This document shows positions 1-64,000 of a stretch of DNA of 64,000 nucleotides, one piece after another. The first letter of the stretch is position 1, and the number at the start of each line of letters is the position of its first letter. The DNA comes from Alicyclobacillus shizuokensis NBRC 103103 (lineage in GTDB: Bacteria; Bacillota; Bacilli; Alicyclobacillales; Alicyclobacillaceae): positions 1 to 64,000 of the forward strand of contig NZ_BCQV01000014.1 in the NCBI RefSeq assembly GCF_001552255.1. The letters run 5' to 3'. The translations under genes and the position numbers were made by a program. The notes beneath the pieces were generated by a model that ran no database searches, was not told where the DNA came from, and was given only the letters and a program-made list of their open reading frames with translations.

Positions 1-51
1 AAACATTCTATGGACATCGAGAGGTGAAGACCGATGAGAGGGGGGAGTCTG

Positions 52-180
52 ATGTACGGGGTCTTTGGTGGATATACCCGTTGGGCCGTGGTATTCCTGA
101 TCATCTTCGTTCTTTTCTTCTTGTTGGTTCCTGGATACGGATGCGGCGGAGCAGAGACAACAACTACGACTGTGTGTTAG
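52..180 (+). CDS. YjcZ-like small membrane peptide, copy 1
   Basis: This 42-residue peptide has a short Gly/Tyr N-terminus (MYGVFGGY), one membrane segment at about residues 11-27, and a Thr/Cys tail. The build resembles the YjcZ-type small proteins of Bacilli, which are known from sporulating cells; the function is unknown. A purine run (GGGGGGAG) precedes the ATG at 52. An in-frame ATG at 34, behind GAGGTGA, is an alternative that would add six residues. The chosen start matches the start of the paralog at 7582-7710, which is also 42 residues long and shares the stretch GYTRWAVVFLIIFVLFFLL exactly. A terminator follows at 191-222, so the downstream Sm-like gene is probably only partly co-transcribed. 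Confidence 0.7.
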   Translation: MYGVFGGYTRWAVVFLIIFVLFFLLVPGYGCGGAETTTTTVC

Positions 181-190
181 CATGGGCGAG

Positions 191-222
191 AAAAAGGTGT
201 CCATTTAAGGACATCTTTTTCT
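191..222 (+). terminator. Intrinsic terminator after the YjcZ-like gene
   Basis: AAAAAGGTGTCC and GGACATCTTTTT form a 12-bp stem with one G-U pair around an ATTTAA loop, ending in a T run. It lies 11 bases after the stop codon of the 52-180 gene. Confidence 0.8.
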
Positions 223-310
223 CTTATGAGAAAATGATTCCTTATTGGACGCCGACATGATCCTTAAAATGGATGAAATGGCCCAATTGCAAAGGAGGAG
301 GAAAAGAAAA

Positions 311-613
311 GTGTATCATCCACTTTATCCTGTCGCGAGGCGTCTGGTCGGCCGACCAGTCAATGCCCACCATGTCAACGGCAGAATTTACAGTGGTTAT
401 CTCCATTCTGTGACAACGAGCGGGATTTATATGATTCCCTACAGTACGACTGGAATGAACATGACGGGTTCAAACTTAGGGATCAACCACGCCATTCAAA
501 CGTGTGATTCAAGCGAAAGGGATGAATTGGTTTACTCACCATTGGCGTATTTCGGATTCGGGGCTTTGACTGGGCTTACATTGGGAGCACTGGCAAGTCC
601 GTTATATTGGTGA
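311..613 (+). CDS. Small Sm-like beta-barrel protein, unknown function
   Basis: About 100 residues, starting with GTG at 311 directly behind a very strong ribosome site (AAAGGAGGAGG, ending at 301). Residues 10-45 read as an Sm-like strand pattern: LVG..V, then G....G, then VT...IYMIP. This kind of short barrel is used in small RNA- or protein-binding modules, but no catalytic residues are visible. The C-terminus holds a short hydrophobic glycine-rich stretch (FGFGALTGLTLGALA) that could be membrane-seeking. A protein with the same strand pattern is encoded at 7138-7494, again directly after a YjcZ-like gene. The Sm-like assignment is my inference from the pattern, and the function is not known. 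Confidence 0.7.
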   Translation: MYHPLYPVARRLVGRPVNAHHVNGRIYSGYLHSVTTSGIYMIPYSTTGMNMTGSNLGINHAIQTCDSSERDELVYSPLAYFGFGALTGLTLGALASPLYW

Positions 614-1103
614 CAGATTGGTTTCCCATGGGGGGCGACTCATGGCCGTGATGCCCGCCACGATGCTGCCGCGACTGCGAGGCGCGTGCACCGCACCGTT
701 TCGACGTCCGGATCATAAACGGCAGGGGCGATGGTTCCCGCATTCAGGCATTCACGATAAACGGCTCCGTGAAAACGCGGGAGAAACGCGCGAAACACCT
801 TGCCTGTCACAGTATGGAGCGGCATGTCTCGCGAGGTCCATGCCTTCACACGCTGCACCGCCGAGCGCAATCAACTCCCGTCCGAGCGACCAGCGCGGCA
901 CCCCGTCTTCATGGCGAATCAACACGCCGCCAGAAACGGCTCGTTGTCCGCGCTCCCGTTGTCGGGCGCGGACATGACCGCAGCCATCCGCGATGGGCGA
1001 CAGCAGATGGAAACCCCGGAGCCGGAGCCGCTTCCGCCTCCACCTTCCGCCCCGATGCAGGACCGTTCCAAATAGGTCACAAGTGCAAACACCGCCGCCC
1101 TGG
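614..1103 (-). pseudogene. Probable decayed coding region, identity not recognised
   Basis: No intact gene with a ribosome site covers this stretch. On the minus strand two frames carry protein-like segments that follow one another. One frame (about 1000-840) contains GGVLIRHEDGVPRWSLGREL. The neighbouring frame (about 870-640) contains VFRAFLPRFHGAVYRECL and NAGTIAPAVYDPDVE and ends in TGA at 640. The second frame has two TGA stops just upstream. This looks like a gene broken by at least one frameshift. I could not assign a family, and a sequencing error rather than true decay is possible. Confidence 0.35.
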
Positions 1104-1433
1104 CTATGCAATGGGGGTGCCGTTTTCAACTGTCGCATCTGGTGCAAGCAGCACCACGTCTCCTTTTTCGGGTATGGCGCCCAGCACCAAGACCTCCGAG
1201 ACAAAACCCGCGATGCGTTTGGGCGGGAAATTGACCACCGCGACCACCTGGCGCCCTTTCAGGTTGTCCGGCGCATACCGTTTCGTGATCTGAGCGCTGG
1301 AACGCTTGACGCCGAGCGGCCCGAAATCGATGATAAGTTTAATGGCAGGTACCCGCGCTTCCGGAAAGGCCTCTGCTTCGATAACAGTCCCTACCCGCAA
1401 ATCCAACTTCGTAAAATCTTCTATCGTAGCCAT
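1104..1433 (-). CDS. csaA: CsaA-like tRNA-binding-domain chaperone
   Basis: The protein has 109 residues and is almost entirely one tRNA-binding (EMAP/CsaA) OB fold: [17 protein letters not shown] near the N-terminus and [19 protein letters not shown] in the second half. The length matches Bacillus CsaA, a homodimeric protein with export-chaperone activity that also binds tRNA. The start is the ATG at 1433, preceded by GGGAGGCTG; the open frame runs further upstream but without a ribosome site. It stands alone between the decayed region 614-1103 and the sugar gene group. CsaA and the related C-terminal domain of MetG are similar, but the stand-alone length favours CsaA. Confidence 0.88.
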
Positions 1434-1542
1434 GGTTAACAGCCTCCCGTACACGTGTTGCTCGTCAGGTGAAACACGCTCGTACAGGGGCTTCGCCCCT
1501 TTCCCGAGCGTATCTTTGTGGATAGCAGAGGAAAGTAACAGC

Positions 1543-2391
1543 CTAGAGACGCGCCGCACTCACTGGAATGCCCAAGCGTTGCTCGACAAAGTCGCGGCAC
1601 ACGGTCAAGCTTTGGCGCGGTGTGCTGGTGGACTGGTCGATCTCGACTGTGAGCCAACCATCGTAGTCGATATCCTGCAAGCACTGGATGATGGGCGTGA
1701 AGTTCAATGTGCCCAGACCGAGCTCGCAGAAGATGGGCAACGCTTCGTTTCCGGACAAGATGGGAAACGCCTCGACATCCACTGCATCGGGCGTCACATC
1801 TTTGAGATGGACGTACGCGATGCGGTCGCGATAGCGCCGCAGGATAACCTCCGGATTCATACCGGCCTTAGCCAAGTGCGCTGTGTCTGGGCAAAAATGC
1901 ACATATTTTGGATCTGTGAGTTCCATGATGACATCCAGTTCCCGCTCATCCTGAATCTCCGTGCCCAAGTGGGGATGCACACACGCCTTGACACCCAGGT
2001 CCGCGCAGCGCTTCGCCGCTTCGTTGATGGTCTGCGCCGCTGTCTTCAGGTCTTCCAAGGGAGTACCGCCGGCTGCACGCGGGCCCTTGGGGCCAAACAC
2101 AATGCGGTCGCTCCCGTTTTTCGCGAGGAACTCGGCGACACGAGTGTTGTATTCGATGACATCCGACTGCTGGGCTTTGTCACTGAATCGGCCGCCGCCA
2201 TACAGGGCGGAGAGGACAAATCCGTACCGGTGCAGGAGTTCCTGAAACTCTTCCACTCGCTGCTCGTATTGAAGCGCCATGTGGGTAAACGTTTCACAGG
2301 CTCGAAACCCGAGCGAAGACGCCTCCTGTAAGCCGGTGATGAAGTCTTCCCCCCAGGTGATGAGATGACATGAAACCTTAGGGCTGGACAT
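1543..2391 (-). CDS. Sugar phosphate isomerase/epimerase family TIM-barrel protein
   Basis: This 282-residue protein belongs to the xylose-isomerase-like TIM-barrel (AP_endonuc_2) family. Metal-ligand segments typical of the family are visible: [33 protein letters not shown] and [10 protein letters not shown]. Members isomerise, epimerise or dehydrate sugars and inositols (for example IolE and IolI); the exact substrate cannot be read from sequence. The ATG at 2391 follows GGAGGG. It is the last gene of a three-gene group with two Gfo/Idh/MocA dehydrogenases, an arrangement typical of oxidation of a 3-keto or inositol-type sugar. A perfect stem-loop at 2415-2441 separates it from the gene before. 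Confidence 0.85.
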
Positions 2392-2414
2392 GGCCGTTCC
2401 CTCCTATGCCTTAC

Positions 2415-2441
2415 GACGAGTCGGGCATTGCCCGACTCGTC
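2415..2441. terminator. Perfect 12-bp stem-loop between the sugar genes
   Basis: GACGAGTCGGGC and GCCCGACTCGTC are exact inverted repeats around a 3-base loop. No T run follows on either strand, so it may act as an mRNA processing or stability element as well as, or instead of, a terminator. Confidence 0.5.
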
Positions 2442-2461
2442 TCCGGTTGAATGCCCCGGGC

Positions 2462-3580
2462 CTACAGGACTCCCAAAACATCCTGGGCAATGAATGGTGC
2501 AGGACGTTCGCAAGTGCTTTGCAACTCGTAGTGCTTCCCCTCATCGGATGCGATGTGAAACCCGTGCATGGCTTCGAGCACATGGTAGCCGAGATCGCCA
2601 TGCGCGCGGTGCCGCTGTCCCATGTGCAAAGACGCAGCCATTTCCGCGACGCCCAGCCCGCGGCTGTTTTCGACGAAGTCAAACAGGACCGGGATGTCGC
2701 TCCACTGGTCAGCCCCGCGTCGGCGAATCCGCACCGGACCCGAGAAATGGTTCGGATCTGGCACGCTCATGGAGCCCTCGCTGCCATAAATCTCGATGCG
2801 CGGCACCTCACCGTACCACACATCGAAACTGGTCACCAAGGTGGCGATGGCACCACATTCAAAGTCGATGACCCCAGCAATGTGTGTGGGCGTAGAGACC
2901 GGTATCCTCTCCCCGCGCCGTGCGGGGCTGGTGACGATGCGCTCAGGAAAGGTGATTCTCGCGGACCCGGTGACCCGGCGCATGGGTCCCAGCAAGTGAA
3001 CCAACGCGGTCAGATAGTAGGGGCCCATGTCGAACATCGGGCCGCCCCCCGTTTGATAGTAAAAGGCGGGATCCGGATGCCAATGCTCATGCCCGTGGCT
3101 CAACATGAACGCCGTCGCCGCCACCGGCTCACCAATCCATCCCTCGTCGAGCAACTTGCGGCAAGTCTGCAGGCCGCCCCCGAGGAACGTGTCCGGCGCA
3201 CAACCTACGTGAAGGCCGCGCGTGTGAGCGGTTTCCAGCACTCGCCGAGCGGCCGCCAAATCCACCGCCAAGGGCTTCTCCACATACACGTGTTTCCCGT
3301 GCTCCAGGGCCGCCAGAGAGACCTCGGCGTGCGCTTTCGGCACCGTCAGATTGAGGACGCAATCAATTTCCTCCCGGGCCAACAGCTCCGGCACTGTGCA
3401 GGCGTGCGGAATGGAAAATTCTTGTGCTTTCTCTTGGGCGCGCGTCATGTCCAAGTCTGCAACCGCCACAACCTCAACCGTAGGCAGCGCCTGGAGGTTG
3501 GTTAGGTAGACGCGGCTGATGTTCCCACAACCCACCACGCCTACTTTCATCGGACGCAATCCCTGGGATACCTGTGGCAT
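2462..3580 (-). CDS. Gfo/Idh/MocA family sugar dehydrogenase (1)
   Basis: This NAD(P)-dependent oxidoreductase has about 372 residues. The Rossmann domain starts at [16 protein letters not shown], the conserved EKP of the family is in [13 protein letters not shown], and a C-terminal alpha/beta domain carries the substrate site. The family oxidises sugars or inositols. I chose the ATG at 3580, whose A is shared with the stop codon of the upstream dehydrogenase (TGATG) and which has AAAGGTGG in front; a GTG at 3601 has no ribosome site. The overlap implies translational coupling with 3580-4749. The two enzymes are related but clearly different, so they may act on successive or alternative substrates. 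Confidence 0.88.
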
Positions 3581-4749
3581 CAGTTGCCCACCTTTTCCCA
3601 CTGGCCACTCGCAACGGATCGTTCCACAGCTTCCAACACCTGCTGATTGCGCAGCCCATCCATAAAATCAGGTTTTACGCCTGTGCCGCGCGCCACGCTT
3701 TGCAAGGCTTCGTAGAACAGATTGAGGAATGTGTGCTCATAGCCAATGATGTGCCCAGCCGGCCAATAGGCGCCAGCGTACGGATGGACATCCTCCGTGC
3801 AGTTGATGGTGCGAAAGCCCTGCATCCCGGGTTCATCGTCCGTCAGGTACACCTGCAGGTTGTTCATGTTCTCCAAGTCCCAACGAATGGAGCCCTTTTC
3901 CCCATTGATTTCAAACCGGTTTCCGTTGCGGTTGCCGGCGGCAAACCGTGTCGCTTCAAAAACGCCGATGGCCCCGCTTTCGAAACGAGCCAGAAAAGCG
4001 GACGCATCGTCGACATCGACCTCTCCCAAGGCTCCCTGAGTGGTTTGGGCGTGCAGACCGCCCGTCATCTCGCCCAAGGGACGCTGCTTGATGAATGTCT
4101 CCATCATGCCCACAACCTCGCGGAATTCTCCGACCAAAAAGCGAGCCAAGTCGATGATGTGGGCCGCGATGTCCCCGTGCGCGCCGGATCCGGTCACTTC
4201 CTTGCGCAAGCGCCAGACGAGGGGAAACTGCGGGTCCATAATCCAATCCTGCAAGTAGGTGGCGCGGATATGATATATCCGGCCGAGGCGCCCTTCGTCA
4301 ATCAGCTTCTTCGCAAATTGAACGGCCGGGGCAAATCGATAGTTGTGGCAAATGACGTTGACCACGCCGGTTTCTTGGACCGCCTGCAGCATACGCTCTG
4401 CCTCGGCGACACTCATGCCGAGAGGCTTTTCACATATCACGTGTTTGCCGGCTCGGGCGGCCGCGATGGCCATTTCCGCGTGCGTGTTGTTGGGCGTGAC
4501 AATGTCGATGACATCAATGTCGTCACGCTCTATCAGACGGCGCCAATCGGTTTCATAGGATTGCCAGCCCATCTGCTGTGCTGCTGCCTTGACCGCAACC
4601 TCGTCGCGACCCGCGATGGCCTGCATCACGGGTAAAGCCTCCATATTGAAGAAAAACGGAAGATCCCGATACGCGTGACTGTGGGCCTTGCCCATAAATT
4701 TATAACCAATCATGCCAATACGAATCTGTCGTTTTGCCGTGCTGTGCAC
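3580..4749 (-). CDS. Gfo/Idh/MocA family sugar dehydrogenase (2)
   Basis: This oxidoreductase of about 389 residues has a Rossmann start [20 protein letters not shown], the family EKP in [13 protein letters not shown], and the catalytic-region segment [19 protein letters not shown]. The first strand has GYKFMG where GxGxxG is usual, a variant seen in some MocA-like members. The GTG at 4749 with AAAGGA upstream is the likely start; the frame stays open to 4815. It heads a group with the second dehydrogenase and the sugar isomerase, all on the minus strand. No sugar transporter is next to the group. A 16-bp palindrome lies upstream at 4865-4880. Confidence 0.87.
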
Positions 4750-4864
4750 AGAACACCCCGTCCTTTCAGGAAAGAAAATCGCCACCTTCTTTCTTATTGG
4801 CAATCGACCGCGCAAATTCCTGCAAGCGCATTCGAGTTTTGAGGCCAGGTAAAGCCGGTCGTCA

Positions 4865-4880
4865 CTTCAGTCGACTGAAG
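4865..4880. promoter_or_regulatory. Perfect 16-bp palindrome, candidate operator
   Basis: CTTCAGTCGACTGAAG is an exact inverted repeat in the intergenic region between the leftward sugar group and the rightward ygjP-like gene. Its position suits a repressor site for the sugar genes. I could not identify clear -35/-10 boxes beside it. Confidence 0.4.
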
Positions 4881-4991
4881 CCCATCACGCACCTCCAGAA
4901 CGGGGATGGGAACTGGGGAGTGTCGTGACAACTTGCCATGTTTCCTTGGGGGCGTGTAACCTGAAGACAGCCCTCAGGAAGGAGACACAGA

Positions 4992-5738
4992 ATGCCAGAA
5001 TTTCAGTTTAACGACCGCATCGTCCCGTATGTCATTGAGCACCGGGCACGCAAGACAAGAATAACTCTGCATGTGGATGGTGAGCGCGGGGTGTACGTCC
5101 GTGCTCCGTTGACCGTTCCGGACGCTCAAATTGAATCGATTGTGGCCGACAAGGCGGAGTGGATTGTCCGGAAAATGGACGAGATTGAAGACAAGCTCAA
5201 GTCCGTGGAGCCACACCGTTTCGAACCGGGAGAGACGTTCTGGTTTCTGGGCAAAAGCTATCCTTTACACATCCTTCACAATCGCGACGAGGAGCCACCG
5301 CAGCTTCACTGGAACGCCCAAGGCTTCTTCTTGCATACGCCTGTTCCCGGTCGCACAGGGATCCATGATCCAGACCCGGCGACGGATACTGCCGCGTTGC
5401 GGCGCCTGTTTCGCGACTGGTACATGCAAGCGGGCAGGCCTGTGATTGAAGAGCGTGTGCAAGCCTTCGCCCCTCTCTATGGATGGCCTAGACGAATCAT
5501 CTTGAAGGAGCAAAAATCCCGTTGGGGCAGTTGTTCTGTGGATGGAACCATTCGCTTGAATTGGCATATCTTGATGGCGCCGATGGCCATCCTAGACTAC
5601 CTTATCGTGCACGAACTGGCACACCTTCGACACCGCAATCACTCGCAGCCATTTTGGGACGCTGTCGCGCGCACCATCCCCGATTACCCGAGGCGGCGCA
5701 AATGGTTGAAAGACAACGGTCATAGATGCAGCCTGTAA
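4992..5738 (+). CDS. YgjP/SprT-like zinc metallohydrolase (DUF45)
   Basis: This 248-residue protein of the YgjP-like metallopeptidase family carries the zinc motif VHELAHLRHRNHSQPFW near residue 215 (HExxH plus the third histidine) and the family signature KSRWGSCS before it. The family is widespread, and the natural substrate is not established; some members occur with type I restriction systems, but none is present here. AAGGAG lies 7 bases before the ATG. It is a single plus-strand gene whose end is 9 bases from the end of the convergent EamA gene, so the two messages may overlap. Confidence 0.88.
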   Translation: MPEFQFNDRIVPYVIEHRARKTRITLHVDGERGVYVRAPLTVPDAQIESIVADKAEWIVRKMDEIEDKLKSVEPHRFEPGETFWFLGKSYPLHILHNRDEEPPQLHWNAQGFFLHTPVPGRTGIHDPDPATDTAALRRLFRDWYMQAGRPVIEERVQAFAPLYGWPRRIILKEQKSRWGSCSVDGTIRLNWHILMAPMAILDYLIVHELAHLRHRNHSQPFWDAVARTIPDYPRRRKWLKDNGHRCSL

Positions 5739-5747
5739 CCACTTGCA

Positions 5748-6644
5748 TCAGCCTCCGCGGACGACCATCCAAACTCCCAGTACGGTCAGAGGGGTATACA
5801 CAAACGTCAGCCACGTTCTGTCTTCCAAGCTGCCAAACCACAGCGACGACAAGATGGCGAGGACGACAGGCTGAATACCGACAATCGTGGCCACCACGCT
5901 CACCGGCGCAAAATCCACGGCTGTGTAAAAGGTGAGGACTGCGGCGGCCGAGGTGATGGACGACACCAAGGTGTAGGGACTGCGTACAGATACATAAAAG
6001 CGCGTATACGCCCGAAGCCTTCCTTTCGCCGCCAAGTAGGTCATATAGGCCACCGCCGCCACGGTCATGTCGACGGCGGCGGCCCACAGAGCATCTCCCG
6101 CATGCATACCGAGCTTGCGCCAGGTGTGACCCACCCCTTCAAATACAGCGGCAGCCAATCCGAGGACGACACCCTCCAGCACACGGGTCCGGAAGACCGC
6201 CCGGGTGTCCCGCTGGCTCCGCTCCACGAGCAGCAATCCGACGCCGGACAACATCATGAAGATGCCCAACCACTCGTCAATCTTGAGCGGCTCGCGCAAG
6301 AAGACCACCGCGGTCATGATGGTGACGATGGGAGAGAGCGATTTAACCACCACACTACGCGTGGCCCCTAAGCGCACCATCGACGCAAACAGAGCCGTCC
6401 GACCCAAAAATGTTCCGCACAACCCAGACAGAGCTATGAAACCGATTTGCGGCCAAAGCCATGCCCAAGCGGAAGGCTCCAGCGAGAGACGGACACCGGA
6501 GGCCACGAGCAACAGAGCAGAGGAAAGACAGAGAACGGGCAAGACTCCGTTATCACAGGTCTCGCCGCGGCGCTGAGCAACATGCAGCAACAGGTAAGAC
6601 AGGGAATACAACACGCTCGACAGAAAAGCTGACCATTGGCCCAC
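5748..6644 (-). CDS. EamA/DMT-family membrane transporter
   Basis: This 298-residue protein with about ten hydrophobic helices is arranged as two EamA repeats. The typical helix ends are present in each half: GTFLGRTALFASMVRLGATRS with a following REPL, and YTAVDFAPVSVVATIVGIQP. These proteins export or import small metabolites such as amino acids or purines; the substrate is unknown. The GTG at 6644 is preceded by GAGGGGAGGGGGC, whereas the frame to its left start at 6734 has no ribosome site. The 29-residue peptide gene lies upstream on the same strand, behind the promoter at 6991-7019. Confidence 0.85.
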   Translation of the reverse strand: MGQWSAFLSSVLYSLSYLLLHVAQRRGETCDNGVLPVLCLSSALLLVASGVRLSLEPSAWAWLWPQIGFIALSGLCGTFLGRTALFASMVRLGATRSVVVKSLSPIVTIMTAVVFLREPLKIDEWLGIFMMLSGVGLLLVERSQRDTRAVFRTRVLEGVVLGLAAAVFEGVGHTWRKLGMHAGDALWAAAVDMTVAAVAYMTYLAAKGRLRAYTRFYVSVRSPYTLVSSITSAAAVLTFYTAVDFAPVSVVATIVGIQPVVLAILSSLWFGSLEDRTWLTFVYTPLTVLGVWMVVRGG

Positions 6645-6797
6645 TACAGTGCCCCCTCCCCTCCTCGCAACCACCCAGTGTCCTGGGACAACTACGAACA
6701 ACCGTATGGGAGGCAGCACAAAAATATGACTCATACGCCGCAGGCATCGGCTTGGAGCCGGTCTCGCTCCGTACCGAAGAGGAGCCCGGAGATGCCC

Positions 6798-6887
6798 TCA
6801 TCGGCGGCCGACATTCATCCAAACTCCCCAGAGCACAAACACCACTAGCAGAACCACTGTGGGCAGCCAAACGTAGATCGGGGCCAC
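6798..6887 (-). CDS. 29-residue single-pass membrane peptide
   Basis: A GTG start at 6887 with GAGGAGG nine bases upstream opens a frame for 29 residues: MAPIY, then a hydrophobic helix (VWLPTVVLLVVFVLWGVWM), then NVGRR. The pattern of a helix followed by a positive tail suggests a bitopic membrane peptide. A good SigA-type promoter lies about 100 bases upstream. Such peptides often regulate a membrane partner; the EamA transporter 150 bases downstream on the same strand is the obvious candidate, but that is inference only. Confidence 0.6.
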   Translation of the reverse strand: MAPIYVWLPTVVLLVVFVLWGVWMNVGRR

Positions 6888-6990
6888 GGTATGTATCCTC
6901 CTCAATCGGGATTGAACGCCGTGAAATAAAGGGCTCAAACAGAGACGGACAGAGCAGACACAATTCCTTGAAAGTTCTATCTTCAAGTCT

Positions 6991-7019
6991 ATAGTAACGT
7001 GCTCTCCCTAGGAACTCAA
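6991..7019 (-). promoter_or_regulatory. SigA-type promoter
   Basis: On the minus strand TTGAGT (7019-7014) and TACTAT (6996-6991) are 17 bases apart. Transcription would start near 6984 and run through the 29-residue peptide gene toward the EamA gene, with a leader of about 97 bases. Confidence 0.65.
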
Positions 7020-7035
7020 TCCCGTCGCGTGAAAA

Positions 7036-7070
7036 GCGCATAAAGCGCCCCCCTCGATGGAGGCGCTGTC
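7036..7070 (-). terminator. Probable terminator of the Trp-rich Sm-like gene
   Basis: On the minus strand AGCGCCTCC and GGGGGCGCT pair around ATCGA, with one wobble pair, followed by the T-containing stretch TTATGCGCTTTTC. Confidence 0.5.
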
Positions 7071-7137
7071 CTTGTTCCCCAATGCCCGATTGGTGGCATG
7101 GCGATGGTTCGCATGGATGGAAGGAAGGGGACGTTCA

Positions 7138-7494
7138 CTACCAGAGGAAGGCCAGCCACCATATCCAGGCAAACGCTAACCACCACAGCCACCAGCCGGC
7201 CCACCAACCAGCCCAACCAGGGTAACCCCAGCGAGCACCGTATGTGTAGGGGCGCCGGTAACCCCACTGGGCAAGTGCGATATCCAGCTTCTGCTCATCG
7301 GTTGCACGGGCATCTGCCTGTGCGGCCTTCTGAATTGACGCGGTGGCATAACTAGCCGGGGCATATTGCTTCGGCACACGCATGAGGACAGCATGAGGTG
7401 TAACCCGCTCCACAATGCCTCTGTGATAGCCCCAAGGCGTTCGGAACTCAACCCATCCGCCCACATACTTTTGAACCTGACACCGGGTGCACAC
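7138..7494 (-). CDS. Sm-like protein with a tryptophan-rich hydrophobic tail
   Basis: This 118-residue protein starts with GTG behind AGGAGGTGA. Residues 9-45 repeat the Sm-like pattern of the 311-613 protein (YVG..V, G...G, VTPHAVLMRVP). A charged linker (about 50-80) follows, then an extraordinary tail in which 12 of the last 31 residues are tryptophan (GWAGWWAGWWLWWLAFAW and on). The tail could insert into or lie on a membrane. An N-terminal CTRC could bind metal or form a disulfide. It follows a YjcZ-like gene, as in the copy at 52-613. I do not know a named family for the whole protein. Confidence 0.72.
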   Translation of the reverse strand: MCTRCQVQKYVGGWVEFRTPWGYHRGIVERVTPHAVLMRVPKQYAPASYATASIQKAAQADARATDEQKLDIALAQWGYRRPYTYGARWGYPGWAGWWAGWWLWWLAFAWIWWLAFLW

Positions 7495-7563
7495 AAGTAT
7501 TCACCTCCTGGTATGGCGAGGTTGTCACCGATTGCCCGCGGCGTGATGTGGCTGTCGCGGCCG

Positions 7564-7606
7564 CTGCACGACAGCAACTCGTCAGCACACAGGAGTTGTC
7601 GTGCAG
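7564..7606 (-). repeat. Stem-loop spanning the end of the YjcZ-like gene
   Basis: CTGCACGACAACTC and GAGTTGCTGTCGTGCAG on the minus strand pair over 14 bp with a 3-base bulge and a loop that contains the TGA stop. No T run follows, so it may protect or process the message rather than end it. Confidence 0.5.
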
Positions 7607-7710
7607 GTGCGGACGAAACCGCTGGGGATCAGCAAGAAGAACAGAACAAAGATGATCAGAAATACGACGGCCCAGCGAGTGTAGCCGCCAAACACCCCAC
7701 CATCATACAT
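7582..7710 (-). CDS. YjcZ-like small membrane peptide, copy 2
   Basis: This 42-residue paralog of the 52-180 peptide begins MYDGGVFGGY, has one membrane helix at about residues 13-29 and ends in a Thr/Pro/Cys tail (RTCTTTPVC). The start ATG at 7710 follows AAGGGAGG. The family link to YjcZ-type sporulation peptides rests on size, composition and the single helix. The Sm-like Trp-rich gene follows 87 bases downstream, giving the same two-gene order as the copy at the left edge of the window. Confidence 0.7.
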   Translation of the reverse strand: MYDGGVFGGYTRWAVVFLIIFVLFFLLIPSGFVRTCTTTPVC

Positions 7711-7847
7711 GTCGCTTTTCCTCCCTTTGTTGGTCAAATGCGCGTTTATAACACCCGAAAGTCCCATCGGCGTACAATCGCATCCCCCCTCATGAATGGC
7801 ATGCTTCACGGTATGTCTTCCCTGTCCCGCGGGACCGTGCGATTGAC

Positions 7848-8618
7848 CTAGTGGGACGACTTCTGGTACAGAAATGGAGCGACGTTGACGAGTCCATATC
7901 GATGGCTCTGCAGAAACTGCTCGGTCGATCCGACAAACAGAATGCCTCCGGGCGACAGCGCGCCCGCAAGCTTTGCGATAACCCGGTCCTTTCCTTCCTC
8001 GGTAAAATAAATCAACACATTTCGACATACGATGAGGTGAAAAGGCGCCCCCGGCGGCAGTACATCGCTGAACAGGTCGTGCTGCAGAAACCTGATGTGC
8101 CTCTGCAAGTGCGGCTGGATTCGCCAGCCGCCTCCAGTTTGAGGTACAAAATATCGATCCCGTTCGAAGTCCGGCAATGACCGCAGTTGATGAAGGCGAT
8201 AGACGCCGTCCTGGGCAGCGGAAAGAGCGGACTCATCAATGTCGGTGGCGAGGATGCGGTAGGAAACCCCGTGCTGCTCAAACAGGATAGCCAGCGTATA
8301 CGGCTCTTCACCCGTCGCACATGCGGCGCTCCAAACGCGCACAGGCGCCACCTGCAGCCGCTCAATCCATGGCCACAAGGCCCGCCAGCGCTCCGGATTG
8401 CGAAAAAATTCGGATACATTGATCGTGATCTTGTCCAAAAATTCCTGACGCAGTCTTGGATTTTGTGCCACCGCCTCGGCCAACGCGTTCAGATTGGGAT
8501 AGTGATGACGGGTTTGGAAGGAGCGAATTCGCCGCTCCAGTTGAGGCCGTTTATAGAAGGTTAAATCGAGGCCAAATCGTTGGCGAAACGCATACATGAA
8601 TGTGTCGAAATCGTCCAT
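7848..8618 (-). CDS. cheR: CheR chemotaxis protein methyltransferase
   Basis: CheR transfers methyl groups from S-adenosylmethionine to glutamates of chemoreceptors. The 256-residue protein has the N-terminal helical domain (about 1-75) with RPQLERRIRSFQ and ITINVSEFFRNPERW, then the SAM-binding domain with VWSAACATGEEPYTLAI, ATDIDESAL and FHLIVCRNVLIYF. The ATG at 8618 follows AGGGGA. In Bacillus subtilis cheR follows ndk in the mtr-hep-ndk line; here a patatin gene on the other strand has come between them, and the two genes face away from each other with 33 bases between. Confidence 0.93.
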   Translation of the reverse strand: MDDFDTFMYAFRQRFGLDLTFYKRPQLERRIRSFQTRHHYPNLNALAEAVAQNPRLRQEFLDKITINVSEFFRNPERWRALWPWIERLQVAPVRVWSAACATGEEPYTLAILFEQHGVSYRILATDIDESALSAAQDGVYRLHQLRSLPDFERDRYFVPQTGGGWRIQPHLQRHIRFLQHDLFSDVLPPGAPFHLIVCRNVLIYFTEEGKDRVIAKLAGALSPGGILFVGSTEQFLQSHRYGLVNVAPFLYQKSSH

Positions 8619-8651
8619 AGACGTCCCCTTGCTTCTGGAGGTGAGATCCTC

Positions 8652-9647
8652 GTGATCCCCACATCGGAACGACCCTTCCGAATTGGTGTAGCCCTGAGCG
8701 GAGGAACTCTCAAAGCTGCCGCTCATGCTGGCGCCCTGGAGGCGCTGCGCGACTTGGGCGTGAATCCCGCTATGGCGGCCGGAACCAGCGCCGGGGCCGT
8801 TGTCGCCGCCTTGTTCGCCCACGGCTACGCCCGCACGGACTACCTCGACCTTATTCGACACTTTCCGGGAACTTCCCTGCTTGATTATGGACTGCCGTGG
8901 TCCCTGCGCGTCTCTCGGTTCTTGCGCCTGCCCATCCACCTATCGCATCGGCCGCAGCGGATACGATTTCCCGGGGGGCTGGTCCGCGGGCAAACCCTGC
9001 AGCGTTATTTCCGCAAGACTCTGGCTGGACGCAAGCCTATCGCCCCCTTTTTCGTCCTGGCCACCGATTTGGTCACTGGCGATCCGGTCGTGTTCTCCAA
9101 CTATCCGCCCGCCGTGGCTTCGGGACGGGCCCTGCCCGCGTCGCCGATTGAACAGTGCCTGCTCGCCAGCTGCGCACTGCCTGGCATATTTCGCCCCGTA
9201 TGCCGAGAGAATCAGGTGCTGGTCGACGGGGCGCTGCGCCACTATGTGCCTGTGTACGTGCTGCGAGAGATGGGGTGTCAAAAAATCATCGTGGTCAACC
9301 TGCATACATTGGACAGAGACTGGCGGCCCCGCCACCTGGTGGATGTCTTGATCCGCTCGTTCGATGTGCTTTTGCGGGAAACCATAGAGGATGATATGGG
9401 CGGAGATGATGTTTACGTCGTGGAGCCAAGTGTACAGGGCATGAATTGGACCTCTCTGCAACGATTGGAGGACAGTTTTTACGCCGGATATGAAGCCGTC
9501 ATATCAATCAGGCAGCGTCTGCTCACGTGGATTCACGATGGTCCTCCCATCCACCGACGACCGCCGCTGCAGATGCGCCGGTCTGCGGAGATTCCGCCGA
9601 GAACCACCGGCAAGCGGCCGGACAATCGAAAGACCTCTGCCCCATGA
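8652..9647 (+). CDS. Patatin-like phospholipase/esterase
   Basis: The protein has 331 residues. The N-terminal patatin domain holds GVALSGGTLKAAAHAGAL (a variant of the oxyanion loop), the nucleophile motif GTSAG with Ser46, and the catalytic aspartate in VDGALRHY (Asp192). Patatins hydrolyse acyl chains from lipids with a Ser-Asp dyad; the bacterial substrate is usually unknown. The GTG at 8652 follows GGAGGTGA. After about residue 280 the sequence is basic and proline-rich. No signal peptide is seen, so it is probably cytoplasmic. It is inserted between cheR and ndk on the opposite strand. Confidence 0.88.
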   Translation: MIPTSERPFRIGVALSGGTLKAAAHAGALEALRDLGVNPAMAAGTSAGAVVAALFAHGYARTDYLDLIRHFPGTSLLDYGLPWSLRVSRFLRLPIHLSHRPQRIRFPGGLVRGQTLQRYFRKTLAGRKPIAPFFVLATDLVTGDPVVFSNYPPAVASGRALPASPIEQCLLASCALPGIFRPVCRENQVLVDGALRHYVPVYVLREMGCQKIIVVNLHTLDRDWRPRHLVDVLIRSFDVLLRETIEDDMGGDDVYVVEPSVQGMNWTSLQRLEDSFYAGYEAVISIRQRLLTWIHDGPPIHRRPPLQMRRSAEIPPRTTGKRPDNRKTSAP

Positions 9648-9660
9648 GGGGACAGAGGTC
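9632..9660. terminator. Stem-loop between the patatin and ndk genes
   Basis: GACCTCTG...CAGAGGTC with an inner CCCC/GGGG pair forms a long stem with one bulged base. On the minus strand it is followed by TTT, which suits ndk. It covers the stop codon of the convergent patatin gene. Confidence 0.6.
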
Positions 9661-9708
9661 ATGTACCGAGGCCGCGATGGGCGATGGGCGGTCAAACTCA
9701 ACCGCCGA

Positions 9709-10158
9709 CTAGGCCAACCAAACGTCCACGGCCCGCTCGTACGCCACCATGCCCTCTGGGAACCACAGCCTGATCTCTCGGTCTGCACTTTCCGGTGAAT
9801 CGGAGCCGTGAATCACGTTCATGCCGATGGTGAGTCCATAGTCGCCACGAATGGTTCCAGGTGCCGCGTCCGCAGGATTGGTCTGTCCCATGATGGCGCG
9901 AGCAATTCGGATGGCTCCTTCCCCTTCCCAGACCATCGCGAACACGGGGGAGGAGGTGATGAATGCCACCAAGTCCTGAAAGAACGGGCGCTCACGGTGC
10001 TCCGCGTAATGCTGTTCAGCCAATTCGCGGCTAACGGACATCAACTTTGCCGCCCGCAGTTTCAGCCCTTTGCGCTCCAAACGAGCGACAATCTCGCCCA
10101 CCAAGCCCCGCTGCACGCCATCTGGTTTTACCATCACAAACGTCAATTCCGTTGCCAT
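9709..10158 (-). CDS. ndk: Nucleoside diphosphate kinase
   Basis: This enzyme moves the gamma-phosphate of ATP to nucleoside diphosphates through a phospho-histidine. The 149-residue protein shows the whole family core: [16 protein letters not shown] at the N-terminus and the active-site segment [12 protein letters not shown] with His117. The ATG at 10158 was chosen because it gives the family N-terminus; AAGGGAG is about 12 bases upstream. It follows hepT by about 80 bases on the same strand, the same order as in Bacillus subtilis. Confidence 0.95.
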
Positions 10159-10236
10159 GACCGTCCGTAACTCCCTTCCATGTTGTACGCGCCCCATTTT
10201 ACGGGAAGGCGGACGATGTCTGCAAGCTTCCGCCAC

Positions 10237-11205
10237 CTAATAAACGCGCTGATTGACAAACTGGGCAATGCTGCGCAGCTGCGTCACCACCTGGTCTGCT
10301 GGCAGCAAATCCAATTCGGCCATCGCCTTGTCCAAATACCTCTCTGCCAGCGACCTGGCGTAGTCCAGTGAATTCGATGAACGAATCAGGCGAACAGCTT
10401 GCTCCACATCGCTCGCATCCATGTCGGTATGTACCAAGCTGCGTAATTCCCGGGCATGAGGGCCAGTGGCCAGTGCATGCAGAGTGGGCAGGGTCAAGTT
10501 TCCCTGCCGCAAATCGCCCCCTACCGGTTTGCCCACCACTTCGGCATCGCCAATAAAGTCCAACAAATCATCCGTTATTTGGAATGACATGCCCGTGTAA
10601 TGACCAAACCTGCGTGCGATGCCGATGGTCGCTTCGTCGCACCCGCCCACGCGGGCTCCGACGGCGCAACTTACCGAGATCAACAGCGCCGTTTTCCGTT
10701 CCACGCGGCGCAAATACGATCGCAACGATTGATGCCAATTATAAAAATCTCGGATTTGGTCAATCTCTCCCTCGCACATACGAACCATGGCCAGAGACAT
10801 CTCTTCATGAACCGCAGGAATGTCAATGGTGGTCAACAGCTGGATCGCACGGGCGAACAAAAAATCGCCCGTATACATGGCTGGACGATTGCCAAACCGA
10901 GCGCGCACGGTCGGTCTCCCTCTGCGCACGTCCGATTCATCGACCACATCGTCGTGCACCAGAGAAGCCATATGTACCAACTCGAGAGCGGCCGCTGCGC
11001 GGTATACCTGCTCGCCTGGCCGTCGACCGTCGAGTTGACTGCACATCAAGGCAAACAACGGCCTGATTCGCTTTCCGCCGGCCTCCAAGAGCTGCCTTGC
11101 CGATTGAGTCATTGCTGGATTGGCAGACGCCACGGCCTCCATAAGACAACGTTCCACACGTTGCAAATCGCTCTCGTACGCCCGATAGACCGAATGAAAC
11201 TCCAT
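10237..11205 (-). CDS. hepT: Heptaprenyl diphosphate synthase, component II
   Basis: This is the catalytic subunit that builds the polyprenyl side chain of menaquinone from isopentenyl diphosphate. The 322-residue trans-prenyltransferase has both aspartate-rich motifs, VHDDVVDE (Asp85, 86, 89) and TDDLLDF (Asp212, 213, 216), and GGKRIRPL at 43-50. The ATG follows GGAGG by 6 bases. It lies 2 bases after menG, which in turn overlaps hepS, so all three are one operon. Chain length cannot be read directly; the pairing with a HepS subunit argues for the two-component heptaprenyl type. Confidence 0.93.
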   Translation of the reverse strand: MEFHSVYRAYESDLQRVERCLMEAVASANPAMTQSARQLLEAGGKRIRPLFALMCSQLDGRRPGEQVYRAAAALELVHMASLVHDDVVDESDVRRGRPTVRARFGNRPAMYTGDFLFARAIQLLTTIDIPAVHEEMSLAMVRMCEGEIDQIRDFYNWHQSLRSYLRRVERKTALLISVSCAVGARVGGCDEATIGIARRFGHYTGMSFQITDDLLDFIGDAEVVGKPVGGDLRQGNLTLPTLHALATGPHARELRSLVHTDMDASDVEQAVRLIRSSNSLDYARSLAERYLDKAMAELDLLPADQVVTQLRSIAQFVNQRVY

Positions 11206-11207
11206 GC

Positions 11208-11933
11208 TTAGCCTCCTGCCTTACGGCCTAGATGGAGGGCCGCGACGCCGCCTGTCAGCGGATAACTTTGCACTTGTTCAAGTCCGACTTCGCGAAATAT
11301 GTGTTCCAACTGACGGCGGTCCGGAAAATCCACCAATGACTCCGGCAGCCACGCGTATGGCGCCCTCTTCCCCACTGCCAGCGCACCAATCCAAGGTAGA
11401 ATCCGATGAAAATAAAAGTAATACAGCGATCGCCACACCGGCCACTCAGGCTTGGACAGTTCCAGGCTTACAACCCAGCCTCCCGGCCGCACCACCCGCG
11501 CCATTTCCGCCAAGACCTGGTGGATATCCGGCACATTACGCAAAGCGAAGCCAATTGTCGCCGCGTCAAACGTATCCTGTGCAAACGGCAGCGCCATGGC
11601 ATCCCCTTGCACAAGCCGTACCCAGCGGGCCAAGTCAGGGTGGCGTTGCAGCTTGTCCTCAGCAACATCCAACATTTCCTGACAAAAGTCGATGCCGACC
11701 ACTTCACCCTGTTCCCCGACCGCTCGCGCCAAGGACAGCGTCCAATCGCCGGTTCCGCATGCGACATCCAATGCGCGGCTGCCAGGCTCAAGCTTCAGGT
11801 GCTTCATGGCGAAGCGCCGCCATCCCTTGTGCTGCGAAAAGCTGAGCACCGTATTCATCATGTCGTATCGGTGCGCGATCTGGGAAAATACGTCGTGCAC
11901 ATATCGCGCTTTATCCGTCCGCACAGCCATCAT
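11208..11933 (-). CDS. menG: Demethylmenaquinone methyltransferase
   Basis: This SAM-dependent enzyme (also called UbiE/MenH) performs the last step of menaquinone synthesis. The protein has about 241 residues with ALDVACGTGDWTLSLA (motif I), VVGIDFCQEML, the UbiE signature GFALRNVPD, and VVRPGGWVVSLELSKP. Two ATGs lie next to each other at 11933 and 11930; GAGGGG serves either, and both overlap the stop codon of hepS, so translation is probably coupled. Its position between the two subunits of heptaprenyl diphosphate synthase is the classic Bacillus arrangement. Confidence 0.94.
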   Translation of the reverse strand: MMAVRTDKARYVHDVFSQIAHRYDMMNTVLSFSQHKGWRRFAMKHLKLEPGSRALDVACGTGDWTLSLARAVGEQGEVVGIDFCQEMLDVAEDKLQRHPDLARWVRLVQGDAMALPFAQDTFDAATIGFALRNVPDIHQVLAEMARVVRPGGWVVSLELSKPEWPVWRSLYYFYFHRILPWIGALAVGKRAPYAWLPESLVDFPDRRQLEHIFREVGLEQVQSYPLTGGVAALHLGRKAGG

Positions 11934-12754
11934 CGGTTCCCCTCGGCCAACAATTGTTGTTCTAAGTTTCGTTGTACCGGCAACAGGCACTCCAGCAGAA
12001 AATTGGTGGTCTGCTGCAACCGGACATTGATGGGACCTCGTAGAATATTCTCAATCAAATCGGATAACCACTGATTCAGTTGCCGCACTGAGAATACGCT
12101 CGGCAGATCATCGACCGATCGACGGTCACTCAAAACGTACGCCTTGACCAAGGACCTGACCTGATTGAGCCAAGCGGGATCCCCAGGGAATAGCCACTGG
12201 CAGACCGCGTACAGCAATTCACCGTGTATCGTAGAGCAGAGCTCCAGTTTCTCCTGCAAACGTTGCAGGGAGGACTCCGCATCAGCATCTCGTTGCAGAC
12301 TCCATAGTGCCATTTTGGCCTCGTTGACTTTCACGACCGCTTCACAGAGACCCGCCAACAGACGCAAATCGCCCAGACGAGCCAGTATCCAATAATACCG
12401 TCCGCTGCTGTAATCCCCTGTGAGAACCATTAACTGGCGAGCCTGTCCGGTGTGAGCATCCACTTTATCGTGAATGGACAGACCCAGCTGCAGCAACAGA
12501 ACGGCTTCCAGAATGGGACGAGTTTTCACGGATGGCAGATTGGCGCCGCGCAGGATGGCTGACAGCACGTCGAAATGAAACCGGCTGGCTGCAGGCTCTA
12601 TGCGGTGCTTTCGCAACAGTGGGTGATCAATGTAATAGCGGACTCGCTGGTCCAGCTCTTGAAACCGAATGTCGTTCACCTCAGCAAGTGCCACGCAAGT
12701 TTCATCCCCTTGCTGTCGTCCAGAATCCTCCGTGGGACGCCCGCCCAGTGCCAT
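11930..12754 (-). CDS. hepS: Heptaprenyl diphosphate synthase, component I
   Basis: This is the non-catalytic regulatory subunit needed by HepT to make the C35 chain. The all-helical protein of about 274 residues contains the family segments LLLQLGLSIHDKV and LMVLTGDYSSGRYY. The start is not certain: the ATG at 12754 has GAAGG upstream, and a GTG at 12694 behind AGGGGA is possible. Repeated TATACT boxes at about 12776-12792 look like a -10 region, which would place the RNA start just before 12754. It follows mtrB, as in Bacillus subtilis. Confidence 0.85.
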   Translation of the reverse strand: MALGGRPTEDSGRQQGDETCVALAEVNDIRFQELDQRVRYYIDHPLLRKHRIEPAASRFHFDVLSAILRGANLPSVKTRPILEAVLLLQLGLSIHDKVDAHTGQARQLMVLTGDYSSGRYYWILARLGDLRLLAGLCEAVVKVNEAKMALWSLQRDADAESSLQRLQEKLELCSTIHGELLYAVCQWLFPGDPAWLNQVRSLVKAYVLSDRRSVDDLPSVFSVRQLNQWLSDLIENILRGPINVRLQQTTNFLLECLLPVQRNLEQQLLAEGNR

Positions 12755-12844
12755 CTGCAGCCTTCGCCCATGCATAGTATATAGTATAACACAGCTGCAA
12801 AATCCTGCTTGCATCATCAGTCCCTGAACAGCGAGAGTCTCGCT

Positions 12845-13084
12845 TCACTTTCCATCGTCACCGCCCGCCGCTATCTTTCCGTGCTTAGTATATACCAACG
12901 CTTTCCCACGGATCTTCATGGCTGAGGTGTGTTCTGTAAATTGAACCACCATCACCTCCCCCCGGTCCAACTTCTCGGTATGATGAAACTTGGTTTCCGG
13001 GCCGCGGGTCAGACCCATAACCTGCACCCCGTTTTCCAACGCCTGAATCACAAAGTAATCGCCAAGAACAGGAGATTCCGACAT
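12845..13084 (-). CDS. mtrB: Tryptophan RNA-binding attenuation protein (TRAP)
   Basis: TRAP is an 11-mer ring that, when loaded with tryptophan, binds series of GAG/UAG triplets in leader RNAs and shuts off trp genes. The 79-residue protein matches the family from end to end: [32 protein letters not shown] and [16 protein letters not shown]. The RNA-contacting Lys and Arg residues (Lys38, Lys57, Arg59) and the tryptophan-pocket threonines are kept. AAGGGGGAG precedes the ATG at 13084. In Bacillus subtilis mtrA (folE) precedes mtrB; here no folE is present and a group II intron remnant lies upstream. Confidence 0.95.
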
Positions 13085-13158
13085 CCCGCTCCCCCTTTCG
13101 ATCACACCCGGATGGTGGTGTCCGAGGCGACACCGCCATCAAGTCCAGAGTAGTCCAG

Positions 13159-13298
13159 ATCGACGAGGAGAGGGCGCCTAGCCCCCGTCCTCTCACACCA
13201 CCGTACGTGCGGATCCGCATACGGCGATTCACGAAACGCCACGAAGTGTCAGCTATCTGACCTGAAGACTGCCTAGATATCGCCCATGCCGGGCGCAC
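13159..13298 (-). mobile_element. Deleted group IIC intron remnant behind tRNA-Pro
   Basis: On the minus strand the element starts with GTGCGCCCGGCATGGGCG, the 5' end seen in group IIC introns, and ends with a domain V-like hairpin (CGCCGTATGCGG...CGCACGTACGGTGG) and a domain VI-like stem (GGGGGCTAGGCGCCC) finishing in CGAT. Only about 140 bp remain; nearly all of domains I-IV is missing. Its last 90 bases differ at only a few positions from the longer copy at 43854-44313. It sits 7 bases past the T run of the tRNA-Pro terminator, the usual target position of this intron class. Ends are inferred by comparing the two copies. Confidence 0.7.
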
Positions 13299-13304
13299 CA
13301 TAAC

Positions 13305-13335
13305 GAAAAACCAGCGTACAACGACGCTGGTTTTT
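13305..13335 (-). terminator. Intrinsic terminator of tRNA-Pro
   Basis: AAAACCAGCG and CGCTGGTTTT on the minus strand form a 10-bp stem with a TTTTT end, immediately after the tRNA CCA. Confidence 0.85.
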
Positions 13336-13412
13336 TGGTCGGAATGCCGGGATTTGAACCCGGGACCTCTACCTCCCCAAGGTAGCGCGCTACCAGGCTG
13401 CGCCACATCCCG
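13336..13412 (-). tRNA. tRNA-Pro(GGG)
   Basis: A full cloverleaf on the minus strand: acceptor CGGGATG pairs with CATTCCG, the anticodon stem CTACC/GGTAG holds the loop TTGGGGA with anticodon GGG, the T arm reads GGTTCAAATC, and the CCA end is encoded. It has its own promoter and terminator. Confidence 0.95.
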
Positions 13413-13436
13413 TGGATTCATTGCCGCGCAAAAATC

Positions 13437-13465
13437 ATTATAGCCGATGTTCACCGACATTGCAA
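13437..13465 (-). promoter_or_regulatory. SigA promoter of tRNA-Pro
   Basis: TTGCAA (13465-13460) and a perfect TATAAT (13442-13437) are 17 bases apart on the minus strand, 24 bases before the tRNA 5' end. Confidence 0.85.
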
Positions 13466-13533
13466 TCATCCACGTGAAATCGCGCGCTCAGCCTGCCGCA
13501 TACAGCACACCGCGGGGCGAGGGCAACGGCCTA

Positions 13534-13806
13534 CTATTGGACCTCGGCCCGCAGCACCTTGCCGGCTTTGAACGACGGCACACGACTCGCCGCGATGTCT
13601 ATGACCTCACCAGTCTGCGGGTTGCGCCCCTTGCGCGCCGCCCGTTCGCGGATGTCAAAGTGCCCAAACCCGACCAGTTGCACCTTTTCTCCTTGAGCCA
13701 ACGCTTGGGTGATGACATCAAAGACAGTGTCCACCACCAACGCGCAGTCCTTTTTTGTGAAGTGAGTGCGCTCAGACACCAGTTGTACCAATTCGGCTTT
13801 GTTCAT
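13534..13806 (-). CDS. hup: HU-type DNA-binding protein
   Basis: This nucleoid protein of 90 residues bends and compacts DNA as a dimer. The sequence matches HU throughout: [40 protein letters not shown] (the start of the DNA-clasping arm) and FKAGKVL at the C-terminus. The ATG is preceded by GAGGTG. It follows spoIVA by about 110 bases, as in Bacillus subtilis. Two GGTGTTG copies and one CAACACC in its leader could form alternative hairpins, one of which would cover the ribosome site. Confidence 0.95.
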
Positions 13807-13810
13807 TCTT

Positions 13811-13847
13811 CAACACCTCGCACAACACCGTGATTTTACAGGTGTTG
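13811..13847 (-). promoter_or_regulatory. hup leader with mutually exclusive hairpins
   Basis: In the minus-strand RNA CAACACC is followed by GGTGTTG after 11 bases and by a second GGTGTTG 5 bases later. The second copy includes part of the Shine-Dalgarno sequence GAGGTG. Pairing with the first copy leaves the start site free; pairing with the second hides it. Confidence 0.4.
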
Positions 13848-13915
13848 CCGGGTTTTTGGGAATTTATACCCTATATCTCCGCCACAGCTCCTGCCATCTT
13901 CCATCGACACCCCAT

Positions 13916-15394
13916 TCAGAGGATGATGGCGATAAGCCCGCCGCTGCCCTCGTTGATGATGCGCTGAAGAGTCTCCCGCAATTTGTACTGCGCGTTTTCC
14001 GGCATCAGAGATAGTTTTCCAGATATCCCTTCTCGCACAATCGCAGCCAGGGACTTTCCAAAAATGTCACTGTCCCAGATTTTCAACGGATCTTGCTCAA
14101 AATCCTGCATGAGATAGCGGACCAGTTCTTCAGACTGCTTCTCCGTACCTACTATCGGGGCGAATTCGGATTCCACATCAACCCGAATCATGTGAATCGA
14201 CGGCGCTGTGGCCTTGAGCCGAACGCCAAACCGCGATCCCTGCTTGATCAGTTCCGGTTCATCCAACGTCATTTCTTCCAGCGCTGGCGGCGCAATGCCG
14301 TAACCCGTCATCTTGACCATCTTCAGTGCGTCCGCCACCTTGTCGTATTCGCGCTTGGCGAAGACAAACTCTTTCATCATCCGCAGCAGTTGATCCCGCC
14401 CTGTGATCCGCTCGCCAACGACTTCCGTCAGCACTTGGTCATACAGTTCATCGGGCGCGGACAACTCTATCACGGCAATGCCCTTGCCCATGTCCATGTG
14501 CGACAATCCGGCATGAGACACGAACTCGTACGTCCCGAATTGGCTGACCACCCGGTCTATGTCGCGAATTCGTCGGATGTCGCGGATGGTCTCGTGCACA
14601 CAGGTTTGAAAGCGCTGGCGCAACCAATGGTCCTCATCCAACACCATCACCCAGTTAGGCAGGTTCACGTTGACCTCTTTGACAGGGAACTCGTACAGCG
14701 CCTCGCGCAGAACAATGTTGATCTCATGCGTTGTGAGTGTGGCACAGGACAGGGCGATGATGGGGACATCATATTTTTCAGCCAATTCCTGACGCAGGTC
14801 CTGGGCCTGCTGAGAGGCCGGATTCGCTGAATTCACGATGACCACAAACGGCTTGCCCAGTTCCTTCAATTCCTCTACGACACGCTCTTCCGCCTCGACG
14901 TAGGCGTATCGCGGAATCTCGGCAACGGTGCCGTCTGTGGTGACGACGATGCCCAGCGTGGAGTGGTCGCTGATGACCTTTCGGGTACCAATTTCCGCCG
15001 CTTCCTGGAACGGAATCGGATCATCAAACCAGGGCGTTGAAACCATTCGCGGCCCATTGTCGTCTTCGTAGCCGCGGGCGCCGGCCACCGCGTAGCCCAC
15101 GCAGTCCACTACCCGTACGTTTACATCCAGGCCTTCCGCCACCGAAACCTCCACCGATTGATTCGGGATAAACTTCGGCTCCGTGGTCATGATGGTGCGA
15201 CCGGCAGCGCTCTGAGGCAGTTCGTCGGTCGCACGTGTCCTATCGGCTTCATCCTTGATATTTGGAAGCACGATAAGTTCCATGAATTTTTTGATGAAAG
15301 TAGACTTGCCTGTGCGTACGGGGCCAACCACGCCGAGGTAGATATCGCCCCCTGTCCGCTCGGCAATGTCCTTGAATACGTCGAATTTCTCCAC
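13916..15394 (-). CDS. spoIVA: Spore coat morphogenetic ATPase SpoIVA
   Basis: SpoIVA polymerises with ATP on the outer forespore membrane and forms the base layer of the spore coat. The 492-residue protein has the normal family length, the Walker A motif GPVRTGKST at 24-32, the following ATDELPQSAAGRTIMTTEPK segment, and the conserved C-terminal part ending SGGLIAIIL. The GTG start has GAGGAGGAGG in front. It is expected to be made in the mother cell under SigE; I could not find a convincing SigE promoter in the 300 bases upstream. Confidence 0.97.
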   Translation of the reverse strand: MEKFDVFKDIAERTGGDIYLGVVGPVRTGKSTFIKKFMELIVLPNIKDEADRTRATDELPQSAAGRTIMTTEPKFIPNQSVEVSVAEGLDVNVRVVDCVGYAVAGARGYEDDNGPRMVSTPWFDDPIPFQEAAEIGTRKVISDHSTLGIVVTTDGTVAEIPRYAYVEAEERVVEELKELGKPFVVIVNSANPASQQAQDLRQELAEKYDVPIIALSCATLTTHEINIVLREALYEFPVKEVNVNLPNWVMVLDEDHWLRQRFQTCVHETIRDIRRIRDIDRVVSQFGTYEFVSHAGLSHMDMGKGIAVIELSAPDELYDQVLTEVVGERITGRDQLLRMMKEFVFAKREYDKVADALKMVKMTGYGIAPPALEEMTLDEPELIKQGSRFGVRLKATAPSIHMIRVDVESEFAPIVGTEKQSEELVRYLMQDFEQDPLKIWDSDIFGKSLAAIVREGISGKLSLMPENAQYKLRETLQRIINEGSGGLIAIIL

Positions 15395-15707
15395 GCTTTC
15401 CTCCTCCTCGCGCAGCGGGCCAAAGCCCCAAGACTGTCCAACTCTATGAGGACATTACATGTATATGCGGTTCGGCGCGGGCTATGCCCAGGAGGCTCGC
15501 CGTTCCTGACACTGGTCTATGTATACGTGTCAGATTCGTGTGTAGAACAAACTGGGCGCCTGGTCGGCGACGTAGAGGGATAAAGCAAGCAGCGGGCAAA
15601 CCAACGCGACACAGCGCTGGTTTGCCCGCCGTAAGATAGGCGCAGCCGCGGCCCACCCGCAACCTCGTACAACCGCCTGATTCATAGTTGCATTTGCCGA
15701 AGTCGGA
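15395..15707. other. Intergenic region between gcvH and spoIVA
   Basis: No convincing gene is seen in these 313 bases. It holds a 7-bp inverted repeat CTGACAC...GTGTCAG at about 15506-15533 and the gcvH terminator at 15592-15629. The spoIVA promoter must lie here. Confidence 0.6.
15592..15629 (-). terminator. Stem-loop after gcvH
   Basis: GCGGGCAAACCAACGC and GCGCTGGTTTGCCCGC pair over 16 positions with one mismatch around a 6-base loop. The T content downstream on the minus strand is modest. Confidence 0.6.
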
Positions 15708-16094
15708 TCACGATTCGGACACGAATGATTCGTATCCCGCCGCGTCCAGGAGGTCGTCCAATTCTCCGGGATTCTCCATCTCGATGACAATCATCCATCC
15801 CTCTCCGTATGGACTGCTGTTCACGAGTTCTGGACTGTCGGTCAATTTGTCGTTCACCGCGACCACCCGTCCTGAGACCGGCGCGTACAAATCGGACACG
15901 GTTTTCACCGATTCCACGGTGCCGAAGGTTTCGTTTGCGTGCACGGTGGCACCGACGTCCGGCAACTCGACGAACACGATGTCGCCGAGTTCGTCTTGGG
16001 CAAAGTGAGTGATCCCCACATAGGCCCGGTCGCCTTCCGTGCGCACCCATTCATGTTCCTTAGAATACTTGAGATCAAGGGGGATGTGGCTCAT
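15708..16094 (-). CDS. gcvH: Glycine cleavage system H protein
   Basis: The 128-residue lipoyl carrier shuttles the aminomethyl group between the other glycine cleavage proteins and, in Firmicutes, also relays lipoate to other enzymes. The lipoylation site is Lys64 in [20 protein letters not shown], and the N-terminus [10 protein letters not shown] is typical. The ATG at 16094 follows GGGAGGTCG. None of the other gcv genes is nearby; a lone gcvH fits the lipoyl-relay role (established for the Bacillus family, inferred here). Confidence 0.95.
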
Positions 16095-16199
16095 ACAACG
16101 ACCTCCCGGAGCTATGTTTTCATATTTTCGGAAAGCATCGACGCATCTCCAGTGTATCAAAATGATCCTGCGGAAACACGCAGCTTATTGAAAGCATTG

Positions 16200-17237
16200 T
16201 TAGTGGAGCCACTGCGGGACGGCCCCCTCAATGGCCACCTCCTCAATCTCATGGCTGCGAGCCCGGCCCATCAACTCTTCTACTGCATGTGAAGGGTTTT
16301 TACCTTCGAACAGGACGGCGTGCAACGCGGAGGTGATGGGCATCTCCACTTCGCACTCCGCAGCCAGGGCCACCGCTACGCGGGTTGTCGTGACACCCTC
16401 GACTACCATGCCCACATGACGCAGCGACTCATCAAGCGTCATGCCACGGCCAATCATGCGCCCGGCCCGGAAATTGCGACTGTGTTGGCTGGTGCAGGTC
16501 ACAATCAGATCGCCGATCCCCGAAAGGCCAGCAAACGTCATGGCGGCCGCCCCCAGTCGCACCCCAAGTCGGATGATCTCCGCCATCCCTCGGGTCATCA
16601 AGGCGGCGCGGGCGTTGTCGCCAAACCCGAGCCCATCGGCCACTCCCACCGCCAGGGCGATGATGTTTTTGAGTGATCCGCCGATTTCCGCGCCCACAAT
16701 GTCGGGATTTGTGTAGACACGCAGGCTGCTGTTCATCAGCGCGTCCTGCAACTGCTCCGCGGTGGATCGGCATGTGGACGCCGCGACGATGGTGGTGGGC
16801 AAGCAGGCAATCACTTCTTCCGCGTGGCTGGGTCCTGTGATGGCACATACCCGCTCCGGCGGCCAACCCGTGAGGTCTTGCATCAAGGTGCTCATGCGAC
16901 GGTGACTGGCCGGATCGAACCCTTTGACAGCGTGCGCCAGCATGCATTCAGGCGGAAGCAAGGAACGCGTCGACACCAAAACCTCGGCCATCGCCGCCGA
17001 CGGCACCACATACAATACGATCTCGGCGCCCGCCAAGACGGACTCCAGATCCACCGAAGCACGGAGTCCCACCGGCAGCTCAGCCTCCCCGAGGTAACGG
17101 CGGTTCCGATGATGCTGATTGATCTCGTCGACCATACGGGCACACCGTGCCCAAAGGTATGTCTCATGTCCGTTGCGCGCGAACACCGCTGCCAGCGCTG
17201 TACCCCAACTACCTGCGCCCAGCACCGCGATTTTCAA
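16200..17237 (-). CDS. gpsA: Glycerol-3-phosphate dehydrogenase [NAD(P)+]
   Basis: GpsA reduces dihydroxyacetone phosphate to sn-glycerol-3-phosphate, the backbone for phospholipids. The 345-residue protein has the nucleotide fold MKIAVLGAGSWGTALAAV, the segment GPSHAEEV, catalytic lysines in AVKGFD and EIGGSLKNIIALAVG, and GDLIVTCTSQHSRNFR. The start is TTG at 17237, behind GGGGG. It follows plsY (acyltransferase using this product) by about 50 bases, so two successive lipid steps are together. Confidence 0.96.
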   Translation of the reverse strand: MKIAVLGAGSWGTALAAVFARNGHETYLWARCARMVDEINQHHRNRRYLGEAELPVGLRASVDLESVLAGAEIVLYVVPSAAMAEVLVSTRSLLPPECMLAHAVKGFDPASHRRMSTLMQDLTGWPPERVCAITGPSHAEEVIACLPTTIVAASTCRSTAEQLQDALMNSSLRVYTNPDIVGAEIGGSLKNIIALAVGVADGLGFGDNARAALMTRGMAEIIRLGVRLGAAAMTFAGLSGIGDLIVTCTSQHSRNFRAGRMIGRGMTLDESLRHVGMVVEGVTTTRVAVALAAECEVEMPITSALHAVLFEGKNPSHAVEELMGRARSHEIEEVAIEGAVPQWLH

Positions 17238-17291
17238 CGGCCATACCCCCTATCGCCTGCACGCCAGTGGTCGTAACGTCGGCTATCCCGT

Positions 17292-17885
17292 TCAGCCGCG
17301 CCTGCCAAAAATTTGATTTTCCTCCCGGCGCCACAACCGTCCGATGTTGGCGCGGTGACGATAAATGGACAGAACCGCAGCGGCACACGTGAAGAGAAAG
17401 ACGCCGATTTGCGGGTGGATAAGAACCACAAAGACGGGGGCCAACACCACAAATGTCAGCGCACCCAGGGAAACGAATCGAGTCAAGACGATGAGCGTCA
17501 GTGCGACGATACCGGCGCAGACTGTCGGCCATGGCAATAACAGAAGGTAGACGCCAATCGTCGTCGCTACCCCCTTGCCACCGCGCAGTCCAAAAAACAC
17601 AGGCCAGTTATGCCCCACGATGACGGCGAGGCCGGACAGATACAAAAACCATGGATTTCCGTGTCCCCATGCCTGAGCGATGAGTACCGCCACGACTCCC
17701 TTCAGAACATCGAGAACAAGAACGGTAACGCCCCACTTCAAGCCGAGGACGCGCAGTGTGTTGGTCGCTCCCGCGTTGCCGCTTCCGTGCTGGCGGATAT
17801 CAATTCGAGCCAACCAGCGGGCAATGAGCGTACTCGTTGAGATGGATCCAAGCAAGTACGCCACCAGAATGCTCAACACCAGCAC
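17292..17885 (-). CDS. plsY: Acyl-phosphate:glycerol-3-phosphate acyltransferase
   Basis: PlsY makes lysophosphatidic acid from acyl-phosphate and glycerol-3-phosphate in the membrane. The 197-residue protein has five membrane helices and the three family motifs: GSISTSTLIARW (motif 1), HGSGNAGATNTLRVLG (motif 1/2 region), and GHNWPVFFGLRGGKGVAT (motif 2/3). The GTG at 17885 follows GGAGGAA by 8 bases; the frame is open to 17915 but lacks a ribosome site there. The neighbours gpsA and der are the same as in several Bacilli and Clostridia. Confidence 0.94.
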   Translation of the reverse strand: MLVLSILVAYLLGSISTSTLIARWLARIDIRQHGSGNAGATNTLRVLGLKWGVTVLVLDVLKGVVAVLIAQAWGHGNPWFLYLSGLAVIVGHNWPVFFGLRGGKGVATTIGVYLLLLPWPTVCAGIVALTLIVLTRFVSLGALTFVVLAPVFVVLIHPQIGVFLFTCAAAVLSIYRHRANIGRLWRREENQIFGRRG

Positions 17886-18001
17886 GGTAAGATTCCTCCC
17901 CCATATCCCCTGCACTGAGCTATGCGCAGACGGCCCTATTCCCCGAGGCCACCTCTCTCAGCGGAGACATGCTGTTTCCCTACCTGTAGGATAGCATAGG
18001 T

Positions 18002-19315
18002 TCAACCACGTTCGCGCACACGCAGACGAATGGGCGTTCCCTCAAAACCAAACGCTTCCCGTAACCGGTTCTCAAGGTAGCGCTCGTATGAAAAATGCAT
18101 AATCTCCGCATTATTGACAAAAATCACGAACGTCGGCGGTTTGACCGCCACCTGTGTGGCATACAGGATTTTCAGCTTGCGCCCTTTGTCGGTCGGAGGT
18201 GGTACGGCCGCCACCGCATCCTGAATCACGCTGTTGAGTGTGGAGGTTGCCACGCGCATCGCATGCATCTCCGCCATTTCTCGGGCCAGCGGCAAAATCC
18301 GATGCACCCGTTGCCCCGTAAGCGCAGACACATACAGCACCGGAGCCCACTTCATGAACGGGAACACCTCGCGGACTTGGGCCGTGAATCGCTGAGCCGT
18401 CTTATCATCCTTATCGACAATGTCCCATTTGTTCACGATGAAGCCGATGGCGCACCCCGCGTCGAGCGCGTAGCCGGCAATTCGTTTATCCTGTTCCGCC
18501 AGCCCTTGCTTGCCATCGAGGACCACAAACGCCACTTCCGCCCTCTCAATGGCCCGCAGCGCCCGCAAGACGCTATACTTTTCCACGTCCTCATAGACTT
18601 TGCCGCGCCGTCGTATACCGGCCGTGTCCACGAGGATAAAGGAATTCTCGCCAGTATCGACGCGTGTATCGACCGCATCGCGAGTCGTTCCCGCCATATC
18701 ACTGACCATGACCCGCGTCTCGCCGACCAGAGCGTTGAGAAGCGACGACTTACCGACATTCGGCCGGCCAATGAAGGCCACACGAATGGCATCGTCCTCC
18801 TCCTCAGCCGGCGACGCGGTCGGCAGCTTAGTCAACACCTCATCCAACAGGTCTCCGGTACCACTGCCGTGTTCAGCAGAAATAGGAATAGGATGGCCGA
18901 AACCAAGTTCGTAGAAATCATAGGCGTGAACGTGGTGGTTGGGATGGTCCAGCTTGTTCACCGCCAGCACAACCGGCTTTCCGGACCTTCGCAGCAACTT
19001 GGCCACGTCCATGTCCGCGTAGGTGACGCCGTCGTGGCCGTCCACCACAAACACAATGACGTCCGCTTCGTCAATGGCCAGCTCTGCCTGCACGCGGATA
19101 AGGTTGACCATTTCATCCGCTTCGCCCAACTCGATCCCGCCCGTATCCATGAGGGCCAGCGAAATTCCATTCCATTCCATGCGCGCGTACAATCGGTCTC
19201 TTGTCACACCGGGCCTGTCTTCTACAATCGCGATGCGCTCGCCAAGCAGACGGTTGAACAAGGTCGACTTGCCCACGTTCGACCGTCCGACAATGGCGAC
19301 AACCGGCACAGCCAT
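18002..19315 (-). CDS. der: Ribosome-assembly GTPase Der (EngA)
   Basis: Der has two G domains in tandem and acts in maturation of the 50S subunit. The 437-residue protein shows GRSNVGKSTLFNRL and NKLD in the first domain, GRPNVGKSSLLNAL and NKWD in the second, and a C-terminal KH-like domain ending in PIRLRVRERG. The second ATG (19315) is chosen because the AAGGAG lies 7 bases before it and only 1 base before the first ATG at 19321. The radical-SAM gene DUF512 lies directly upstream. Confidence 0.97.
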   Translation of the reverse strand: MAVPVVAIVGRSNVGKSTLFNRLLGERIAIVEDRPGVTRDRLYARMEWNGISLALMDTGGIELGEADEMVNLIRVQAELAIDEADVIVFVVDGHDGVTYADMDVAKLLRRSGKPVVLAVNKLDHPNHHVHAYDFYELGFGHPIPISAEHGSGTGDLLDEVLTKLPTASPAEEEDDAIRVAFIGRPNVGKSSLLNALVGETRVMVSDMAGTTRDAVDTRVDTGENSFILVDTAGIRRRGKVYEDVEKYSVLRALRAIERAEVAFVVLDGKQGLAEQDKRIAGYALDAGCAIGFIVNKWDIVDKDDKTAQRFTAQVREVFPFMKWAPVLYVSALTGQRVHRILPLAREMAEMHAMRVATSTLNSVIQDAVAAVPPPTDKGRKLKILYATQVAVKPPTFVIFVNNAEIMHFSYERYLENRLREAFGFEGTPIRLRVRERG

Positions 19316-19352
19316 AACCATACTCCTTTTCTTGAGACGTAGCGGATGATCA

Positions 19353-20753
19353 TCAGGAAGACGCAGGCAGCGGCGACGGTATGCTCAGCCCGACATCCAT
19401 GTTTCTGAGCGTGGCTTCATACCGTCGACGCGGCGGCAACGCCTGGGTGAAGCCGAGCGTGCCGAACAGCAGCCCCCTGCCTGTGGCCGGGACCACCGTT
19501 ACCGGCTTCCCCAGTTTCCGCTCTAGCCGTTCGACCGTCCAATCGTCCAAAAAGACATCCTCTTCGTCCTTGAGCATAATGTCGGGCAACAGGACGGTAT
19601 CGAACCCGTCAATCTGTCCGGCCAATTGCTGGGCAATGTCCTGACCGGTCAACAGCCCGGTGACGGTCACATGGGGACCGTAAAAGTCGTTGACAATCGG
19701 AAACACCTCGGCGGTCAAACCCTCGATACCATCTAACCGAGACAAGGATTGACGAATCGTCTTCGCAGCGGAAACGGCTGTGACAACGGCCACTTTTCGC
19801 GACTGGCCGTTCATTCGTTTGGGCACATGCGGCCAGGCCTCTTCCAATTCATCGAGGAACGTGCGGATGACGCCGACACCGTTCTCCGTCTGGCCGAAGT
19901 CGTCATAGTACTCCGACGGCGGAACGTCCATTTCGGCCAGCACGTAAAATTCGTCCGCGGCATACACGAACGATGCATGCAGGCTGGGCCGCAACTTCTC
20001 TTGCCACGCCTGTACCTGCCTGATCACCTGCCGGGCTTCTTCTGGGGTGCATGGACGAAGCTTATGCAATCCCCGACGGTGCTTGGTTAAGCCAACCGGG
20101 ACCACCGACAGCGTGCGCACGGCCGGATAGAACGGATGCAGGTCGGCAATGGTACGATCCAACTCAGGGCCGTCGTTCCATTCGGGACACAGGACAATCT
20201 GCGTGTTCATCTCAATCCCGTGTTCGGCCAGGAAGGAGATCTGACGCAGAATCTCGCCCGACCGCTTGTTCGCTAGCATCCGTACACGGAGTTCAGGGTT
20301 GGTGGTGTGCACCGAAATGTTGAGCGGCGACATTTTCATGTCGACGATGCGCTGAAGTTCCTCATCCTTGACGTTGGTCAGCGTTACGAAGTTCCCGTGC
20401 AAAAACGACAGACGGTAGTCGTCATCGCGAACGTTGAGGGTCTCCCGCATGTTCTTCGGAATCTGGTCCACAAAGCAAAACACGCACTTATTGTGACACA
20501 ACCGTACGCGGTCCACCGTGGGATATTCAAAGTCCACGCCCAGCCCCTCGTCATAGTCCTTTTCCACTTCTAAAATCCACACTTCACCATTTGCCCGCTT
20601 GACTTCCAACTCCATGTCTTCGGTAGCGAGCGCATAGGACAAGTCGATAATATCTTGAATGGGTTGCCCATTGATTTTCACAATTTCATCGCCGGGAGCC
20701 AATTCCAACTCCTCGGCCAACGAATTTGGCCGCACTCTCGCGATGCGAGGCAT
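19353..20753 (-). CDS. DUF512 radical-SAM protein with N-terminal PDZ-like domain
   Basis: This 466-residue protein of the DUF512 family starts with a PDZ-like module (ARVRPNSLAEELELAPGDEI, about 1-50). A radical SAM domain follows with the cluster motif CHNKCVFC at about 88-95 and the DUF512 domain in the C-terminal half. Such proteins bind a 4Fe-4S cluster; the reaction is not known. The gene is regularly found beside der in Firmicutes, suggesting a link to ribosome or tRNA maturation (inference). It is 37 bases upstream of der, likely in one operon. Confidence 0.9.
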   Translation of the reverse strand: MPRIARVRPNSLAEELELAPGDEIVKINGQPIQDIIDLSYALATEDMELEVKRANGEVWILEVEKDYDEGLGVDFEYPTVDRVRLCHNKCVFCFVDQIPKNMRETLNVRDDDYRLSFLHGNFVTLTNVKDEELQRIVDMKMSPLNISVHTTNPELRVRMLANKRSGEILRQISFLAEHGIEMNTQIVLCPEWNDGPELDRTIADLHPFYPAVRTLSVVPVGLTKHRRGLHKLRPCTPEEARQVIRQVQAWQEKLRPSLHASFVYAADEFYVLAEMDVPPSEYYDDFGQTENGVGVIRTFLDELEEAWPHVPKRMNGQSRKVAVVTAVSAAKTIRQSLSRLDGIEGLTAEVFPIVNDFYGPHVTVTGLLTGQDIAQQLAGQIDGFDTVLLPDIMLKDEEDVFLDDWTVERLERKLGKPVTVVPATGRGLLFGTLGFTQALPPRRRYEATLRNMDVGLSIPSPLPASS

Positions 20754-20814
20754 CGTACCACTCCTGACTCGGAAGTTGTCATTATATCATTATGCTTGAT
20801 GTTGTCCAATCCGG

Positions 20815-21408
20815 TCAACTTAATGACACGGGCAAACCGGATCGGCCGCGGCGCCGTATGGCCAAGACGCAGTGGGTCAGCACGTGAATCAGGCTGCACA
20901 CAGCGATCACGGTCCACCATTGTCCTATGAGAGTGACCCAGGGTGCGTACGATAGCCACGGCGGCCGGCTTGGAACCTGTAAGAGCATGGCCAGTCCAGC
21001 TCCCATGATCTGTTCCTGTATGTCTCGTGTCATCGCGCTCATCACCCAGGCGCACACCATTCCCAACCACACACACATGGGGACCCCATGCCAGGTGCTG
21101 AATGGGTAATGCTCCCACATCCAGCGGCTCGCCCAGGCGGATACCCATGCACCGCATGCCAACGCAGAGAGCTTTGGATGGGCACGGAACAAAACGAGAC
21201 AGGTGCAGTACAGAAACAGGGCACTCGGCATGAGAAGCAGCCACGGACCTGGGGGGGTGAGCAACTGTACAAACACGGCAGCCAGGTTGACAAGGTACAG
21301 CATCCAGGCATGTTGGACACGATGCCGGCTGGAACTGAGCGCCGGGTACACAAGTTCCAATGTCAGAACCAACACACTCAGGATGATCACCACATGGACA
21401 TCGTTCAT
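20815..21408 (-). CDS. Polytopic membrane protein at the YphA position
   Basis: This 197-residue hydrophobic protein has about six membrane segments, for example VVIILSVLVLTLELVYP at the N-terminus and TLIGQWWTVIAVCSLIHVLT near the end. The ATG at 21408 is preceded by GGAGGA. Bacillus subtilis has yphA, a small sporulation-linked membrane protein gene, at this place between the S1-domain gene and der. The position and build agree, but I cannot confirm homology by eye. Tryptophan is frequent in the second half. Confidence 0.7.
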   Translation of the reverse strand: MNDVHVVIILSVLVLTLELVYPALSSSRHRVQHAWMLYLVNLAAVFVQLLTPPGPWLLLMPSALFLYCTCLVLFRAHPKLSALACGAWVSAWASRWMWEHYPFSTWHGVPMCVWLGMVCAWVMSAMTRDIQEQIMGAGLAMLLQVPSRPPWLSYAPWVTLIGQWWTVIAVCSLIHVLTHCVLAIRRRGRSGLPVSLS

Positions 21409-21519
21409 GCTCTCGTCCTCCGAACCCGTCGTCACCGTCACACACCAGGTCAACCAGCCGGCCCCCAGGGCCTGCACAGCAACATGTCTGCTGCTACATG
21501 GTAGTCTTTCCCTGGCAGC

Positions 21520-21553
21520 AAAAAAAAGACGCACAGCCATTGGCCATGCGCCG
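21520..21553 (-). terminator. Strong terminator after the S1-domain gene
   Basis: GGCGCATGGCC and GGCTGTGCGTC pair around AAT, with wobble pairs, and are followed by eight Ts on the minus strand. Confidence 0.85.
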
Positions 21554-21582
21554 GTATTAGGAATGCGAGACAAGCGACCTAC

Positions 21583-22743
21583 TCAGCGTTTGAACAAGTC
21601 GCCAAACAGATCTCCAAGGGTCGCTCCTGTCCCCGAATGAGTATCGTTGTGCCGGTCAAACAGACGGTCCGATTGACGCGAGCCGCTGCCAAGCGGATCA
21701 TTGCCTGCCTCCTTGATGGACAGCGAAATGCGCTGACGAGCTGGATCAAACGACAGGATTTTTACCTGAACTTCCTGTCCTGGGCTGAGTACATCCGCCG
21801 GATGGACCACATGCTGACGGGAGATCTGAGAGACATGAACCAATCCCTCCAAGCCCGGACGCAACTCCACAAAAGCTCCAAAATCCACGAGTCGTTTCAC
21901 CGTGCCGGTCACCACGTCGCCCTCATGGAACTCATCGATGTAGCGCTCCCACGGGCTCGGCTCGGCTTCCTTCATGGACAATGAAATGCGTCCAGCCTCC
22001 GGATCCACCCGCAGAATCTTGACCCGGACCTTGTCTCCCTTCTTGACGACCTCCGCAGGGTCATCCACGTGATGCCATGCCAATTCGGAGATGTGCACCA
22101 AGCCGTCCACGCCTCCGACATCCACGAACACACCGAAGCTGGTCAACCGCTGAACGGTACCCTCAACCACCGCCCCTGTTTCGAGAGAGCGCATGATGTT
22201 TTGTACCTGCGCCTGATGCTCGTCGTCCAGGACAGCTTTGCGCGACAGCACCAACTTGTTGTTTTCGGGATCGATTTCGATGACGCGGACCCGGATGGTC
22301 TTATTCTTAAACTCACTCAGGTCTTCGACAAAGTGTCGGTCAACCAATGAGGCCGGAATGAATGCGCGCACGCCGACGTCGGCTACCAGACCGCCCTTCA
22401 CCACGTCTTTGACCACCACATCGAACGCCTCGTTGCTCTCATACTTGTGGAGAAGTTCGTCCCAAGCATCGGCGGCATCCGCGTCCCGCTTGGACAGGAC
22501 AACAACTTCCGAGTCCTCGTCAATTTTCAGCACCTTCGTCCGAACCGTGTCCCCCACAGCAACGACTTCACTGGGATGATCAATACGCAACGCGGACAAT
22601 TCACGGATGGGGATGATGCCTTCAAATTTATATCCGATATCTACAGACACCTTTTTGTCGTCAACGGCGGTTACGGTCCCACTGACGACGTCCCCCGGCT
22701 GCAGAGCAGCAGTATTCAACATTTCCTGAAGATCCTCAGACAT
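21583..22743 (-). CDS. S1 RNA-binding-domain protein (YpfD/RpsA-like)
   Basis: This 386-residue protein is made of four S1 domains (about 17-85, 103-170, 190-257 and 276-342). Typical strands are GLVHISELAW and LEGLVHVSQISRQHVVHPAD. It is the Gram-positive counterpart of ribosomal protein S1, shorter than the six-domain Escherichia coli form, and is not always essential. The start ATG at 22743 lies behind GAGGAGGGC. It has its own promoter (22842-22869) and terminator. The neighbours plsC and cmk are conserved in Bacilli. Confidence 0.92.
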   Translation of the reverse strand: MSEDLQEMLNTAALQPGDVVSGTVTAVDDKKVSVDIGYKFEGIIPIRELSALRIDHPSEVVAVGDTVRTKVLKIDEDSEVVVLSKRDADAADAWDELLHKYESNEAFDVVVKDVVKGGLVADVGVRAFIPASLVDRHFVEDLSEFKNKTIRVRVIEIDPENNKLVLSRKAVLDDEHQAQVQNIMRSLETGAVVEGTVQRLTSFGVFVDVGGVDGLVHISELAWHHVDDPAEVVKKGDKVRVKILRVDPEAGRISLSMKEAEPSPWERYIDEFHEGDVVTGTVKRLVDFGAFVELRPGLEGLVHVSQISRQHVVHPADVLSPGQEVQVKILSFDPARQRISLSIKEAGNDPLGSGSRQSDRLFDRHNDTHSGTGATLGDLFGDLFKR

Positions 22744-22841
22744 CCGAAGCCCTCCTCATGTGACCACAGAACTTTATATAGTACTCTCGATTCCCGACCG
22801 CAGCGGCGAAAACCGAGCCATACGCGACGAATGGATGATCC

Positions 22842-22869
22842 ATAGTATGCGGCTTCCCTTTCTGGTCAA
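22842..22869 (-). promoter_or_regulatory. SigA-type promoter of the S1-domain gene
   Basis: TTGACC (22869-22864) and TACTAT (22847-22842) are separated by 16 bases on the minus strand, about 100 bases before the start codon. Confidence 0.6.
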
Positions 22870-22897
22870 TGCCCCATGCAAAACCCGTCGCGGAACC

Positions 22898-23497
22898 TCA
22901 AGCATGCCCCTCGTTCAGCAGCTCCTGGATGCTGGACATCAGCTTCTCCAACAAGGTCTCATTGCTATCATCGGCCTCTGGCAACAATGGACGACCAAAG
23001 CGAACGGTCAGCGGTTGTCGGAAGCGATAGGGGCCCACGATAGCCACCGGAACAATCGGGCAACCGGCCCGCCGTGCGATAAACGCCACCCCCGTCAATC
23101 CCTTGCCCAGACGCCCATCCTTGGACCGGTGCCCCTCCGGAAAGATGACCAGACATCCCCCCTTTTTGGGCACCGAAACAGCGTACTTGACGGCGGTGGT
23201 GTCACGAAGACCGCGACGAACGGGAAAACCTCCGAGCCATCGCAGAAAAGCGCCGATAGGACGGATTTTGAACAGTTCTGCCTTGGCCATGAACTGCACG
23301 TGGCGGTGCGTGCATATCCCAATCACGGGCGGATCCAAATTGCTGATGTGATTGGACGCCAAGATCAGCGGCCCTGTACTCGGTATGTTGTCCGCGCCCA
23401 CGATGCGAAACCGGTACGTCACACGGAAGAAGCTCGTCACTATCACGCGTGCGACGCGAAACCAGAATGTGCGCGTGGGGTCGTCCGTTCTACTCAT
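22898..23497 (-). CDS. plsC: 1-acyl-sn-glycerol-3-phosphate acyltransferase
   Basis: PlsC adds the second acyl chain to form phosphatidic acid at the inner membrane face. The 199-residue protein has the catalytic motif SNHISNLDPP, the glycerol-phosphate motif VIFPEGHRSKDG and PIVPVAIVG. The ATG at 23497 overlaps the end of cmk by 8 bases, so the two are probably coupled. Together with plsY and gpsA this window holds most steps from dihydroxyacetone phosphate to phosphatidic acid, except plsX. Confidence 0.94.
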   Translation of the reverse strand: MSRTDDPTRTFWFRVARVIVTSFFRVTYRFRIVGADNIPSTGPLILASNHISNLDPPVIGICTHRHVQFMAKAELFKIRPIGAFLRWLGGFPVRRGLRDTTAVKYAVSVPKKGGCLVIFPEGHRSKDGRLGKGLTGVAFIARRAGCPIVPVAIVGPYRFRQPLTVRFGRPLLPEADDSNETLLEKLMSSIQELLNEGHA

Positions 23498-24167
23498 GCA
23501 CGACTTGCTCCACAATCTCGAGAATCTCCGCCACGACCTCCTCTACCGAACGCCCTGTCGAATCCACATGTCGGGCATCCTGGGCCGGACAAAGCGGCGC
23601 AACTGCCCGTGATGCATCCAAACGGTCACGCTCCTCAATTGAGCGCGCCAAATCCTCGTGCGACACGGCGAAGCCCTGATCTTCCAGTTCTTTACGGCGC
23701 CTGCGCACCCTTTCGTCCAGGCTCGCCGTTAGAAAGATTTTGACGTCAGCGTCTGGGAGGACGACTGTCCCAATGTCCCGACCGTCCATGACGACGGCAT
23801 GCTCTTTACTGAATTCTTGCTGCAACTGTGTGAGCAGTTGACGCACCCGCGGCTGGGCCGCCACCCGCGAGACCTTGGCCGACACCTCGGGAGACCGCAG
23901 ATAAGGAGTGACGTCCTCTCCATCCACAAACACGGCCAGCGTCCCCGATGACGACTCCCCGATGGACAGTGAGTGGCTATGCAACAGCTGCATCAACCCC
24001 GCCTCATCGTCGACATTCACACCGTGTTGATCCGCCAGCCACGCCACAGCGCGATACATCGCCCCTGTATCCAGGTAGAGAATCCCAAGCTGCTGCGCGA
24101 CGGCCTTGGCCACTGTGCTCTTTCCGGCGCCTGCCGGTCCATCAATGGCGATAGCCATACGACTCAT
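23490..24167 (-). CDS. cmk: Cytidylate kinase
   Basis: Cmk phosphorylates CMP and dCMP. The protein of about 225 residues begins MAIAIDGPAGAGKSTVAKAV (P-loop), followed by LDTGAMYRA and the CMP-binding segment VMDGRDIGTVVLPDADVKIF; the short lid is RRRRKELEDQG. The start could be ATG at 24167, TTG at 24173 or ATG at 24158; AGGGG lies closest to the TTG. Its downstream neighbours plsC and the S1-domain gene form the conserved cmk-plsC-rpsA block of Firmicutes. Confidence 0.95.
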   Translation of the reverse strand: MSRMAIAIDGPAGAGKSTVAKAVAQQLGILYLDTGAMYRAVAWLADQHGVNVDDEAGLMQLLHSHSLSIGESSSGTLAVFVDGEDVTPYLRSPEVSAKVSRVAAQPRVRQLLTQLQQEFSKEHAVVMDGRDIGTVVLPDADVKIFLTASLDERVRRRRKELEDQGFAVSHEDLARSIEERDRLDASRAVAPLCPAQDARHVDSTGRSVEEVVAEILEIVEQVVHE

Positions 24168-24238
24168 ACGCAAATAAACCCCTATGATTCCGTCTTGGCC
24201 TTGCTGCCAATACGTCTTTTTCCAGCGTCCGAGAACAA

Positions 24239-24264
24239 GAAAAGCAGGCCAACGCCCGCTTTTC
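24239..24264 (-). terminator. Intrinsic terminator upstream of cmk
   Basis: GAAAAGCGGGC and GCCTGCTTTTC pair around GTTG on the minus strand and run into TTGTTC. It closes the transcript of the 24400-24900 gene, so cmk needs its own promoter in the remaining 70 bases. Confidence 0.7.
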
Positions 24265-24399
24265 GTAAGCCCTCACCGAGCCATTCTCTATGCCTCGTTT
24301 GACACTATAGGTTAAGACGCACGACAGCGCGAGCGGGTAACTGTAGCGCTATACCAGTAACCATATAGTAGCATAGGGAATCGACGGTACGCAATGGAC

Positions 24400-24900
24400 C
24401 TACACCGTGAACTTTGCAATCGGCAGATGGACACGTGGTTGGTCTGGCCCCAACGTCGCGGTCCAGCCGGGAGCCGGCGTCAGCAGCCGGGGATTGTTCT
24501 GGTCCACCTTGACGGTCAAACTGTGATCCAATGTTGGTGCGTACAGCGTGATTTGGTCTCCCTCGTGTAGTTGGAGCGACCACGAGGCCCGCTCAAACAC
24601 CCCTACCAACCGGCCGTTACAAAAGACCTGAATGGGCGCATCGAGGGAAGTCTCAGGCGACAAGTACAGCGTGATGGTGGCATGCTCCGTCGCTACACTG
24701 GCCGGGACCACCTCGCTCGGCATCTGGACGAATCGGTCGGCCGCCGCATCCAGATGCTCACGCAGGAAAGGCAGCCGGCCCGCTGCCTGGACCGCCAGCA
24801 GAAAGGTCAGGCAACCTGCACACACAGGCAGCAACACGCCATCCGTGCGCGCCACCAGGTCTTGCAATCGCCGGGTCCATGTCTCGCCAGCCATCGGCAT
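24400..24900 (-). CDS. Single-pass membrane protein, unknown function
   Basis: This 166-residue protein has a short cytoplasmic start, one membrane helix at about 22-41 (VLLPVCAGCLTFLLAVQAA), and an extracytoplasmic part rich in beta strands (ITLYLSPETSLDAPIQVF, GDQITLYAPTLDHSLTVKV). No family was recognised. The ATG at 24900 has AGGAG 7 bases upstream. It lies between the PilZ gene and cmk, in the place of ypfB in Bacillus subtilis, but is longer. The ending PRVHLPIAKFTV lacks charged tail residues. A role in spores or the envelope is possible from context only. Confidence 0.7.
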   Translation of the reverse strand: MPMAGETWTRRLQDLVARTDGVLLPVCAGCLTFLLAVQAAGRLPFLREHLDAAADRFVQMPSEVVPASVATEHATITLYLSPETSLDAPIQVFCNGRLVGVFERASWSLQLHEGDQITLYAPTLDHSLTVKVDQNNPRLLTPAPGWTATLGPDQPRVHLPIAKFTV

Positions 24901-24964
24901 CCCTCCACTCCTAGGATATGCCTCTCACCGGCGGGACATGCCGAACTCACAGGCACGCCAACCC

Positions 24965-25603
24965 CTACATCAATGCCCTTTGCCGTTGAAATGTGTATTG
25001 AATGATGCGTTGGCGAACCGCCTCTTTGATGCTGGTGAACGCCATGGAAGCCACCGCGTACCCCGCTTCGTTACGATCCGAAACCCGGACTACGTGGCAT
25101 TGAGCATCTATCGCGAACTGATTGGTTGGCAAGGCAAAGAAGACTCGAACTATCATTCCAGGCTGGAGACGGACCTGCCTCGGGACCAGCAGCGCCAGTC
25201 CACCGCCGCTGATGTCGCGGGTAAATACATCGTCGATTCGCTTGTGCTCCCCATCCGTCCACTCCAACCGGACCGGGATATCGGCCGGCACACGAAGGAA
25301 TTCTCGTCGTTGCTGACGAATGATTTCGTCTCGCCTTGGCGCCCGAATCTCCCAGGATGGCAACGCGCCTTCCTTCCTTCCTATGACCTCTCCGGCAAAG
25401 GTATACAACGCGCCATCCTTTCCCTGGTACTCCATCCATACTTTACGGTGCATAGCCAGTTGCAGCGGCGGTTGACCCTCCTCAGGTATCGGATTGTCCA
25501 CCAGCCAATAAGTATCTGTCAGGTCGAGCAATTTGCACAGATAGTGTGGTTGATCAGGCTGTTCGCGAATCCGTAGCCACTGCCCCACCACAGGCGGCTT
25601 CAT
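24965..25603 (-). CDS. PilZ-domain flagellar brake protein (YpfA/YcgR-like)
   Basis: This 212-residue protein has an N-terminal YcgR-like domain (about 1-95) and a C-terminal PilZ domain. The cyclic-di-GMP binding motifs are visible: RREFLRVPAD (RxxxR) and DISGGGL (D/NxSxxG). In Bacillus subtilis the homolog DgrA/YpfA slows flagellar motility when cyclic-di-GMP rises. The ATG at 25603 starts MKPPVVGQWLRI. It follows ypeB by about 120 bases on the same strand. Confidence 0.88.
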   Translation of the reverse strand: MKPPVVGQWLRIREQPDQPHYLCKLLDLTDTYWLVDNPIPEEGQPPLQLAMHRKVWMEYQGKDGALYTFAGEVIGRKEGALPSWEIRAPRRDEIIRQQRREFLRVPADIPVRLEWTDGEHKRIDDVFTRDISGGGLALLVPRQVRLQPGMIVRVFFALPTNQFAIDAQCHVVRVSDRNEAGYAVASMAFTSIKEAVRQRIIQYTFQRQRALM

Positions 25604-25650
25604 TCACTCCACCCCCCCCACTTCTATAATAAGACAAGTAGCACAGGCGT

Positions 25651-25681
25651 GGCCGCCGCAACCACAACAAAAACGGCGGCC
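25651..25681 (-). terminator. Stem-loop between ypeB and the PilZ gene
   Basis: GGCCGCCG and CGGCGGCC are exact inverted repeats around a T-rich 15-base loop. No T run follows the stem, so terminator function is uncertain. Confidence 0.4.
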
Positions 25682-25725
25682 TCGCTGGATCTGCGCGACC
25701 GCCTTGGGTTCGATAGTCCCCTCAG

Positions 25726-27048
25726 TCATTGGTGGTGGGTCAGTTGTTCGATAGCCATCTCGCGGCCGGTGTGCGCATTCATGTACACGCGGTAGGTTTC
25801 CCCGTTTTCTATGCCGTAGAACGCGACGGCGGGTTGGTAGTCCCCATTCTTGTCGCGCACGATACACTCGCGCTCCATGCGCACCTGAAACGCCGGATGG
25901 AGACGCTTCTGCAATTGGGCAGCGGTATAAACGCGGGATGGTACATGCGTCACCGGGTAATAAAAGTAATTGCTGCCGTCATATCCAATGATTCCCCCTT
26001 TGTCGAGCGCCACCTTGACAGATAAGGTCTGCGACATAACGGCAGCGCCTTTGTATATGGGAGCAAACATGAAATAGGCAACGTGATCGTATTGATACGA
26101 ATTCAACGGTTCAACCGTGCCAAAACCATTCCGTTGCAACCAAACTTGTGCCGCCCGAGCCGCGCCGCCAAAGTCGTACGTTCCCCTACCCGGTCGATAA
26201 TCCAGCTGATAAGACAACACATGGCCTCCTGGCTGGCTGACGAATGCACGCAGATGTCCCCATTTGGTGGAACCTGTTACGATGTACTCTGGTACGTGTG
26301 CTCCTTTATCCGTCAACGTCACTTGCCAATCGGAACCCACAGTGACCCCCAGCATTCGTGCGACCGTCGCTCGGGCCGTGCTGCCGCTGATTTTTGCCTG
26401 TCCCGACAGGGCCTTTGTGCTTGGCCGATGTGGTGTAGAAGGAGTATTCTGGGTTTCGACAAACGCCCCTGCTGCTCCGTCCATTTTTTGAAATCCATCG
26501 ATAATTTGGTTGTCGGTCTTTTGCTGTCGCTGCTGCTGCAAGGCTTGCGTTACGGACATCCAATTTAGATTCTGACCTAAGACAGTCTCCTGCATTCGAC
26601 TCAGGGAGTTCGAAATCTTATGTGCATTCGTGTACATCGTCTGCAACTTTTGATGTACATTGGCATTGGTCGGAGCCGCATCTTCGGTCAGCCAGTTGTC
26701 CATCGTCTTGCTCACGTTCGACAAGAACTGTTGGGTGTTATGCATCGGCATCAATTGCAGAGGCAGGTTGCCCACATCCTCCTGTGCGACGCTGGTCAGG
26801 CGCCAGATGTTACGCAGGTGTTCTTGAAACGATGCCACGTCCGCCGGGATCAGGGCCTTGCCCATTTCCTCCTCCAGGTGGTTCACATCACTCGTCAGGT
26901 TATGGAAGGTCCCCGCGTAGCGGCTCTGCACCTCAGCCGCAAGGGCTTGTTTCTGCTGGTACTGACTGTAACCCCACCAGCCTAGGCTCCCTCCTACCAC
27001 CGCCAAGGCGGCCACAGGTATGGCGACCCATGTAGTGCGCTGCAACAT
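25726..27048 (-). CDS. ypeB: Germination protein YpeB
   Basis: YpeB is needed to place and stabilise the cortex-lytic enzyme SleB in the dormant spore. The protein of about 440 residues has one N-terminal membrane helix (about 7-24), a coiled-coil region (40-190), and C-terminal PepSY-like repeats (YEYIVTGSTKWGHLRA-like beta segments and GIIGYDGSNYFYY). The ATG at 27048 follows AAAGGAG. It lies 40 bases after sleB, as in other spore formers, and is expected to be a SigG gene in the forespore. Confidence 0.94.
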   Translation of the reverse strand: MLQRTTWVAIPVAALAVVGGSLGWWGYSQYQQKQALAAEVQSRYAGTFHNLTSDVNHLEEEMGKALIPADVASFQEHLRNIWRLTSVAQEDVGNLPLQLMPMHNTQQFLSNVSKTMDNWLTEDAAPTNANVHQKLQTMYTNAHKISNSLSRMQETVLGQNLNWMSVTQALQQQRQQKTDNQIIDGFQKMDGAAGAFVETQNTPSTPHRPSTKALSGQAKISGSTARATVARMLGVTVGSDWQVTLTDKGAHVPEYIVTGSTKWGHLRAFVSQPGGHVLSYQLDYRPGRGTYDFGGAARAAQVWLQRNGFGTVEPLNSYQYDHVAYFMFAPIYKGAAVMSQTLSVKVALDKGGIIGYDGSNYFYYPVTHVPSRVYTAAQLQKRLHPAFQVRMERECIVRDKNGDYQPAVAFYGIENGETYRVYMNAHTGREMAIEQLTHHQ

Positions 27049-27088
27049 AGAGACAACTCCTTTCACTGGGACAGGTTCCGCTGGTTCC

Positions 27089-27835
27089 TCAACGCGTGAA
27101 TATGTGATCCCCGATGGTGACGATTTTCGGCCGTCGATTCATGAAGGTGTTTTGGGACTTCTTCGGATTGTAGTAGTACAACGCACCGTGTGAAGGGTCC
27201 CAACCGTGAGCGGCATCCAAGGCCGCTTGATAAGCCTGTTTGCTCGGCTGCAGGTTGAACTGCCCGTCCGTGACACACGTGAAGGCTCCCGGATGGTAGA
27301 TCACCCCGGCTACTGTGTTGGGGAACTTGTCACTCTTGACCCGGTTCAACACCACGGCAGCCACCGCCACTTGACCAACAAACGGCTCGCCCCGCGCTTC
27401 TCCATACACCAGATGCGCTAATAAGTTAATGTCGGATTGCGATATCCCTCCGACAGCAGAGGGGAGTTGGTTACCAGCAGTCCCGGACGTCCTGGACTTG
27501 CTTGCCAACGGACCATGGTAGTGCCAATTCTTGGTCGCCTTGACCAACATCATCTTGGTATGCATGTCCACAAGCCCTGTGGGCTTCATACCGAAACGGT
27601 ACTGAAAGTCACGGACTGCCCAATAAGTGTCCCAGCCAAAAATGCCATCGACCTTGCCGTGATAGTATCCGAGAAATTTAAGCCGGTTCTGCAGCTCATC
27701 GACGTCGTATCCTTGACTGCCGTACTGCAGGTTGCGGGCTGTGAACGCCTCAACCTGCACTACACTCATTGCCGGCTGCCAAAGGGTGAGCAGTGCAGCA
27801 CCAAGCAGGCCCATCCATCTGACCTTGTTTAACAC
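27089..27835 (-). CDS. sleB: Spore cortex-lytic enzyme SleB
   Basis: SleB is a lytic transglycosylase that cuts muramic-lactam cortex peptidoglycan during germination. The 248-residue protein has a signal peptide (about 1-30, ending MSVVQVEA), a peptidoglycan-binding repeat (YGSQGYDVDELQNRLKFLGY), a linker, and the hydrolase_2 domain with the catalytic glutamate in LVYGEARGEP and HPGAFTCVTDGQF. The GTG start lies behind GGGGGA. It forms an operon with ypeB. Confidence 0.96.
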   Translation of the reverse strand: MLNKVRWMGLLGAALLTLWQPAMSVVQVEAFTARNLQYGSQGYDVDELQNRLKFLGYYHGKVDGIFGWDTYWAVRDFQYRFGMKPTGLVDMHTKMMLVKATKNWHYHGPLASKSRTSGTAGNQLPSAVGGISQSDINLLAHLVYGEARGEPFVGQVAVAAVVLNRVKSDKFPNTVAGVIYHPGAFTCVTDGQFNLQPSKQAYQAALDAAHGWDPSHGALYYYNPKKSQNTFMNRRPKIVTIGDHIFTR

Positions 27836-27898
27836 CGCCGGTTATCCCCCTGTCTTCTTTGTTCTGCTCGGGGATATTGTGTCAAAAGGACAAAATAA

Positions 27899-27924
27899 AT
27901 ATGCCTGCCGCTTGGCAGGCATAT
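27899..27924 (-). terminator. Intrinsic terminator, 11-bp perfect stem
   Basis: ATATGCCTGCC and GGCAGGCATAT are exact inverted repeats around a 4-base loop, followed on the minus strand by TTATTTTG. It ends the transcript of the small cysteine-rich gene at 27966-28172. Confidence 0.85.
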
Positions 27925-27965
27925 CGGCAAAACAAGCCGAAGGATAGGACAGATGGGCGAGTAGC

Positions 27966-28172
27966 TCAGTTCAAAGGTTCGATGTCAAAATCGTCCTCGT
28001 TGTCGCACAAACAGCGTTTAAAGCCGGTTTCGATACGCCCCTTAGCGTCACGAACGCCGCGCAAAATGAACGTCTCTCCACACTTTCGGCAACGAATGTG
28101 CACTTTGACCCGCTGATTCGTCAGCGCCACGTCATCCTGCACTCCCTCGGACACGAGTGTTTCCGACCGCAT
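27966..28172 (-). CDS. Small cysteine-rich zinc-ribbon-like protein
   Basis: This 68-residue protein has the motif IRCRKCGETFILRG and, later, KRCLCDNE. The two CxxC/CxC pairs could hold one zinc ion in a ribbon. The C-terminus is acidic. The ATG at 28172 follows AGGGGG by 8 bases, and a clean terminator follows the gene. No named family was recognised. It lies between gudB and sleB and is probably transcribed alone. Confidence 0.65.
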   Translation of the reverse strand: MRSETLVSEGVQDDVALTNQRVKVHIRCRKCGETFILRGVRDAKGRIETGFKRCLCDNEDDFDIEPLN

Positions 28173-28298
28173 ATTTTGTACCCCCTATCGGACGCGGGCG
28201 AATACATCCATTATGGTCGGCGCCGTCTTGTGATAAACTTTCCAGCGCTCGCTATTTCATTCGTCGCTCGAGTCAAATTTCCTTCTCCATTCCTGGGC

Positions 28299-29582
28299 TC
28301 ACACCCAACCTCGCCAACGGGCGGCCTCTGCCAATCTCTTCACGCCTACAATATAAGCCGCCAAGCGCATGTCGATTTCATAACGCTGCGCAGTCTCATA
28401 AACGGTGTCAAAGCTTGTCCGCATAACCCTGTCCAGCTTCTTCTCCACCTCTTCTTCGGTCCAGTACATCCCCTGGTTGTTCTGCACCCATTCGAAGTAG
28501 GACACGATGACGCCACCGGAGTTCGCCAACACGTCGGGAACGACTAAGATCTCCCGATCCGTCAGCAGCTGCGTGGCACGCGGGGTCGTTGGACCGTTGG
28601 CCGCCTCCACGACGATGGCGGCTTGTACGCGGGGAGCATTCTCGGTGGTGATTTGATTTTCCACAGCGGCTGGGACTAAAATGTCACATTCTTTCTCCAA
28701 TAATTCACGGTTCGTGATGGTATTGCGAAATGCCTTCGTGACCGTTCCAAACGAGTCCCGTCGTTCCAGCAGATCATCGATATCCAGACCATCGGGATCG
28801 TACAATGCGCCATAAGCGTCCGATATTCCAACTACTTTCGCACCCTGGTCGTTCATGAACTTGGCCAGGTAGCTGCCCGCGTTGCCGAACCCCTGCACAA
28901 TGATGCGTGCGCCTGGCAACGAAATGCCTTTCACGCGTGCAGCTTCCTCAATGCATATGGCCACACCGCGGGCAGTGGCACGCTCCCGCCCCCTGCTGCC
29001 GCCCAACACCAAAGGCTTACCGGTAATGAACCCAGGTGAATCGAATTCTCGCATGCTGGCATACTCATCCAGCATCCAGGCCATATTTTGAGAATTACTG
29101 AACACATCCGGTGCCGGAATGTCTTTCGTAGGTCCCACGATCTGACTGATGGCTCGGACATACGCTCGGCTCAAGCGCTCGATTTCCGAGAAGGACATCT
29201 CCCGCGGATCACAAGCGATACCGCCTTTGCCTCCTCCGTAGGGAAGCCCCGCAATGCCACACTTCACAGACATCCAGATGGAGAGAGCCTTCACTTCGTC
29301 TTCGTTGACATCTGGATGCAGACGAATTCCGCCTTTGGTGGGCCCGATAGCATCGTTGTGCTGGGCTCGGTAACCGGTGAAAACACGCACACTGCCATCG
29401 TCCATGCGGACGGGAAAGCGTACGGTCAGAACCCGAATGGGCTCTTTCAGGAGGTCAAACATCTGTCGATCATAGCCCAGGTATTTCAAAGCTTGCTCAA
29501 TCACGCCCTGCGTATTGGCATAGATATCGAGAATTTCCATGTCCGCTCCTGCTGAGGAGGTTGGATCCGTTTGCGCTTGCAT
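28299..29582 (-). CDS. gudB: NAD-specific glutamate dehydrogenase
   Basis: GudB/RocG-type enzyme that oxidises glutamate to 2-oxoglutarate and ammonia. The 427-residue protein has the substrate segment GPTKGGIRLHPDV, the catalytic region LPYGGGKGGIACDP and PAPDVFSNSQNMAWM, and the NAD fold IIVQGFGNAGSYLAK. The ATG at 29582 lies 7 bases after AAAGGAG; the first ATG at 29588 is too close. No duplication like the inactivating repeat of the laboratory Bacillus subtilis gudB gene is visible, so the enzyme should be active. The catabolite regulator ccpA lies further upstream. Confidence 0.95.
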   Translation of the reverse strand: MQAQTDPTSSAGADMEILDIYANTQGVIEQALKYLGYDRQMFDLLKEPIRVLTVRFPVRMDDGSVRVFTGYRAQHNDAIGPTKGGIRLHPDVNEDEVKALSIWMSVKCGIAGLPYGGGKGGIACDPREMSFSEIERLSRAYVRAISQIVGPTKDIPAPDVFSNSQNMAWMLDEYASMREFDSPGFITGKPLVLGGSRGRERATARGVAICIEEAARVKGISLPGARIIVQGFGNAGSYLAKFMNDQGAKVVGISDAYGALYDPDGLDIDDLLERRDSFGTVTKAFRNTITNRELLEKECDILVPAAVENQITTENAPRVQAAIVVEAANGPTTPRATQLLTDREILVVPDVLANSGGVIVSYFEWVQNNQGMYWTEEEVEKKLDRVMRTSFDTVYETAQRYEIDMRLAAYIVGVKRLAEAARWRGWV

Positions 29583-29727
29583 TTTCATACTCCTTTAAAG
29601 GTCGAGTCATCACATCTACTCGGCTCGCATCGAAGAAAGCCGCCAACAGTATACAATGGAATGTGGTGTACGCAAAAGGCCTGCCGCTGGCATAGACTGA
29701 ATGCAGCAGGCACCCCCTTTATACACG

Positions 29728-29752
29728 AAAGCGGGCCCTGTGGCCCGCTTTT
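29728..29752. terminator. Bidirectional-looking terminator after mecA
   Basis: AAGCGGGCC and GGCCCGCTT pair around a 5-base loop with A and T runs on both sides. It lies 15 bases past the mecA stop. Confidence 0.8.
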
Positions 29753-29766
29753 CAGCAATAAAATCG

Positions 29767-30360
29767 TCAAGTATAGAGCGGAAACAGGCGCACCAGGTCC
29801 GCGATGGCGTTGTCACGGAGAATGCAGTTCCCGTATTCCTCCAACACAGCGTAGGTTGTATCCGAAAATTCACCAAACTCATGCAGCAACGCCCACAGTG
29901 GGTCATAATCCTCTTCTGCCAACCTGTCCTCGTCGAAGTACAAATGATATTTTCCCTTATATTCGTACAACGTGCCACCCACATCGTAATTCGGCCAGAT
30001 GGCGTGAGCTGCACGAACCACATCTTCAAAATCCTCGAATCCGAAGGCGAAGGACGAGAACACATCGGGCGTCAGCTCGACATCCATCTCCTCCTCGTCC
30101 TCATCCGGCGCTGGAAGGCTCGGTACCCGGGTGACAATGACGACGACACCCTCCGTGGGCATGGTGAACGCCTCCACCGCGATGGGACCCGCAATTTCAA
30201 ATCCAACTTCCGTGTAGGCGGTCTCCATAATATCCCAAAACAACTCTTGGACCTTGCGCCCGTTTTTCCAAATTTCATCGCGATCGATCCCGCGTTCCTC
30301 AAGGTCGTCGTAGCTGACAAAGATGCGCACTTTGTCTTTGGCAATCCGCTCCACTCGCAT
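29767..30360 (-). CDS. mecA: ClpC adaptor protein MecA
   Basis: MecA brings substrates such as ComK to the ClpCP protease and helps ClpC assemble. The 197-residue protein has the N-terminal substrate-binding part (MRVERIAKDKVRIFVSYDDL), an acidic linker (about 95-110, PDEDEEEMD) and the C-terminal ClpC-binding domain (YHLYFDEDRLAEEDYDPLWA). It is a little shorter than the Bacillus subtilis paralogs MecA (218 aa) and YpbH (194 aa), so either assignment fits. AAGGAGGG precedes the ATG at 30360. Confidence 0.9.
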   Translation of the reverse strand: MRVERIAKDKVRIFVSYDDLEERGIDRDEIWKNGRKVQELFWDIMETAYTEVGFEIAGPIAVEAFTMPTEGVVVIVTRVPSLPAPDEDEEEMDVELTPDVFSSFAFGFEDFEDVVRAAHAIWPNYDVGGTLYEYKGKYHLYFDEDRLAEEDYDPLWALLHEFGEFSDTTYAVLEEYGNCILRDNAIADLVRLFPLYT

Positions 30361-30442
30361 CGAGTTCTCCCTCCTTTGTCTACCCAGGCAGCCAGCGCCA
30401 TGATCCGTGCAACCAAGCGCCTTGATCTGGCGACCGGAGTCG

Positions 30443-31822
30443 TTACAGCGTATTCGCCAATTCGTGAATGGCATGCGCATATATCTCGACGCAGCGCAGA
30501 AAATCGTGGATACCCCAGTATTCATCCCGGCGATGGGCAAGGTCAGGCTGCCCCGGAAACAAGGGACCGAAAGCAACCGCGTTGGGAATGGCCCTCGCGT
30601 AGGTGGCGCCTCCGATGGCCAGAGGTTCGGCTGGGACACCCGTATGCTGCTCATACACCCGTTGTAACACCTGTACCACAGGACTGTCTAATGGCACATA
30701 ATGGGGAGGCATGTCGTTCTCCAAGCTCACGGACCATCTATCTGATACATATTCCTGGCACTTCTCGACCAATTCCCCGACCTGGGCGCCTATGGGATAG
30801 CGAATGTTGAACCAAAAGCGAAACCGTCCATCTATCAATTCGGCACAACCCAGATTACTGGTCAGGGGGCCTGTGATGTCGTCTTCGGTGTCCATCGCAA
30901 GCGCCTTGCCCAATGTGTCCTGGGCGGCAATCATGCGCCACATCGACGCATTCGCGACATTTCGATTGGTTAACAGAGTGGCCAACTGAACAATGGCGTT
31001 GACCCCTTTTTCTGGGGTGCTCCCGTGCGCGGACACCCCCCGCACAGACACCCGCAGCTGTGAACTCTCCCGCTTGATCACCACTTCTATGTGACGCTGT
31101 CGGGCCTCTTTATGCAACTGCTGCTCCCATTCTCGCGCGGCGGTTTCGGAGTGGCAATCAATTTCGATTTCCGCCGCATCCGGCACCATGTTCGGTCTGT
31201 CGCCACCGTGAAAATGAATCACACACGGTGCCATGGACTCCTTATCGGCCGGCATTTCGAGGCACAGCGTTGCGACGCCTTTCTCGGCAAAAATCAAGGG
31301 AAAATCCGCATCCGGCGTAAACCCGCCGAGCGGCACAGGCTGCTTCGAGAAATAGTGGCGCACGCATTGCCAGTCGCTCTCTTCGTCGAGGCCAAAGATC
31401 AATCGGACCTTGCGCTTCGTGGTCCAGCCCAATTTTTTCAGCGCAATCAATGCCCATAATGCGCTCCATGCTGGCCCCTTGTCGTCAATCGCCCCCCGGG
31501 CGTAGACCCGCTCATCATGAATCTCCGCCGAAAACGGAGGATAAGTCCACCCGGGCCCCGCAGGCACCACGTCCAAGTGAGACAAGACCGCGACATAGTC
31601 TTCGGCGTCCCCAAGCTCCACATGCCCAGCGTAGCCATCAATATCAGCAACCCGCAGACCATGTTTGGCAGCGTACTGGAGTGCATATGACAATGCCTCG
31701 GCCGGGCCGTCCCCAAATGGGCGACCCGGTTGGGCAGGCCCTTTGACGCTGGGGATGCGCAGCAACCCCTGCAACGACTCAATCATCTCTTGGCGGTGCC
31801 GTTCGATAAACTCACGGATCAT
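30443..31822 (-). CDS. pepV: PepV-like M20 family dipeptidase
   Basis: This zinc dipeptidase has 459 residues, close to the 466-470 of PepV. The metal ligands and catalytic residues are in SHLDVVPAGPGW, YARGAIDDKGPAW, GLDEESDW and the terminal GGATYARAIPNAVAFGPLFP. The lid domain (about 180-380) contains GVSAHGSTPEKGVNA. The enzyme cleaves dipeptides with a free N-terminus in the cytoplasm. The ATG at 31822 lies behind GGAGG. It follows ccpA by about 70 bases and may share its transcript. Confidence 0.93.
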   Translation of the reverse strand: MIREFIERHRQEMIESLQGLLRIPSVKGPAQPGRPFGDGPAEALSYALQYAAKHGLRVADIDGYAGHVELGDAEDYVAVLSHLDVVPAGPGWTYPPFSAEIHDERVYARGAIDDKGPAWSALWALIALKKLGWTTKRKVRLIFGLDEESDWQCVRHYFSKQPVPLGGFTPDADFPLIFAEKGVATLCLEMPADKESMAPCVIHFHGGDRPNMVPDAAEIEIDCHSETAAREWEQQLHKEARQRHIEVVIKRESSQLRVSVRGVSAHGSTPEKGVNAIVQLATLLTNRNVANASMWRMIAAQDTLGKALAMDTEDDITGPLTSNLGCAELIDGRFRFWFNIRYPIGAQVGELVEKCQEYVSDRWSVSLENDMPPHYVPLDSPVVQVLQRVYEQHTGVPAEPLAIGGATYARAIPNAVAFGPLFPGQPDLAHRRDEYWGIHDFLRCVEIYAHAIHELANTL

Positions 31823-31891
31823 CCTTAGTGCCTCCTCCAGACCCGTCGGGGCGACCAGAATCCGTGCCACACGCGCGCCATGCGAATCGAG

Positions 31892-32872
31892 TCAGGTGGA
31901 TAGCCGTTCCACAATATCATGTTGCAAAATTACGGTGTAATTGTCCACCGGTTCATCACGCAAAAACTTCGTCAGCAAGCGCATGGAAACCGCCCCGAAG
32001 TCATACATCGGCTGAGCAATCACCGACATCTTGGGACGCACCATTTCCGCCAAGCGAGTGTTGTCAAATGCGATGACCTTGATATCCTCTGGAAGCGAAC
32101 GGCCCAGGTCCTGGGCGGCGTGAATCGACGCCAGTCCAAGTTCGTCGGACGCGGCCACAATACCGTCGATCTCGTATTCTTTGAGTGCCTGTTGGATCCT
32201 CGGCAGGGCGCTTTCGTAGCGACCGTCACGCGTCTCAATGCGAATCAACGGCTGACCCTGGAGGCTGGCCTGCAACCCCCTCCCGCGTCGATCCGACAGG
32301 ACGGAACGCCCTTCTTCCACGGTGACAAACGCAATGTGCTTACATCCGCGCTGTATCAGATACTGTCCGGCATCAGCGCCCGCCTGCCGGTTGTCTATGT
32401 TTACGGAAGGAATCCGACGTTCTGGGTCTTCAGTGGCGCACAGAACAACCGGGATTTGCGCCTGTTCAAAAGCGCTGATGTGTTCCTTTCGCAGCTTGTC
32501 TGTCATATAAATTATCCCATCGACCTGTTTTTCCCACATCGTGCCCACCAAATCGATTTCGCGTTCCAACTGCGAATCGGAATTGGTCAGGATAATCTGG
32601 TATGCATACATGGCCGCGATGTCTTCAATGCCGCGGACCACTTCCGCCACAAAAGCCGCAGACACATCGGGTACAATCACGCCGATAGTCTGCGTCTTCT
32701 TGCTGGCCAAACCACGCGCAACCGCGTTTGGCCGGTAGCCCAATGCGGCGATGGCGTCCAGCACACGCTTTTTCGTCTCTTCCTTGACAACGGCGGTGCC
32801 GTTGAGCACCCGTGACACCGTGGCCATGGAAACTTTCGCTTCGCGTGCGACATCGTATATCGTGACGGGCAT
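31892..32872 (-). CDS. ccpA: Catabolite control protein A
   Basis: This is a LacI-family global regulator that, with HPr phosphorylated on serine, binds cre sites. The 326-residue protein is very close to Bacillus CcpA along its length: TIYDVAREAKVSMATVSRVL (helix-turn-helix, 3-22), RPNAVARGLASKKTQTIGVI, GIEDIAAMYAYQIILTNSD, and FDNTRLAEMVRPKMSVIAQP, the region that touches HPr. The ATG at 32872 follows GGGGGTGA. Cre sites could be sought in the sugar group and gudB, but I did not find a sure one. Confidence 0.93.
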   Translation of the reverse strand: MPVTIYDVAREAKVSMATVSRVLNGTAVVKEETKKRVLDAIAALGYRPNAVARGLASKKTQTIGVIVPDVSAAFVAEVVRGIEDIAAMYAYQIILTNSDSQLEREIDLVGTMWEKQVDGIIYMTDKLRKEHISAFEQAQIPVVLCATEDPERRIPSVNIDNRQAGADAGQYLIQRGCKHIAFVTVEEGRSVLSDRRGRGLQASLQGQPLIRIETRDGRYESALPRIQQALKEYEIDGIVAASDELGLASIHAAQDLGRSLPEDIKVIAFDNTRLAEMVRPKMSVIAQPMYDFGAVSMRLLTKFLRDEPVDNYTVILQHDIVERLST

Positions 32873-32957
32873 GTTGATCACCCCCTGAGACAACTCTTGT
32901 CATTATGATACCATGAGGATGCGGCTTCCATATACGGCAGGAATGGCAACAATACGA

Positions 32958-32983
32958 CAAAAGGACGGCAAGTTGGGCCGTCC
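32958..32983 (-). terminator. Intrinsic terminator of tRNA-Leu
   Basis: GGACGGC and GCCGTCC pair on the minus strand around a 7-base loop and run into TTTTG. Confidence 0.75.
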
Positions 32984-32993
32984 TGTCCCAAAT

Positions 32994-33076
32994 TGGTGCG
33001 GGTGAAGGGACTCGAACCCCCACGGTTTCCCGCCAGAACCTAAATCTGGTGCGTCTGCCAATTCCGCCACACCCGC
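32994..33076 (-). tRNA. tRNA-Leu(TAG)
   Basis: A class II tRNA with long variable arm on the minus strand. Acceptor GCGGGTG pairs with CACCCGC, the anticodon loop TTTAGGT between CCAGA and TCTGG gives TAG, the T arm reads GGTTCGAGTCC, and CCA is encoded. Confidence 0.95.
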
Positions 33077-33134
33077 TCGTCCACTGTCATTCATCCTCTG
33101 ACCGATTCCGCTTTAACGTAGTATATCACAGGAT

Positions 33135-34475
33135 TTACGAAAGGGATAGTCCACTTTCTTCGACATACTCAATCGGCAGGCAATGCCGTCCTCGACACTG
33201 ACCAGGCACATGAATAAACAGCCGAAAGCGCGCGCGAGTCATGCCAACATAAAACAAACGCCGCTCCTCTTCGCTCCTCGCCGTGTCGTCCGGATGGTCT
33301 CTGTTCCAGGCCTGCCACGAAAGATACGGGTTGTTGCCCACCGCGCCAACAATATGCACGACGTCCCATTCCCGCCCCTTCGCCTCATGGAGGGTGTGAA
33401 AACCGACACCGCGCCTGATGCTGACAGGAAGGGCTTGATACACGGACATCAACTGACGCCGGGTACGGGCAAGAACGGCCACGGATGAGGTCTTCTCCGC
33501 ACAGACAAGCCGCGCAACCCCCTCGGCTTCGGCCGTCTCGGTGGACCATGACAGCGCACGGCAAAGACCAGCCTGTTCGCGTACGGCGACTATCGGCTTG
33601 CCAACCCGCGCACGGTTGTGCTCAATCAATCGGCGGCTGTATGCAATGATGCGGGAACAGGAGCGAAAGTTGCGCGACAGTATCACCTCTTCGGTTTCAG
33701 GCATGGCTTTTGAAAATCCCAACAGCCAACGGGGGCTGGCGCCCCGAAACCCATAGATCGATTGGTCATCGTCACCCACCACACACAACTTGGCTCCGCT
33801 AAGCCGACAAAGTCGCTGGAGGATGTACCACTGCACCGCATTGGTATCCTGAAACTCATCGACGAGAATGTAACGGAGAGAATGCAGCCAGGACACGCGC
33901 TTCCACCGTGATTCATCCTCTACCATACCGCACATAGCCAACAGCAAATCGTCCAGGTCGCAGCGATTTCGCTGCCGCTTCATCCGTTCGTACGCCGCGA
34001 ATGTGCGCCGCAGGGAACGCGGAACTTTGGACTGTGGCCAGACGGATTTTTGCTTAGTCAGCTCCGCCATCATCTTGCGCACGTTCACCGGTGATGGCTC
34101 CATCCCAGACATCTCCATCGCCGTCCGCATCACATCCATCTGCTCCGATGCGTGCAACGGAACTGGCACCCAAACCCGAGACTCCAACAAGGCACGAAAC
34201 ACTTGGGAGTGAAAGGTGCCCACGCGCAGTGCCTCAATCTCTTCCGCAGGAAGACCGTTGTCCGCCCGCAAACGATGTTTTAATTCGGAAGCCGCCTGAC
34301 GGGTAAAGGTGAGCACAGCGATTTCCCGCCCCCGCATGTGACCCGTGGACAGAAGATGGTGGACGTGAGCGGTGAGCACAGCCGTCTTCCCGCTACCCGG
34401 TGCGGCGAAGATCACGCGATTCGCGCAGGCCCCCGTCACCACCTGCTCCTGTTCGTCTGTCCACATCATCCTCAT
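33135..34475 (-). CDS. Compact UvrD/Rep-family DNA helicase
   Basis: This superfamily 1 helicase has 446 residues against 700 or more for UvrD and PcrA. The motor motifs are present: VIFAAPGSGKTAVLTAHV (I), TFTRQAASELKHRL (Ia), LVDEFQDTNAVQW (II), VGDDDQSIYGFRGA (III), LSRNFRS (IV), TLHEAKGREWDVVHIVG (V) and RLFYVGMTRAR (VI). Most of the 1B/2B insertions are shortened. The ATG at 34475 lies 7 bases after GGGAGGG. It may act in repair or recombination. It stands alone between tRNA-Leu and a divergent phosphoesterase gene. Confidence 0.88.
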   Translation of the reverse strand: MRMMWTDEQEQVVTGACANRVIFAAPGSGKTAVLTAHVHHLLSTGHMRGREIAVLTFTRQAASELKHRLRADNGLPAEEIEALRVGTFHSQVFRALLESRVWVPVPLHASEQMDVMRTAMEMSGMEPSPVNVRKMMAELTKQKSVWPQSKVPRSLRRTFAAYERMKRQRNRCDLDDLLLAMCGMVEDESRWKRVSWLHSLRYILVDEFQDTNAVQWYILQRLCRLSGAKLCVVGDDDQSIYGFRGASPRWLLGFSKAMPETEEVILSRNFRSCSRIIAYSRRLIEHNRARVGKPIVAVREQAGLCRALSWSTETAEAEGVARLVCAEKTSSVAVLARTRRQLMSVYQALPVSIRRGVGFHTLHEAKGREWDVVHIVGAVGNNPYLSWQAWNRDHPDDTARSEEERRLFYVGMTRARFRLFIHVPGQCRGRHCLPIEYVEESGLSLS

Positions 34476-34581
34476 CAGACACCCTCCCTGCCTCTGTCTT
34501 TACCATGCCATGTGTGGAGCCGATCTGGCCATACCATCCAGTGATTTTACAGATTGGTTTGTGCAGGTGGGATCATGAGGT

Positions 34582-34611
34582 TTGCGTCTGCAAATTGCAG
34601 ATTGCTATGAT
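34582..34611 (+). promoter_or_regulatory. SigA-type promoter with palindrome in the spacer
   Basis: TTGCGT (34582-34587) and TATGAT (34606-34611) are 18 bases apart. The spacer is filled by TCTGCAAATTGCAGA (34587-34601), a 7+1+7 perfect inverted repeat, a likely repressor site. Transcription would begin about 18 bases before the ATG at 34636. Confidence 0.6.
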
Positions 34612-34635
34612 GAGCGGAGAAGGGATTGGACTGGC

Positions 34636-35328
34636 ATGAATTTTTTTGCTCTCGCGGATCTCCATTTGTCAAATGCTGTGAACAAGCCTATGGATGTATT
34701 CGGGGATCGGTGGAAAGATCACCAGCAACGCATCCGTGATGCCTGGATCGATGTGGTGTCGCAGGACGACGTGGTTCTCCTGCCGGGTGACATCTCCTGG
34801 GCGCTGACGCTTGCCGAAGCTATTCCGGATCTGCAGTGGATAGCCCGACTTCCCGGCAAGAAATTGATGATTCGAGGCAATCACGATTACTGGTGGAACG
34901 GCATCGGACGCGTGCGCAAGCACCTGGATGCAGGGATGTTTGCCATTCAAAACGATGCGCTCTCGGTCGGTGGTTATGCAGTATGTGGTACAAGGGGCTG
35001 GCTGCTACCATCTCACCCCCAGTTTAATGCCCATCGGGATGATCCGCTGTACCGCCGAGAACAAGAACGCCTGCGCTTGTCATTGCGCGCAGCCGCTAAG
35101 TTCAACCTGCCGATTGTCTGTATGCTGCACTATCCACCGCTTAGTCACCTGGGAGAGGATACGCTCTTCACGGCGCTGCTCTCTGAGTTTGAGGTACGCC
35201 TGTGCATATACGGTCATCTTCATCAGGCGGCTCACCGGTACCGTTTCGAGGGTAAAAAAGACGGGGTTGAGTACCTACTGGTCAGCTCCGATTATTTAGG
35301 ATTTCGGCCACTCCAGCTGCCATTGTGA
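34636..35328 (+). CDS. Calcineurin-like metallophosphoesterase
   Basis: This 230-residue protein has all five family motifs for two metal ions: ALADLHLS, LLPGDISWAL, IRGNHDYWW, MLHYPPLSH and IYGHLHQAAH. Related YkuE-type or serine/threonine phosphatase-like enzymes act on varied phosphoesters; the substrate is unknown. The ATG at 34636 is the first one behind the promoter at 34582-34611; AGAAGGGA lies 12 bases upstream. It is a single plus-strand gene, probably under a dedicated repressor that reads the palindrome in its promoter. Confidence 0.88.
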   Translation: MNFFALADLHLSNAVNKPMDVFGDRWKDHQQRIRDAWIDVVSQDDVVLLPGDISWALTLAEAIPDLQWIARLPGKKLMIRGNHDYWWNGIGRVRKHLDAGMFAIQNDALSVGGYAVCGTRGWLLPSHPQFNAHRDDPLYRREQERLRLSLRAAAKFNLPIVCMLHYPPLSHLGEDTLFTALLSEFEVRLCIYGHLHQAAHRYRFEGKKDGVEYLLVSSDYLGFRPLQLPL

Positions 35329-35388
35329 AGGCAGCATGGGTCGACTCCATAGTTGTACGGGCACCGGCCTGCGGACAGGAAGGGCCTG

Positions 35389-35658
35389 CTAGTGGGGGAC
35401 ACGCCCACTGTGCCGCTGATGAATTTGCGCCTGATAGGAACGAGCGTGCCGCGCCAGTTCGGACACTTGACGCAAGGCGTCAACAGCCTTTCCTGCCTGC
35501 TCCTGGATACGTTGGAGATCCGCCGCCTGACGAGCTGAATCATGGTCCACGGATTGAAGTCCCGTGTGCAAAACGTGATCCATGTTTGTCAGGGCTTCGC
35601 TGGCAGCCGACCACAGGTCCCGCATTTTCGAGAATCTCTCTTGTTGCTCCTGGTCCAT
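35389..35658 (-). CDS. Small coiled-coil protein, unknown function
   Basis: This protein of about 89 residues is almost entirely helical with heptad spacing (MRDLWSAASEALTNMDHVLH, LQRIQEQAGKAVDALRQVSE). Glutamine and alanine are frequent. The ATG at 35658 follows AGGAGGG. No family was recognised. Neighbours are a divergent phosphoesterase and a methyltransferase on the same strand. It could be a structural spore protein or a binding partner, but the sequence gives no firm clue. Confidence 0.65.
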   Translation of the reverse strand: MDQEQQERFSKMRDLWSAASEALTNMDHVLHTGLQSVDHDSARQAADLQRIQEQAGKAVDALRQVSELARHARSYQAQIHQRHSGRVPH

Positions 35659-35763
35659 GAGCACCCTCCTCTGCTAGCCTTATTTGCTACCATACCCCGG
35701 TTGGCGGCATGTTTATCCTGGTAAAGTACGCCAGAATTTACACGTCTCGTTTCGATGACCGAG

Positions 35764-36519
35764 TCAACCGCTGGTCTCCAGGTTCCGTTTGGGTTTCTCC
35801 CCCACTAACACAACGTAAGCCAGCCAGCGGTGGTTGGTTTCCATCCACTGAGCATTTTCCGTGAGGACGCGTATCACCTCAGGCTTTTGATAGGCACCCG
35901 GGTCGACAAGGGTCCCATTCTCGTCCATCGGTTCGGCCGCCAGCGCGTCCTCCGGTCGTACAGGCCGGGACCATAGTGCCCGTACATTGGAAAATCCGCT
36001 CTCTTGAAACATACGGCGCCAGCTGGCTAAGTCCGGGACTCTCAGGGCCCCGTAAACGCGCTTTGCGGACTCACGCCAGGCCGGCGCCACAGGCCCCATG
36101 ATCATCATCTCGACATCCAACAAGCGACCACCCGGGATGAGCACGCGGTGGTACTCTGCCAACGCTTGCTCAATTTGATCGACAAATACATTCACAGACT
36201 CCATGTAGACCAAATCAAAGCTCGCGTCTGGAAACGGCAGGCGCTCGGCTGACGCTTGCACGAACTTCACCTTCGCCCCAACCTGCTTGGCGCGGCGCCG
36301 GGCCTTTGCCACCATTTCCCGACGAACATCAACCCCGATCACGGGACAGTCGTATTTCTGTTGCACATATACCGAGGTTCGTCCGGTCCCGCAACCGACC
36401 TCCAAGATCCGAGTCGAAGACTGTATGGGAACATGCTCCAACCATTCCAGGGTGGTCCGAAAACCTCCGGGATGTGCGCTGCCAGCCCCCAGCGCCGCCA
36501 ACACGTCCTGATAATCCAC
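35764..36519 (-). CDS. Class I SAM-dependent methyltransferase
   Basis: This protein of about 251 residues has the Rossmann motifs of small-molecule methyltransferases: RILEVGCGTGRTSVYVQ (motif I), VIGVDVRREMV (motif II), RLPFPDASFDLVYME (post-II) and RVLIPGGRLLDVEMM (motif III). The substrate is not known. The GTG at 36519 has GGGAGGTAGG upstream and is preferred to the ATG at 36537, which lacks a ribosome site. The C-terminal third has no recognised domain. It stands alone with short gaps on both sides. Confidence 0.85.
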   Translation of the reverse strand: MDYQDVLAALGAGSAHPGGFRTTLEWLEHVPIQSSTRILEVGCGTGRTSVYVQQKYDCPVIGVDVRREMVAKARRRAKQVGAKVKFVQASAERLPFPDASFDLVYMESVNVFVDQIEQALAEYHRVLIPGGRLLDVEMMIMGPVAPAWRESAKRVYGALRVPDLASWRRMFQESGFSNVRALWSRPVRPEDALAAEPMDENGTLVDPGAYQKPEVIRVLTENAQWMETNHRWLAYVVLVGEKPKRNLETSG

Positions 36520-36665
36520 GTTTTGCCTACCTCCCATCGCCCCGCTTTATGAATATGGAGAGCCCGTCGTTCCTGACTGGGCGCAGAAGGTAGACCCCAA
36601 CGCCGTTACGGCTTGCCCGTACGGACTCGGACTGGTAAGGTGAAGTGGACAGGGGGATGGCGTTC

Positions 36666-37031
36666 ATGGAAACCCGGATTGACAAGGTGTACGTGCTCTC
36701 GATAGAGGAACCTGGGGATTTTGTGTTTCAGCCCGCGGGTGTCGTCATCGTACTCGAGAACCAACATTTTCAAGTCTATTCGACCAGCGCCGACCACAAC
36801 CGTTTTCGTGCAACACTGCATCGCTACGCGTGGGGCGATTTGGAGCTTGGCGTCTCCCACCAGGGAACCGATTACCGGCTGGAGGATGTAACAGAGGATA
36901 TGGCGCGCCACGGCTGGGTGCACGCCGGCAGCACGCCACAAATCTTACACTGCTTGTATGAAAACAACCCACGGCAACTGTTCTTTCTGGCTCGCATCGT
37001 CCAATCGATCACAGGTCTGAACCGGAAGTGA
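36666..37031 (+). CDS. Conserved-looking protein of unknown function
   Basis: This protein of about 121 residues is rich in beta-strand patterns at the start (KVYVLSIEEPGDFVFQPAGV, ENQHFQVYSTSADHNRFRAT) and helical at the end (LFFLARIVQSITGL). No motif was recognised. The ATG at 36666 lies behind GGGGGA. Its last 23 bases overlap the end of the convergent rhodanese gene, so the two messages are antisense to each other at their 3' ends. Confidence 0.65.
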   Translation: METRIDKVYVLSIEEPGDFVFQPAGVVIVLENQHFQVYSTSADHNRFRATLHRYAWGDLELGVSHQGTDYRLEDVTEDMARHGWVHAGSTPQILHCLYENNPRQLFFLARIVQSITGLNRK

Positions 37032-37341
37032 CCTCTCCGTCCCATTGGAGCATTCCACCGGCCAGGTTTCCCACTTGCGAGAAGCCGTTCGCTTTCAAAA
37101 ACTCGGCCACGCGCTGCGAACGGTTGCCGCTGCGACAAACAAAGATATATTCGTCCGCCGGGTTTAGTTGCCCCATCCAATCAGTGACCTCCTGCATGGG
37201 ATGCAGAGGTACACCCGGGATGTGGCCCGATTCATACTCTTCCGGGGTACGCACGTCGATTATCTGCACGGTCCGCTGCGCCAGGATGGTTCTCACTTCT
37301 TGCGGTGAATATTGAGGTATACCGTTGTGTTCGAACGCCAT
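37009..37341 (-). CDS. Single-domain rhodanese
   Basis: This 110-residue sulfur transferase domain has VQIIDVRTPEEYESGHIPG and the active-site loop FVCRSGNRS with the catalytic Cys69. Such proteins carry persulfide sulfur in the cytoplasm; the partner is unknown. The ATG at 37341 follows GGAGGT. It overlaps the end of the plus-strand gene 36666-37031 by 23 bases. Confidence 0.9.
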   Translation of the reverse strand: MAFEHNGIPQYSPQEVRTILAQRTVQIIDVRTPEEYESGHIPGVPLHPMQEVTDWMGQLNPADEYIFVCRSGNRSQRVAEFLKANGFSQVGNLAGGMLQWDGEVTSGSDL

Positions 37342-37417
37342 TCCCGTTTCTACCTCCCCATCAAACAAAACCTACTGGGTATGTTGACACGCCCCCAGCG
37401 TGAAGTCAAATCTCGCT

Positions 37418-38269
37418 CTAGACATGCCACGGACGACGCGCTCCGAGATAGCGTTGGGTGTAGTAGGGCGCGTTGATATGGCTGACGATAACACCGGTGC
37501 GAGGATTGAGCGCCTGAACAATCAGTCCGTTGCCCACATAGATGGCGACGTGTGTGGGCCCACTCCCGGTGGTGGCGAAGAACACAAGGTCGCCAGGTTG
37601 CAGTTGAGACCGTGCGACCGTCTCCCCACACGCGTATTGCTGAAAAGAAGTGCGGGGGATGGCGATGCCGCATTTCGCATACACGTATTCGGCCAGGCCC
37701 GAGCAGTCAAAGCCGCTGGGGTCCTCTCCTCCGTACACGTACGGACTGCCGACCATGGAGAGCGCCAAACGGGCGATGGTCGTCCCAGTGGAACTGCTGA
37801 CGAGAGATGGAACGGGAGGCGCCGCGGGTTTATGTTCGTCACGTGGTTGAGCAATCTGGGGTCGCTGCCGGATAGGCGTGGTGCCTCCTCGACTGGCCAG
37901 CACGAGAGCGGTATGATGTGAGGCGGGCACACGGGACGCGGCGGCATTGCGAGCTTTCGCCAGGCTCCGCATGCAGTCGGGATGGCCCGCACCCAGCACC
38001 TGTAAGTTGACGGTTGTCTGCGCTTGCCAGGAGGAAGCGAATCGTTGCTTGGAGGTCGAAAAATGAATCTCGCGCAAGCGCATCCGTTCACGCAGGTATT
38101 CCACGGGGATTTTCATCTTGCTGGTGAGGGTTGAGCTGCGAAAGTTGGTCTTGCATGGAGCGGCAGGCACCTCCCGTGGCAGACCCGAACGTGTGTCCAT
38201 CGCAGCCGTAAAAGACGTGGCCGCCACAGCCAACGAAGACCCGGCGGCCAGCGCAGCACGTATCGACAC
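37418..38269 (-). CDS. Secreted NlpC/P60 peptidoglycan hydrolase
   Basis: This 283-residue protein has an N-terminal signal-like segment (about 1-24), a low-complexity linker (110-160) and a C-terminal NlpC/P60 cysteine peptidase domain. The catalytic Cys189 is in PSGFDCSGLAEYVY and the histidine His240 in PTHVAIYVGNG. These enzymes cut peptide stems of the cell wall between D-glutamate and diaminopimelate. The GTG start follows GGAGGG. No LysM or SH3 wall-binding repeat is recognisable. It lies downstream of the HtrA-like gene on the same strand. Confidence 0.88.
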   Translation of the reverse strand: MSIRAALAAGSSLAVAATSFTAAMDTRSGLPREVPAAPCKTNFRSSTLTSKMKIPVEYLRERMRLREIHFSTSKQRFASSWQAQTTVNLQVLGAGHPDCMRSLAKARNAAASRVPASHHTALVLASRGGTTPIRQRPQIAQPRDEHKPAAPPVPSLVSSSTGTTIARLALSMVGSPYVYGGEDPSGFDCSGLAEYVYAKCGIAIPRTSFQQYACGETVARSQLQPGDLVFFATTGSGPTHVAIYVGNGLIVQALNPRTGVIVSHINAPYYTQRYLGARRPWHV

Positions 38270-38366
38270 AAGAATCCCTCCTCCGGAGTCACCTCATTTC
38301 TCATGATGCTTACGCGTAGGATAGAGGGATTATGTACCATGCGACCTCTGTCCATGAGGCGGTTGT

Positions 38367-39065
38367 TCACAAAATCTTGTCAATGGATTCCCGCAGGACC
38401 TCTGCGGAAATGGCAAAGCCAATCCCTTGGGAACTCTGACTGACCGCTGTATTCATGCCAATGACCTGACCCCGCATGTTGATCAGCGGCCCACCGCTGT
38501 TTCCCCGATTGATTGCCGCGTCCGTCTGAATGAGTTTCGGATATTCTCTGTCGCCAATCTTGAGCGGACGGTCTTTCGAACTGATGATTCCAGCCGTCAC
38601 GGAGTGATCAAGACCGAGCGGCGAACCTATCGCCACGACCCACTCGCCGACACAAATGTCCTCGGGCTTGGCGATGCGAAGAATCAGTTTCGGTGCAGCC
38701 AGATGGGTTTTCAAGATGGCAATATCGTGAACGTAATCCGTACCGACAATCGTGGCATGGACAGGGCGCTTGCGTCCGTAAAAGCGCAGCAATACCTGGC
38801 TGGCGCTGTGAATCACGTGTTCGTTCGTGAGAATATGCCCCTTGGGATCAAAAATGAATCCAGTTCCAATATTGACGCTGCGGTAGCTCGGTGACCCGTC
38901 GTGCCACAGAGGACCTATGGGAAACAAACGGGTTTGGGCTGGTTCATGCACGACTTCTATGCCTACAACCGCCTGTTTGTAGCGCTCGACAATCGGAACA
39001 AAATTCGGAAGGCCAACGGTCGACCCCCTTCTCTTCTTCACCGTGCGCTTGCTTCGTTCAGACAT
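38367..39065 (-). CDS. HtrA-like serine protease without membrane anchor or PDZ domain
   Basis: This 232-residue trypsin-like protease has the full triad of the HtrA/DegP group: His83 in LTNEHVIH, Asp114 in VHDIAIL and Ser190 in INRGNSGGPL. Normal HtrA proteins of Bacilli have an N-terminal membrane helix and a C-terminal PDZ domain; both are missing. The N-terminus is very basic (RSKRTVKKRRGS). The protein ends shortly after the protease domain (FAISAEVLRESIDKIL). The ATG at 39065 follows GAGGTGAG. It may be cytoplasmic or spore-located; this is inference. Confidence 0.88.
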   Translation of the reverse strand: MSERSKRTVKKRRGSTVGLPNFVPIVERYKQAVVGIEVVHEPAQTRLFPIGPLWHDGSPSYRSVNIGTGFIFDPKGHILTNEHVIHSASQVLLRFYGRKRPVHATIVGTDYVHDIAILKTHLAAPKLILRIAKPEDICVGEWVVAIGSPLGLDHSVTAGIISSKDRPLKIGDREYPKLIQTDAAINRGNSGGPLINMRGQVIGMNTAVSQSSQGIGFAISAEVLRESIDKIL

Positions 39066-39164
39066 CGGACTCACCTCTGATGCCGAGGGTTGGGACCAAA
39101 GTTGATTGATCTTATTCCCCTCGTCTGCAATCAGTGAGGTGACATGAAGGTAATCCACGCACGC

Positions 39165-39467
39165 CTATGCCTGGTCTTCAGGATGGGATGCTGCCATGAC
39201 CGCCCGGTACGTTCCCGGCAGCGGTGGTGCGGTCAAGACCGTGGTGCCGCGTTTGAGCTTATGGTAAAGTCCACGTGCATCGCGAGCAGCCACCACTCCC
39301 GTATTGCGAATCGCAAACGGCACATCAATGCACAAACCACAGGCATTCAAACAATCATCACAGGACATGTTTAATTCGGGGTGTTCTTCTCGGAGCACGT
39401 CAAATACCGGCTGACTGAACCGTTCCAGATTCTTTCTGCACCATTTGAGGTTGACCGTGGGCTTCAT
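39165..39467 (-). CDS. DUF1450 protein (1)
   Basis: This 100-residue protein starts MKPTVNLKWCRKNLERFSQP, followed by DCLNACGLCIDVPFAIRNTG. The pattern of one early cysteine and a later CxxxCxxC followed by PFA is the DUF1450 signature, seen also in the YuzB family. The cysteines suggest a thioredoxin-like or metal-binding role, which is unproven. AAGGGGA precedes the ATG at 39467, and a SigA-type promoter lies at 39556-39585. A second DUF1450 protein is encoded 450 bases away on the other strand. Confidence 0.8.
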   Translation of the reverse strand: MKPTVNLKWCRKNLERFSQPVFDVLREEHPELNMSCDDCLNACGLCIDVPFAIRNTGVVAARDARGLYHKLKRGTTVLTAPPLPGTYRAVMAASHPEDQA

Positions 39468-39555
39468 GCCTGTTCCCCTTCCCAAGCTGCGTGTTTTGCC
39501 GATTCAGAAATCACGCGAATCCCATTGCCCTGGGGATAAACCTCGTTCTATCAAC

Positions 39556-39585
39556 ATTGTATCGCAATTTGTGGCGGATCGTTAA
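39556..39585 (-). promoter_or_regulatory. SigA-type promoter of the DUF1450 gene
   Basis: TTAACG (39585-39580) and TACAAT (39561-39556) are 18 bases apart on the minus strand, about 90 bases upstream of the start at 39467. Confidence 0.5.
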
Positions 39586-39621
39586 GAAAAAACATCATCG
39601 TCTGACAAGCGCACAAGGGGC

Positions 39622-39795
39622 CTATGGACAGGCCTGTGGACGATAGCGAATCCCGTAATTCCCTTTTCGGGTGCGAAACACCTGCACTTTGGCTGGTTCC
39701 AGACCCTCCAGCAAACGGTGATCACGGACGCACATGGCTACGTATGAAGCGACGGCTTTCGAATCGTAAAGACGGGCTTCGTAAATCCAGGACAT
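39622..39795 (-). CDS. Small protein with VFRTxxGxYGI motif (1)
   Basis: This 57-residue protein starts MSWIYEARLYDSKAVASYV, has a middle helix, and ends with VQVFRTRKGNYGIRYRPQ. The ATG at 39795 follows AAAGGAGG. The same plan, with W-Y near the start, a helix, and then VFRTxxGxYGI, occurs in the 53-residue protein at 44344-44505, so they are paralogs. A related ending (SIQLFRARKGWLYLF) occurs in the protein at 41754-42119. No function is known to me. Confidence 0.7.
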   Translation of the reverse strand: MSWIYEARLYDSKAVASYVAMCVRDHRLLEGLEPAKVQVFRTRKGNYGIRYRPQACP

Positions 39796-39919
39796 GTGAC
39801 TTGCCTCCTTTTCCGACCCTAGATTTCCCGCCGACGCCCCAAGCAATGCCCTGACTGGCAGTGGGGATCATGGTGCCATCCGTGTTACACTAAACGCGTG
39901 TGTTGGAGGTGAACTGTGA

Positions 39920-40174
39920 ATGGGAGGATTCGTCCTCATTGAAGTTTGCGATGCCAACCCGGCATGCGTTTCGGACCTGTTTGAACTGGAGACCGAGTAT
40001 CCGGCTGTGTCGGTGCTGGAAACCCCGTGTCTGAGCGAGTGTGAGTTGTGCGCCTTGCAACCGTACGTATTCGTCAATGGAGATATCGTCGCCGGTGACG
40101 ATGTCCCAAGCCTCTTAACGCAAGTGCGAGCGTCCACGGAAGAAGCCATTCGTCTCTACAATACGGAAATCTGA
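39920..40174 (+). CDS. DUF1450 protein (2), YuzB-like
   Basis: This 84-residue protein reads IEVCDANPAC near the start and CLSECELCALQPYVFVNGD in the middle, followed by LLTQVRASTEEAIR. This matches the YuzB/DUF1450 layout (CLSxCxxC then FVNG). The ATG at 39920 lies behind GGAGGTGA. Its end overlaps the convergent DUF2797 gene by 19 bases. Confidence 0.8.
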   Translation: MGGFVLIEVCDANPACVSDLFELETEYPAVSVLETPCLSECELCALQPYVFVNGDIVAGDDVPSLLTQVRASTEEAIRLYNTEI

Positions 40175-40956
40175 ACCCTGTATCCGACATGTTTCTTAAC
40201 TTGAAAGACGCCGTTGGAAAGCAATAGATACTGTCCTTTGACCCCTATCAACCGTCCTTCGACAGTCTGCGTCCGGTCGAGAGAAAGAGACTGCAGCGCA
40301 ACCTGTGCATCTTCGGCACGTGGATAGGAAAAACGGCGGACTGTGACGGAATCAAGAACGTAAGACCGCCAGTGGCTTGGCAACTTGTCTATCAATTGTT
40401 TCCGCAGCGTCAGCAGATCCGTTTCTTCTACGTCGTCGGCCAGCATTTTCCGCCAATTGGTCTTGTCCGCAATGTGCTGGGCCAGCTCCATTTCCAGTTC
40501 GCCTGCCTGCCGCCGGGTAGGCACTTCGGCAAAAAGCACAGCCGCCACGGCCCCTTGGTCCACCCACCGAGTCAATTCGCGGCCCTTGCGCGTCAGACCC
40601 ACCTTAGGGGCGCTGCTGACAGCCAGATAGACGTAGTGAGGAATCATGCAATGCGCATCACCCCACGCCGCATCCCGGCACGTGCCTTGATGATAATGGC
40701 ACTCATGCGGCTTGACGACACAAAGATCGCATTCTGCAAGGGTGCGGACGCACGGGAAACAATACCCGTTTTGATATAACTTTGTCACCTTACGGCCGCA
40801 ATGGACGCAAGCCTTATCGCCCAGAAAGCGAATCCGAATCGACCGCCCGAGCGCCGCGTTCAGTCCCAGCGAGTCGTGGTCAGTATGTAAACGGTAATCG
40901 ACCGGCTCTGTCGCCTCATGCGTCAACTCGCGCAAGTACCCGCCTATCTCGAACAC
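40156..40956 (-). CDS. DUF2797 family zinc-containing protein
   Basis: This 266-residue protein has a zinc-ribbon block at about 47-100: CVHCGRKVTKLYQNGYCFPC, then CDLC and a CHYH segment. A GIY-YIG-like or unknown domain follows, starting HYVYLAVSSAPKVGLTRKGR and RWVDQGAVAAVLFAEVPTRR. That second block resembles the start of GIY-YIG nuclease folds (YVYL...KVG), which is an inference. The family is annotated only as DUF2797. The GTG start follows GAGGTGG. Its 3' end overlaps the convergent DUF1450 gene. Confidence 0.82.
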   Translation of the reverse strand: MFEIGGYLRELTHEATEPVDYRLHTDHDSLGLNAALGRSIRIRFLGDKACVHCGRKVTKLYQNGYCFPCVRTLAECDLCVVKPHECHYHQGTCRDAAWGDAHCMIPHYVYLAVSSAPKVGLTRKGRELTRWVDQGAVAAVLFAEVPTRRQAGELEMELAQHIADKTNWRKMLADDVEETDLLTLRKQLIDKLPSHWRSYVLDSVTVRRFSYPRAEDAQVALQSLSLDRTQTVEGRLIGVKGQYLLLSNGVFQVKKHVGYRVQISVL

Positions 40957-41106
40957 GGAACCACCTCGTGATTGTAGTCTTGTTTCACTCTACCACGGAT
41001 GAATAGCCAGAACCACAGAAACCGACGCTCCCCCGGTTTCATCCGTCATCTCCGTTGAGTGATGGTGGCGTCATCAGGGCAGACTATAAAACAGGAGGAA
41101 TCATCC

Positions 41107-41769
41107 ATGCTGTACGCTGCCCTGGCCATGATACCCGTCACTTTGTTCATCATCTGGTTGTACACCCGGGATCGGCTGCATCCAGAGCCCAAGCGCGCCG
41201 TGTACCGCCTGTTTCTCCGCGGCGCCGCGATTGTCCTGCCGGCAGGACTAATTGAGCGACTGCTGCTGTCCTCCTGGAGCGAGGAACGTCTTGGGGGATG
41301 GCCAGCTCTGTTGATCACGGCCTTCTTCATCGCCGGCATGGTGGAAGAGTTTTTGAAGGCCAGCATCGTGGAGCGTGGAGCGATTGAAAAGGGCTTGGTG
41401 CGAAGCCCGATCGATTGCGTGGTATATAGTGGAGCTGCAGCCCTGGGATTCGCGGCTGTGGAGACGATACTCTACGTGACCAGCTCCGGCTTCTTCACCG
41501 TCATTCTCCGTTCAGTCACGGCCGTACCAGCACACATGATGTTCGGGATCTTGATGGGCGCTGCTTTTGCTGAATCGATTTGGGGCACGCGCAGCCGAGG
41601 CTGGGCCTACATTGTCCCCGCTTTCGCCCACGGCGTGTATGACACCTTTGCCCTGGCTGGAGGGGTGTTGCCGGACCTGTTCCTCGCCGTATACCTTGTG
41701 GTGCTCCTAGAATGGGCCTTGCGCCGCATCCGCCAGATGAACCGGTGGTCGATTCAACGGGTGTCGTGA
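41107..41769 (+). CDS. prsW: PrsW-type intramembrane metalloprotease
   Basis: PrsW cuts the anti-sigma factor RsiW in Bacillus subtilis and so starts the SigW envelope-stress response. The 220-residue protein has about six helices and the family motifs: AGMVEEFLKA (EExxK type), FAAVETILYV, PAHMMFGILMG and FAHGVYDTFA. AGGAGG lies 8 bases before the ATG at 41107. No sigW or rsiW is nearby in this window. Its 3' end overlaps the convergent 41754-42119 gene by 16 bases. Confidence 0.9.
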   Translation: MLYAALAMIPVTLFIIWLYTRDRLHPEPKRAVYRLFLRGAAIVLPAGLIERLLLSSWSEERLGGWPALLITAFFIAGMVEEFLKASIVERGAIEKGLVRSPIDCVVYSGAAALGFAAVETILYVTSSGFFTVILRSVTAVPAHMMFGILMGAAFAESIWGTRSRGWAYIVPAFAHGVYDTFALAGGVLPDLFLAVYLVVLLEWALRRIRQMNRWSIQRVS

Positions 41770-42119
41770 CCGTCCTTGCCGAAAGGTTTAGGACCGGCGG
41801 GAATTCCGTCAAATAGGTACAGCCACCCTTTGCGGGCGCGAAACAACTGAATGGAAACCGAGTCGTCCAGCATCAACATTTGAAAAAGATTCATATCCGT
41901 CTTAAAATACGGACTCAGGTGTTCATCGTGCAGCCGCACATTCAGAACGCGAAAACGGTCCTTCTGAGGAACTGGAATCCCATCCGTTCCCTCGATATTC
42001 TCCCATTGCACGGAAGCAATCCAGTGCTCCGGCGCCACCTTCCGCTTCAAATATTCGTACACGTGCCGAGTCGCCTTCGCCTTGCGGCTGGCGTCGCTGA
42101 CAAACCCGTGTTTCAGCAT
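41754..42119 (-). CDS. Protein of unknown function with LFRARKGWLYLF ending
   Basis: The protein has 121 residues. The first part is helical and basic (SDASRKAKATRHVYEYLKRK), the middle reads RFRVLNVRLHDEHLSPYF, and near the end SIQLFRARKGWLYLFDGIP recalls the VFRTxxGxYGI ending of the two small proteins at 39622 and 44344. The link may be distant homology or chance. The ATG at 42119 has GGGG 8 bases upstream, and a promoter lies at 42160-42189. Confidence 0.7.
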   Translation of the reverse strand: MLKHGFVSDASRKAKATRHVYEYLKRKVAPEHWIASVQWENIEGTDGIPVPQKDRFRVLNVRLHDEHLSPYFKTDMNLFQMLMLDDSVSIQLFRARKGWLYLFDGIPAGPKPFGKDGHDTR

Positions 42120-42159
42120 ACATGGCGCCCCCTTGCCCGCCGAGATACATTGCAACTGT

Positions 42160-42189
42160 ATCATAACGCACTTGTAGGCGGGAGCCAAA
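42160..42189 (-). promoter_or_regulatory. SigA-type promoter of the 41754-42119 gene
   Basis: TTTGGC (42189-42184) and TATGAT (42165-42160) are 18 bases apart on the minus strand. Confidence 0.5.
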
Positions 42190-42232
42190 CCCAGAGTGGT
42201 AGAGCGCGCTCATCCGTACGACAACCCGATCG

Positions 42233-42262
42233 TTGCCGAGACAAGGTGCCGAATGCTATGAT
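42233..42262 (+). promoter_or_regulatory. SigA-type promoter of the 54-residue membrane protein
   Basis: TTGCCG (42233-42238) and TATGAT (42257-42262) are 18 bases apart, about 40 bases upstream of the GTG at 42302. Confidence 0.55.
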
Positions 42263-42301
42263 AACTTTAATCATTCCCATGCAGGCAAGGGGGAGACACG
42301 G

Positions 42302-42466
42302 GTGTTTAAGTATTATTTGGGCATCGCCATCATGTGCGCCTTCTTCGCCATTCTGGCACTGTTCTTTTCACAACACGCAGCCACTCTGGCCACCGTGTTT
42401 CTGGCCATGGGAGGAGCCTTTGTCGCCATCGCCTTTGTCACGTCCGGACCGGAACACAGATGGTAG
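42302..42466 (+). CDS. 54-residue two-helix membrane protein
   Basis: The GTG at 42302 lies behind AAGGGGGAG. The 54 residues form two hydrophobic helices (YYLGIAIMCAFFAILALFF and LATVFLAMGGAFVAIAFV) with a short turn (SQHAA) and a polar end (TSGPEHRW). It resembles many unnamed small membrane proteins. It has its own promoter. No partner can be named from context. Confidence 0.6.
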   Translation: MFKYYLGIAIMCAFFAILALFFSQHAATLATVFLAMGGAFVAIAFVTSGPEHRW

Positions 42467-42533
42467 CCTGGCCAGGGAATCCATACTTGTGGTGTGGCCA
42501 CCTCCGATGGCTCCCAGTCGGATGGGGGCTTCC

Positions 42534-43214
42534 CTAGCCTCTCTTCAGAATAAACGGCACCAACTCTTCCGCGTCGCGATTCACTTCGATTACGTCCAGT
42601 CCCCGGTGCAACGCCATCTGTGGCAGCCGCCGCACAGGCTCCATTTCCAACTGGGTGCCAATCACCAGCACGAAGTCCGCCCTCCCCATCCAGTCGACCG
42701 CTCTACTGAAGTGGCGAATCGGCTCCCCCTCCAGGCTGAACCCTGGCCGCAGCACGGCACCGCAGGTCGGGCAATGGGGGACTCGGGCCCGCCATACCAA
42801 CTGGCTCTGATACACCTGAGTGCAGCCTGGGCAACGTAACTCCCGCAAATTCCCGTGCAGTTCAAGCACATGGGCAGTACCGGCGTCCCGATGCAACCCA
42901 TCGATGTTTTGCGTCACGACATGAAACCTCGCTGCCGCCAAGGCGCGATGCGCGGAATTCGGTTGAGCCGTGCGCCAATGCTGCAGGATCCGCCGATAGG
43001 CATCGTAAAACCGCCCCGGGTCGCAGTTGAACAAGTGTGGGCGGAAAAATTCGGCCAACGTCACTCCCGCAACGCAATCGGCCAGCAGAGGTACGCCACT
43101 GGCCACACTGATGCCAGCGCCGGTGATGGCCAGCGGAAAGGCGGCTTGCCTTACGGCCGCTTGAATGCGAGCGAGTCGGGATGGCGAATCCGCAAGCGTC
43201 ACCTCGTATTGCAT
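42534..43214 (-). CDS. Sirtuin-like NAD-dependent protein deacylase, divergent
   Basis: This 226-residue Sir2-family protein has the NAD fold start AITGAGISVASGVP, TQNIDGLHRDAG, the catalytic His120 in LELHGNL, the zinc pairs CPGC (128, 131) and CPTC (148, 151), and VIGTQLEMEPV near the end. The usual PDFR after the GAG motif is replaced by PLLADC, and the typical RPxVVxFGE is RPGFSLEGE. Both changes touch the NAD or acyl pocket, so the activity may be altered. The ATG follows AGGGGG. Confidence 0.85.
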   Translation of the reverse strand: MQYEVTLADSPSRLARIQAAVRQAAFPLAITGAGISVASGVPLLADCVAGVTLAEFFRPHLFNCDPGRFYDAYRRILQHWRTAQPNSAHRALAAARFHVVTQNIDGLHRDAGTAHVLELHGNLRELRCPGCTQVYQSQLVWRARVPHCPTCGAVLRPGFSLEGEPIRHFSRAVDWMGRADFVLVIGTQLEMEPVRRLPQMALHRGLDVIEVNRDAEELVPFILKRG

Positions 43215-43337
43215 TCAGGAACCCCCTGTAAGAAGGGTGCCCGCATGAGAGCGGGTTATGAACGGAAGCAATCATCCTCTCATCAACATTTTTTCCTCTT
43301 GTGTCTACAAAAAGATAACAATATTCGACGTTAACTA

Positions 43338-43366
43338 TTTACAATTCAAAAGTTCAGCGATAGTGT
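43338..43366 (+). promoter_or_regulatory. Candidate promoter of the XRE regulator
   Basis: TTTACA (43338-43343) and TAGTGT (43361-43366) are 17 bases apart in an unusually A+T-rich stretch, 41 bases upstream of the TTG start. Confidence 0.4.
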
Positions 43367-43407
43367 AATAGGCGTAAGTAAAATATTGCATCAGGAGGAA
43401 AACCAGA

Positions 43408-43809
43408 TTGAACGAGTCGTTCGGTAGTCGAGTTCGTCGGTTGCGCCAGGCGCGTCGGTGGTCACAGCAAGAGCTCTCCCTGCGATCCGGTATCTCTACG
43501 CCGCATATTTCATCCATCGAACGGGGGAAGCGGTTTCCGTCGTTGGATTACGCCATACGACTGGCAAACGCGCTCGGTGTGTCTTTGCCCGCTTTGTGTG
43601 ATCAACGAAAGGAATTGCGGCCGCCCAAGATGAAGAACTCACCGGATGAACTGCCATCCTACCTGCAAAACTTCGTGCTCAATGAAGAGTCCACCCCCTA
43701 CTTGGAGATGGCTCATCGCCTGAGCACACTGCCCAAACAGGATACGGAGTTCTTGTCGCTCGTTGTGGACTTATTGGTGGAACGTCGGCGGACCGACCCA
43801 GATCGGTGA
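43408..43809 (+). CDS. XRE-family transcriptional regulator
   Basis: This 133-residue protein has an N-terminal helix-turn-helix (about 6-62): VRRLRQARRWSQQELSLRSG, then STPHISSIERGKRFPSLDY. A short C-terminal helical part (75-125) is probably for dimerisation. It is similar in plan to SinR-type repressors. The TTG at 43408 follows AGGAGG by 9 bases. No partner or target can be seen; the upstream A+T-rich region may hold its own operator. The group IIC intron lies just downstream on the other strand. Confidence 0.85.
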   Translation: MNESFGSRVRRLRQARRWSQQELSLRSGISTPHISSIERGKRFPSLDYAIRLANALGVSLPALCDQRKELRPPKMKNSPDELPSYLQNFVLNEESTPYLEMAHRLSTLPKQDTEFLSLVVDLLVERRRTDPDR

Positions 43810-43853
43810 CCCGACCGCGAACTATGACCCGCATACTCGTGACATGCCTGACG

Positions 43854-44313
43854 ATCGAGTAGGAGGGGGCGCCTAGCCCCCATCCTCTCACACCACCGTA
43901 CGTGCGGGTCCGCATACGGCGGTTCATGAAACTCCACGAAGTGTAAGGTATCTCACCTGAAGACTGCGCAGCCCCGGTTGCTCAATGTACGCTTTATCCA
44001 TGGCTTGGTTCAGCATCCTCGCCATGAACCACGGCCCTTTGTGTGAGGTGATAAGAACGGCCCCTTTCCGCTCATGCACCCGCCGCATCTATTGCCACAG
44101 CCCTTGGCGACTTCGGACTTCGTTGTGTTTGGGCAACTCGTCCGACTGTGACAGCCTCGAATGCGATTCGTGTGCCTCGGGTCGAGAGTTTGCCTTCAGC
44201 TTTCTTCAGATTCCACCTCACGATGGACACCCTTGCTCTTGGCTAGTGGTAGATATGTCTCCAATCCCCGTTCGGGACTTTCACCCTATAGGGACCGCCC
44301 ATGCCGGGCGCAC
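43854..44313 (-). mobile_element. ORF-less group IIC intron
   Basis: On the minus strand the 460-bp element starts GTGCGCCCGGCATGGGCG and carries domain I-type segments known from bacterial introns, such as GTGAAAGTCCCGAACGGGG, CTAGCCAAGAGCAAGGGTG and GTGAGGTGGAATCTGAAG. It ends with a domain V hairpin (about 43892-43923, ACCGCCGTATGCGG with CGCACGTACGGTGG) and a domain VI stem finishing in CGAT. There is no reverse transcriptase gene. It sits 7 bases after the hairpin of the terminator at 44319-44343, as IIC introns do. The size is about that of a complete IIC ribozyme. Splicing competence is not known; ends come from comparison with 13159-13298. Confidence 0.75.
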
Positions 44314-44343
44314 AAAGCGTGCAGGCGCCAACGGCGCCTGCAC
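44314..44343 (-). terminator. Perfect terminator hairpin, intron target
   Basis: GTGCAGGCGCC and GGCGCCTGCAC are exact inverted repeats around a 3-base loop, followed on the minus strand by GCTTT and then directly by the intron. The intron has cut this terminator from whatever followed it. Confidence 0.8.
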
Positions 44344-44505
44344 CTACCACAGGATCTTGATTCCATATTTTCCGCTGGGAGTGCGAAACACGGCTACATA
44401 CTTCGGCGCCTTTTGCAGGACGCCTTCGGCATCGCGAATGCGTGCCGCGAGACAATCCGCCTGGAACCGGGTATCAAATATTTTCATGTAGTACACCCAG
44501 GCCAA
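44344..44505 (-). CDS. Small protein with VFRTxxGxYGI motif (2)
   Basis: This 53-residue protein starts with TTG at 44505, 5 bases after GGAGGGAG. It reads AWVYYMKIFDTRFQADC, a helix, and VAVFRTPSGKYGIKIL. The plan matches the 57-residue protein at 39622-39795: aromatic pair near residue 4, a helix, and the VFRT..GxYGI ending. The TAG stop touches the terminator hairpin. The function is unknown. It lies 18 bases downstream of resE but on the same strand, so it may be the last gene of the resDE transcript. Confidence 0.65.
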   Translation of the reverse strand: MAWVYYMKIFDTRFQADCLAARIRDAEGVLQKAPKYVAVFRTPSGKYGIKILW

Positions 44506-44522
44506 TGAACTCCCTCCATGTC

Positions 44523-46274
44523 TTACGCCCGCGATGTGCTGTGCGCCAGCGGGATCGACACCGTAAACGTGGTGCCCTGCCCTAGCTTGCTGTTGACAAT
44601 GATATCGCCATCGTGTGCATCGACGATGTGGCGGGTGATGGCCAAACCCAGGCCCGTACCCGATCGATCACGCGTGCGCGCCTTATCTGCCTTGTAAAAC
44701 CGTTCCCATATGTATGGAATGTCTTCCTCGGGGATACCGCTGCCCGTGTCCCGAATGTCAATTTGCGCATGGCCCCCGCTCTCCCGCACCACCAGGCCGA
44801 CTTGTCCCCCCGCTTGAGTATGGCGCAGTGCATTGTCCACCAGGTTGGTGAACACCTGCTCCAATCGGTCTTCGTCTCCACGCACGCAGACCTCGCTGTC
44901 CGGAAGCTGCGCATCAAGGCGAATGTCCCGCTCGGCGGCCAACGTCTGAAACTTCCGGACCACGCGAAAGACGACCTCGCTGATATTCACCGTCGCAAAC
45001 GTCATCTGAAATTGGCCCGACTCCAACTGCGCCAGGTCCAACAAGTCGTTGACCAAGCGCTTCATGCGCAGGGCTTCATCATGGATGATGCCGGTCAGCT
45101 CCCGGCGCTGCTCCGGGTCGTCCCCGAATTCATCCAACAAAGCTTCCGCGTACCCCTGCATCATGCTCAGCGGAGTTCGCAGCTCATGGGACACGTTTGC
45201 GATAAAATCCTTTCTCAGACGATCGAGTCTCCGTTCCTCACTGACATCCCGCAGGACGGCGACCACCCCACGCAGGGTTTTCCCATCCGACTGGTACAGC
45301 GGAGTCATGGTGGCCAGAATGTCCCGGGCCTGCCAAGACCATTCGCGGGTTATCGGCTGACGCGCCTCCACGACTGCCTGCATTTGTCCATACAGGTCCG
45401 ACGGTAGCCGTGTGGAATCCGGCACCCCGGTAGCGGCCAGGGAGGTGGACTGCAGCCGGCGCCGCGCCGGTGGATTGGCTAAGGTGATGTTGCCATCCAA
45501 ATCGGCCGCCACCACCCCATCATGCAGCGACGCAAGGATGTTGCTCAACTGCTCCTTTTCAAACGATAGGGCGGCAATTGTCTGTTCCAATTCGTCCGCC
45601 ATAACATTGAACGTTCGCCCCAGTCTGCCCACCTCATCGTTCGTTGCCACGTCGATTTTCCCGTGAAACTGGCCTCGCACCATCTGTTCGGCCGCCTCGT
45701 TCATCTGCACCAACGGCCGCGACAAATTCTTCGATACGACGAATGCCAATCCCGTGGTCAGCAAGATACCCAGCACCATGGCGAAGATGATCAGATTGCG
45801 CATCAAGGCAATCGGTTCGTCAAGCGCGTTGATATTCTGCCAGACGGCGAGCATCCCCGGGTTCGAGGCGGAGTTTAAGCGTAGGTAGACGGACACGACG
45901 TCGGTGCCGTCGGACTCACCGGTAATGACCACGGGTTGCCCGCCCAGAAACGCCTTCCGTTGGTCTGAAGTGAAATGGTCATAGGCAGATGCGAGGTCGG
46001 GGTTGGAAGTTAAGTCAAAGCTGAGCGATGCATGAATGTCGGCCTGCTGGACGTAGACCATCTGCCGAGCTATCTGCAGCGCAGCGGTCGGATTTTTCGT
46101 GTTGTTGATGGAGACTTGGACACTTTGCGCGAGACGGGACAGCTGACGTGCCTGTTGTCGATAGACGTAATTATCGAAGAACTGCTGCAGCAGAATCGAC
46201 AACAGCGCCAACACCACGATGACCATGCCCACGATGGTCAACCACAATTTGACGACGATGCTGTTGCGAATCAA
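44523..46274 (-). CDS. resE: Sensor histidine kinase ResE-like
   Basis: The 583-residue kinase has two membrane helices (about 10-31 and 160-181) around an extracellular sensor region, a HAMP domain (182-235), a PAS domain (245-345), the phospho-acceptor His363 in VSHELRTPLS, and an ATPase domain with FTNLVDNALRH, DTGSGIPEED and GTGLGLAI. ResE senses oxygen limitation and nitric oxide in Bacillus. Assignment rests on domain order and on its place next to rluB-spmBA, as in Bacillus subtilis. It overlaps the end of resD by 4 bases. Confidence 0.85.
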   Translation of the reverse strand: MIRNSIVVKLWLTIVGMVIVVLALLSILLQQFFDNYVYRQQARQLSRLAQSVQVSINNTKNPTAALQIARQMVYVQQADIHASLSFDLTSNPDLASAYDHFTSDQRKAFLGGQPVVITGESDGTDVVSVYLRLNSASNPGMLAVWQNINALDEPIALMRNLIIFAMVLGILLTTGLAFVVSKNLSRPLVQMNEAAEQMVRGQFHGKIDVATNDEVGRLGRTFNVMADELEQTIAALSFEKEQLSNILASLHDGVVAADLDGNITLANPPARRRLQSTSLAATGVPDSTRLPSDLYGQMQAVVEARQPITREWSWQARDILATMTPLYQSDGKTLRGVVAVLRDVSEERRLDRLRKDFIANVSHELRTPLSMMQGYAEALLDEFGDDPEQRRELTGIIHDEALRMKRLVNDLLDLAQLESGQFQMTFATVNISEVVFRVVRKFQTLAAERDIRLDAQLPDSEVCVRGDEDRLEQVFTNLVDNALRHTQAGGQVGLVVRESGGHAQIDIRDTGSGIPEEDIPYIWERFYKADKARTRDRSGTGLGLAITRHIVDAHDGDIIVNSKLGQGTTFTVSIPLAHSTSRA

Positions 46275-46984
46275 CGGGCACCAACCTCAAATTTGTACCC
46301 AACACCCCAGACCGTGACGATGTAGGCGCTGACCTTCGGTGAGGCATGTCCCAATTTTTCCCGCAATCGCTTAACATGCGTGTCCACCGTGCGTTGATCG
46401 CCATAGAACTGGTAGTTCCAGACATCGCGCAGCAATTCCTCACGGCTGAAAACTTTTTCCGGTCGTTGCGCCATGTACACAAGCAGGTCGAACTCCTTCG
46501 GTGTCAAGGCGACTTCCTTTCCCGCCACCTCCACCCGACGGGCTTCGATGTGAATGTTGAGGTCGGGAAACGTCAAAACCTGCTGCAGTTCTGTGCGAGT
46601 GGTGTCGTTTTCTCCCACCCGCTTCAGCAGCGCCTTGACCCGCATCACCAGCTCCCGGGGACTGAACGGCTTGACGACATAATCGTCCGCTCCCAATTCG
46701 AAACCGTGAATGCGACTAACCTCATCGCCGGCCGCCGTCAGCATGATAATGGGAGTCTGCAAGTGTTGGCGAATCTGGATGCACACATCGCGGCCATCCA
46801 TCTCGGGCAGCATGAGATCGAGGATGATGAGCGCATAGGTCTGACTCAAGGCCGCTGCCAGCGCCGTCTTCCCGTCGGCAGCCTCATCCACCGCGAAACC
46901 GCTGCGCTCCAGATACATTCGGACAAGGCGGCGGATCCGCTCTTCATCGTCCACCACCAGTATCCGTACAGGCTCCTGATCCAT
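46271..46984 (-). CDS. resD: Response regulator ResD-like
   Basis: This 237-residue OmpR-type regulator has a receiver with Asp12/Asp13, the phosphorylation site Asp56 in IILDLMLPEMDG, and KPFSPREL. The winged-helix domain contains LTPKEFDLLVYMAQRPEKVF and YGDQRTVDTHVKRLREKLG. ResD controls anaerobic respiration and cytochrome genes. The ATG at 46984 lies behind GAGGAGGGG. The resABC cytochrome-assembly genes that precede resD in Bacillus subtilis are absent; a YhcN-like lipoprotein gene stands there instead. Confidence 0.88.
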   Translation of the reverse strand: MDQEPVRILVVDDEERIRRLVRMYLERSGFAVDEAADGKTALAAALSQTYALIILDLMLPEMDGRDVCIQIRQHLQTPIIMLTAAGDEVSRIHGFELGADDYVVKPFSPRELVMRVKALLKRVGENDTTRTELQQVLTFPDLNIHIEARRVEVAGKEVALTPKEFDLLVYMAQRPEKVFSREELLRDVWNYQFYGDQRTVDTHVKRLREKLGHASPKVSAYIVTVWGVGYKFEVGAR

Positions 46985-47060
46985 CCCCGGACCCCTCCTC
47001 GTCATTACTGCCTTCCATTATGACGATCCGCTTGTCGCCGGGCAACATCCGCACAGACGG

Positions 47061-47093
47061 AAAAAGCGACAAGGCTGCGGAAGCCTCGTCGCT
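47061..47093 (-). terminator. Strong terminator after the YhcN-like gene
   Basis: GCGACGAGGC and GCCTTGTCGC pair around a 7-base loop on the minus strand and end in TTTTT. It separates the lipoprotein gene from resDE. Confidence 0.85.
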
Positions 47094-47177
47094 GTAGCCT
47101 CTTACGGTCTCATGCCGACGGATTCTCACACGGCGTGCAGCGTTCGAGATGCGGACAGGTCGCGCGACAGATTCCCG

Positions 47178-47681
47178 CTAGCGGGCGTTTGGCCACACGC
47201 GCTGCACCATGGCCGAGAACTGATTCCAGATGGCGCTGACCGGCTGCCCCTGCTGCAGATCACGGGCGAACTTCTGAAACTGTTGATAGACATCCGGATT
47301 GGCCGACACGTAGACCGTGCGAATCTCTGGGTGACGGTCTTTGACCGCTGCAATAATCCGGTCCTTCGTGCGTTCGGCCAATCCCGTGCGCACGCCCGGG
47401 CGGATTTTCACCGCCACGTAAGCTGTGTGGCCAGCCACCATGACGTTGGCGTTCTGCACGTGCGCCACCTTGACCACATGATTCGCGATGTCCTGCTCCA
47501 CAGCCAGGTTGGCGTGAGTTCCCGGGGTGGCCGGACGGCGCATTGGGGCCATTGTGTCGTTACGCGGGCTGACCGCTGGGTTACCCGCTGTATTGGCGTT
47601 ATTCGCGGGTGGATTGCCGCAGGCCGTGACGGAAAACAGACACAGAGCCGCGGCGAGCATAGCGTACATGGCTTTCTTCAT
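47178..47681 (-). CDS. YhcN/YlaJ-family sporulation lipoprotein
   Basis: The 167-residue protein has a lipoprotein signal (MKKAMYAMLAAALCLFSVTAC, lipobox VTAC with Cys21). A low-complexity Asn/Pro linker follows, then the YhcN/YlaJ domain with IANHVVKVAHVQNANVMVAG and AYVAVKI. Family members sit in the inner spore membrane and affect germination. AAGGAG is 12-13 bases upstream of the ATG. It lies between rluB and resD and ends in its own terminator. Confidence 0.88.
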   Translation of the reverse strand: MKKAMYAMLAAALCLFSVTACGNPPANNANTAGNPAVSPRNDTMAPMRRPATPGTHANLAVEQDIANHVVKVAHVQNANVMVAGHTAYVAVKIRPGVRTGLAERTKDRIIAAVKDRHPEIRTVYVSANPDVYQQFQKFARDLQQGQPVSAIWNQFSAMVQRVWPNAR

Positions 47682-47749
47682 GGCGGATCACACTCCTTGC
47701 ACCTACTTTCTGCAATGAGTGCAAGGACTATACAATCGCCTGGACAAAC

Positions 47750-48553
47750 TCACCGCCGTGCGGAGCGTCTCTGGGGTTGACCGGACCAGTGCGTGCGTCG
47801 GGGCTGCTGTGGCGGATTTTTGTCCAACCGCGGCGGTTGCAGATCGACGCTTGCATACAGCAGGGCCAGCTCGTCCGCGGTCAGCGGCCGAGCGCGGCCC
47901 GGCCCCAAACCGGTGAGCCGCAACGGTCCGTAACGTACCCGTTTCAGCCGTTTCACTGGAAATCCGATGGCATCCAGCATCCGCCGGATCTGCCGATTCC
48001 GCCCCTCATGGAGTGTCAACTCCAACACCGACTCGCGCGGGTGGTGGCGCAACACTTCCACTTTGGCGGGGGCTGTACGGCCATCCTCCAAATCGATGCC
48101 TTGTGACAATGCGCGAAGGTCAGATGCCTCCGGCATGCCCGTCACCGTCACCCGATACACTTTGTCCAACTCGTATCGCGGATGCATCAGGCGATGGGCG
48201 AGTTCACCGTCATTCGTGAAAACCAGCAAACCGCTGGTGTCGTAATCCAAACGCCCCACTGGATAAACCCGCACCGGCAGATCGGGCAGGAATTCCATCA
48301 CCGTACGCCGACCTTCTGGATCCGACAGTGTGGTCACACAGGAAGTCGGCTTATGCAACATCCAGCAAACTTTCGGCTGCGGCTCGACCACCTGCCCGTC
48401 CACCGCCACCGTTTGCCGCTCCGGATCTGCGCGTTCTCCCAACACCGCGGGCCGCCCGTCAACGGATACCCGTCCTTCCTGTATGAGTCGTTCACACTTG
48501 CGGCGTGATCCAAAACCAGCCTCTGCCAGGATTTTTTGAATTCGTTCCGCCAT
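47750..48553 (-). CDS. rluB: 23S rRNA pseudouridine synthase RluB
   Basis: RluB makes pseudouridine at position 2605 (Escherichia coli numbering) of 23S rRNA. The 267-residue protein has an N-terminal S4 domain (RIQKILAEAGFGSRRKCERL) and the catalytic motif YPVGRLDYDTSGLLVFTNDG with the aspartate nucleophile. LHEGRNRQIRRML follows. The last 30 residues are a basic, disordered tail. AAGGGAACAGAG precedes the ATG. It follows spmB by about 80 bases, the order seen in Bacillus subtilis (spmA-spmB-rluB-res). Confidence 0.95.
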   Translation of the reverse strand: MAERIQKILAEAGFGSRRKCERLIQEGRVSVDGRPAVLGERADPERQTVAVDGQVVEPQPKVCWMLHKPTSCVTTLSDPEGRRTVMEFLPDLPVRVYPVGRLDYDTSGLLVFTNDGELAHRLMHPRYELDKVYRVTVTGMPEASDLRALSQGIDLEDGRTAPAKVEVLRHHPRESVLELTLHEGRNRQIRRMLDAIGFPVKRLKRVRYGPLRLTGLGPGRARPLTADELALLYASVDLQPPRLDKNPPQQPRRTHWSGQPQRRSARR

Positions 48554-48636
48554 CTCTGTTCCCTTCGTGGATGAGGTTTTTATCCATACATTGACCGCTA
48601 TTATGGCATGAAATTCCGGGCAGGGAAAGCCCCGAC

Positions 48637-49185
48637 CTACGGCATCGGGCCCAGTAGCAAGGTGACGGCCAAGACACTGGCAAACACACTCGCCACATCG
48701 GCCAGCAATCCGACCTTGAGCGCATAACGGAAATTGCGAATGCCGACACTGCCAAAGTACACGGTGATAATGTACAGGGTGGTGTCGGAACTGGCCTGCA
48801 GGGTGGACGCCAACTGTCCCAACCAGGAATCGGGCCCAGCCTTCGGGTCTTGAAAGATGTGGGTCATGAACGCCAACGATGCCGAACTGCTGATGGGGCG
48901 CAACAGCCCGATGGGCAACACTTCGGGCGGAATGTGCAAAACACTCGTCACCGGTGTCAGACTCTGCACAAGCAAATCCATCGCTCCCGAGGCGCGGAAC
49001 ACCTCAACCGCCACCATCATAGCTACCAGGTGCGGCAAGAGCCGAATCGCGATCCCAAAGCCGCCCTTGGCCCCGTCGACAAAAGAATGGTAGAGAGGAA
49101 CCCGCTTGATGTAGCCGGCGACCAGAATGCCGGCCACCAACAACGGCAAGAGCCAATTGGATACCGTGGCGATGGCAGTTTGCAT
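48637..49185 (-). CDS. spmB: Spore maturation protein SpmB
   Basis: SpmB is a nucleoside-transporter-like (gate domain) membrane protein that helps dehydrate the spore core. The 182-residue protein has about five helices; conserved parts are VAMMVAVEVFRASGAMDLL, PIGLLRPISSSASLAFM and SSDTTLYIITVYFGSVGIRN. The ATG at 49185 shares its A with the spmA stop (TGATG), so the two are translationally coupled. Confidence 0.95.
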   Translation of the reverse strand: MQTAIATVSNWLLPLLVAGILVAGYIKRVPLYHSFVDGAKGGFGIAIRLLPHLVAMMVAVEVFRASGAMDLLVQSLTPVTSVLHIPPEVLPIGLLRPISSSASLAFMTHIFQDPKAGPDSWLGQLASTLQASSDTTLYIITVYFGSVGIRNFRYALKVGLLADVASVFASVLAVTLLLGPMP

Positions 49186-49778
49186 CAACTGCGCCTCCGC
49201 CGTCTATCCCAGGCCCGAAATCCCCGATCCAACGCAATCGCCGTGACGGTGCCGAGGGCTGTGGCGATGATTGTGGTCCCAACCACGGACGTGGGATGGG
49301 TCGATCCGTACTGCATGCGGACGGCAATCACCGTAGTGGGGATCAGCGTAATACTGGCGGTATTGACGGCCAATAATGTGCACATTGCGTCGCTGGCCGT
49401 TTCTTTGTCGGCGTTGAGGGTTTGCAGCTCGCGCATGGCGCGCAGCCCGAGTGGGGTTGCCGCATTGCCGATGCCGAGGATGTTGGCGCTCATATTGGCT
49501 AGAATAGCGCCCATAGCCGGGTGATCCTCAGGGACGGACGGATACAGCCAGCGTGTAACCGGCCGCAAGACGCGGGCCAATGTGTCAATCAAACCGGCCT
49601 TTTCGGCGATGCTCATGAGACCGTTCCAGAGTGCTATCACTCCAATAAGTGCCAAACTCAGTTCTACGCCGTGCTCGGCCCCACCCAGGATGGAGGCAGT
49701 CACTCGTTGCATGTGACCTGTGAACATGGCCGTCGTGACACCTGCCAGAAACAGACCGAGCCAGATGAGGTCAATCAT
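49185..49778 (-). CDS. spmA: Spore maturation protein SpmA
   Basis: SpmA works with SpmB in spore core dehydration and heat resistance. The 197-residue membrane protein has the gate-domain features LALIGVIALWNGLMSIAEKA, GAILANMSANILGIGNAATP and NTASITLIPTTVIAVR. The ATG at 49778 follows GGGGGTG. In Bacillus subtilis the dacB gene precedes spmA; here the ytfJ/ytfI pair stands upstream instead. It is expected to be a mother-cell (SigE) gene. Confidence 0.95.
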   Translation of the reverse strand: MIDLIWLGLFLAGVTTAMFTGHMQRVTASILGGAEHGVELSLALIGVIALWNGLMSIAEKAGLIDTLARVLRPVTRWLYPSVPEDHPAMGAILANMSANILGIGNAATPLGLRAMRELQTLNADKETASDAMCTLLAVNTASITLIPTTVIAVRMQYGSTHPTSVVGTTIIATALGTVTAIALDRGFRAWDRRRRRS

Positions 49779-49833
49779 AGCTGGCACACCCCCAGACCTT
49801 CACTGGTTTATGGGTATGCCAGCCGCTCTCGGT

Positions 49834-50268
49834 TTAGGACAACCCAGACGACTCGACTCGGCTGTCCTGCTGCACCTCACTTTTCGTCTTACCGCCCTGG
49901 AACAGGTGCTGGATCTTTTCCATCACTTGGGGTGCCATGTCAATCAACCGGTCGTACAGTTGATTCTCGTGATCGGCCGACAACAGCCGCACGTGCTCAC
50001 CGTGGACAATGAGAAACCCGATAGGGGTGATGGACACGCCGCCTCCCGAGCCCCCACCAAACGGGTGCTCCTGGGTTGTAGAGGCGTCTCGTCCGCTGCT
50101 GCCAAATTCGCTGCCACCGGCGGCGAAACCAAACCCCACCCGCGACACCGGCAAAATCACGGTACCGTCCGGGGCTTCAATCGGATCGCCGATAATCGTG
50201 TTGACGTCAACCATTTCGCGAATGCTGCTCATGGCCGTCTGCATGAGCCCTTGAATTGGGTGTTCCAT
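49834..50268 (-). CDS. ytfJ: GerW-family sporulation protein YtfJ
   Basis: This 144-residue protein of the YtfJ (GerW) family is made in the forespore and needed for normal L-alanine germination in Bacillus. Typical segments are VDVNTIIGDPIEAPDGTVIL, SRVGFGFAAGGSEF, the glycine-rich FGGGSGGGVSITPIGFLIV and the final helix. AAGGAGGGG lies 5 bases before the ATG. Its start overlaps the DUF2953 gene (ytfI) by 62 bases in another frame. Confidence 0.93.
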   Translation of the reverse strand: MEHPIQGLMQTAMSSIREMVDVNTIIGDPIEAPDGTVILPVSRVGFGFAAGGSEFGSSGRDASTTQEHPFGGGSGGGVSITPIGFLIVHGEHVRLLSADHENQLYDRLIDMAPQVMEKIQHLFQGGKTKSEVQQDSRVESSGLS

Positions 50269-50917
50269 GGTGTCCCCTCCTTCGCCAGACGCGGAATAGC
50301 CCCATCATCGCGAGGATAGCGTAACCGAGGCGGAGCTTCATTATGCAGGAACCCTTCAACGTGAAGCCAGGGCTGTGAAACTCCGGCTGCACGACAATCG
50401 CGGGCTCAACGCGAAAGGAAAAGGTACGAACCAGCATCACCATGACCAATCCCAGCCCCGACCAAATCAGACCATGCAACAGACCTGTTACCGCCGCGTC
50501 CTTAACTCCGTAACGGATGGTGAGGACAAACTCGGTAATCCAAATCTTGGATAGCACCTCTTTCAGGATGCCCTTGATCTCCCGCAAGCGGGCGACCCAT
50601 TGCGGCCAATGACGTATCAGATCCAAGACCTCATGGGTGGTAAGATCCATTGTGTGGCCAGGTTCCCGGCCCGACCAGCCGAAGGTCTCATGTTGAGCCG
50701 CCACGGATGGGCCGCCAGGCCCGAGAAGAACCTCTATGTCATGGATTTTTTTATGGATGCGGACGAGACCCAGTACACTACGCAGCCGCACATCCATGCT
50801 GAACCGGGAATTGTGTGAAGGTTCCAGGGATATATAGAGGGTAACGGGGAGCACCAGGATGAGCGCGAGGACCAAGACCAAGACTGCTACCAAGCATAGG
50901 ATCCACAAACCCTCCAC
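50207..50917 (-). CDS. DUF2953 membrane protein (YtfI-like)
   Basis: This 236-residue protein has one N-terminal helix (about 5-27, rich in Val/Leu) and a following domain with RSVLGLVRIHKKIHDIEV and FVLTIRYGVKDAAVTGLLHG, the DUF2953 pattern. It is the regular partner of ytfJ in spore formers; the function is unknown. The C-terminus (GHHGTPNSRAHADGHEQHS) is encoded inside the start of ytfJ, so the two overlap by 62 bases. Confidence 0.83.
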   Translation of the reverse strand: MEGLWILCLVAVLVLVLALILVLPVTLYISLEPSHNSRFSMDVRLRSVLGLVRIHKKIHDIEVLLGPGGPSVAAQHETFGWSGREPGHTMDLTTHEVLDLIRHWPQWVARLREIKGILKEVLSKIWITEFVLTIRYGVKDAAVTGLLHGLIWSGLGLVMVMLVRTFSFRVEPAIVVQPEFHSPGFTLKGSCIMKLRLGYAILAMMGLFRVWRRRGHHGTPNSRAHADGHEQHSRNG

Positions 50918-51006
50918 CCCGATACCCAGCGAATTGAAAGCCGAGCTTCTTTCCGTGACTGTCGCCGGACGTCCATTATCCTATCCAGAATCGTCCAGCT
51001 CATGCA

Positions 51007-51576
51007 TCAATCCCTGGGAACGCTGGTACGCTGCTCGAACAAGGAAAGGTCTAAGGACACGTCGCTCATTTCCGGCAACGGAGGGAGGTCCTCCAAACTG
51101 CGCAGACCAAAGGTTTGCAAAAAGGTGTCCGTGGTGCCGTACAAAATGGGCCGGCCCGGCGCATTCTGCCTTCCCACTTCAGTAATCAGACGACGATGAA
51201 CGAGGGTTGCGATGGCACGGTCCGACTTCACCCCGCGGACATCTTCAATCTCGGCACGGGAGATCGGCTGACGATACGCTACAATGGACAACACCTCAAG
51301 GGCGGCCGTGCTCAACTGAGTGGCCACCGGGGTATGGGCCAATCGGCGCAAATAGATGGCGTGCTCGGGCCTTGTGACTAACTGCCAACTCCCGGCAAAT
51401 TCGACCAATGCCAACCCAGCGCTGCGCTCGTCGTACTGTTTTTGCAGTTCCAGGCAAAGCTGGCGCGTCTCCTCTACTCCCAGCTGCAGGACATCGGCAA
51501 GCTCTTCGGTCGTCAAGCCCTCACTGCCCGCGGCAAACAGCAAAGCCTCCAGCGGGCCGGTCACATTGAGCAGCAC
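51007..51576 (-). CDS. scpB: Segregation and condensation protein B
   Basis: ScpB forms the condensin complex with ScpA and SMC for chromosome segregation. The 189-residue protein has two winged-helix domains (about 1-80 and 90-165) with GPLEALLFAAGSEGLTTEEL, WQLVTRPEHAIYLRRL, LEVLSIVAYRQPISRAEIE and ILYGTTDTFLQTFGL. The GTG at 51576 is preferred because GGGAGGTG precedes it; the frame is open to an ATG at 51594 without a ribosome site. It follows scpA directly. Confidence 0.94.
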   Translation of the reverse strand: MLLNVTGPLEALLFAAGSEGLTTEELADVLQLGVEETRQLCLELQKQYDERSAGLALVEFAGSWQLVTRPEHAIYLRRLAHTPVATQLSTAALEVLSIVAYRQPISRAEIEDVRGVKSDRAIATLVHRRLITEVGRQNAPGRPILYGTTDTFLQTFGLRSLEDLPPLPEMSDVSLDLSLFEQRTSVPRD

Positions 51577-51596
51577 CCTTACACCTCCCATCATGC

Positions 51597-52334
51597 TTAC
51601 GCGGTCGCACGACCATCCAACAATACGACTTCGATGTCAGCAAAGGGCGACGCTTGCGTGCAAACCACCCGCCGTTCCTTGACCAACTCCAACACGGCGA
51701 GAAAGGTGGACACCAGTTCCTCGCGGGCGCTATCCACAGGGAGCAGATCATAGAAATTGCATCGTTGCCAGCGCTGGAGCCGCTGCAGGACCCACTCCAT
51801 CATCTCCTCCACGCTGATGACGGTGCCTGTAATTTGCGCCGATTGGTGTTGGGGCGGTACGCGGCGCATGAGCGCTCGATAAGCGTCCACCAACACCCAC
51901 ATGCTCATCTCCGGCAAGGGGGGAGCCTCCGGCGTATAGGGCCTCAGGTCCATGGGTTCGCGGGAAAAGACGAGACTCTGGCGGCGCTCCAACTCCTGCA
52001 GCCGCGCAGCCGCCCACTTGCAGCGTTGATACTCCAGCAGTTGCTGTACAAGTTGCTCGCGCGGGTCTTCGTCGGAGTCGGGGAGTTCCTCCTGTTGTTG
52101 CGATTGGCGCGGCAGCAGCATGCGACTTTTGATGGCCAGCAATGTGGCCGCCATCACGATGAATTCACTCGCTATCTCCAAGGACAGTTCTTCCATGGCG
52201 CGCAGGTACTGCATATATTGTTCCGTCACCAACGCGATGGGGATGTCGTGGATGTCGATTTCATGCTTCTGAATGAGATGCAAGAGCAGATCGAGCGGAC
52301 CGCTGAATGTATCCAGCACGATCTCGTATGCCAT
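51597..52334 (-). CDS. scpA: Segregation and condensation protein A
   Basis: ScpA is the kleisin that bridges the SMC head domains. The 245-residue protein has the N-terminal SMC-neck binding part (VLDTFSGPLDLLLHLIQKHE, DIHDIPIALVTEQYMQYL) and the C-terminal winged helix (VSTFLAVLELVKERRVV). AGGAGG lies 8 bases before the ATG at 52334. A site-2 protease gene ends just 1 base upstream, so the three genes probably share a transcript. Confidence 0.95.
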   Translation of the reverse strand: MAYEIVLDTFSGPLDLLLHLIQKHEIDIHDIPIALVTEQYMQYLRAMEELSLEIASEFIVMAATLLAIKSRMLLPRQSQQQEELPDSDEDPREQLVQQLLEYQRCKWAAARLQELERRQSLVFSREPMDLRPYTPEAPPLPEMSMWVLVDAYRALMRRVPPQHQSAQITGTVISVEEMMEWVLQRLQRWQRCNFYDLLPVDSAREELVSTFLAVLELVKERRVVCTQASPFADIEVVLLDGRATA

Positions 52335-52335
52335 C

Positions 52336-52986
52336 TCAAAAACCTCCTGTATAAAAGCCAAACCAAGAGGCGACAAATTGCCAGGACGCATTCAGCATGG
52401 GCGATAGAATCGTATTGCGCAGGGGCGGGATGACCACCACCAGCAGGAGCAAAAACGGGCCATAGGTTTCATATCGATGGTGCCAGGACATGTGACGATA
52501 AGGAACCCAGGCTGAAACGACACGGGACCCGTCCAGCGGGGGTACCGGGATCAAGTTGAAGACGCACAGTGTCACATTGACCACGGCACCCCACGTCAAC
52601 AGCTGCAACGCAAAAGCTGGCAAGCCATTAGAGGAAAATCCAGACACGGGTACAACACGAAGCACAAGGAAGCACACCACAGCCAGCAGCAAATTCGATG
52701 CGGGACCGGCTAAAGCCACGAACATGAGGTCACGGCGTCCATGCCTCAAGCGCGACACATCCACGGGTACCGGCTTAGCCCAGCCAATCGGACCAAAAAG
52801 GATCAAGATCAGCCCGAGTGGATCGAGATGGACCAACGGATTCAAGGACAGGCGGCCCGCCAGACGGGCCGTATTGTCGCCGAGACGGTCTGCCATCCAC
52901 GCGTGAGCAAACTCATGAAACACAAGGCTAATGGGAATGGTGATGACATAGAAGATGAAGTTGGGACTGAACAGGTTCTGAAGCAA
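52336..52986 (-). CDS. Site-2 protease family (M50) membrane metalloprotease
   Basis: This 216-residue polytopic protein has the zinc motif HEFAHAWMADRLGD (HExxH), NPLVHLDPLG and the third ligand region NLIPVPPLDGSRVV. It belongs to the small YwhC-like M50 group without PDZ domain; substrates are unknown. The TTG at 52986 has AAGGGG 10 bases upstream. This gene is commonly found just before scpA in Firmicutes. Confidence 0.9.
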   Translation of the reverse strand: MLQNLFSPNFIFYVITIPISLVFHEFAHAWMADRLGDNTARLAGRLSLNPLVHLDPLGLILILFGPIGWAKPVPVDVSRLRHGRRDLMFVALAGPASNLLLAVVCFLVLRVVPVSGFSSNGLPAFALQLLTWGAVVNVTLCVFNLIPVPPLDGSRVVSAWVPYRHMSWHHRYETYGPFLLLLVVVIPPLRNTILSPMLNASWQFVASWFGFYTGGF

Positions 52987-53043
52987 GGAACGAACCCCTT
53001 TTGCGCCCGTTTGCGCAGCTCTGGAGCCACTCTGGTGGAGCTA

Positions 53044-53817
53044 TTATAACACAGACGGACTGCCCATGGTCCGGATTCGCCAGGGCCAGGCGATCCGTTC
53101 GTACCACCCCATGAGTGGCAGGCGCCGGATTTCGGCCTGCCACACCGCACGCATCCCAGCACAACGAGCAGCGACCACCAGGCAATTTTGCTCCATGGCC
53201 GGAAAGCCTACAGGCAGCACCAGCACCTCCACAAAGGAATCGGTTAGGGCGCGCAGAAATCGAGCAGCCTCTCGGACCGGCGGCACACTCATGATCATGT
53301 TGAATGCCGCCACCCCAACCTCAGATAGATGATCATGAACAAGATTGGCAAAGGAAGGTTGTAAACATGGGCTGTAGATGCGGTCCCGCAGGTAAGCATC
53401 GACAAAGATAAGGTCATAGACCTCCGAGCTGGTCTCCAGAAAATGAACTCCGTCGCCGACGTAGTAACGGGTTTCGTCGGTCGGTGGACTGTCAAAATAC
53501 TCGAGCGCTACATCGACGACCGTCTCGTCCAACTCAACGCCCACCTGTCGGCAGTCCGGCCACAAACGGCGGACGGATCGTAAAGCCGTGCCGGTGCCCA
53601 CGCCGACAGCGAGGAAGCGCTGTGGCGCCTTCACGGCGGCGGCCAAGGCGTAAAACGCCCGTTGGTAGGGAAACACGGGCCGCCACGGACGGGTGATGTC
53701 CAAGGCGCCCTGCCAACCGCCGCCGCGGCCGAAACGGAGATAGCGGATACGCCCGCGGCGAATGACTTGAATGTCATGTACTTGACCGCGACGTTCCAAT
53801 TCCACGATTCCGTTCAC
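53044..53817 (-). CDS. Spermidine synthase-like methyltransferase-fold protein
   Basis: The 257-residue protein has the Rossmann core of the SpeE family: FLAVGVGTGTALRSVRRLWP, VGVELDETVVDVALEYFDS and YDLIFVDAYLRDR. The DxGGGxG motif of true spermidine synthases reads AVGVGTG here, so aminopropyl transfer is doubtful. The GTG at 53817 follows AAAGGGG. It may methylate or transfer a propylamine to an unknown acceptor. It stands upstream of the M50-scpAB group, about 60 bases away. Confidence 0.8.
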   Translation of the reverse strand: MNGIVELERRGQVHDIQVIRRGRIRYLRFGRGGGWQGALDITRPWRPVFPYQRAFYALAAAVKAPQRFLAVGVGTGTALRSVRRLWPDCRQVGVELDETVVDVALEYFDSPPTDETRYYVGDGVHFLETSSEVYDLIFVDAYLRDRIYSPCLQPSFANLVHDHLSEVGVAAFNMIMSVPPVREAARFLRALTDSFVEVLVLPVGFPAMEQNCLVVAARCAGMRAVWQAEIRRLPLMGWYERIAWPWRIRTMGSPSVL

Positions 53818-53880
53818 TGGCCCACCCCTTTGTCGTTGTTGGGTTGAGTCCAGTATAGACCACAACCGGACAGGTTGTCG

Positions 53881-54006
53881 CTACGCGGTTCGCGGTTGTG
53901 GGTGTTGCCACAGGCGGGCGATGCGTGGCCACCATGGGCGAACAACGGATATAAACATTTGAAACATGCCGAAATAGCGGAACAGCCGCGGGAGAAACAA
54001 AAGCAT
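53881..54006 (-). CDS. 41-residue amphipathic peptide, hypothetical
   Basis: The ATG at 54006 lies 9 bases after AGGAGA. The 41 residues read MLLFLPRLFRYFGMFQMF, then ISVVRPWWPRIARLW and a Pro/Gln-rich end. The hydrophobic and basic residues alternate as in an amphipathic membrane-binding helix. The gene fills the gap between spoVAE and the SpeE-like gene. The call rests only on the ribosome site and composition. Confidence 0.4.
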   Translation of the reverse strand: MLLFLPRLFRYFGMFQMFISVVRPWWPRIARLWQHPQPRTA

Positions 54007-54108
54007 GCTGAGCAATCTCCTCATCTCCAATACGGATTTCGAAAGGGCATCGCAGGCGTCTCGCTGTTAGGTTATGCACACTCTCCAGTTCGTGCACAGG
54101 CTTCTCGA

Positions 54109-54474
54109 CTAGCCTTTGGGCTTGGCTACAAGAGCGGCCAAGAAGGCGAAGATGATGGCGGCCGAGATGCCGGCGCTGGTCACTTCAAAAATCCCGGTGA
54201 TCACGCCCATCAGGCCGTGCAACTTCATTTCCGCCAACGCGCCATGCACCAGCGAATTGCCAAAACTGGTAATCGGTACAGTGGCTCCCGCGCCGGCAAA
54301 GCGAATCAACGGATCATAAAGACCGATGCCGTCCAGCACCGCGCCGGCCACCACGAGAATCACCATGACCTGGCCGGGATTGAGTTTCAGGGAGTCCATA
54401 AGAATTTGTCCGATGGCGCAGATGGCGCCACCGACCAGAAACGCGTATAAAAATCCCTCCCACCCCGCTTGCAT
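54109..54474 (-). CDS. spoVAE: Stage V sporulation protein AE
   Basis: SpoVAE (the SpoVAEB type) is part of the channel that moves dipicolinic acid into the forespore and out on germination. The 121-residue membrane protein has about four helices; conserved parts are [16 protein letters not shown] and [20 protein letters not shown]. The ATG follows GGAGG and is 3 bases after the spoVAD stop. It is related to SpoVAC, encoded two genes upstream. Confidence 0.95.
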
Positions 54475-54477
54475 AGG

Positions 54478-55491
54478 TCAATCCTCCATCCTTTCAAAAA
54501 CAACGGCATGCGACACGGAAGGTACGCTTTCCCCCTGTTGGACGGTGACGGCAGACATCAAGGCACCGGTGGCAGAGACCAAAATCCGTCGGAATGTCCC
54601 GGATGCCAGTTGTCGCAGCAAATGAGCAAATGTAACCAGTGTGCAGCAGGCCCCGCCGCTCCCCCCGGAGAGCACCTCAGGCTGGTCCTTGCGGTAGATG
54701 AGCAGACCACAGTCAACCAACCGCTCTCCCAGATGATGACCGTCGCGTGCGAGCAGGTCCCGCAGGATGTTGTGGCCGATTTGCCCCAGATCGCCGGTGG
54801 CGATGCAATCGAAGTCATCCCACTTGCGCCCGGTATCCTGCAGATGGGCGGTTATGGTGCTGTACGCCGCTGGGGCCATCGCGGCTCCCATCTCCCATGG
54901 ACTTTTCATCTGCATATCCACGACCTGGCCTATGGTCGCTTCGGTGACGGCCACCGTGCCGCCAGTTCCAGCGAGAATGGCGGCTCCTGCACCGGTCACC
55001 GTGCGTTGGGCGGTAGGTGGTTTTTGCGCTCCGTACTCCGTAGGGTTACGAAACTGTCGTTCGGCGGTTGCAAAATGGCTCGACGTGCCCACGAGAACCT
55101 TGTCCGCGACACCGCTGTCTATGGTCAACGCGCCGATGGCCAGTGCCTCGCAGATCGAGGCGCAGGCGCTGTAGACCCCGAGCACCGGCACCGGATAGGC
55201 ACGCAATCCAAAATAGAAACCGGCCAGTTGCGCGTTGAGGTCTGCGCCAATCAACAAATCGATGTCTGGTGGCTTGAGCTTCGCCTTGTTCAGGGCCACC
55301 TCCACGGCTTCGTCGAACAGGTGCTGCTCTACCTGTTCCCAGGTGTTCAAACCAAGCCGGTCGTCGTTGTGCCGGACGTCAAACTCGTCGCCGAGCGGCC
55401 CCTCCCCCTCGTTCTTTCCAGCCACCGTCGCCGTCACCAAAACGCGCGGCGGACGGGCAAACCGCCACGTTTGAGCCCCCATAAGCGGCAC
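54478..55491 (-). CDS. spoVAD: Stage V sporulation protein AD
   Basis: SpoVAD is a thiolase-fold protein that binds dipicolinic acid and joins the SpoVA channel on the outer face of the inner spore membrane. The 337-residue protein has YSACASICEALAIGALTID (thiolase-like nucleophile area), GTSSHFATAERQFRNPTEYG and GGSGGACCTLVTFAHLL. The GTG follows GGGGGGACG. Spacing to spoVAC and spoVAE is short, so the three form one operon. Confidence 0.96.
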   Translation of the reverse strand: MPLMGAQTWRFARPPRVLVTATVAGKNEGEGPLGDEFDVRHNDDRLGLNTWEQVEQHLFDEAVEVALNKAKLKPPDIDLLIGADLNAQLAGFYFGLRAYPVPVLGVYSACASICEALAIGALTIDSGVADKVLVGTSSHFATAERQFRNPTEYGAQKPPTAQRTVTGAGAAILAGTGGTVAVTEATIGQVVDMQMKSPWEMGAAMAPAAYSTITAHLQDTGRKWDDFDCIATGDLGQIGHNILRDLLARDGHHLGERLVDCGLLIYRKDQPEVLSGGSGGACCTLVTFAHLLRQLASGTFRRILVSATGALMSAVTVQQGESVPSVSHAVVFERMED

Positions 55492-55523
55492 CGGTACGTC
55501 CCCCCTGTCAGGCCAAGAGTTGT

Positions 55524-55982
55524 CTAAAGGTGCTGGATGGCGTATCGCGCCAAGGCCACGAAGAAGGCGCTGACCACGCCGTAGACGATTACGGGACCCG
55601 CCAGTTTAAACATGTTGCCGCCGACGCCGAGCACCAGGCCCTCGCTGCGGTATTCCATGGCCGCCGACGCCATGGTATTGGCAAAGCCGGTTATCGGCAC
55701 GGCCGACCCAGCACCCGCCCAAGCGGCAAACCGGTCATAGACGCCGAGCGCTGTGAAAATCACGGATAGGAGCACCATGACCGCGCTGGTCGGATTCCCC
55801 GCCTCCTTGGGACTAAAATGACCGTAACGCACAAACAACAAGAGGACGATTTGCCCGATGACGCATACGCCCCCACCCACCAAGAAGGCCCGAACGGTGT
55901 TGCGCAGTATCGGCCGAGATGGGGTATGGCTCTGAGCAAGCTGCTGATAGTCGGATGCGTCTTGACGAACGCGCGCAGGCAT
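55524..55982 (-). CDS. spoVAC: Stage V sporulation protein AC
   Basis: SpoVAC is a mechanosensitive channel component for dipicolinic acid release. The 152-residue membrane protein has FLVGGGVCVIGQIVLLLF, NPTSAVMVLLSVIFTALGV and GAGSAVPITGFANTMASAAM, which parallels SpoVAE. The ATG at 55982 lies behind GAGGAGGGG. It is the first gene of the short spoVA operon; spoVAA and spoVAB, which precede it in Bacillus subtilis, are absent, and sigF lies directly upstream instead. Confidence 0.95.
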   Translation of the reverse strand: MPARVRQDASDYQQLAQSHTPSRPILRNTVRAFLVGGGVCVIGQIVLLLFVRYGHFSPKEAGNPTSAVMVLLSVIFTALGVYDRFAAWAGAGSAVPITGFANTMASAAMEYRSEGLVLGVGGNMFKLAGPVIVYGVVSAFFVALARYAIQHL

Positions 55983-56098
55983 AGGACCCCTCCTCATACA
56001 GTTCCCCCCACCGTACGGACGGAGTGCGGATCTGGCATGTGCCCCGTGACACGGATGCCCGCATAGTATGTCCGAGGGTCTGGAAGCTTACGCGAAGG

Positions 56099-56857
56099 TC
56101 ACGATTCGAGCTGTTGGCGGATGCTGCGGAGGATTTTTTTCTCCAGGCGGGACACCTGCACCTGCGATATGCCCAGCACAGCAGCGACGTCAGACTGGGT
56201 TTTGTCCTTAAAAAAGCGCAGATAGACAATTAAGCGTTCCCGTTCCGGCAGGCGTCCCAAGACTTCGTGCAGGGCGATGTGGTCCAACCAAGACACGCTC
56301 TCTTCGTCGGCAATCTGATCCATCAGATAAATCGGATCCCCATCGTTTTCAAACACCGTTTCGTGAATGGACGTGGGCGCACGCAGCGCCTCTTGAGCAA
56401 ACACAACTTCGGATGGGTCAATCCCCAACTCGTCGGCAATCTCGGTGATCTGAGGCTGCCGGCCCAAGCGTTTCGCCAATTCGTCCCGGGCCCGGCGAAT
56501 GTGGCGGGCGGTCTCCTTCAAGCTGCGGCTGACCTTCACGGTGCTATCGTCGCGCAAGAAACGTTGAATTTCGCCAATGATCATCGGGACAGCATATGTA
56601 GAAAATTTCACATCGTAACTCAGGTCGAATTTGTCGATAGCCTTCATGAGGCCAATGACACCAATCTGAAACAAGTCGTCCGCCTCGTAACCGCGGCCCA
56701 AGAATCTCTGCACCACAGCCCACACTAAACGCTGATTGCCAATCACAAGTTCATCCCGGGCCGCAACATCCCCCTGTTGACTGCGCGCAATCAACGCGCG
56801 AATCTCTTCGTCGGAGTACCTACGGGAACGCTCCTCGGTATCGTTGACATAATCCAT
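56099..56857 (-). CDS. sigF: Forespore RNA polymerase sigma factor SigF
   Basis: SigF is the first compartment-specific sigma factor of the forespore. The 252-residue protein has region 2 (DELVIGNQRLVWAVVQRFLG, ADDLFQIGVIGLMKAIDKFD, KFSTYAVPMIIGEIQRFLRD), region 3 and a region 4 helix-turn-helix (KTQSDVAAVLGISQVQVSRL). It is the third gene of the spoIIA operon, 15 bases after spoIIAB. Its activity is held by SpoIIAB until SpoIIAA is dephosphorylated. Confidence 0.97.
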   Translation of the reverse strand: MDYVNDTEERSRRYSDEEIRALIARSQQGDVAARDELVIGNQRLVWAVVQRFLGRGYEADDLFQIGVIGLMKAIDKFDLSYDVKFSTYAVPMIIGEIQRFLRDDSTVKVSRSLKETARHIRRARDELAKRLGRQPQITEIADELGIDPSEVVFAQEALRAPTSIHETVFENDGDPIYLMDQIADEESVSWLDHIALHEVLGRLPERERLIVYLRFFKDKTQSDVAAVLGISQVQVSRLEKKILRSIRQQLES

Positions 56858-56872
56858 ACGAGAGGTCTCCTA

Positions 56873-57337
56873 TCACTGACCATCCAGGACCGGTGCCATC
56901 CGCTTCCGCATCCGGACCTTCGTGCCATGTTCGGGAATCGACTCGATGACTAGCTCATCTACGAAGTTTTCCATTATCGTTATGCCCATCCCCGACCGCT
57001 CCAATTCGGGCCGTGACGTATAAAGCGGCTGTCTGGCTTGCTCAATGTCCTCGATCCCGACGCCATCATCTTCAATCACGACTTCGACCACGCCATCCTG
57101 GATAGCGCACTCAATCCGCACCTCTCCGGGGGCGTCTGCATAGCCGTGAATAATCGCATTGGTCACAGCCTCCGAAACGGCCGTTTTCAACTCAGTCAAC
57201 TGCTCCATCGTCGGATCCAGCTGGGCTGCAAAGGAAGCCACCGCCACACGCGCCAACGATTCGTTCTCGGACTGGGCGGGGAATTGGAGACGCAAGTAAT
57301 TGTCCACCGCCACTTGGGTCTGTAGTTCGCGATTCAT
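56873..57337 (-). CDS. spoIIAB: Anti-sigma F factor SpoIIAB
   Basis: SpoIIAB binds SigF and also phosphorylates SpoIIAA. The 154-residue GHKL kinase has [17 protein letters not shown] (N box), [20 protein letters not shown] (G1) and [16 protein letters not shown] (G2). GGGAGGG serves either of two adjacent ATGs at 57340 and 57337; I took the second for its spacing. It starts directly after the spoIIAA stop, so they are translationally coupled. Confidence 0.96.
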
Positions 57338-57340
57338 CAT

Positions 57341-57685
57341 TCATCCCTCCCGCAAGCATTGCAGCGCCTCGTCCACCGTCGCGGCGACGGGGAGAATGCG
57401 CTTGAGCCCGGACAGTTCGAACAAGCGAGCAAGAGACTCATTCACCTCGCACAGGACCATCCGGCCGTGCCGCTCGGTGACAGTCCTGTACCGCCCCAGA
57501 ATCAATCCCAAAGCGGAACTGTCCACAAAATCAAGATCCCGAAACGACATGACCAATCCTCGGTATCCTGTCCTTTCTAATTCTGCCTCAATTTGGTCTC
57601 GAATGGTTTCCACTTCATGATGATCCAATTCTCCGCCGAGTTTCACCACCACCACGTGATCATGCACCTGCAGCTGCATGGCCAT
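57341..57685 (-). CDS. spoIIAA: Anti-sigma F factor antagonist SpoIIAA
   Basis: Unphosphorylated SpoIIAA frees SigF from SpoIIAB. The 114-residue STAS-domain protein has the phosphorylation site in FRDLDFVDSSALGLILGRYR and the early strand VVVKLGGELDHHEVE. The ATG at 57685 follows GGGGAACAGC. In Bacillus subtilis dacF is the gene before it in the operon; here a divergent XRE-TPR regulator separates the two. A possible SigH-like -35 (GCAGGAGAA) lies upstream but the -10 is poor. Confidence 0.96.
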   Translation of the reverse strand: MAMQLQVHDHVVVVKLGGELDHHEVETIRDQIEAELERTGYRGLVMSFRDLDFVDSSALGLILGRYRTVTERHGRMVLCEVNESLARLFELSGLKRILPVAATVDEALQCLREG

Positions 57686-57880
57686 GCTGTTCCCCCCAAT
57701 CAAACACTGATTTCACTTTAAACTATTTGTGAAGGATACATGTTCTCCTGCATGCCTGACAAAAGAAGAAAAAAGGCCCTAAGTTTCGACACAGCCCTCG
57801 ATTTTGCGCTTCAAGAGGGATATGCAGATTCCGGAATTTATAGTAGAATACACAGAATCAAGAGTATGGCGGAGGACGAT

Positions 57881-59182
57881 ATGGAAGAGACCTTGGGGAG
57901 CAAGCTGCGTGAATTACGCGTCGCCAAAGGCATGACGCAGTCCGCCTTGGGACGCGATTTGGTGACCGCGAGCATGATCAGCCAGATTGAATCCAACCGG
58001 GTGGTACCGACGCAGCGCCTGCTGGAGCAGTTGCTGGAGCGGCTCGACGCCGACAGGGATGAGTTTCGCTCGCTCCTGAAAGCCAACGAGAACCTGCAGC
58101 GGTACCGGGAAGCAAAGACACTGATAGAACGAGGCGATCTGCACCGTGCCCGGGAACTGCTGCTACAGGTGGCTGAAGACGTGCCTGCCCAGGTGAGAAC
58201 GGACAAGGTCTATGCCGAACTGGGTGAATGCTGCCTAAAATTAGAACTTACGGACGAGGCCATACGGATGTACGAGACGGCACTCGCCTTTACTCTGGAG
58301 CATGGGGATATCTCCACCAGCGTTCATTATTACTACCAGTTGGGGCACGTGGAACGCGGACGGCGACGTCTGCAGGCAGCCGCCATGTTCTGGCGCCGTG
58401 GTAGTGAATTGTTGGCGCGATACCCAAAATTACGCATGCCGGTTTCCGTGAAGCTGGAGAACAATCTGGCGAGAGTTTATTACATTTCACGCCAATACAA
58501 CAAAGCGCTAATTCATTATCAACGTGCCTGTACCGCTGCACAAGCCTATGACCAAGTTCGTGATTTGGCCGTCATCCATCACGGATTGGCAAACGTATTG
58601 GTGGAAATGAATCGATTTGACGAAGCACGCGAACATACGCAAAGAGCCTTGTCTCTGTACGAGTCGGTTAGCCACTCGCGAGGTGTCCACCAATGTCTCA
58701 TCAACCAAGCGGTCATCCTGCGCCGTGAAGGTTTGCATGAAGCCGCCATCACCCATTTGCAAAGGTGTCAGAACCGTCGCGCTCTGCGCCAAGACCCACC
58801 TCGGTACACGAAACTACAAATTGAGTTGGCCAGAAACCATTTGGCACTCGGAGACCGGGAAGCCGCGATGCAGTTACTGGATGCCGTCCATCATGAAACC
58901 GTGCGGGAACCCGAGTTGGCACAAGAAGTGCATTGGGTGCGGGCCCAGTGCTTGATGGCGATGAAGCGCGTCGAGGAAGCCGCAACAACGCTGGAAGCCG
59001 CGCTCCCGTTGACCGACACCGTGGAAGATCCGCTGGCCAAACTACGCGTGTGGCGACAGTTGAGCAAACTGTATCGGGAATTGGACAAGCCGGGCAAAGC
59101 CCTGTCAGCGGAACTGGCGGCGGTGCAGATCTTGCGGCGGCGATGTCCATCACCGCGCATCTTCCGGGAAACAGTAGGATGA
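57881..59182 (+). CDS. XRE-TPR transcriptional regulator (RRNPP-like architecture)
   Basis: This protein of about 433 residues has an N-terminal XRE helix-turn-helix (6-62, GSKLRELRVAKGMTQSALGR and MISQIESNRVVPTQ). A long helical part with tetratricopeptide repeats follows (about 80-420; for example YAELGECCLKLELTDEAIRM and AVIHHGLANVLVEMNRFDEA). This build is that of RRNPP regulators, which are usually controlled by secreted peptides, though not all XRE-TPR proteins are. The ATG at 57881 has GGAGG 5 bases upstream; an in-frame ATG at 57740 would add an odd basic start. It faces away from spoIIAA, sharing the upstream region. No peptide gene is seen next to it. Confidence 0.85.
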   Translation: MEETLGSKLRELRVAKGMTQSALGRDLVTASMISQIESNRVVPTQRLLEQLLERLDADRDEFRSLLKANENLQRYREAKTLIERGDLHRARELLLQVAEDVPAQVRTDKVYAELGECCLKLELTDEAIRMYETALAFTLEHGDISTSVHYYYQLGHVERGRRRLQAAAMFWRRGSELLARYPKLRMPVSVKLENNLARVYYISRQYNKALIHYQRACTAAQAYDQVRDLAVIHHGLANVLVEMNRFDEAREHTQRALSLYESVSHSRGVHQCLINQAVILRREGLHEAAITHLQRCQNRRALRQDPPRYTKLQIELARNHLALGDREAAMQLLDAVHHETVREPELAQEVHWVRAQCLMAMKRVEEAATTLEAALPLTDTVEDPLAKLRVWRQLSKLYRELDKPGKALSAELAAVQILRRRCPSPRIFRETVG

Positions 59183-59248
59183 ATATTTCCTGAACAATAG
59201 CAGAAATCGACTGAATGGACGTGTATGTCTTGTTGCACGACAAAATAC

Positions 59249-59284
59249 GACCGGTTGGCCCGCACGGATGCGTACCAACCGGTC
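59249..59284. terminator. Shared terminator between the TPR regulator and dacF
   Basis: GACCGGTTGG and CCAACCGGTC are exact 10-bp inverted repeats with a 16-base loop. On the minus strand GTATTTTG follows. It can end both convergent messages. Confidence 0.7.
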
Positions 59285-59297
59285 CCGACAAACTCAA

Positions 59298-60569
59298 TCA
59301 ATGGCCGAATGTGACAATCTTTCTCACAGTTTGCCCGACACTTTGGAAAAATCCAGCCTTTTTGACCGATGTAGCGGCGATCAAAGGAACTTCCGCCGTG
59401 ATTCGTTGGTGGTCTAAGTCGTAGATTTCCAATGTCCCTATTCGCTGCCCCGCCTGGACTGGTGCCTTAACCCGCTGTAGGTTCATCCGGGTCTCGTATC
59501 GAACAGAACTTCCTCTTTCGCGCAGGATGCCCACGGTATCGGCCACCTTCACCGGTACGAACGGCGGATTACCGTGGATAACCTCCGCCTTCCCCACCGT
59601 CTGGCCAGCCGGGTACAACACCTTCGACTGAAATTGGCCAAAGGCCCAATTCAACATCTGAGTGACCTCTTGATTTCGTACGGTGACCTTGGGTTCACCC
59701 ATGACAATGGCAATGACGCGAAAGTCACCACGGCGCGCCGTGGCGGATAGACAGTATTTCGCCTCGGTGGTATACCCTGTTTTCAAGCCGTCGACCCCGT
59801 CGTAAAATCGCACCAACTTGTTCGTATTGACCAGCCAGAGCGGATGCGTGGTGTCCTTGCGCAGGTAATCACTGTAAACGGAGGTCCAACGTGTGATTTG
59901 GCTGTGTTTCAGCAGTTCGCGCGACATGATGGCAATATCGTGGGCGCTGCTATAGTGGTTGGCAGCGGGCAAGCCGTTGCTGTTGGCGAAGTGAGTATCT
60001 TGCATGCCCAGCTCGCGGGCGCGCTCGTTCATCCGACGAACAAAGGCCTGTTCTGTGCCGTTTAAGTGCTCAGCCATGGCCACACAGGCGTCGTTGGCGC
60101 TGGCCATGGCAATGCCTTTGACCAGGTCATCTACGGTCATGACCTCACCCGGCTCCAGAAAGATCTGAGAGCCCCCCATGCTGGCGGCATATTCACTGGC
60201 CTTCACTGGATCGGACAGTTTGAGCTTCCCCCGATCGATGTCCTCCATGATGAGCAACAGGGTCATGATTTTGGTGATGCTCGCCATCGGAAGCCGTTCA
60301 TGCGCGTCCTTTTCAAACAACACCTTGCCGGTGGCGAAATCCATCAGGACCGCTGAGCGTGCGTGTGCCGCCAATTCCCCTTTGCCCTCGTCCGGGACCT
60401 CACCGAGCGGCACCGGAGGTTTCTCATGAATGTCAACGTGGATACCCGCAGGATGTATCGATGAACTCTGGCTCTTGGCCCATGCCTGACCGGATACAGA
60501 CGTCATCAACACGGAACAGCAGACCAGTGAAATCCATGCAGGAGCGAAGCGACCTCTACCCTTGCCCAT
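59298..60569 (-). CDS. dacF: D-alanyl-D-alanine carboxypeptidase DacF
   Basis: DacF is a low-molecular-mass penicillin-binding protein that trims peptide stems of spore peptidoglycan. The 423-residue protein has a signal peptide (about 10-32), the active Ser97 in MASITK (SxxK), SAN in MASANDACVAM, KTG in GLKTGYTTEA, and a C-terminal beta domain. The ATG at 60569 has a GGGGGGCC upstream; earlier starts lack a ribosome site. In Bacillus subtilis dacF is co-transcribed with spoIIA; here it is separated by the convergent regulator gene. Confidence 0.93.
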   Translation of the reverse strand: MGKGRGRFAPAWISLVCCSVLMTSVSGQAWAKSQSSSIHPAGIHVDIHEKPPVPLGEVPDEGKGELAAHARSAVLMDFATGKVLFEKDAHERLPMASITKIMTLLLIMEDIDRGKLKLSDPVKASEYAASMGGSQIFLEPGEVMTVDDLVKGIAMASANDACVAMAEHLNGTEQAFVRRMNERARELGMQDTHFANSNGLPAANHYSSAHDIAIMSRELLKHSQITRWTSVYSDYLRKDTTHPLWLVNTNKLVRFYDGVDGLKTGYTTEAKYCLSATARRGDFRVIAIVMGEPKVTVRNQEVTQMLNWAFGQFQSKVLYPAGQTVGKAEVIHGNPPFVPVKVADTVGILRERGSSVRYETRMNLQRVKAPVQAGQRIGTLEIYDLDHQRITAEVPLIAATSVKKAGFFQSVGQTVRKIVTFGH

Positions 60570-60649
60570 TCTGGACGGCCCCCCATACATACGATTCTGG
60601 GGGTAGTTTGCAACAATGCACATGGTTTATGATGGGGGCTAACATGAAG

Positions 60650-60678
60650 AAAAAGGATGCCTCGTGCCAGGCATCCTT
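60650..60678 (-). terminator. Terminator of the DUF1540 gene
   Basis: AGGATGCCT and AGGCATCCT pair around a short loop on the minus strand and end in TTTTTCTT. Confidence 0.85.
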
Positions 60679-60724
60679 CCACCAGAAGACGTTTCTCCCA
60701 CCTACCATAAGGGAAACTCCGGGC

Positions 60725-60919
60725 CTATGGATGGGCGGCAAGCTCAGAATCCACGTGCCCGTCGTCAAAGTCGCGGTATCGGAACGTCCGGCACATGGTT
60801 CCTTTGCTGGTCCCTACGATATCGTTGCCGTTGGATCGGACCTCAATGGCGTCCGCCAGGCATCGCTCGTCCGCGTTGAACACACACTCTTCCACAAAAC
60901 AGGTCACACCCTTGGGCAT
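60725..60919 (-). CDS. DUF1540 cysteine-rich small protein
   Basis: This 64-residue protein reads GVTCFVEECVFNADERCLAD at the start and TSKGTMCRTFRYRDF later. The spacing CxxxxC...C...C is the DUF1540 pattern, a short domain common in spore formers and probably metal-binding. GAGGGGGTGAGG lies 5 bases before the ATG. It has its own terminator. Bacillus subtilis has the purine genes drm and punA in this place between xerD and dacF. Confidence 0.88.
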   Translation of the reverse strand: MPKGVTCFVEECVFNADERCLADAIEVRSNGNDIVGTSKGTMCRTFRYRDFDDGHVDSELAAHP

Positions 60920-61036
60920 GTCCTCACCCCCTCTGGATAGGGTGACAGGATGACAGTCACTCCATGCCCAAGGAAACAGGGAGATTGAGCCACTATCCCT
61001 GCTTTGTCCCCTGTTGGTCAGACCTAAGACTTTGCT

Positions 61037-61924
61037 TCAGGCGCGCGGGTGTGAACTTGCGTACAGCTCACGCAAGCGCCCCCGCGTAATGTGCGTATAA
61101 ATTTGCGTGGTGGAGATGTCGGCATGTCCGAGCATCTCCTGCACAGCCCGCAGGTCGGCCCCCCGCTCCAACAGATGGGTGGCGAAGGAATGGCGCAGAG
61201 TGTGCGGCGTGATGTCCTTTACAATACCCGCTAGCTTCGCATATTTCTTCAACAGTTTCCAAAAACCCTGCCTTGACATACGTTCCCCCAGATGGTTCAA
61301 AAACAGGGCGGAATCATCCGTCAGGCGCAGAAACTCCGGGCGTGACTGCTGCAAATAGGCGGACAACACCTGAACAGCGATGTCGCCAACAGGTATCACC
61401 CGTTCCTTGTCGCCTTTGCCCGTACAGCGAACAAAACCGGCTGCCAGATTCAAATCCTCCACGTTGAGAGAAACCAGCTCACTGACACGAATCCCTGTCG
61501 CGTACAGCAGCTCCAGCATCGCCCGGTCGCGCAGACCTGCCACCGTCTGCAAATTGGGTGCAGCCAACAAGCGCTCCACCTCATCCACACTCAGCACCTT
61601 GGGCAAGCGCTTTTCAATTTTCGGCGTATCCACGTGAGCTGTCGGATCCACCGAGAGGACATCGGTGGCGACGAGATAGTGGAAAAATGAACGAATACTG
61701 GCCAGGTTGCGAGAAATGGTAGAGTTGGCCCGCCCCTGTTGGCGCAGACTGGCGAGATAGGCCAGGATGTGTTGCTGCGTGACCCCCTCCACCGGCACAT
61801 GACACTGGTTTTCCAAATACGCCAAAAAAGTGGATAAATCGCGCCGATACGACTCCAACGTGTTCTTGGCCAAGCCGCGCTCAACCACGAGATAATCTGA
61901 GAAATCCGCAATCCACTGCGTCAT
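61037..61924 (-). CDS. xerD: Site-specific tyrosine recombinase XerD
   Basis: XerD acts with XerC at dif to resolve chromosome dimers. The 295-residue protein has the N-terminal core-binding domain (1-95) and all six catalytic residues: Arg146 (TGIRVSEL), Lys170 (CTGKGDKER), His241 and Arg244 (HTLRHSFATH), His267 (LGHADIST) and Tyr276 (TTQIYTH). The ATG follows AAGGAG. The neighbourhood yqzK-xerD is conserved, which favours XerD over XerC or a phage integrase. Confidence 0.95.
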   Translation of the reverse strand: MTQWIADFSDYLVVERGLAKNTLESYRRDLSTFLAYLENQCHVPVEGVTQQHILAYLASLRQQGRANSTISRNLASIRSFFHYLVATDVLSVDPTAHVDTPKIEKRLPKVLSVDEVERLLAAPNLQTVAGLRDRAMLELLYATGIRVSELVSLNVEDLNLAAGFVRCTGKGDKERVIPVGDIAVQVLSAYLQQSRPEFLRLTDDSALFLNHLGERMSRQGFWKLLKKYAKLAGIVKDITPHTLRHSFATHLLERGADLRAVQEMLGHADISTTQIYTHITRGRLRELYASSHPRA

Positions 61925-62044
61925 GGCAAAGCTCCTTCGATGTCACCTGCATCGTGCGGTTTGCGTCCGCTCTATGAAGTAGTTCCACGCTTGGGGAGAA
62001 AATCCTGCCCCATATGTGGGTGACCCGGCCTCAAGGTCGGGCAC

Positions 62045-62278
62045 TTACGGTCCCATTTCGCAATAGAGGAGGATTCTCTGCAGGATACGGGGGATTGATC
62101 CGTCCGTTTGCGAACTGTGTTCACCCATCACGGAGACGTAGGGACGCGAGGGAACATGGTAACCGTCGGAGGGCAACCAACGAAGGATAATCCCTTGCAC
62201 GACAAATATGCTGGCCGCGATGAGCCAAATAGACAGGCACAGACGCAGAGCGTGCAAAAAATCGCGCCAATTCGACAC
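62045..62278 (-). CDS. DUF4227 membrane protein (YqzK-like)
   Basis: This 77-residue protein has one helix (about 13-33, LCLSIWLIAASIFVVQGII) followed by a polar part ending ILQRILLYCEMGP. This fits the YqzK/DUF4227 family, which lies next to xerD in Bacilli. The GTG at 62278 follows GGGGAGGG. The function is unknown. It overlaps no other gene and starts 20 bases after the RNHCP gene. Confidence 0.8.
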   Translation of the reverse strand: MSNWRDFLHALRLCLSIWLIAASIFVVQGIILRWLPSDGYHVPSRPYVSVMGEHSSQTDGSIPRILQRILLYCEMGP

Positions 62279-62298
62279 GCCGGGCCCTCCCCTTGCGC

Positions 62299-62628
62299 TC
62301 ACGCCCCGCCACGAGCCATGAGCGCTAAAATCGCCTCCAGCGAATCTGGCTGATTCCCATCATCCAACAATGCCCGATTGGGCCGCTGCACGCCGCAGCG
62401 CAAACAACGATGGATAACTTGATACCCTTTCTTGCTGTGGTAGGTCACCGCCACCGGCTGCATCAGCCCGCCGCAGTCAGCAGCGCGATCGCCGGGAAAC
62501 TTGTCCAAGTGGACCGAGTACAGACAGTAAGGACAGTGGTTGCGGCACGTGCGGCTGGCCGGGGGCACCAAGCGGCCACAGTGGACGCAGGTGAACGACT
62601 CGTTATGGACCGTAAAGCGTCTGGACAC
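62299..62628 (-). CDS. RNHCP-domain protein
   Basis: The 109-residue protein has two zinc-binding cysteine pairs: FTCVHCGRLVPPASRTCRNH followed by CPYCLYSVHLDKFPGDR, and a later RCLRCGVQRPNR. The string RNHCP names the family. A DNA- or RNA-binding zinc ribbon is likely; no function is established. The start is GTG with GGGGG about 11 bases upstream. It stands between spoIIM and yqzK, where Bacillus subtilis has other genes. Confidence 0.85.
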   Translation of the reverse strand: MSRRFTVHNESFTCVHCGRLVPPASRTCRNHCPYCLYSVHLDKFPGDRAADCGGLMQPVAVTYHSKKGYQVIHRCLRCGVQRPNRALLDDGNQPDSLEAILALMARGGA

Positions 62629-62655
62629 AGAACGTCAGGCCCCCTCGTGTTGCCC

Positions 62656-63315
62656 TCACCCCGAAACTAGCATACGCGCCAGCAGGTGTGGCGTTAAGTA
62701 GGCTTGCACAAACGCTCCCGGCATCAATCCCAGGAAGCAGACAGCAAACCGCAGGGTGTAGCGTGCCAGCGCCATAGTGAGTCGTGGCAACGGGTAGATG
62801 TGGCGCAGAAGCGCGGCGCTGAAGCGGATGGCCATGACCCCCGCGCACAACAGCACAGCCAGCGACAACACCTGATGCAAAAACATGCCAACGCTCGCCA
62901 ACACCCAACCCTTCCAACCAAACTGGATAATGGTGAAACCAATCGCAAAGCCAAAACTGAATGCACGCAAGAAGAGGGCAATAACGACAAACGGTACCCC
63001 GATGATCGACACCCCAAACAAAGCCAGTAGAGCCAGCAGCTGTGCGTCGCCAATCATTCTCTGCCACCACAGGTCATGCGCGCTCGCCAATTGATGCTGT
63101 TGAATGGCCGTCAGCACACGCTGGATGGCGTCGTTGAGCACCACTGCGTCGTTGCCCCCGAGTTCTCCTGCCATCACGGCCCCGAACACCAGCCCGCATA
63201 GGCAGACACCGCAGAGAAAGGCCCACACATTCCAGCTTGCAGCGTCCCCGCGCTGCACAAAAGCGATGCGTCGGCGCCATTGTGGCCACGCGAGCACCAC
63301 GTTCGCGGTCCTCAC
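62656..63315 (-). CDS. spoIIM: Stage II sporulation protein M
   Basis: SpoIIM is part of the DMP machine (with SpoIID and SpoIIP) that drives forespore engulfment. The 219-residue protein has about five helices, with WNVWAFLCGVCLCGLVFGAV near the start, FGVSIIGVPFVVIALFLRAF in the middle and FLGLMPGAFVQAYLTPHLL at the end. The GTG at 63315 follows GGAGGG; the length fits the 214-residue Bacillus subtilis protein. Expression under SigE in the mother cell is expected. Confidence 0.92.
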   Translation of the reverse strand: MRTANVVLAWPQWRRRIAFVQRGDAASWNVWAFLCGVCLCGLVFGAVMAGELGGNDAVVLNDAIQRVLTAIQQHQLASAHDLWWQRMIGDAQLLALLALFGVSIIGVPFVVIALFLRAFSFGFAIGFTIIQFGWKGWVLASVGMFLHQVLSLAVLLCAGVMAIRFSAALLRHIYPLPRLTMALARYTLRFAVCFLGLMPGAFVQAYLTPHLLARMLVSG

Positions 63316-63402
63316 AATTATCCCTCCGTCTGGTACAAGCTCACGGAGAGTATATGTGTCGCCGCTGACCACTATGCCAGAAAATCCGCGCGGACCTCCA
63401 AC

Positions 63403-64000
63403 TCACGGCACGAGAAGTTTGCCGTATACGCCTCCCCGCCCCGGCGAGACCCGCGTCTTCCCGCGGCGCGCCGCGTCGATTCGCCTCGCCAGGTCCCAGC
63501 CCACCACTTCCGCCAGTTGCTCCAAGGTAGCCTGGTGCAAAATCGCCATCTCTGTGCCAAACGCAGCAAATAACCGCTCCCGTGAGACGGGACCGAGACC
63601 GGGGATGAACTCCAGCGGAACCTGGTGAACGTACGGCGGACGGTGCTCTGGATGCACGGGCTCGCCCCTATCCCGCACCTGCAGCAACCGGTCGTACACG
63701 CCGAGCACCACTTTGTCGCATCCGCACGCGCACCGCTGCGTGCCCGGCGCCCATGGGCGGCCGCAGCGTTTACAGGCGGATCGATGATACTTGCCCAGGG
63801 CGGGCAACAGTCCATAGTTGGCCGCGACACGGTGCTGGCGTCGGCGGTGCAACGCATCACGCACCGCCGTGAACGACGGCTCGGCTAACTCCAACCGATT
63901 ATACTCACGGGCGATTTTCGGCAACGAATGTGCATCCGAATTGCTCAGAAACGTGAACGCCGCCAGTTCGTCCAGGCAGTCGGCCATGTCCGTATCGGCC
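63403..64000 (-). CDS. Endonuclease Q family protein (YqxK-like), 5' end beyond the window
   Basis: Only the C-terminal 198 or so residues are present. The frame enters from the window edge and reads FTFLSNSDAHSLPKIAREYN, the last ligand segment of a PHP-type metal site. A zinc ribbon (CKRCGRPWAPGTQRCACGC) follows, then a helix-hairpin-helix (FIPGLGPVSRERLFAAFG). EndoQ cuts DNA next to deaminated bases such as uracil and hypoxanthine. In Bacillus subtilis yqxK lies next to spoIIM, as here. Confidence 0.88.
   Translation of the reverse strand, partial: ADTDMADCLDELAAFTFLSNSDAHSLPKIAREYNRLELAEPSFTAVRDALHRRRQHRVAANYGLLPALGKYHRSACKRCGRPWAPGTQRCACGCDKVVLGVYDRLLQVRDRGEPVHPEHRPPYVHQVPLEFIPGLGPVSRERLFAAFGTEMAILHQATLEQLAEVVGWDLARRIDAARRGKTRVSPGRGGVYGKLLVP

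What the first reader, a model, noticed from the sequence alone, without database searches (positions are those of the whole stretch)
43854..44313. ORF-less group IIC intron inserted behind a perfect terminator hairpin
The element has the GTGCG 5' end, domain I-like conserved segments, a domain V hairpin and a domain VI stem, yet no reverse transcriptase. At 460 bp it is close to the size of a full IIC ribozyme. It sits directly after an 11-bp perfect terminator hairpin plus TTT, the known target of class IIC introns. It may depend on a maturase encoded elsewhere.
Basis: partly seen in the sequence, partly recalled or inferred. Interest (0 to 1): 0.65.

Follow-up and report, generated by a model that had tools for sequence, protein, structure and literature searches.

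The report
Decayed remnant of a self-splicing intron
A bacterial jumping intron landed behind a gene's stop signal and then lost three quarters of its length, including its enzyme gene and part of its own RNA catalytic core, so it is most likely a dead leftover and not a compact working intron.

Summary
In detail: window 43854-44313, minus strand, is a group IIC intron copy with both ends, with Rfam hits for D1 (RF02001, 124.9 bits) and DV/DVI (RF00029, 50.1 bits), 5 nt past an 11-bp terminator hairpin; the site is empty in a congener. The same genome carries a sibling (contig C65, 1881 nt, 94-95% identical, same 3' end) with an open GsI-IIC-type reverse transcriptase. Against it the window copy has one 1421-nt internal deletion that removes most of the RT plus domain II, J2/3 (the AGC strand of the catalytic triplex) and domain III; about the last 41 RT codons remain. 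So it is an internally deleted copy, not a complete ORF-less ribozyme. Pattern searches found the deletion junction only here (not in 58 other genomes of the order, GTDB species contigs or IMG/VR). A second, 140-nt remnant with both ends sits at 13159-13298, and decayed copies with other breakpoints occur in relatives. Best reading: retrotransposition, then decay; splicing probably lost. Ordinary. Relatives do hold ORF-less IIC introns of about 650 nt that keep all domains.

The parts
43854..44313 (-). Internally deleted group IIC intron, 460 nt, 5' end at 44313 (GTGCG), 3' end at 43854
   Evidence: Rfam hits; alignment to the 1881-nt sibling on C65; empty site in G002
44319..44343 (-). 11-bp perfect terminator hairpin, the insertion target; 44314-44318 is GCTTT
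   Evidence: hairpin also present in the empty allele of G002
44344..44487 (-). 47-codon open frame ending directly before the hairpin
   Evidence: read by eye; its end is kept in G002
44056..44227 (-). Domain I segment matching RF02001
44050..44051 (-). Deletion junction (exact to a few nt): 1421 nt of the sibling (D2, J2/3, D3, D4 with most of the RT) absent here
   Evidence: motifs absent
43924..44050 (-). Remnant of the RT C-terminus (about 41 codons; 33 of the last 37 residues identical to the C65 RT) and stop codon
43854..43924 (-). Domain V and domain VI, intact
   Evidence: (RF00029)
13159..13298 (-). Second remnant of the same kind: 18 nt of the 5' end, 8 nt of unclear origin, then the last 114 nt of the intron, behind a tRNA gene and a terminator hairpin

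Best explanation
A full-length, RT-encoding group IIC intron retrotransposed into the T run of the intrinsic terminator that ends the small frame at 44344-44487, after the lineage split from its congener G002, whose site is empty. A single 1421-nt deletion then removed domain II, J2/3, domain III, the 5' part of domain IV and all but about the last 41 codons of the RT. Left are the 5' end and domain I, domains V and VI, and the 3' end. Without the J2/3 strand of the catalytic triplex and without domain III the RNA should no longer splice or reverse splice at a useful rate, and a maturase in trans cannot replace missing RNA. The copy is tolerated because it lies outside genes behind a terminator, so nothing selects for its splicing. 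Shown here: family, ends, target, empty site, the missing segment, the junction found only here. Inferred: the order of insertion and deletion, the timing relative to G002, and the loss of catalysis. The confidence covers the dead-remnant reading; the second rival is a timing variant inside it.
For: Rfam D1 and DV/DVI hits. Sibling C65:3939-5819 with open RT, same 3' end, one clean 1421-nt gap. Sibling RT: TIGR04416 E 3.8e-135, GsI-IIC RT 6ar1 E 2.5e-185. The missing segment holds two conserved helical domains (12 sequences; 19 of 44 pairs have at least one sequence changed on both sides with the pair kept) and GTCAGCAGA, identical in 12 of 12. Its AGC falls on J2/3 287-289 in O. iheyensis numbering (letters from memory, against residue numbers in a passage of PMC3669008). 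These motifs are absent from the element. Empty site in G002. Junction pattern: 1 of 59 genomes of the order, the window's own, at up to 3 mismatches; 0 exact hits in GTDB species contigs and in IMG/VR. The 140-nt remnant in the same window has no D1 and cannot have inserted in that form by reverse splicing. Decayed copies with other breakpoints in G001, G011, G015, G019. A review states that the majority of bacterial group II copies are truncated or inactivated (passages of PMC4424553).
Against: No splicing test. D1 shows no excess of private substitutions among 15 copies (6, against 7, 6 and 5 in G028, G038, G010), so the sequence gives no sign of relaxed constraint; one of the six, the G of GTGCG, is shared with C46, G050 and the 140-nt remnant, which were not in that count. 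Five nt (TGGTA) of the G002 allele have no counterpart 3' of the intron. From recall, yeast aI5-gamma without D2, D3, D4 and D6 still reacted at the 5' junction in vitro, so residual 5' cleavage is possible.
Confidence: 0.87

Rival explanations
1. Non-autonomous ORF-less IIC intron that is spliced and mobilised in trans by the RT of the C65 sibling, like the ORF-less introns of Thermosynechococcus.
For: Both ends, D5 and D6 are kept and the target is a perfect terminator hairpin; an open group IIC RT lies in the same genome.
Against: D2, J2/3 and D3 are gone, whereas the Thermosynechococcus ORF-less introns have their deletions in DIV and share one deletion in 17 copies (passages of PMC2882425). 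Here the junction was found once.
Confidence: 0.05
2. Timing variant of the remnant reading: the deletion arose during insertion. The RT jumped on the intron RNA while copying it, so a shortened copy with both ends was laid down in one step.
For: Both ends are kept in this copy and in the 140-nt copy; by eye the junction shares about 1 nt, so no repeat-driven deletion is indicated.
Against: Nothing here tells it from a later deletion; for the decayed copies in G001 and G019 no 3' end was found in the fetched stretch of about 2.6-2.7 kb, as expected of deletion in place.
Confidence: 0.12
3. A minimal complete ORF-less IIC ribozyme, as first proposed, close to the size of a natural ribozyme core.
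For: Length 460 nt; D1, D5 and D6 present.
Against: The ORF-less IIC intron of G050 (653 nt) keeps D2, J2/3 and D3, and that of G009 (649 nt) aligns with it over its whole length; the window element keeps RT codons instead.
Confidence: 0.02

Closest known systems
GsI-IIC-type group IIC introns (bacterial class C)
   Same: D1 family, DV/DVI, terminator target; the sibling's RT best matches GsI-IIC RT (6ar1) among solved structures
   Different: the window copy lacks D2, J2/3, D3, most of D4 and about 429 of 470 RT codons
TeI3n fragment of Thermosynechococcus elongatus (PMC2882425, passage seen)
   Same: a group II copy with a large internal deletion, from DId(5') to DIVa1, which the authors class as a fragment
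   Different: other intron family and host; other breakpoints
ORF-less TeI3 introns of T. elongatus (PMC2882425, passages)
   Same: ORF deletion derivatives of an RT intron, with remnants of the ORF
   Different: their deletions lie in DIV, 17 copies share one deletion, and they are mobile with IEPs acting in trans
About 650-nt ORF-less IIC introns of relatives G050 and G009
   Same: IIC introns without RT; the G050 copy lies behind a terminator hairpin
   Different: all ribozyme domains kept; 88% identical over full length between genomes of two families of the order

Membership tests
Group IIC intron (by descent) | Class C domain I and DV/DVI | tested here: met
   RF02001 124.9 bits, RF00029 50.1 bits
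Group IIC intron (by descent) | Insertion after an intrinsic terminator hairpin | tested here: met
   11-bp hairpin, 0 of 300 shuffles; empty site in G002
Group IIC intron (by descent) | Related full intron with class C RT | tested here: met
   C65 sibling; GsI-IIC RT best solved match
Group IIC intron (by descent) | EBS1/IBS1 pairing with the flanking exon | not tested
   not worked out
Functional group II ribozyme | J2/3 strand of the catalytic triplex and D3 present | tested here: not met
   GTCAGCAG, CATAGTA and GGAAGGGC present in C65 and G050, absent in the element
Functional group II ribozyme | Splicing in vivo or in vitro | not testable with these tools
   needs RNA
ORF-less mobile (trans-driven) intron | Same deletion form at several insertion sites | tested here: not met
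   1 copy in its own genome, 0 of 58 other genomes of the order at up to 3 mismatches; 0 exact hits in GTDB species contigs and IMG/VR
ORF-less mobile (trans-driven) intron | RT that could act in trans present in the genome | tested here: met
   C65 RT open, 470 codons from ATG; its activity is not tested

The most novel reading that the evidence does not exclude
The D1-D5-D6 remnant is still excised or mobilised because the missing D2-J2/3-D3 part is supplied in trans by the RNA of another IIC copy together with its maturase, as in fragmented trans-splicing organelle introns.
Probability: 0.02. Interest if true: 0.65.

Novelty: new member of a known kind. Interest (0 to 1): 0.12.

Why it matters
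It matters little by itself: another inactivated bacterial group II copy. As a caution it is useful. A D1 hit plus a DV hit at ribozyme-like spacing can look like a compact ORF-less intron although D2, J2/3 and D3 are gone. A published pipeline, for example, calls an intron ORF-less when a domain I-IV hit lies within 1,300 bases of domain V without an RT (passage of PMC8919778), which this element would satisfy. Surveys for ORF-less IIC ribozymes should check for J2/3 and D3. The comparison also turned up full-domain ORF-less IIC introns in relatives.

Tried and rejected
Excess private substitutions as a sign of decay: tested on 15 copies over D1 and not found (6 for the window copy, 7 and 6 for two others). 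Codon changes in the last 37 codons of the RT remnant against C65: 2 synonymous, 4 non-synonymous, too few to conclude. Pfam and NCBIfam on the 43-residue remnant: no hits; its identity rests on the alignment with the C65 RT (34 of 43 residues). A 38-base pattern of the O. iheyensis intron to fetch the reference: no hit. Literature searches gave reviews and the Thermosynechococcus paper; of the papers cited I saw only passages (PMC3669008, PMC4424553, PMC8919778, PMC2882425). The yeast aI5-gamma deletion result is recalled, not read. HYER ribozymes (group IIC introns without ORF with DNA-cleaving activity) are recalled too; one search listed papers that hold the word, none was read. EBS/IBS pairing was not worked out.

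Limits of the searches: the decayed copies in relatives were picked because their match spans looked broken, so they are not a random sample; of the seven stretches fetched from relatives, one (G042) ends at a contig end and one (G050) proved to be the full-domain ORF-less intron. In one search only up to 10 candidates were scored in most relatives and the list was cut, so copy counts there are lower bounds; the lists were cut too. The collections may leave out the window's own genome, so they had no positive control; one search did (it found the window copy). A junction differing by more than 3 bases would have been missed.

Full report
What is there. On the minus strand, window 44313 down to 43854, lies a 460-nt element with a GTGCG 5' end. 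It has a class C domain I segment (RF02001, 124.9 bits, gathering 32) and a DV/DVI segment (RF00029, 50.1 bits, gathering 40). It follows a perfect 11-bp hairpin and GCTTT; 0 of 300 shuffles of the 50-nt flank give an equal stem. The hairpin stands directly behind the stop codon of a 47-codon frame (read by eye). The host genome (3.63 Mb, 148 contigs, unnamed) has 4 RF02001 and 6 RF00029 matches in all.

It is an insertion. In the congener G002 the locus is 91-94% identical on both sides and has no element: the terminator's stem and T run go straight on into intergenic sequence. Five nt of the G002 allele (TGGTA) have no counterpart 3' of the intron, which may be an unrelated indel. In the more distant congener G001 the region between the two flanking matches is about 100 nt and holds no match to the element.

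It is a deletion derivative. The same genome holds on contig C65 a 1881-nt intron with the same 3' end and a nearly equal 5' end (GTACG instead of GTGCG), 95% identical to the first 264 nt and 94% to the last 197 nt of the element. Its RT frame is open (470 codons from ATG). It matches TIGR04416 group II RT/maturase (E 3.8e-135) and Pfam RVT_1 and GIIM; among solved structures it is nearest to GsI-IIC RT, 6ar1 (E 2.5e-185). Aligned to it, the window copy shows one 1421-nt gap, at about element position 263/264; four mismatches in the first 16 bases to the right leave the breakpoint uncertain by a few nt. Right of the gap about 41 RT codons remain, and 33 of the last 37 residues are identical.

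What the deletion took. Twelve copies that still hold this region were aligned: eleven of the RT-bearing type (C23 is a partial copy) and the ORF-less G050 copy. The region just right of the left breakpoint folds into two conserved helical domains with compensatory changes (19 of 44 pairs have at least one sequence changed on both sides with the pair kept). Between them is the stretch GTCAGCAGA, identical in 12 of 12. I read these as D2, J2/3 and D3. These are the residues that PMC3669008 names as J2/3, catalytic triad and D5 bulge of the catalytic triple helix (passage). GTCAGCAG, CATAGTA and GGAAGGGC are present in C65 and G050 and absent from the window element, while the D5 sequence is kept. 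So the element lacks part of the active site itself.

Junction found once. It occurs once in its own genome and in none of the 58 other genomes of the order searched with up to 3 mismatches. It gave no exact match (4 free positions) in the GTDB species contigs or in IMG/VR; these two collections may leave out the window's own genome. A mobile short form would be expected at several sites, as for the 17 ORF-less T. elongatus introns that share one deletion in DIV (PMC2882425, passages).

Decay is seen elsewhere too. The same window holds a second remnant at 13159-13298 (minus): 18 nt of the 5' end, 8 nt of unclear origin and the last 114 nt, behind a tRNA gene and its terminator; the site is empty in G002. 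Having no D1, it cannot have inserted in this form by reverse splicing. Its junction was found in 1 of 59 genomes of the order, the window's own. Copies with yet other breakpoints occur in G015 (568 nt), G001, G019 and G011 (chosen because they looked broken). A review states that the majority of bacterial copies are truncated or inactivated and that IIC introns insert at terminators (PMC4424553, passages).

Mechanism. Most likely a full-length copy retrotransposed into the terminator and lost 1421 nt afterwards; by eye the junction shares about 1 nt, so no repeat-driven event is indicated. An RT jump during insertion is a less likely alternative that I cannot exclude. Splicing is probably lost because J2/3 and D3 are gone; this is inferred. 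Against it, D1 shows no excess of private changes (6, against up to 7 in other copies of 15), so the sequence gives no sign of relaxed constraint; the loss may be recent. A possible maturase in trans (the C65 RT) is present, but the missing pieces are RNA.

Verdict. A correct sighting of a IIC intron at its usual target, but a defective copy of a known kind and not a compact ORF-less ribozyme.

Noticed in passing
window 13159-13298 (-): 140-nt IIC remnant with both ends, no D1, behind a tRNA gene (13339-13412) and a terminator; the site is empty in G002.
   Followed up: yes
L047 434-1086 (-) (G050:C49:6933-7585) and L072 627-1275 (-) (G009:C155:7026-7674): About 650-nt ORF-less IIC intron; the G050 copy has D1, D2, J2/3, D3, D5 and D6, and the G009 copy is 88% identical over full length, in another family of the order. 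5' ends at 98% identity lie at contig ends in 5 places of G019, which suggests several copies there. A candidate trans-driven or HYER-like (name recalled) intron.
   Followed up: partly
L073 506-6151 (G021:C1:4788505-4794150): Three IIC introns of 1882 nt, each with an open RT frame, lie head to tail and exactly abutting, 99.7-99.8% identical: the 3' end of one is the 5' flank of the next.
   Followed up: partly
L013 (G000:C46:1-603, -): IIC copy whose match to C65 ends at C65 position 304, within D2; by eye, without a search, the following sequence looks like an IS3-type transposase frame.
   Followed up: no
L054 (G000:C38:1-5000): Two RT hits and two DV hits within about 3 kb, of introns with little DNA similarity to C65.
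   Followed up: no
L009 1440-3320 (G000:C65) and L020 (G015:C43): The first 315 nt of the C65 intron (all that L020 holds) are identical in a genome of another genus, pointing to recent transfer.
   Followed up: no
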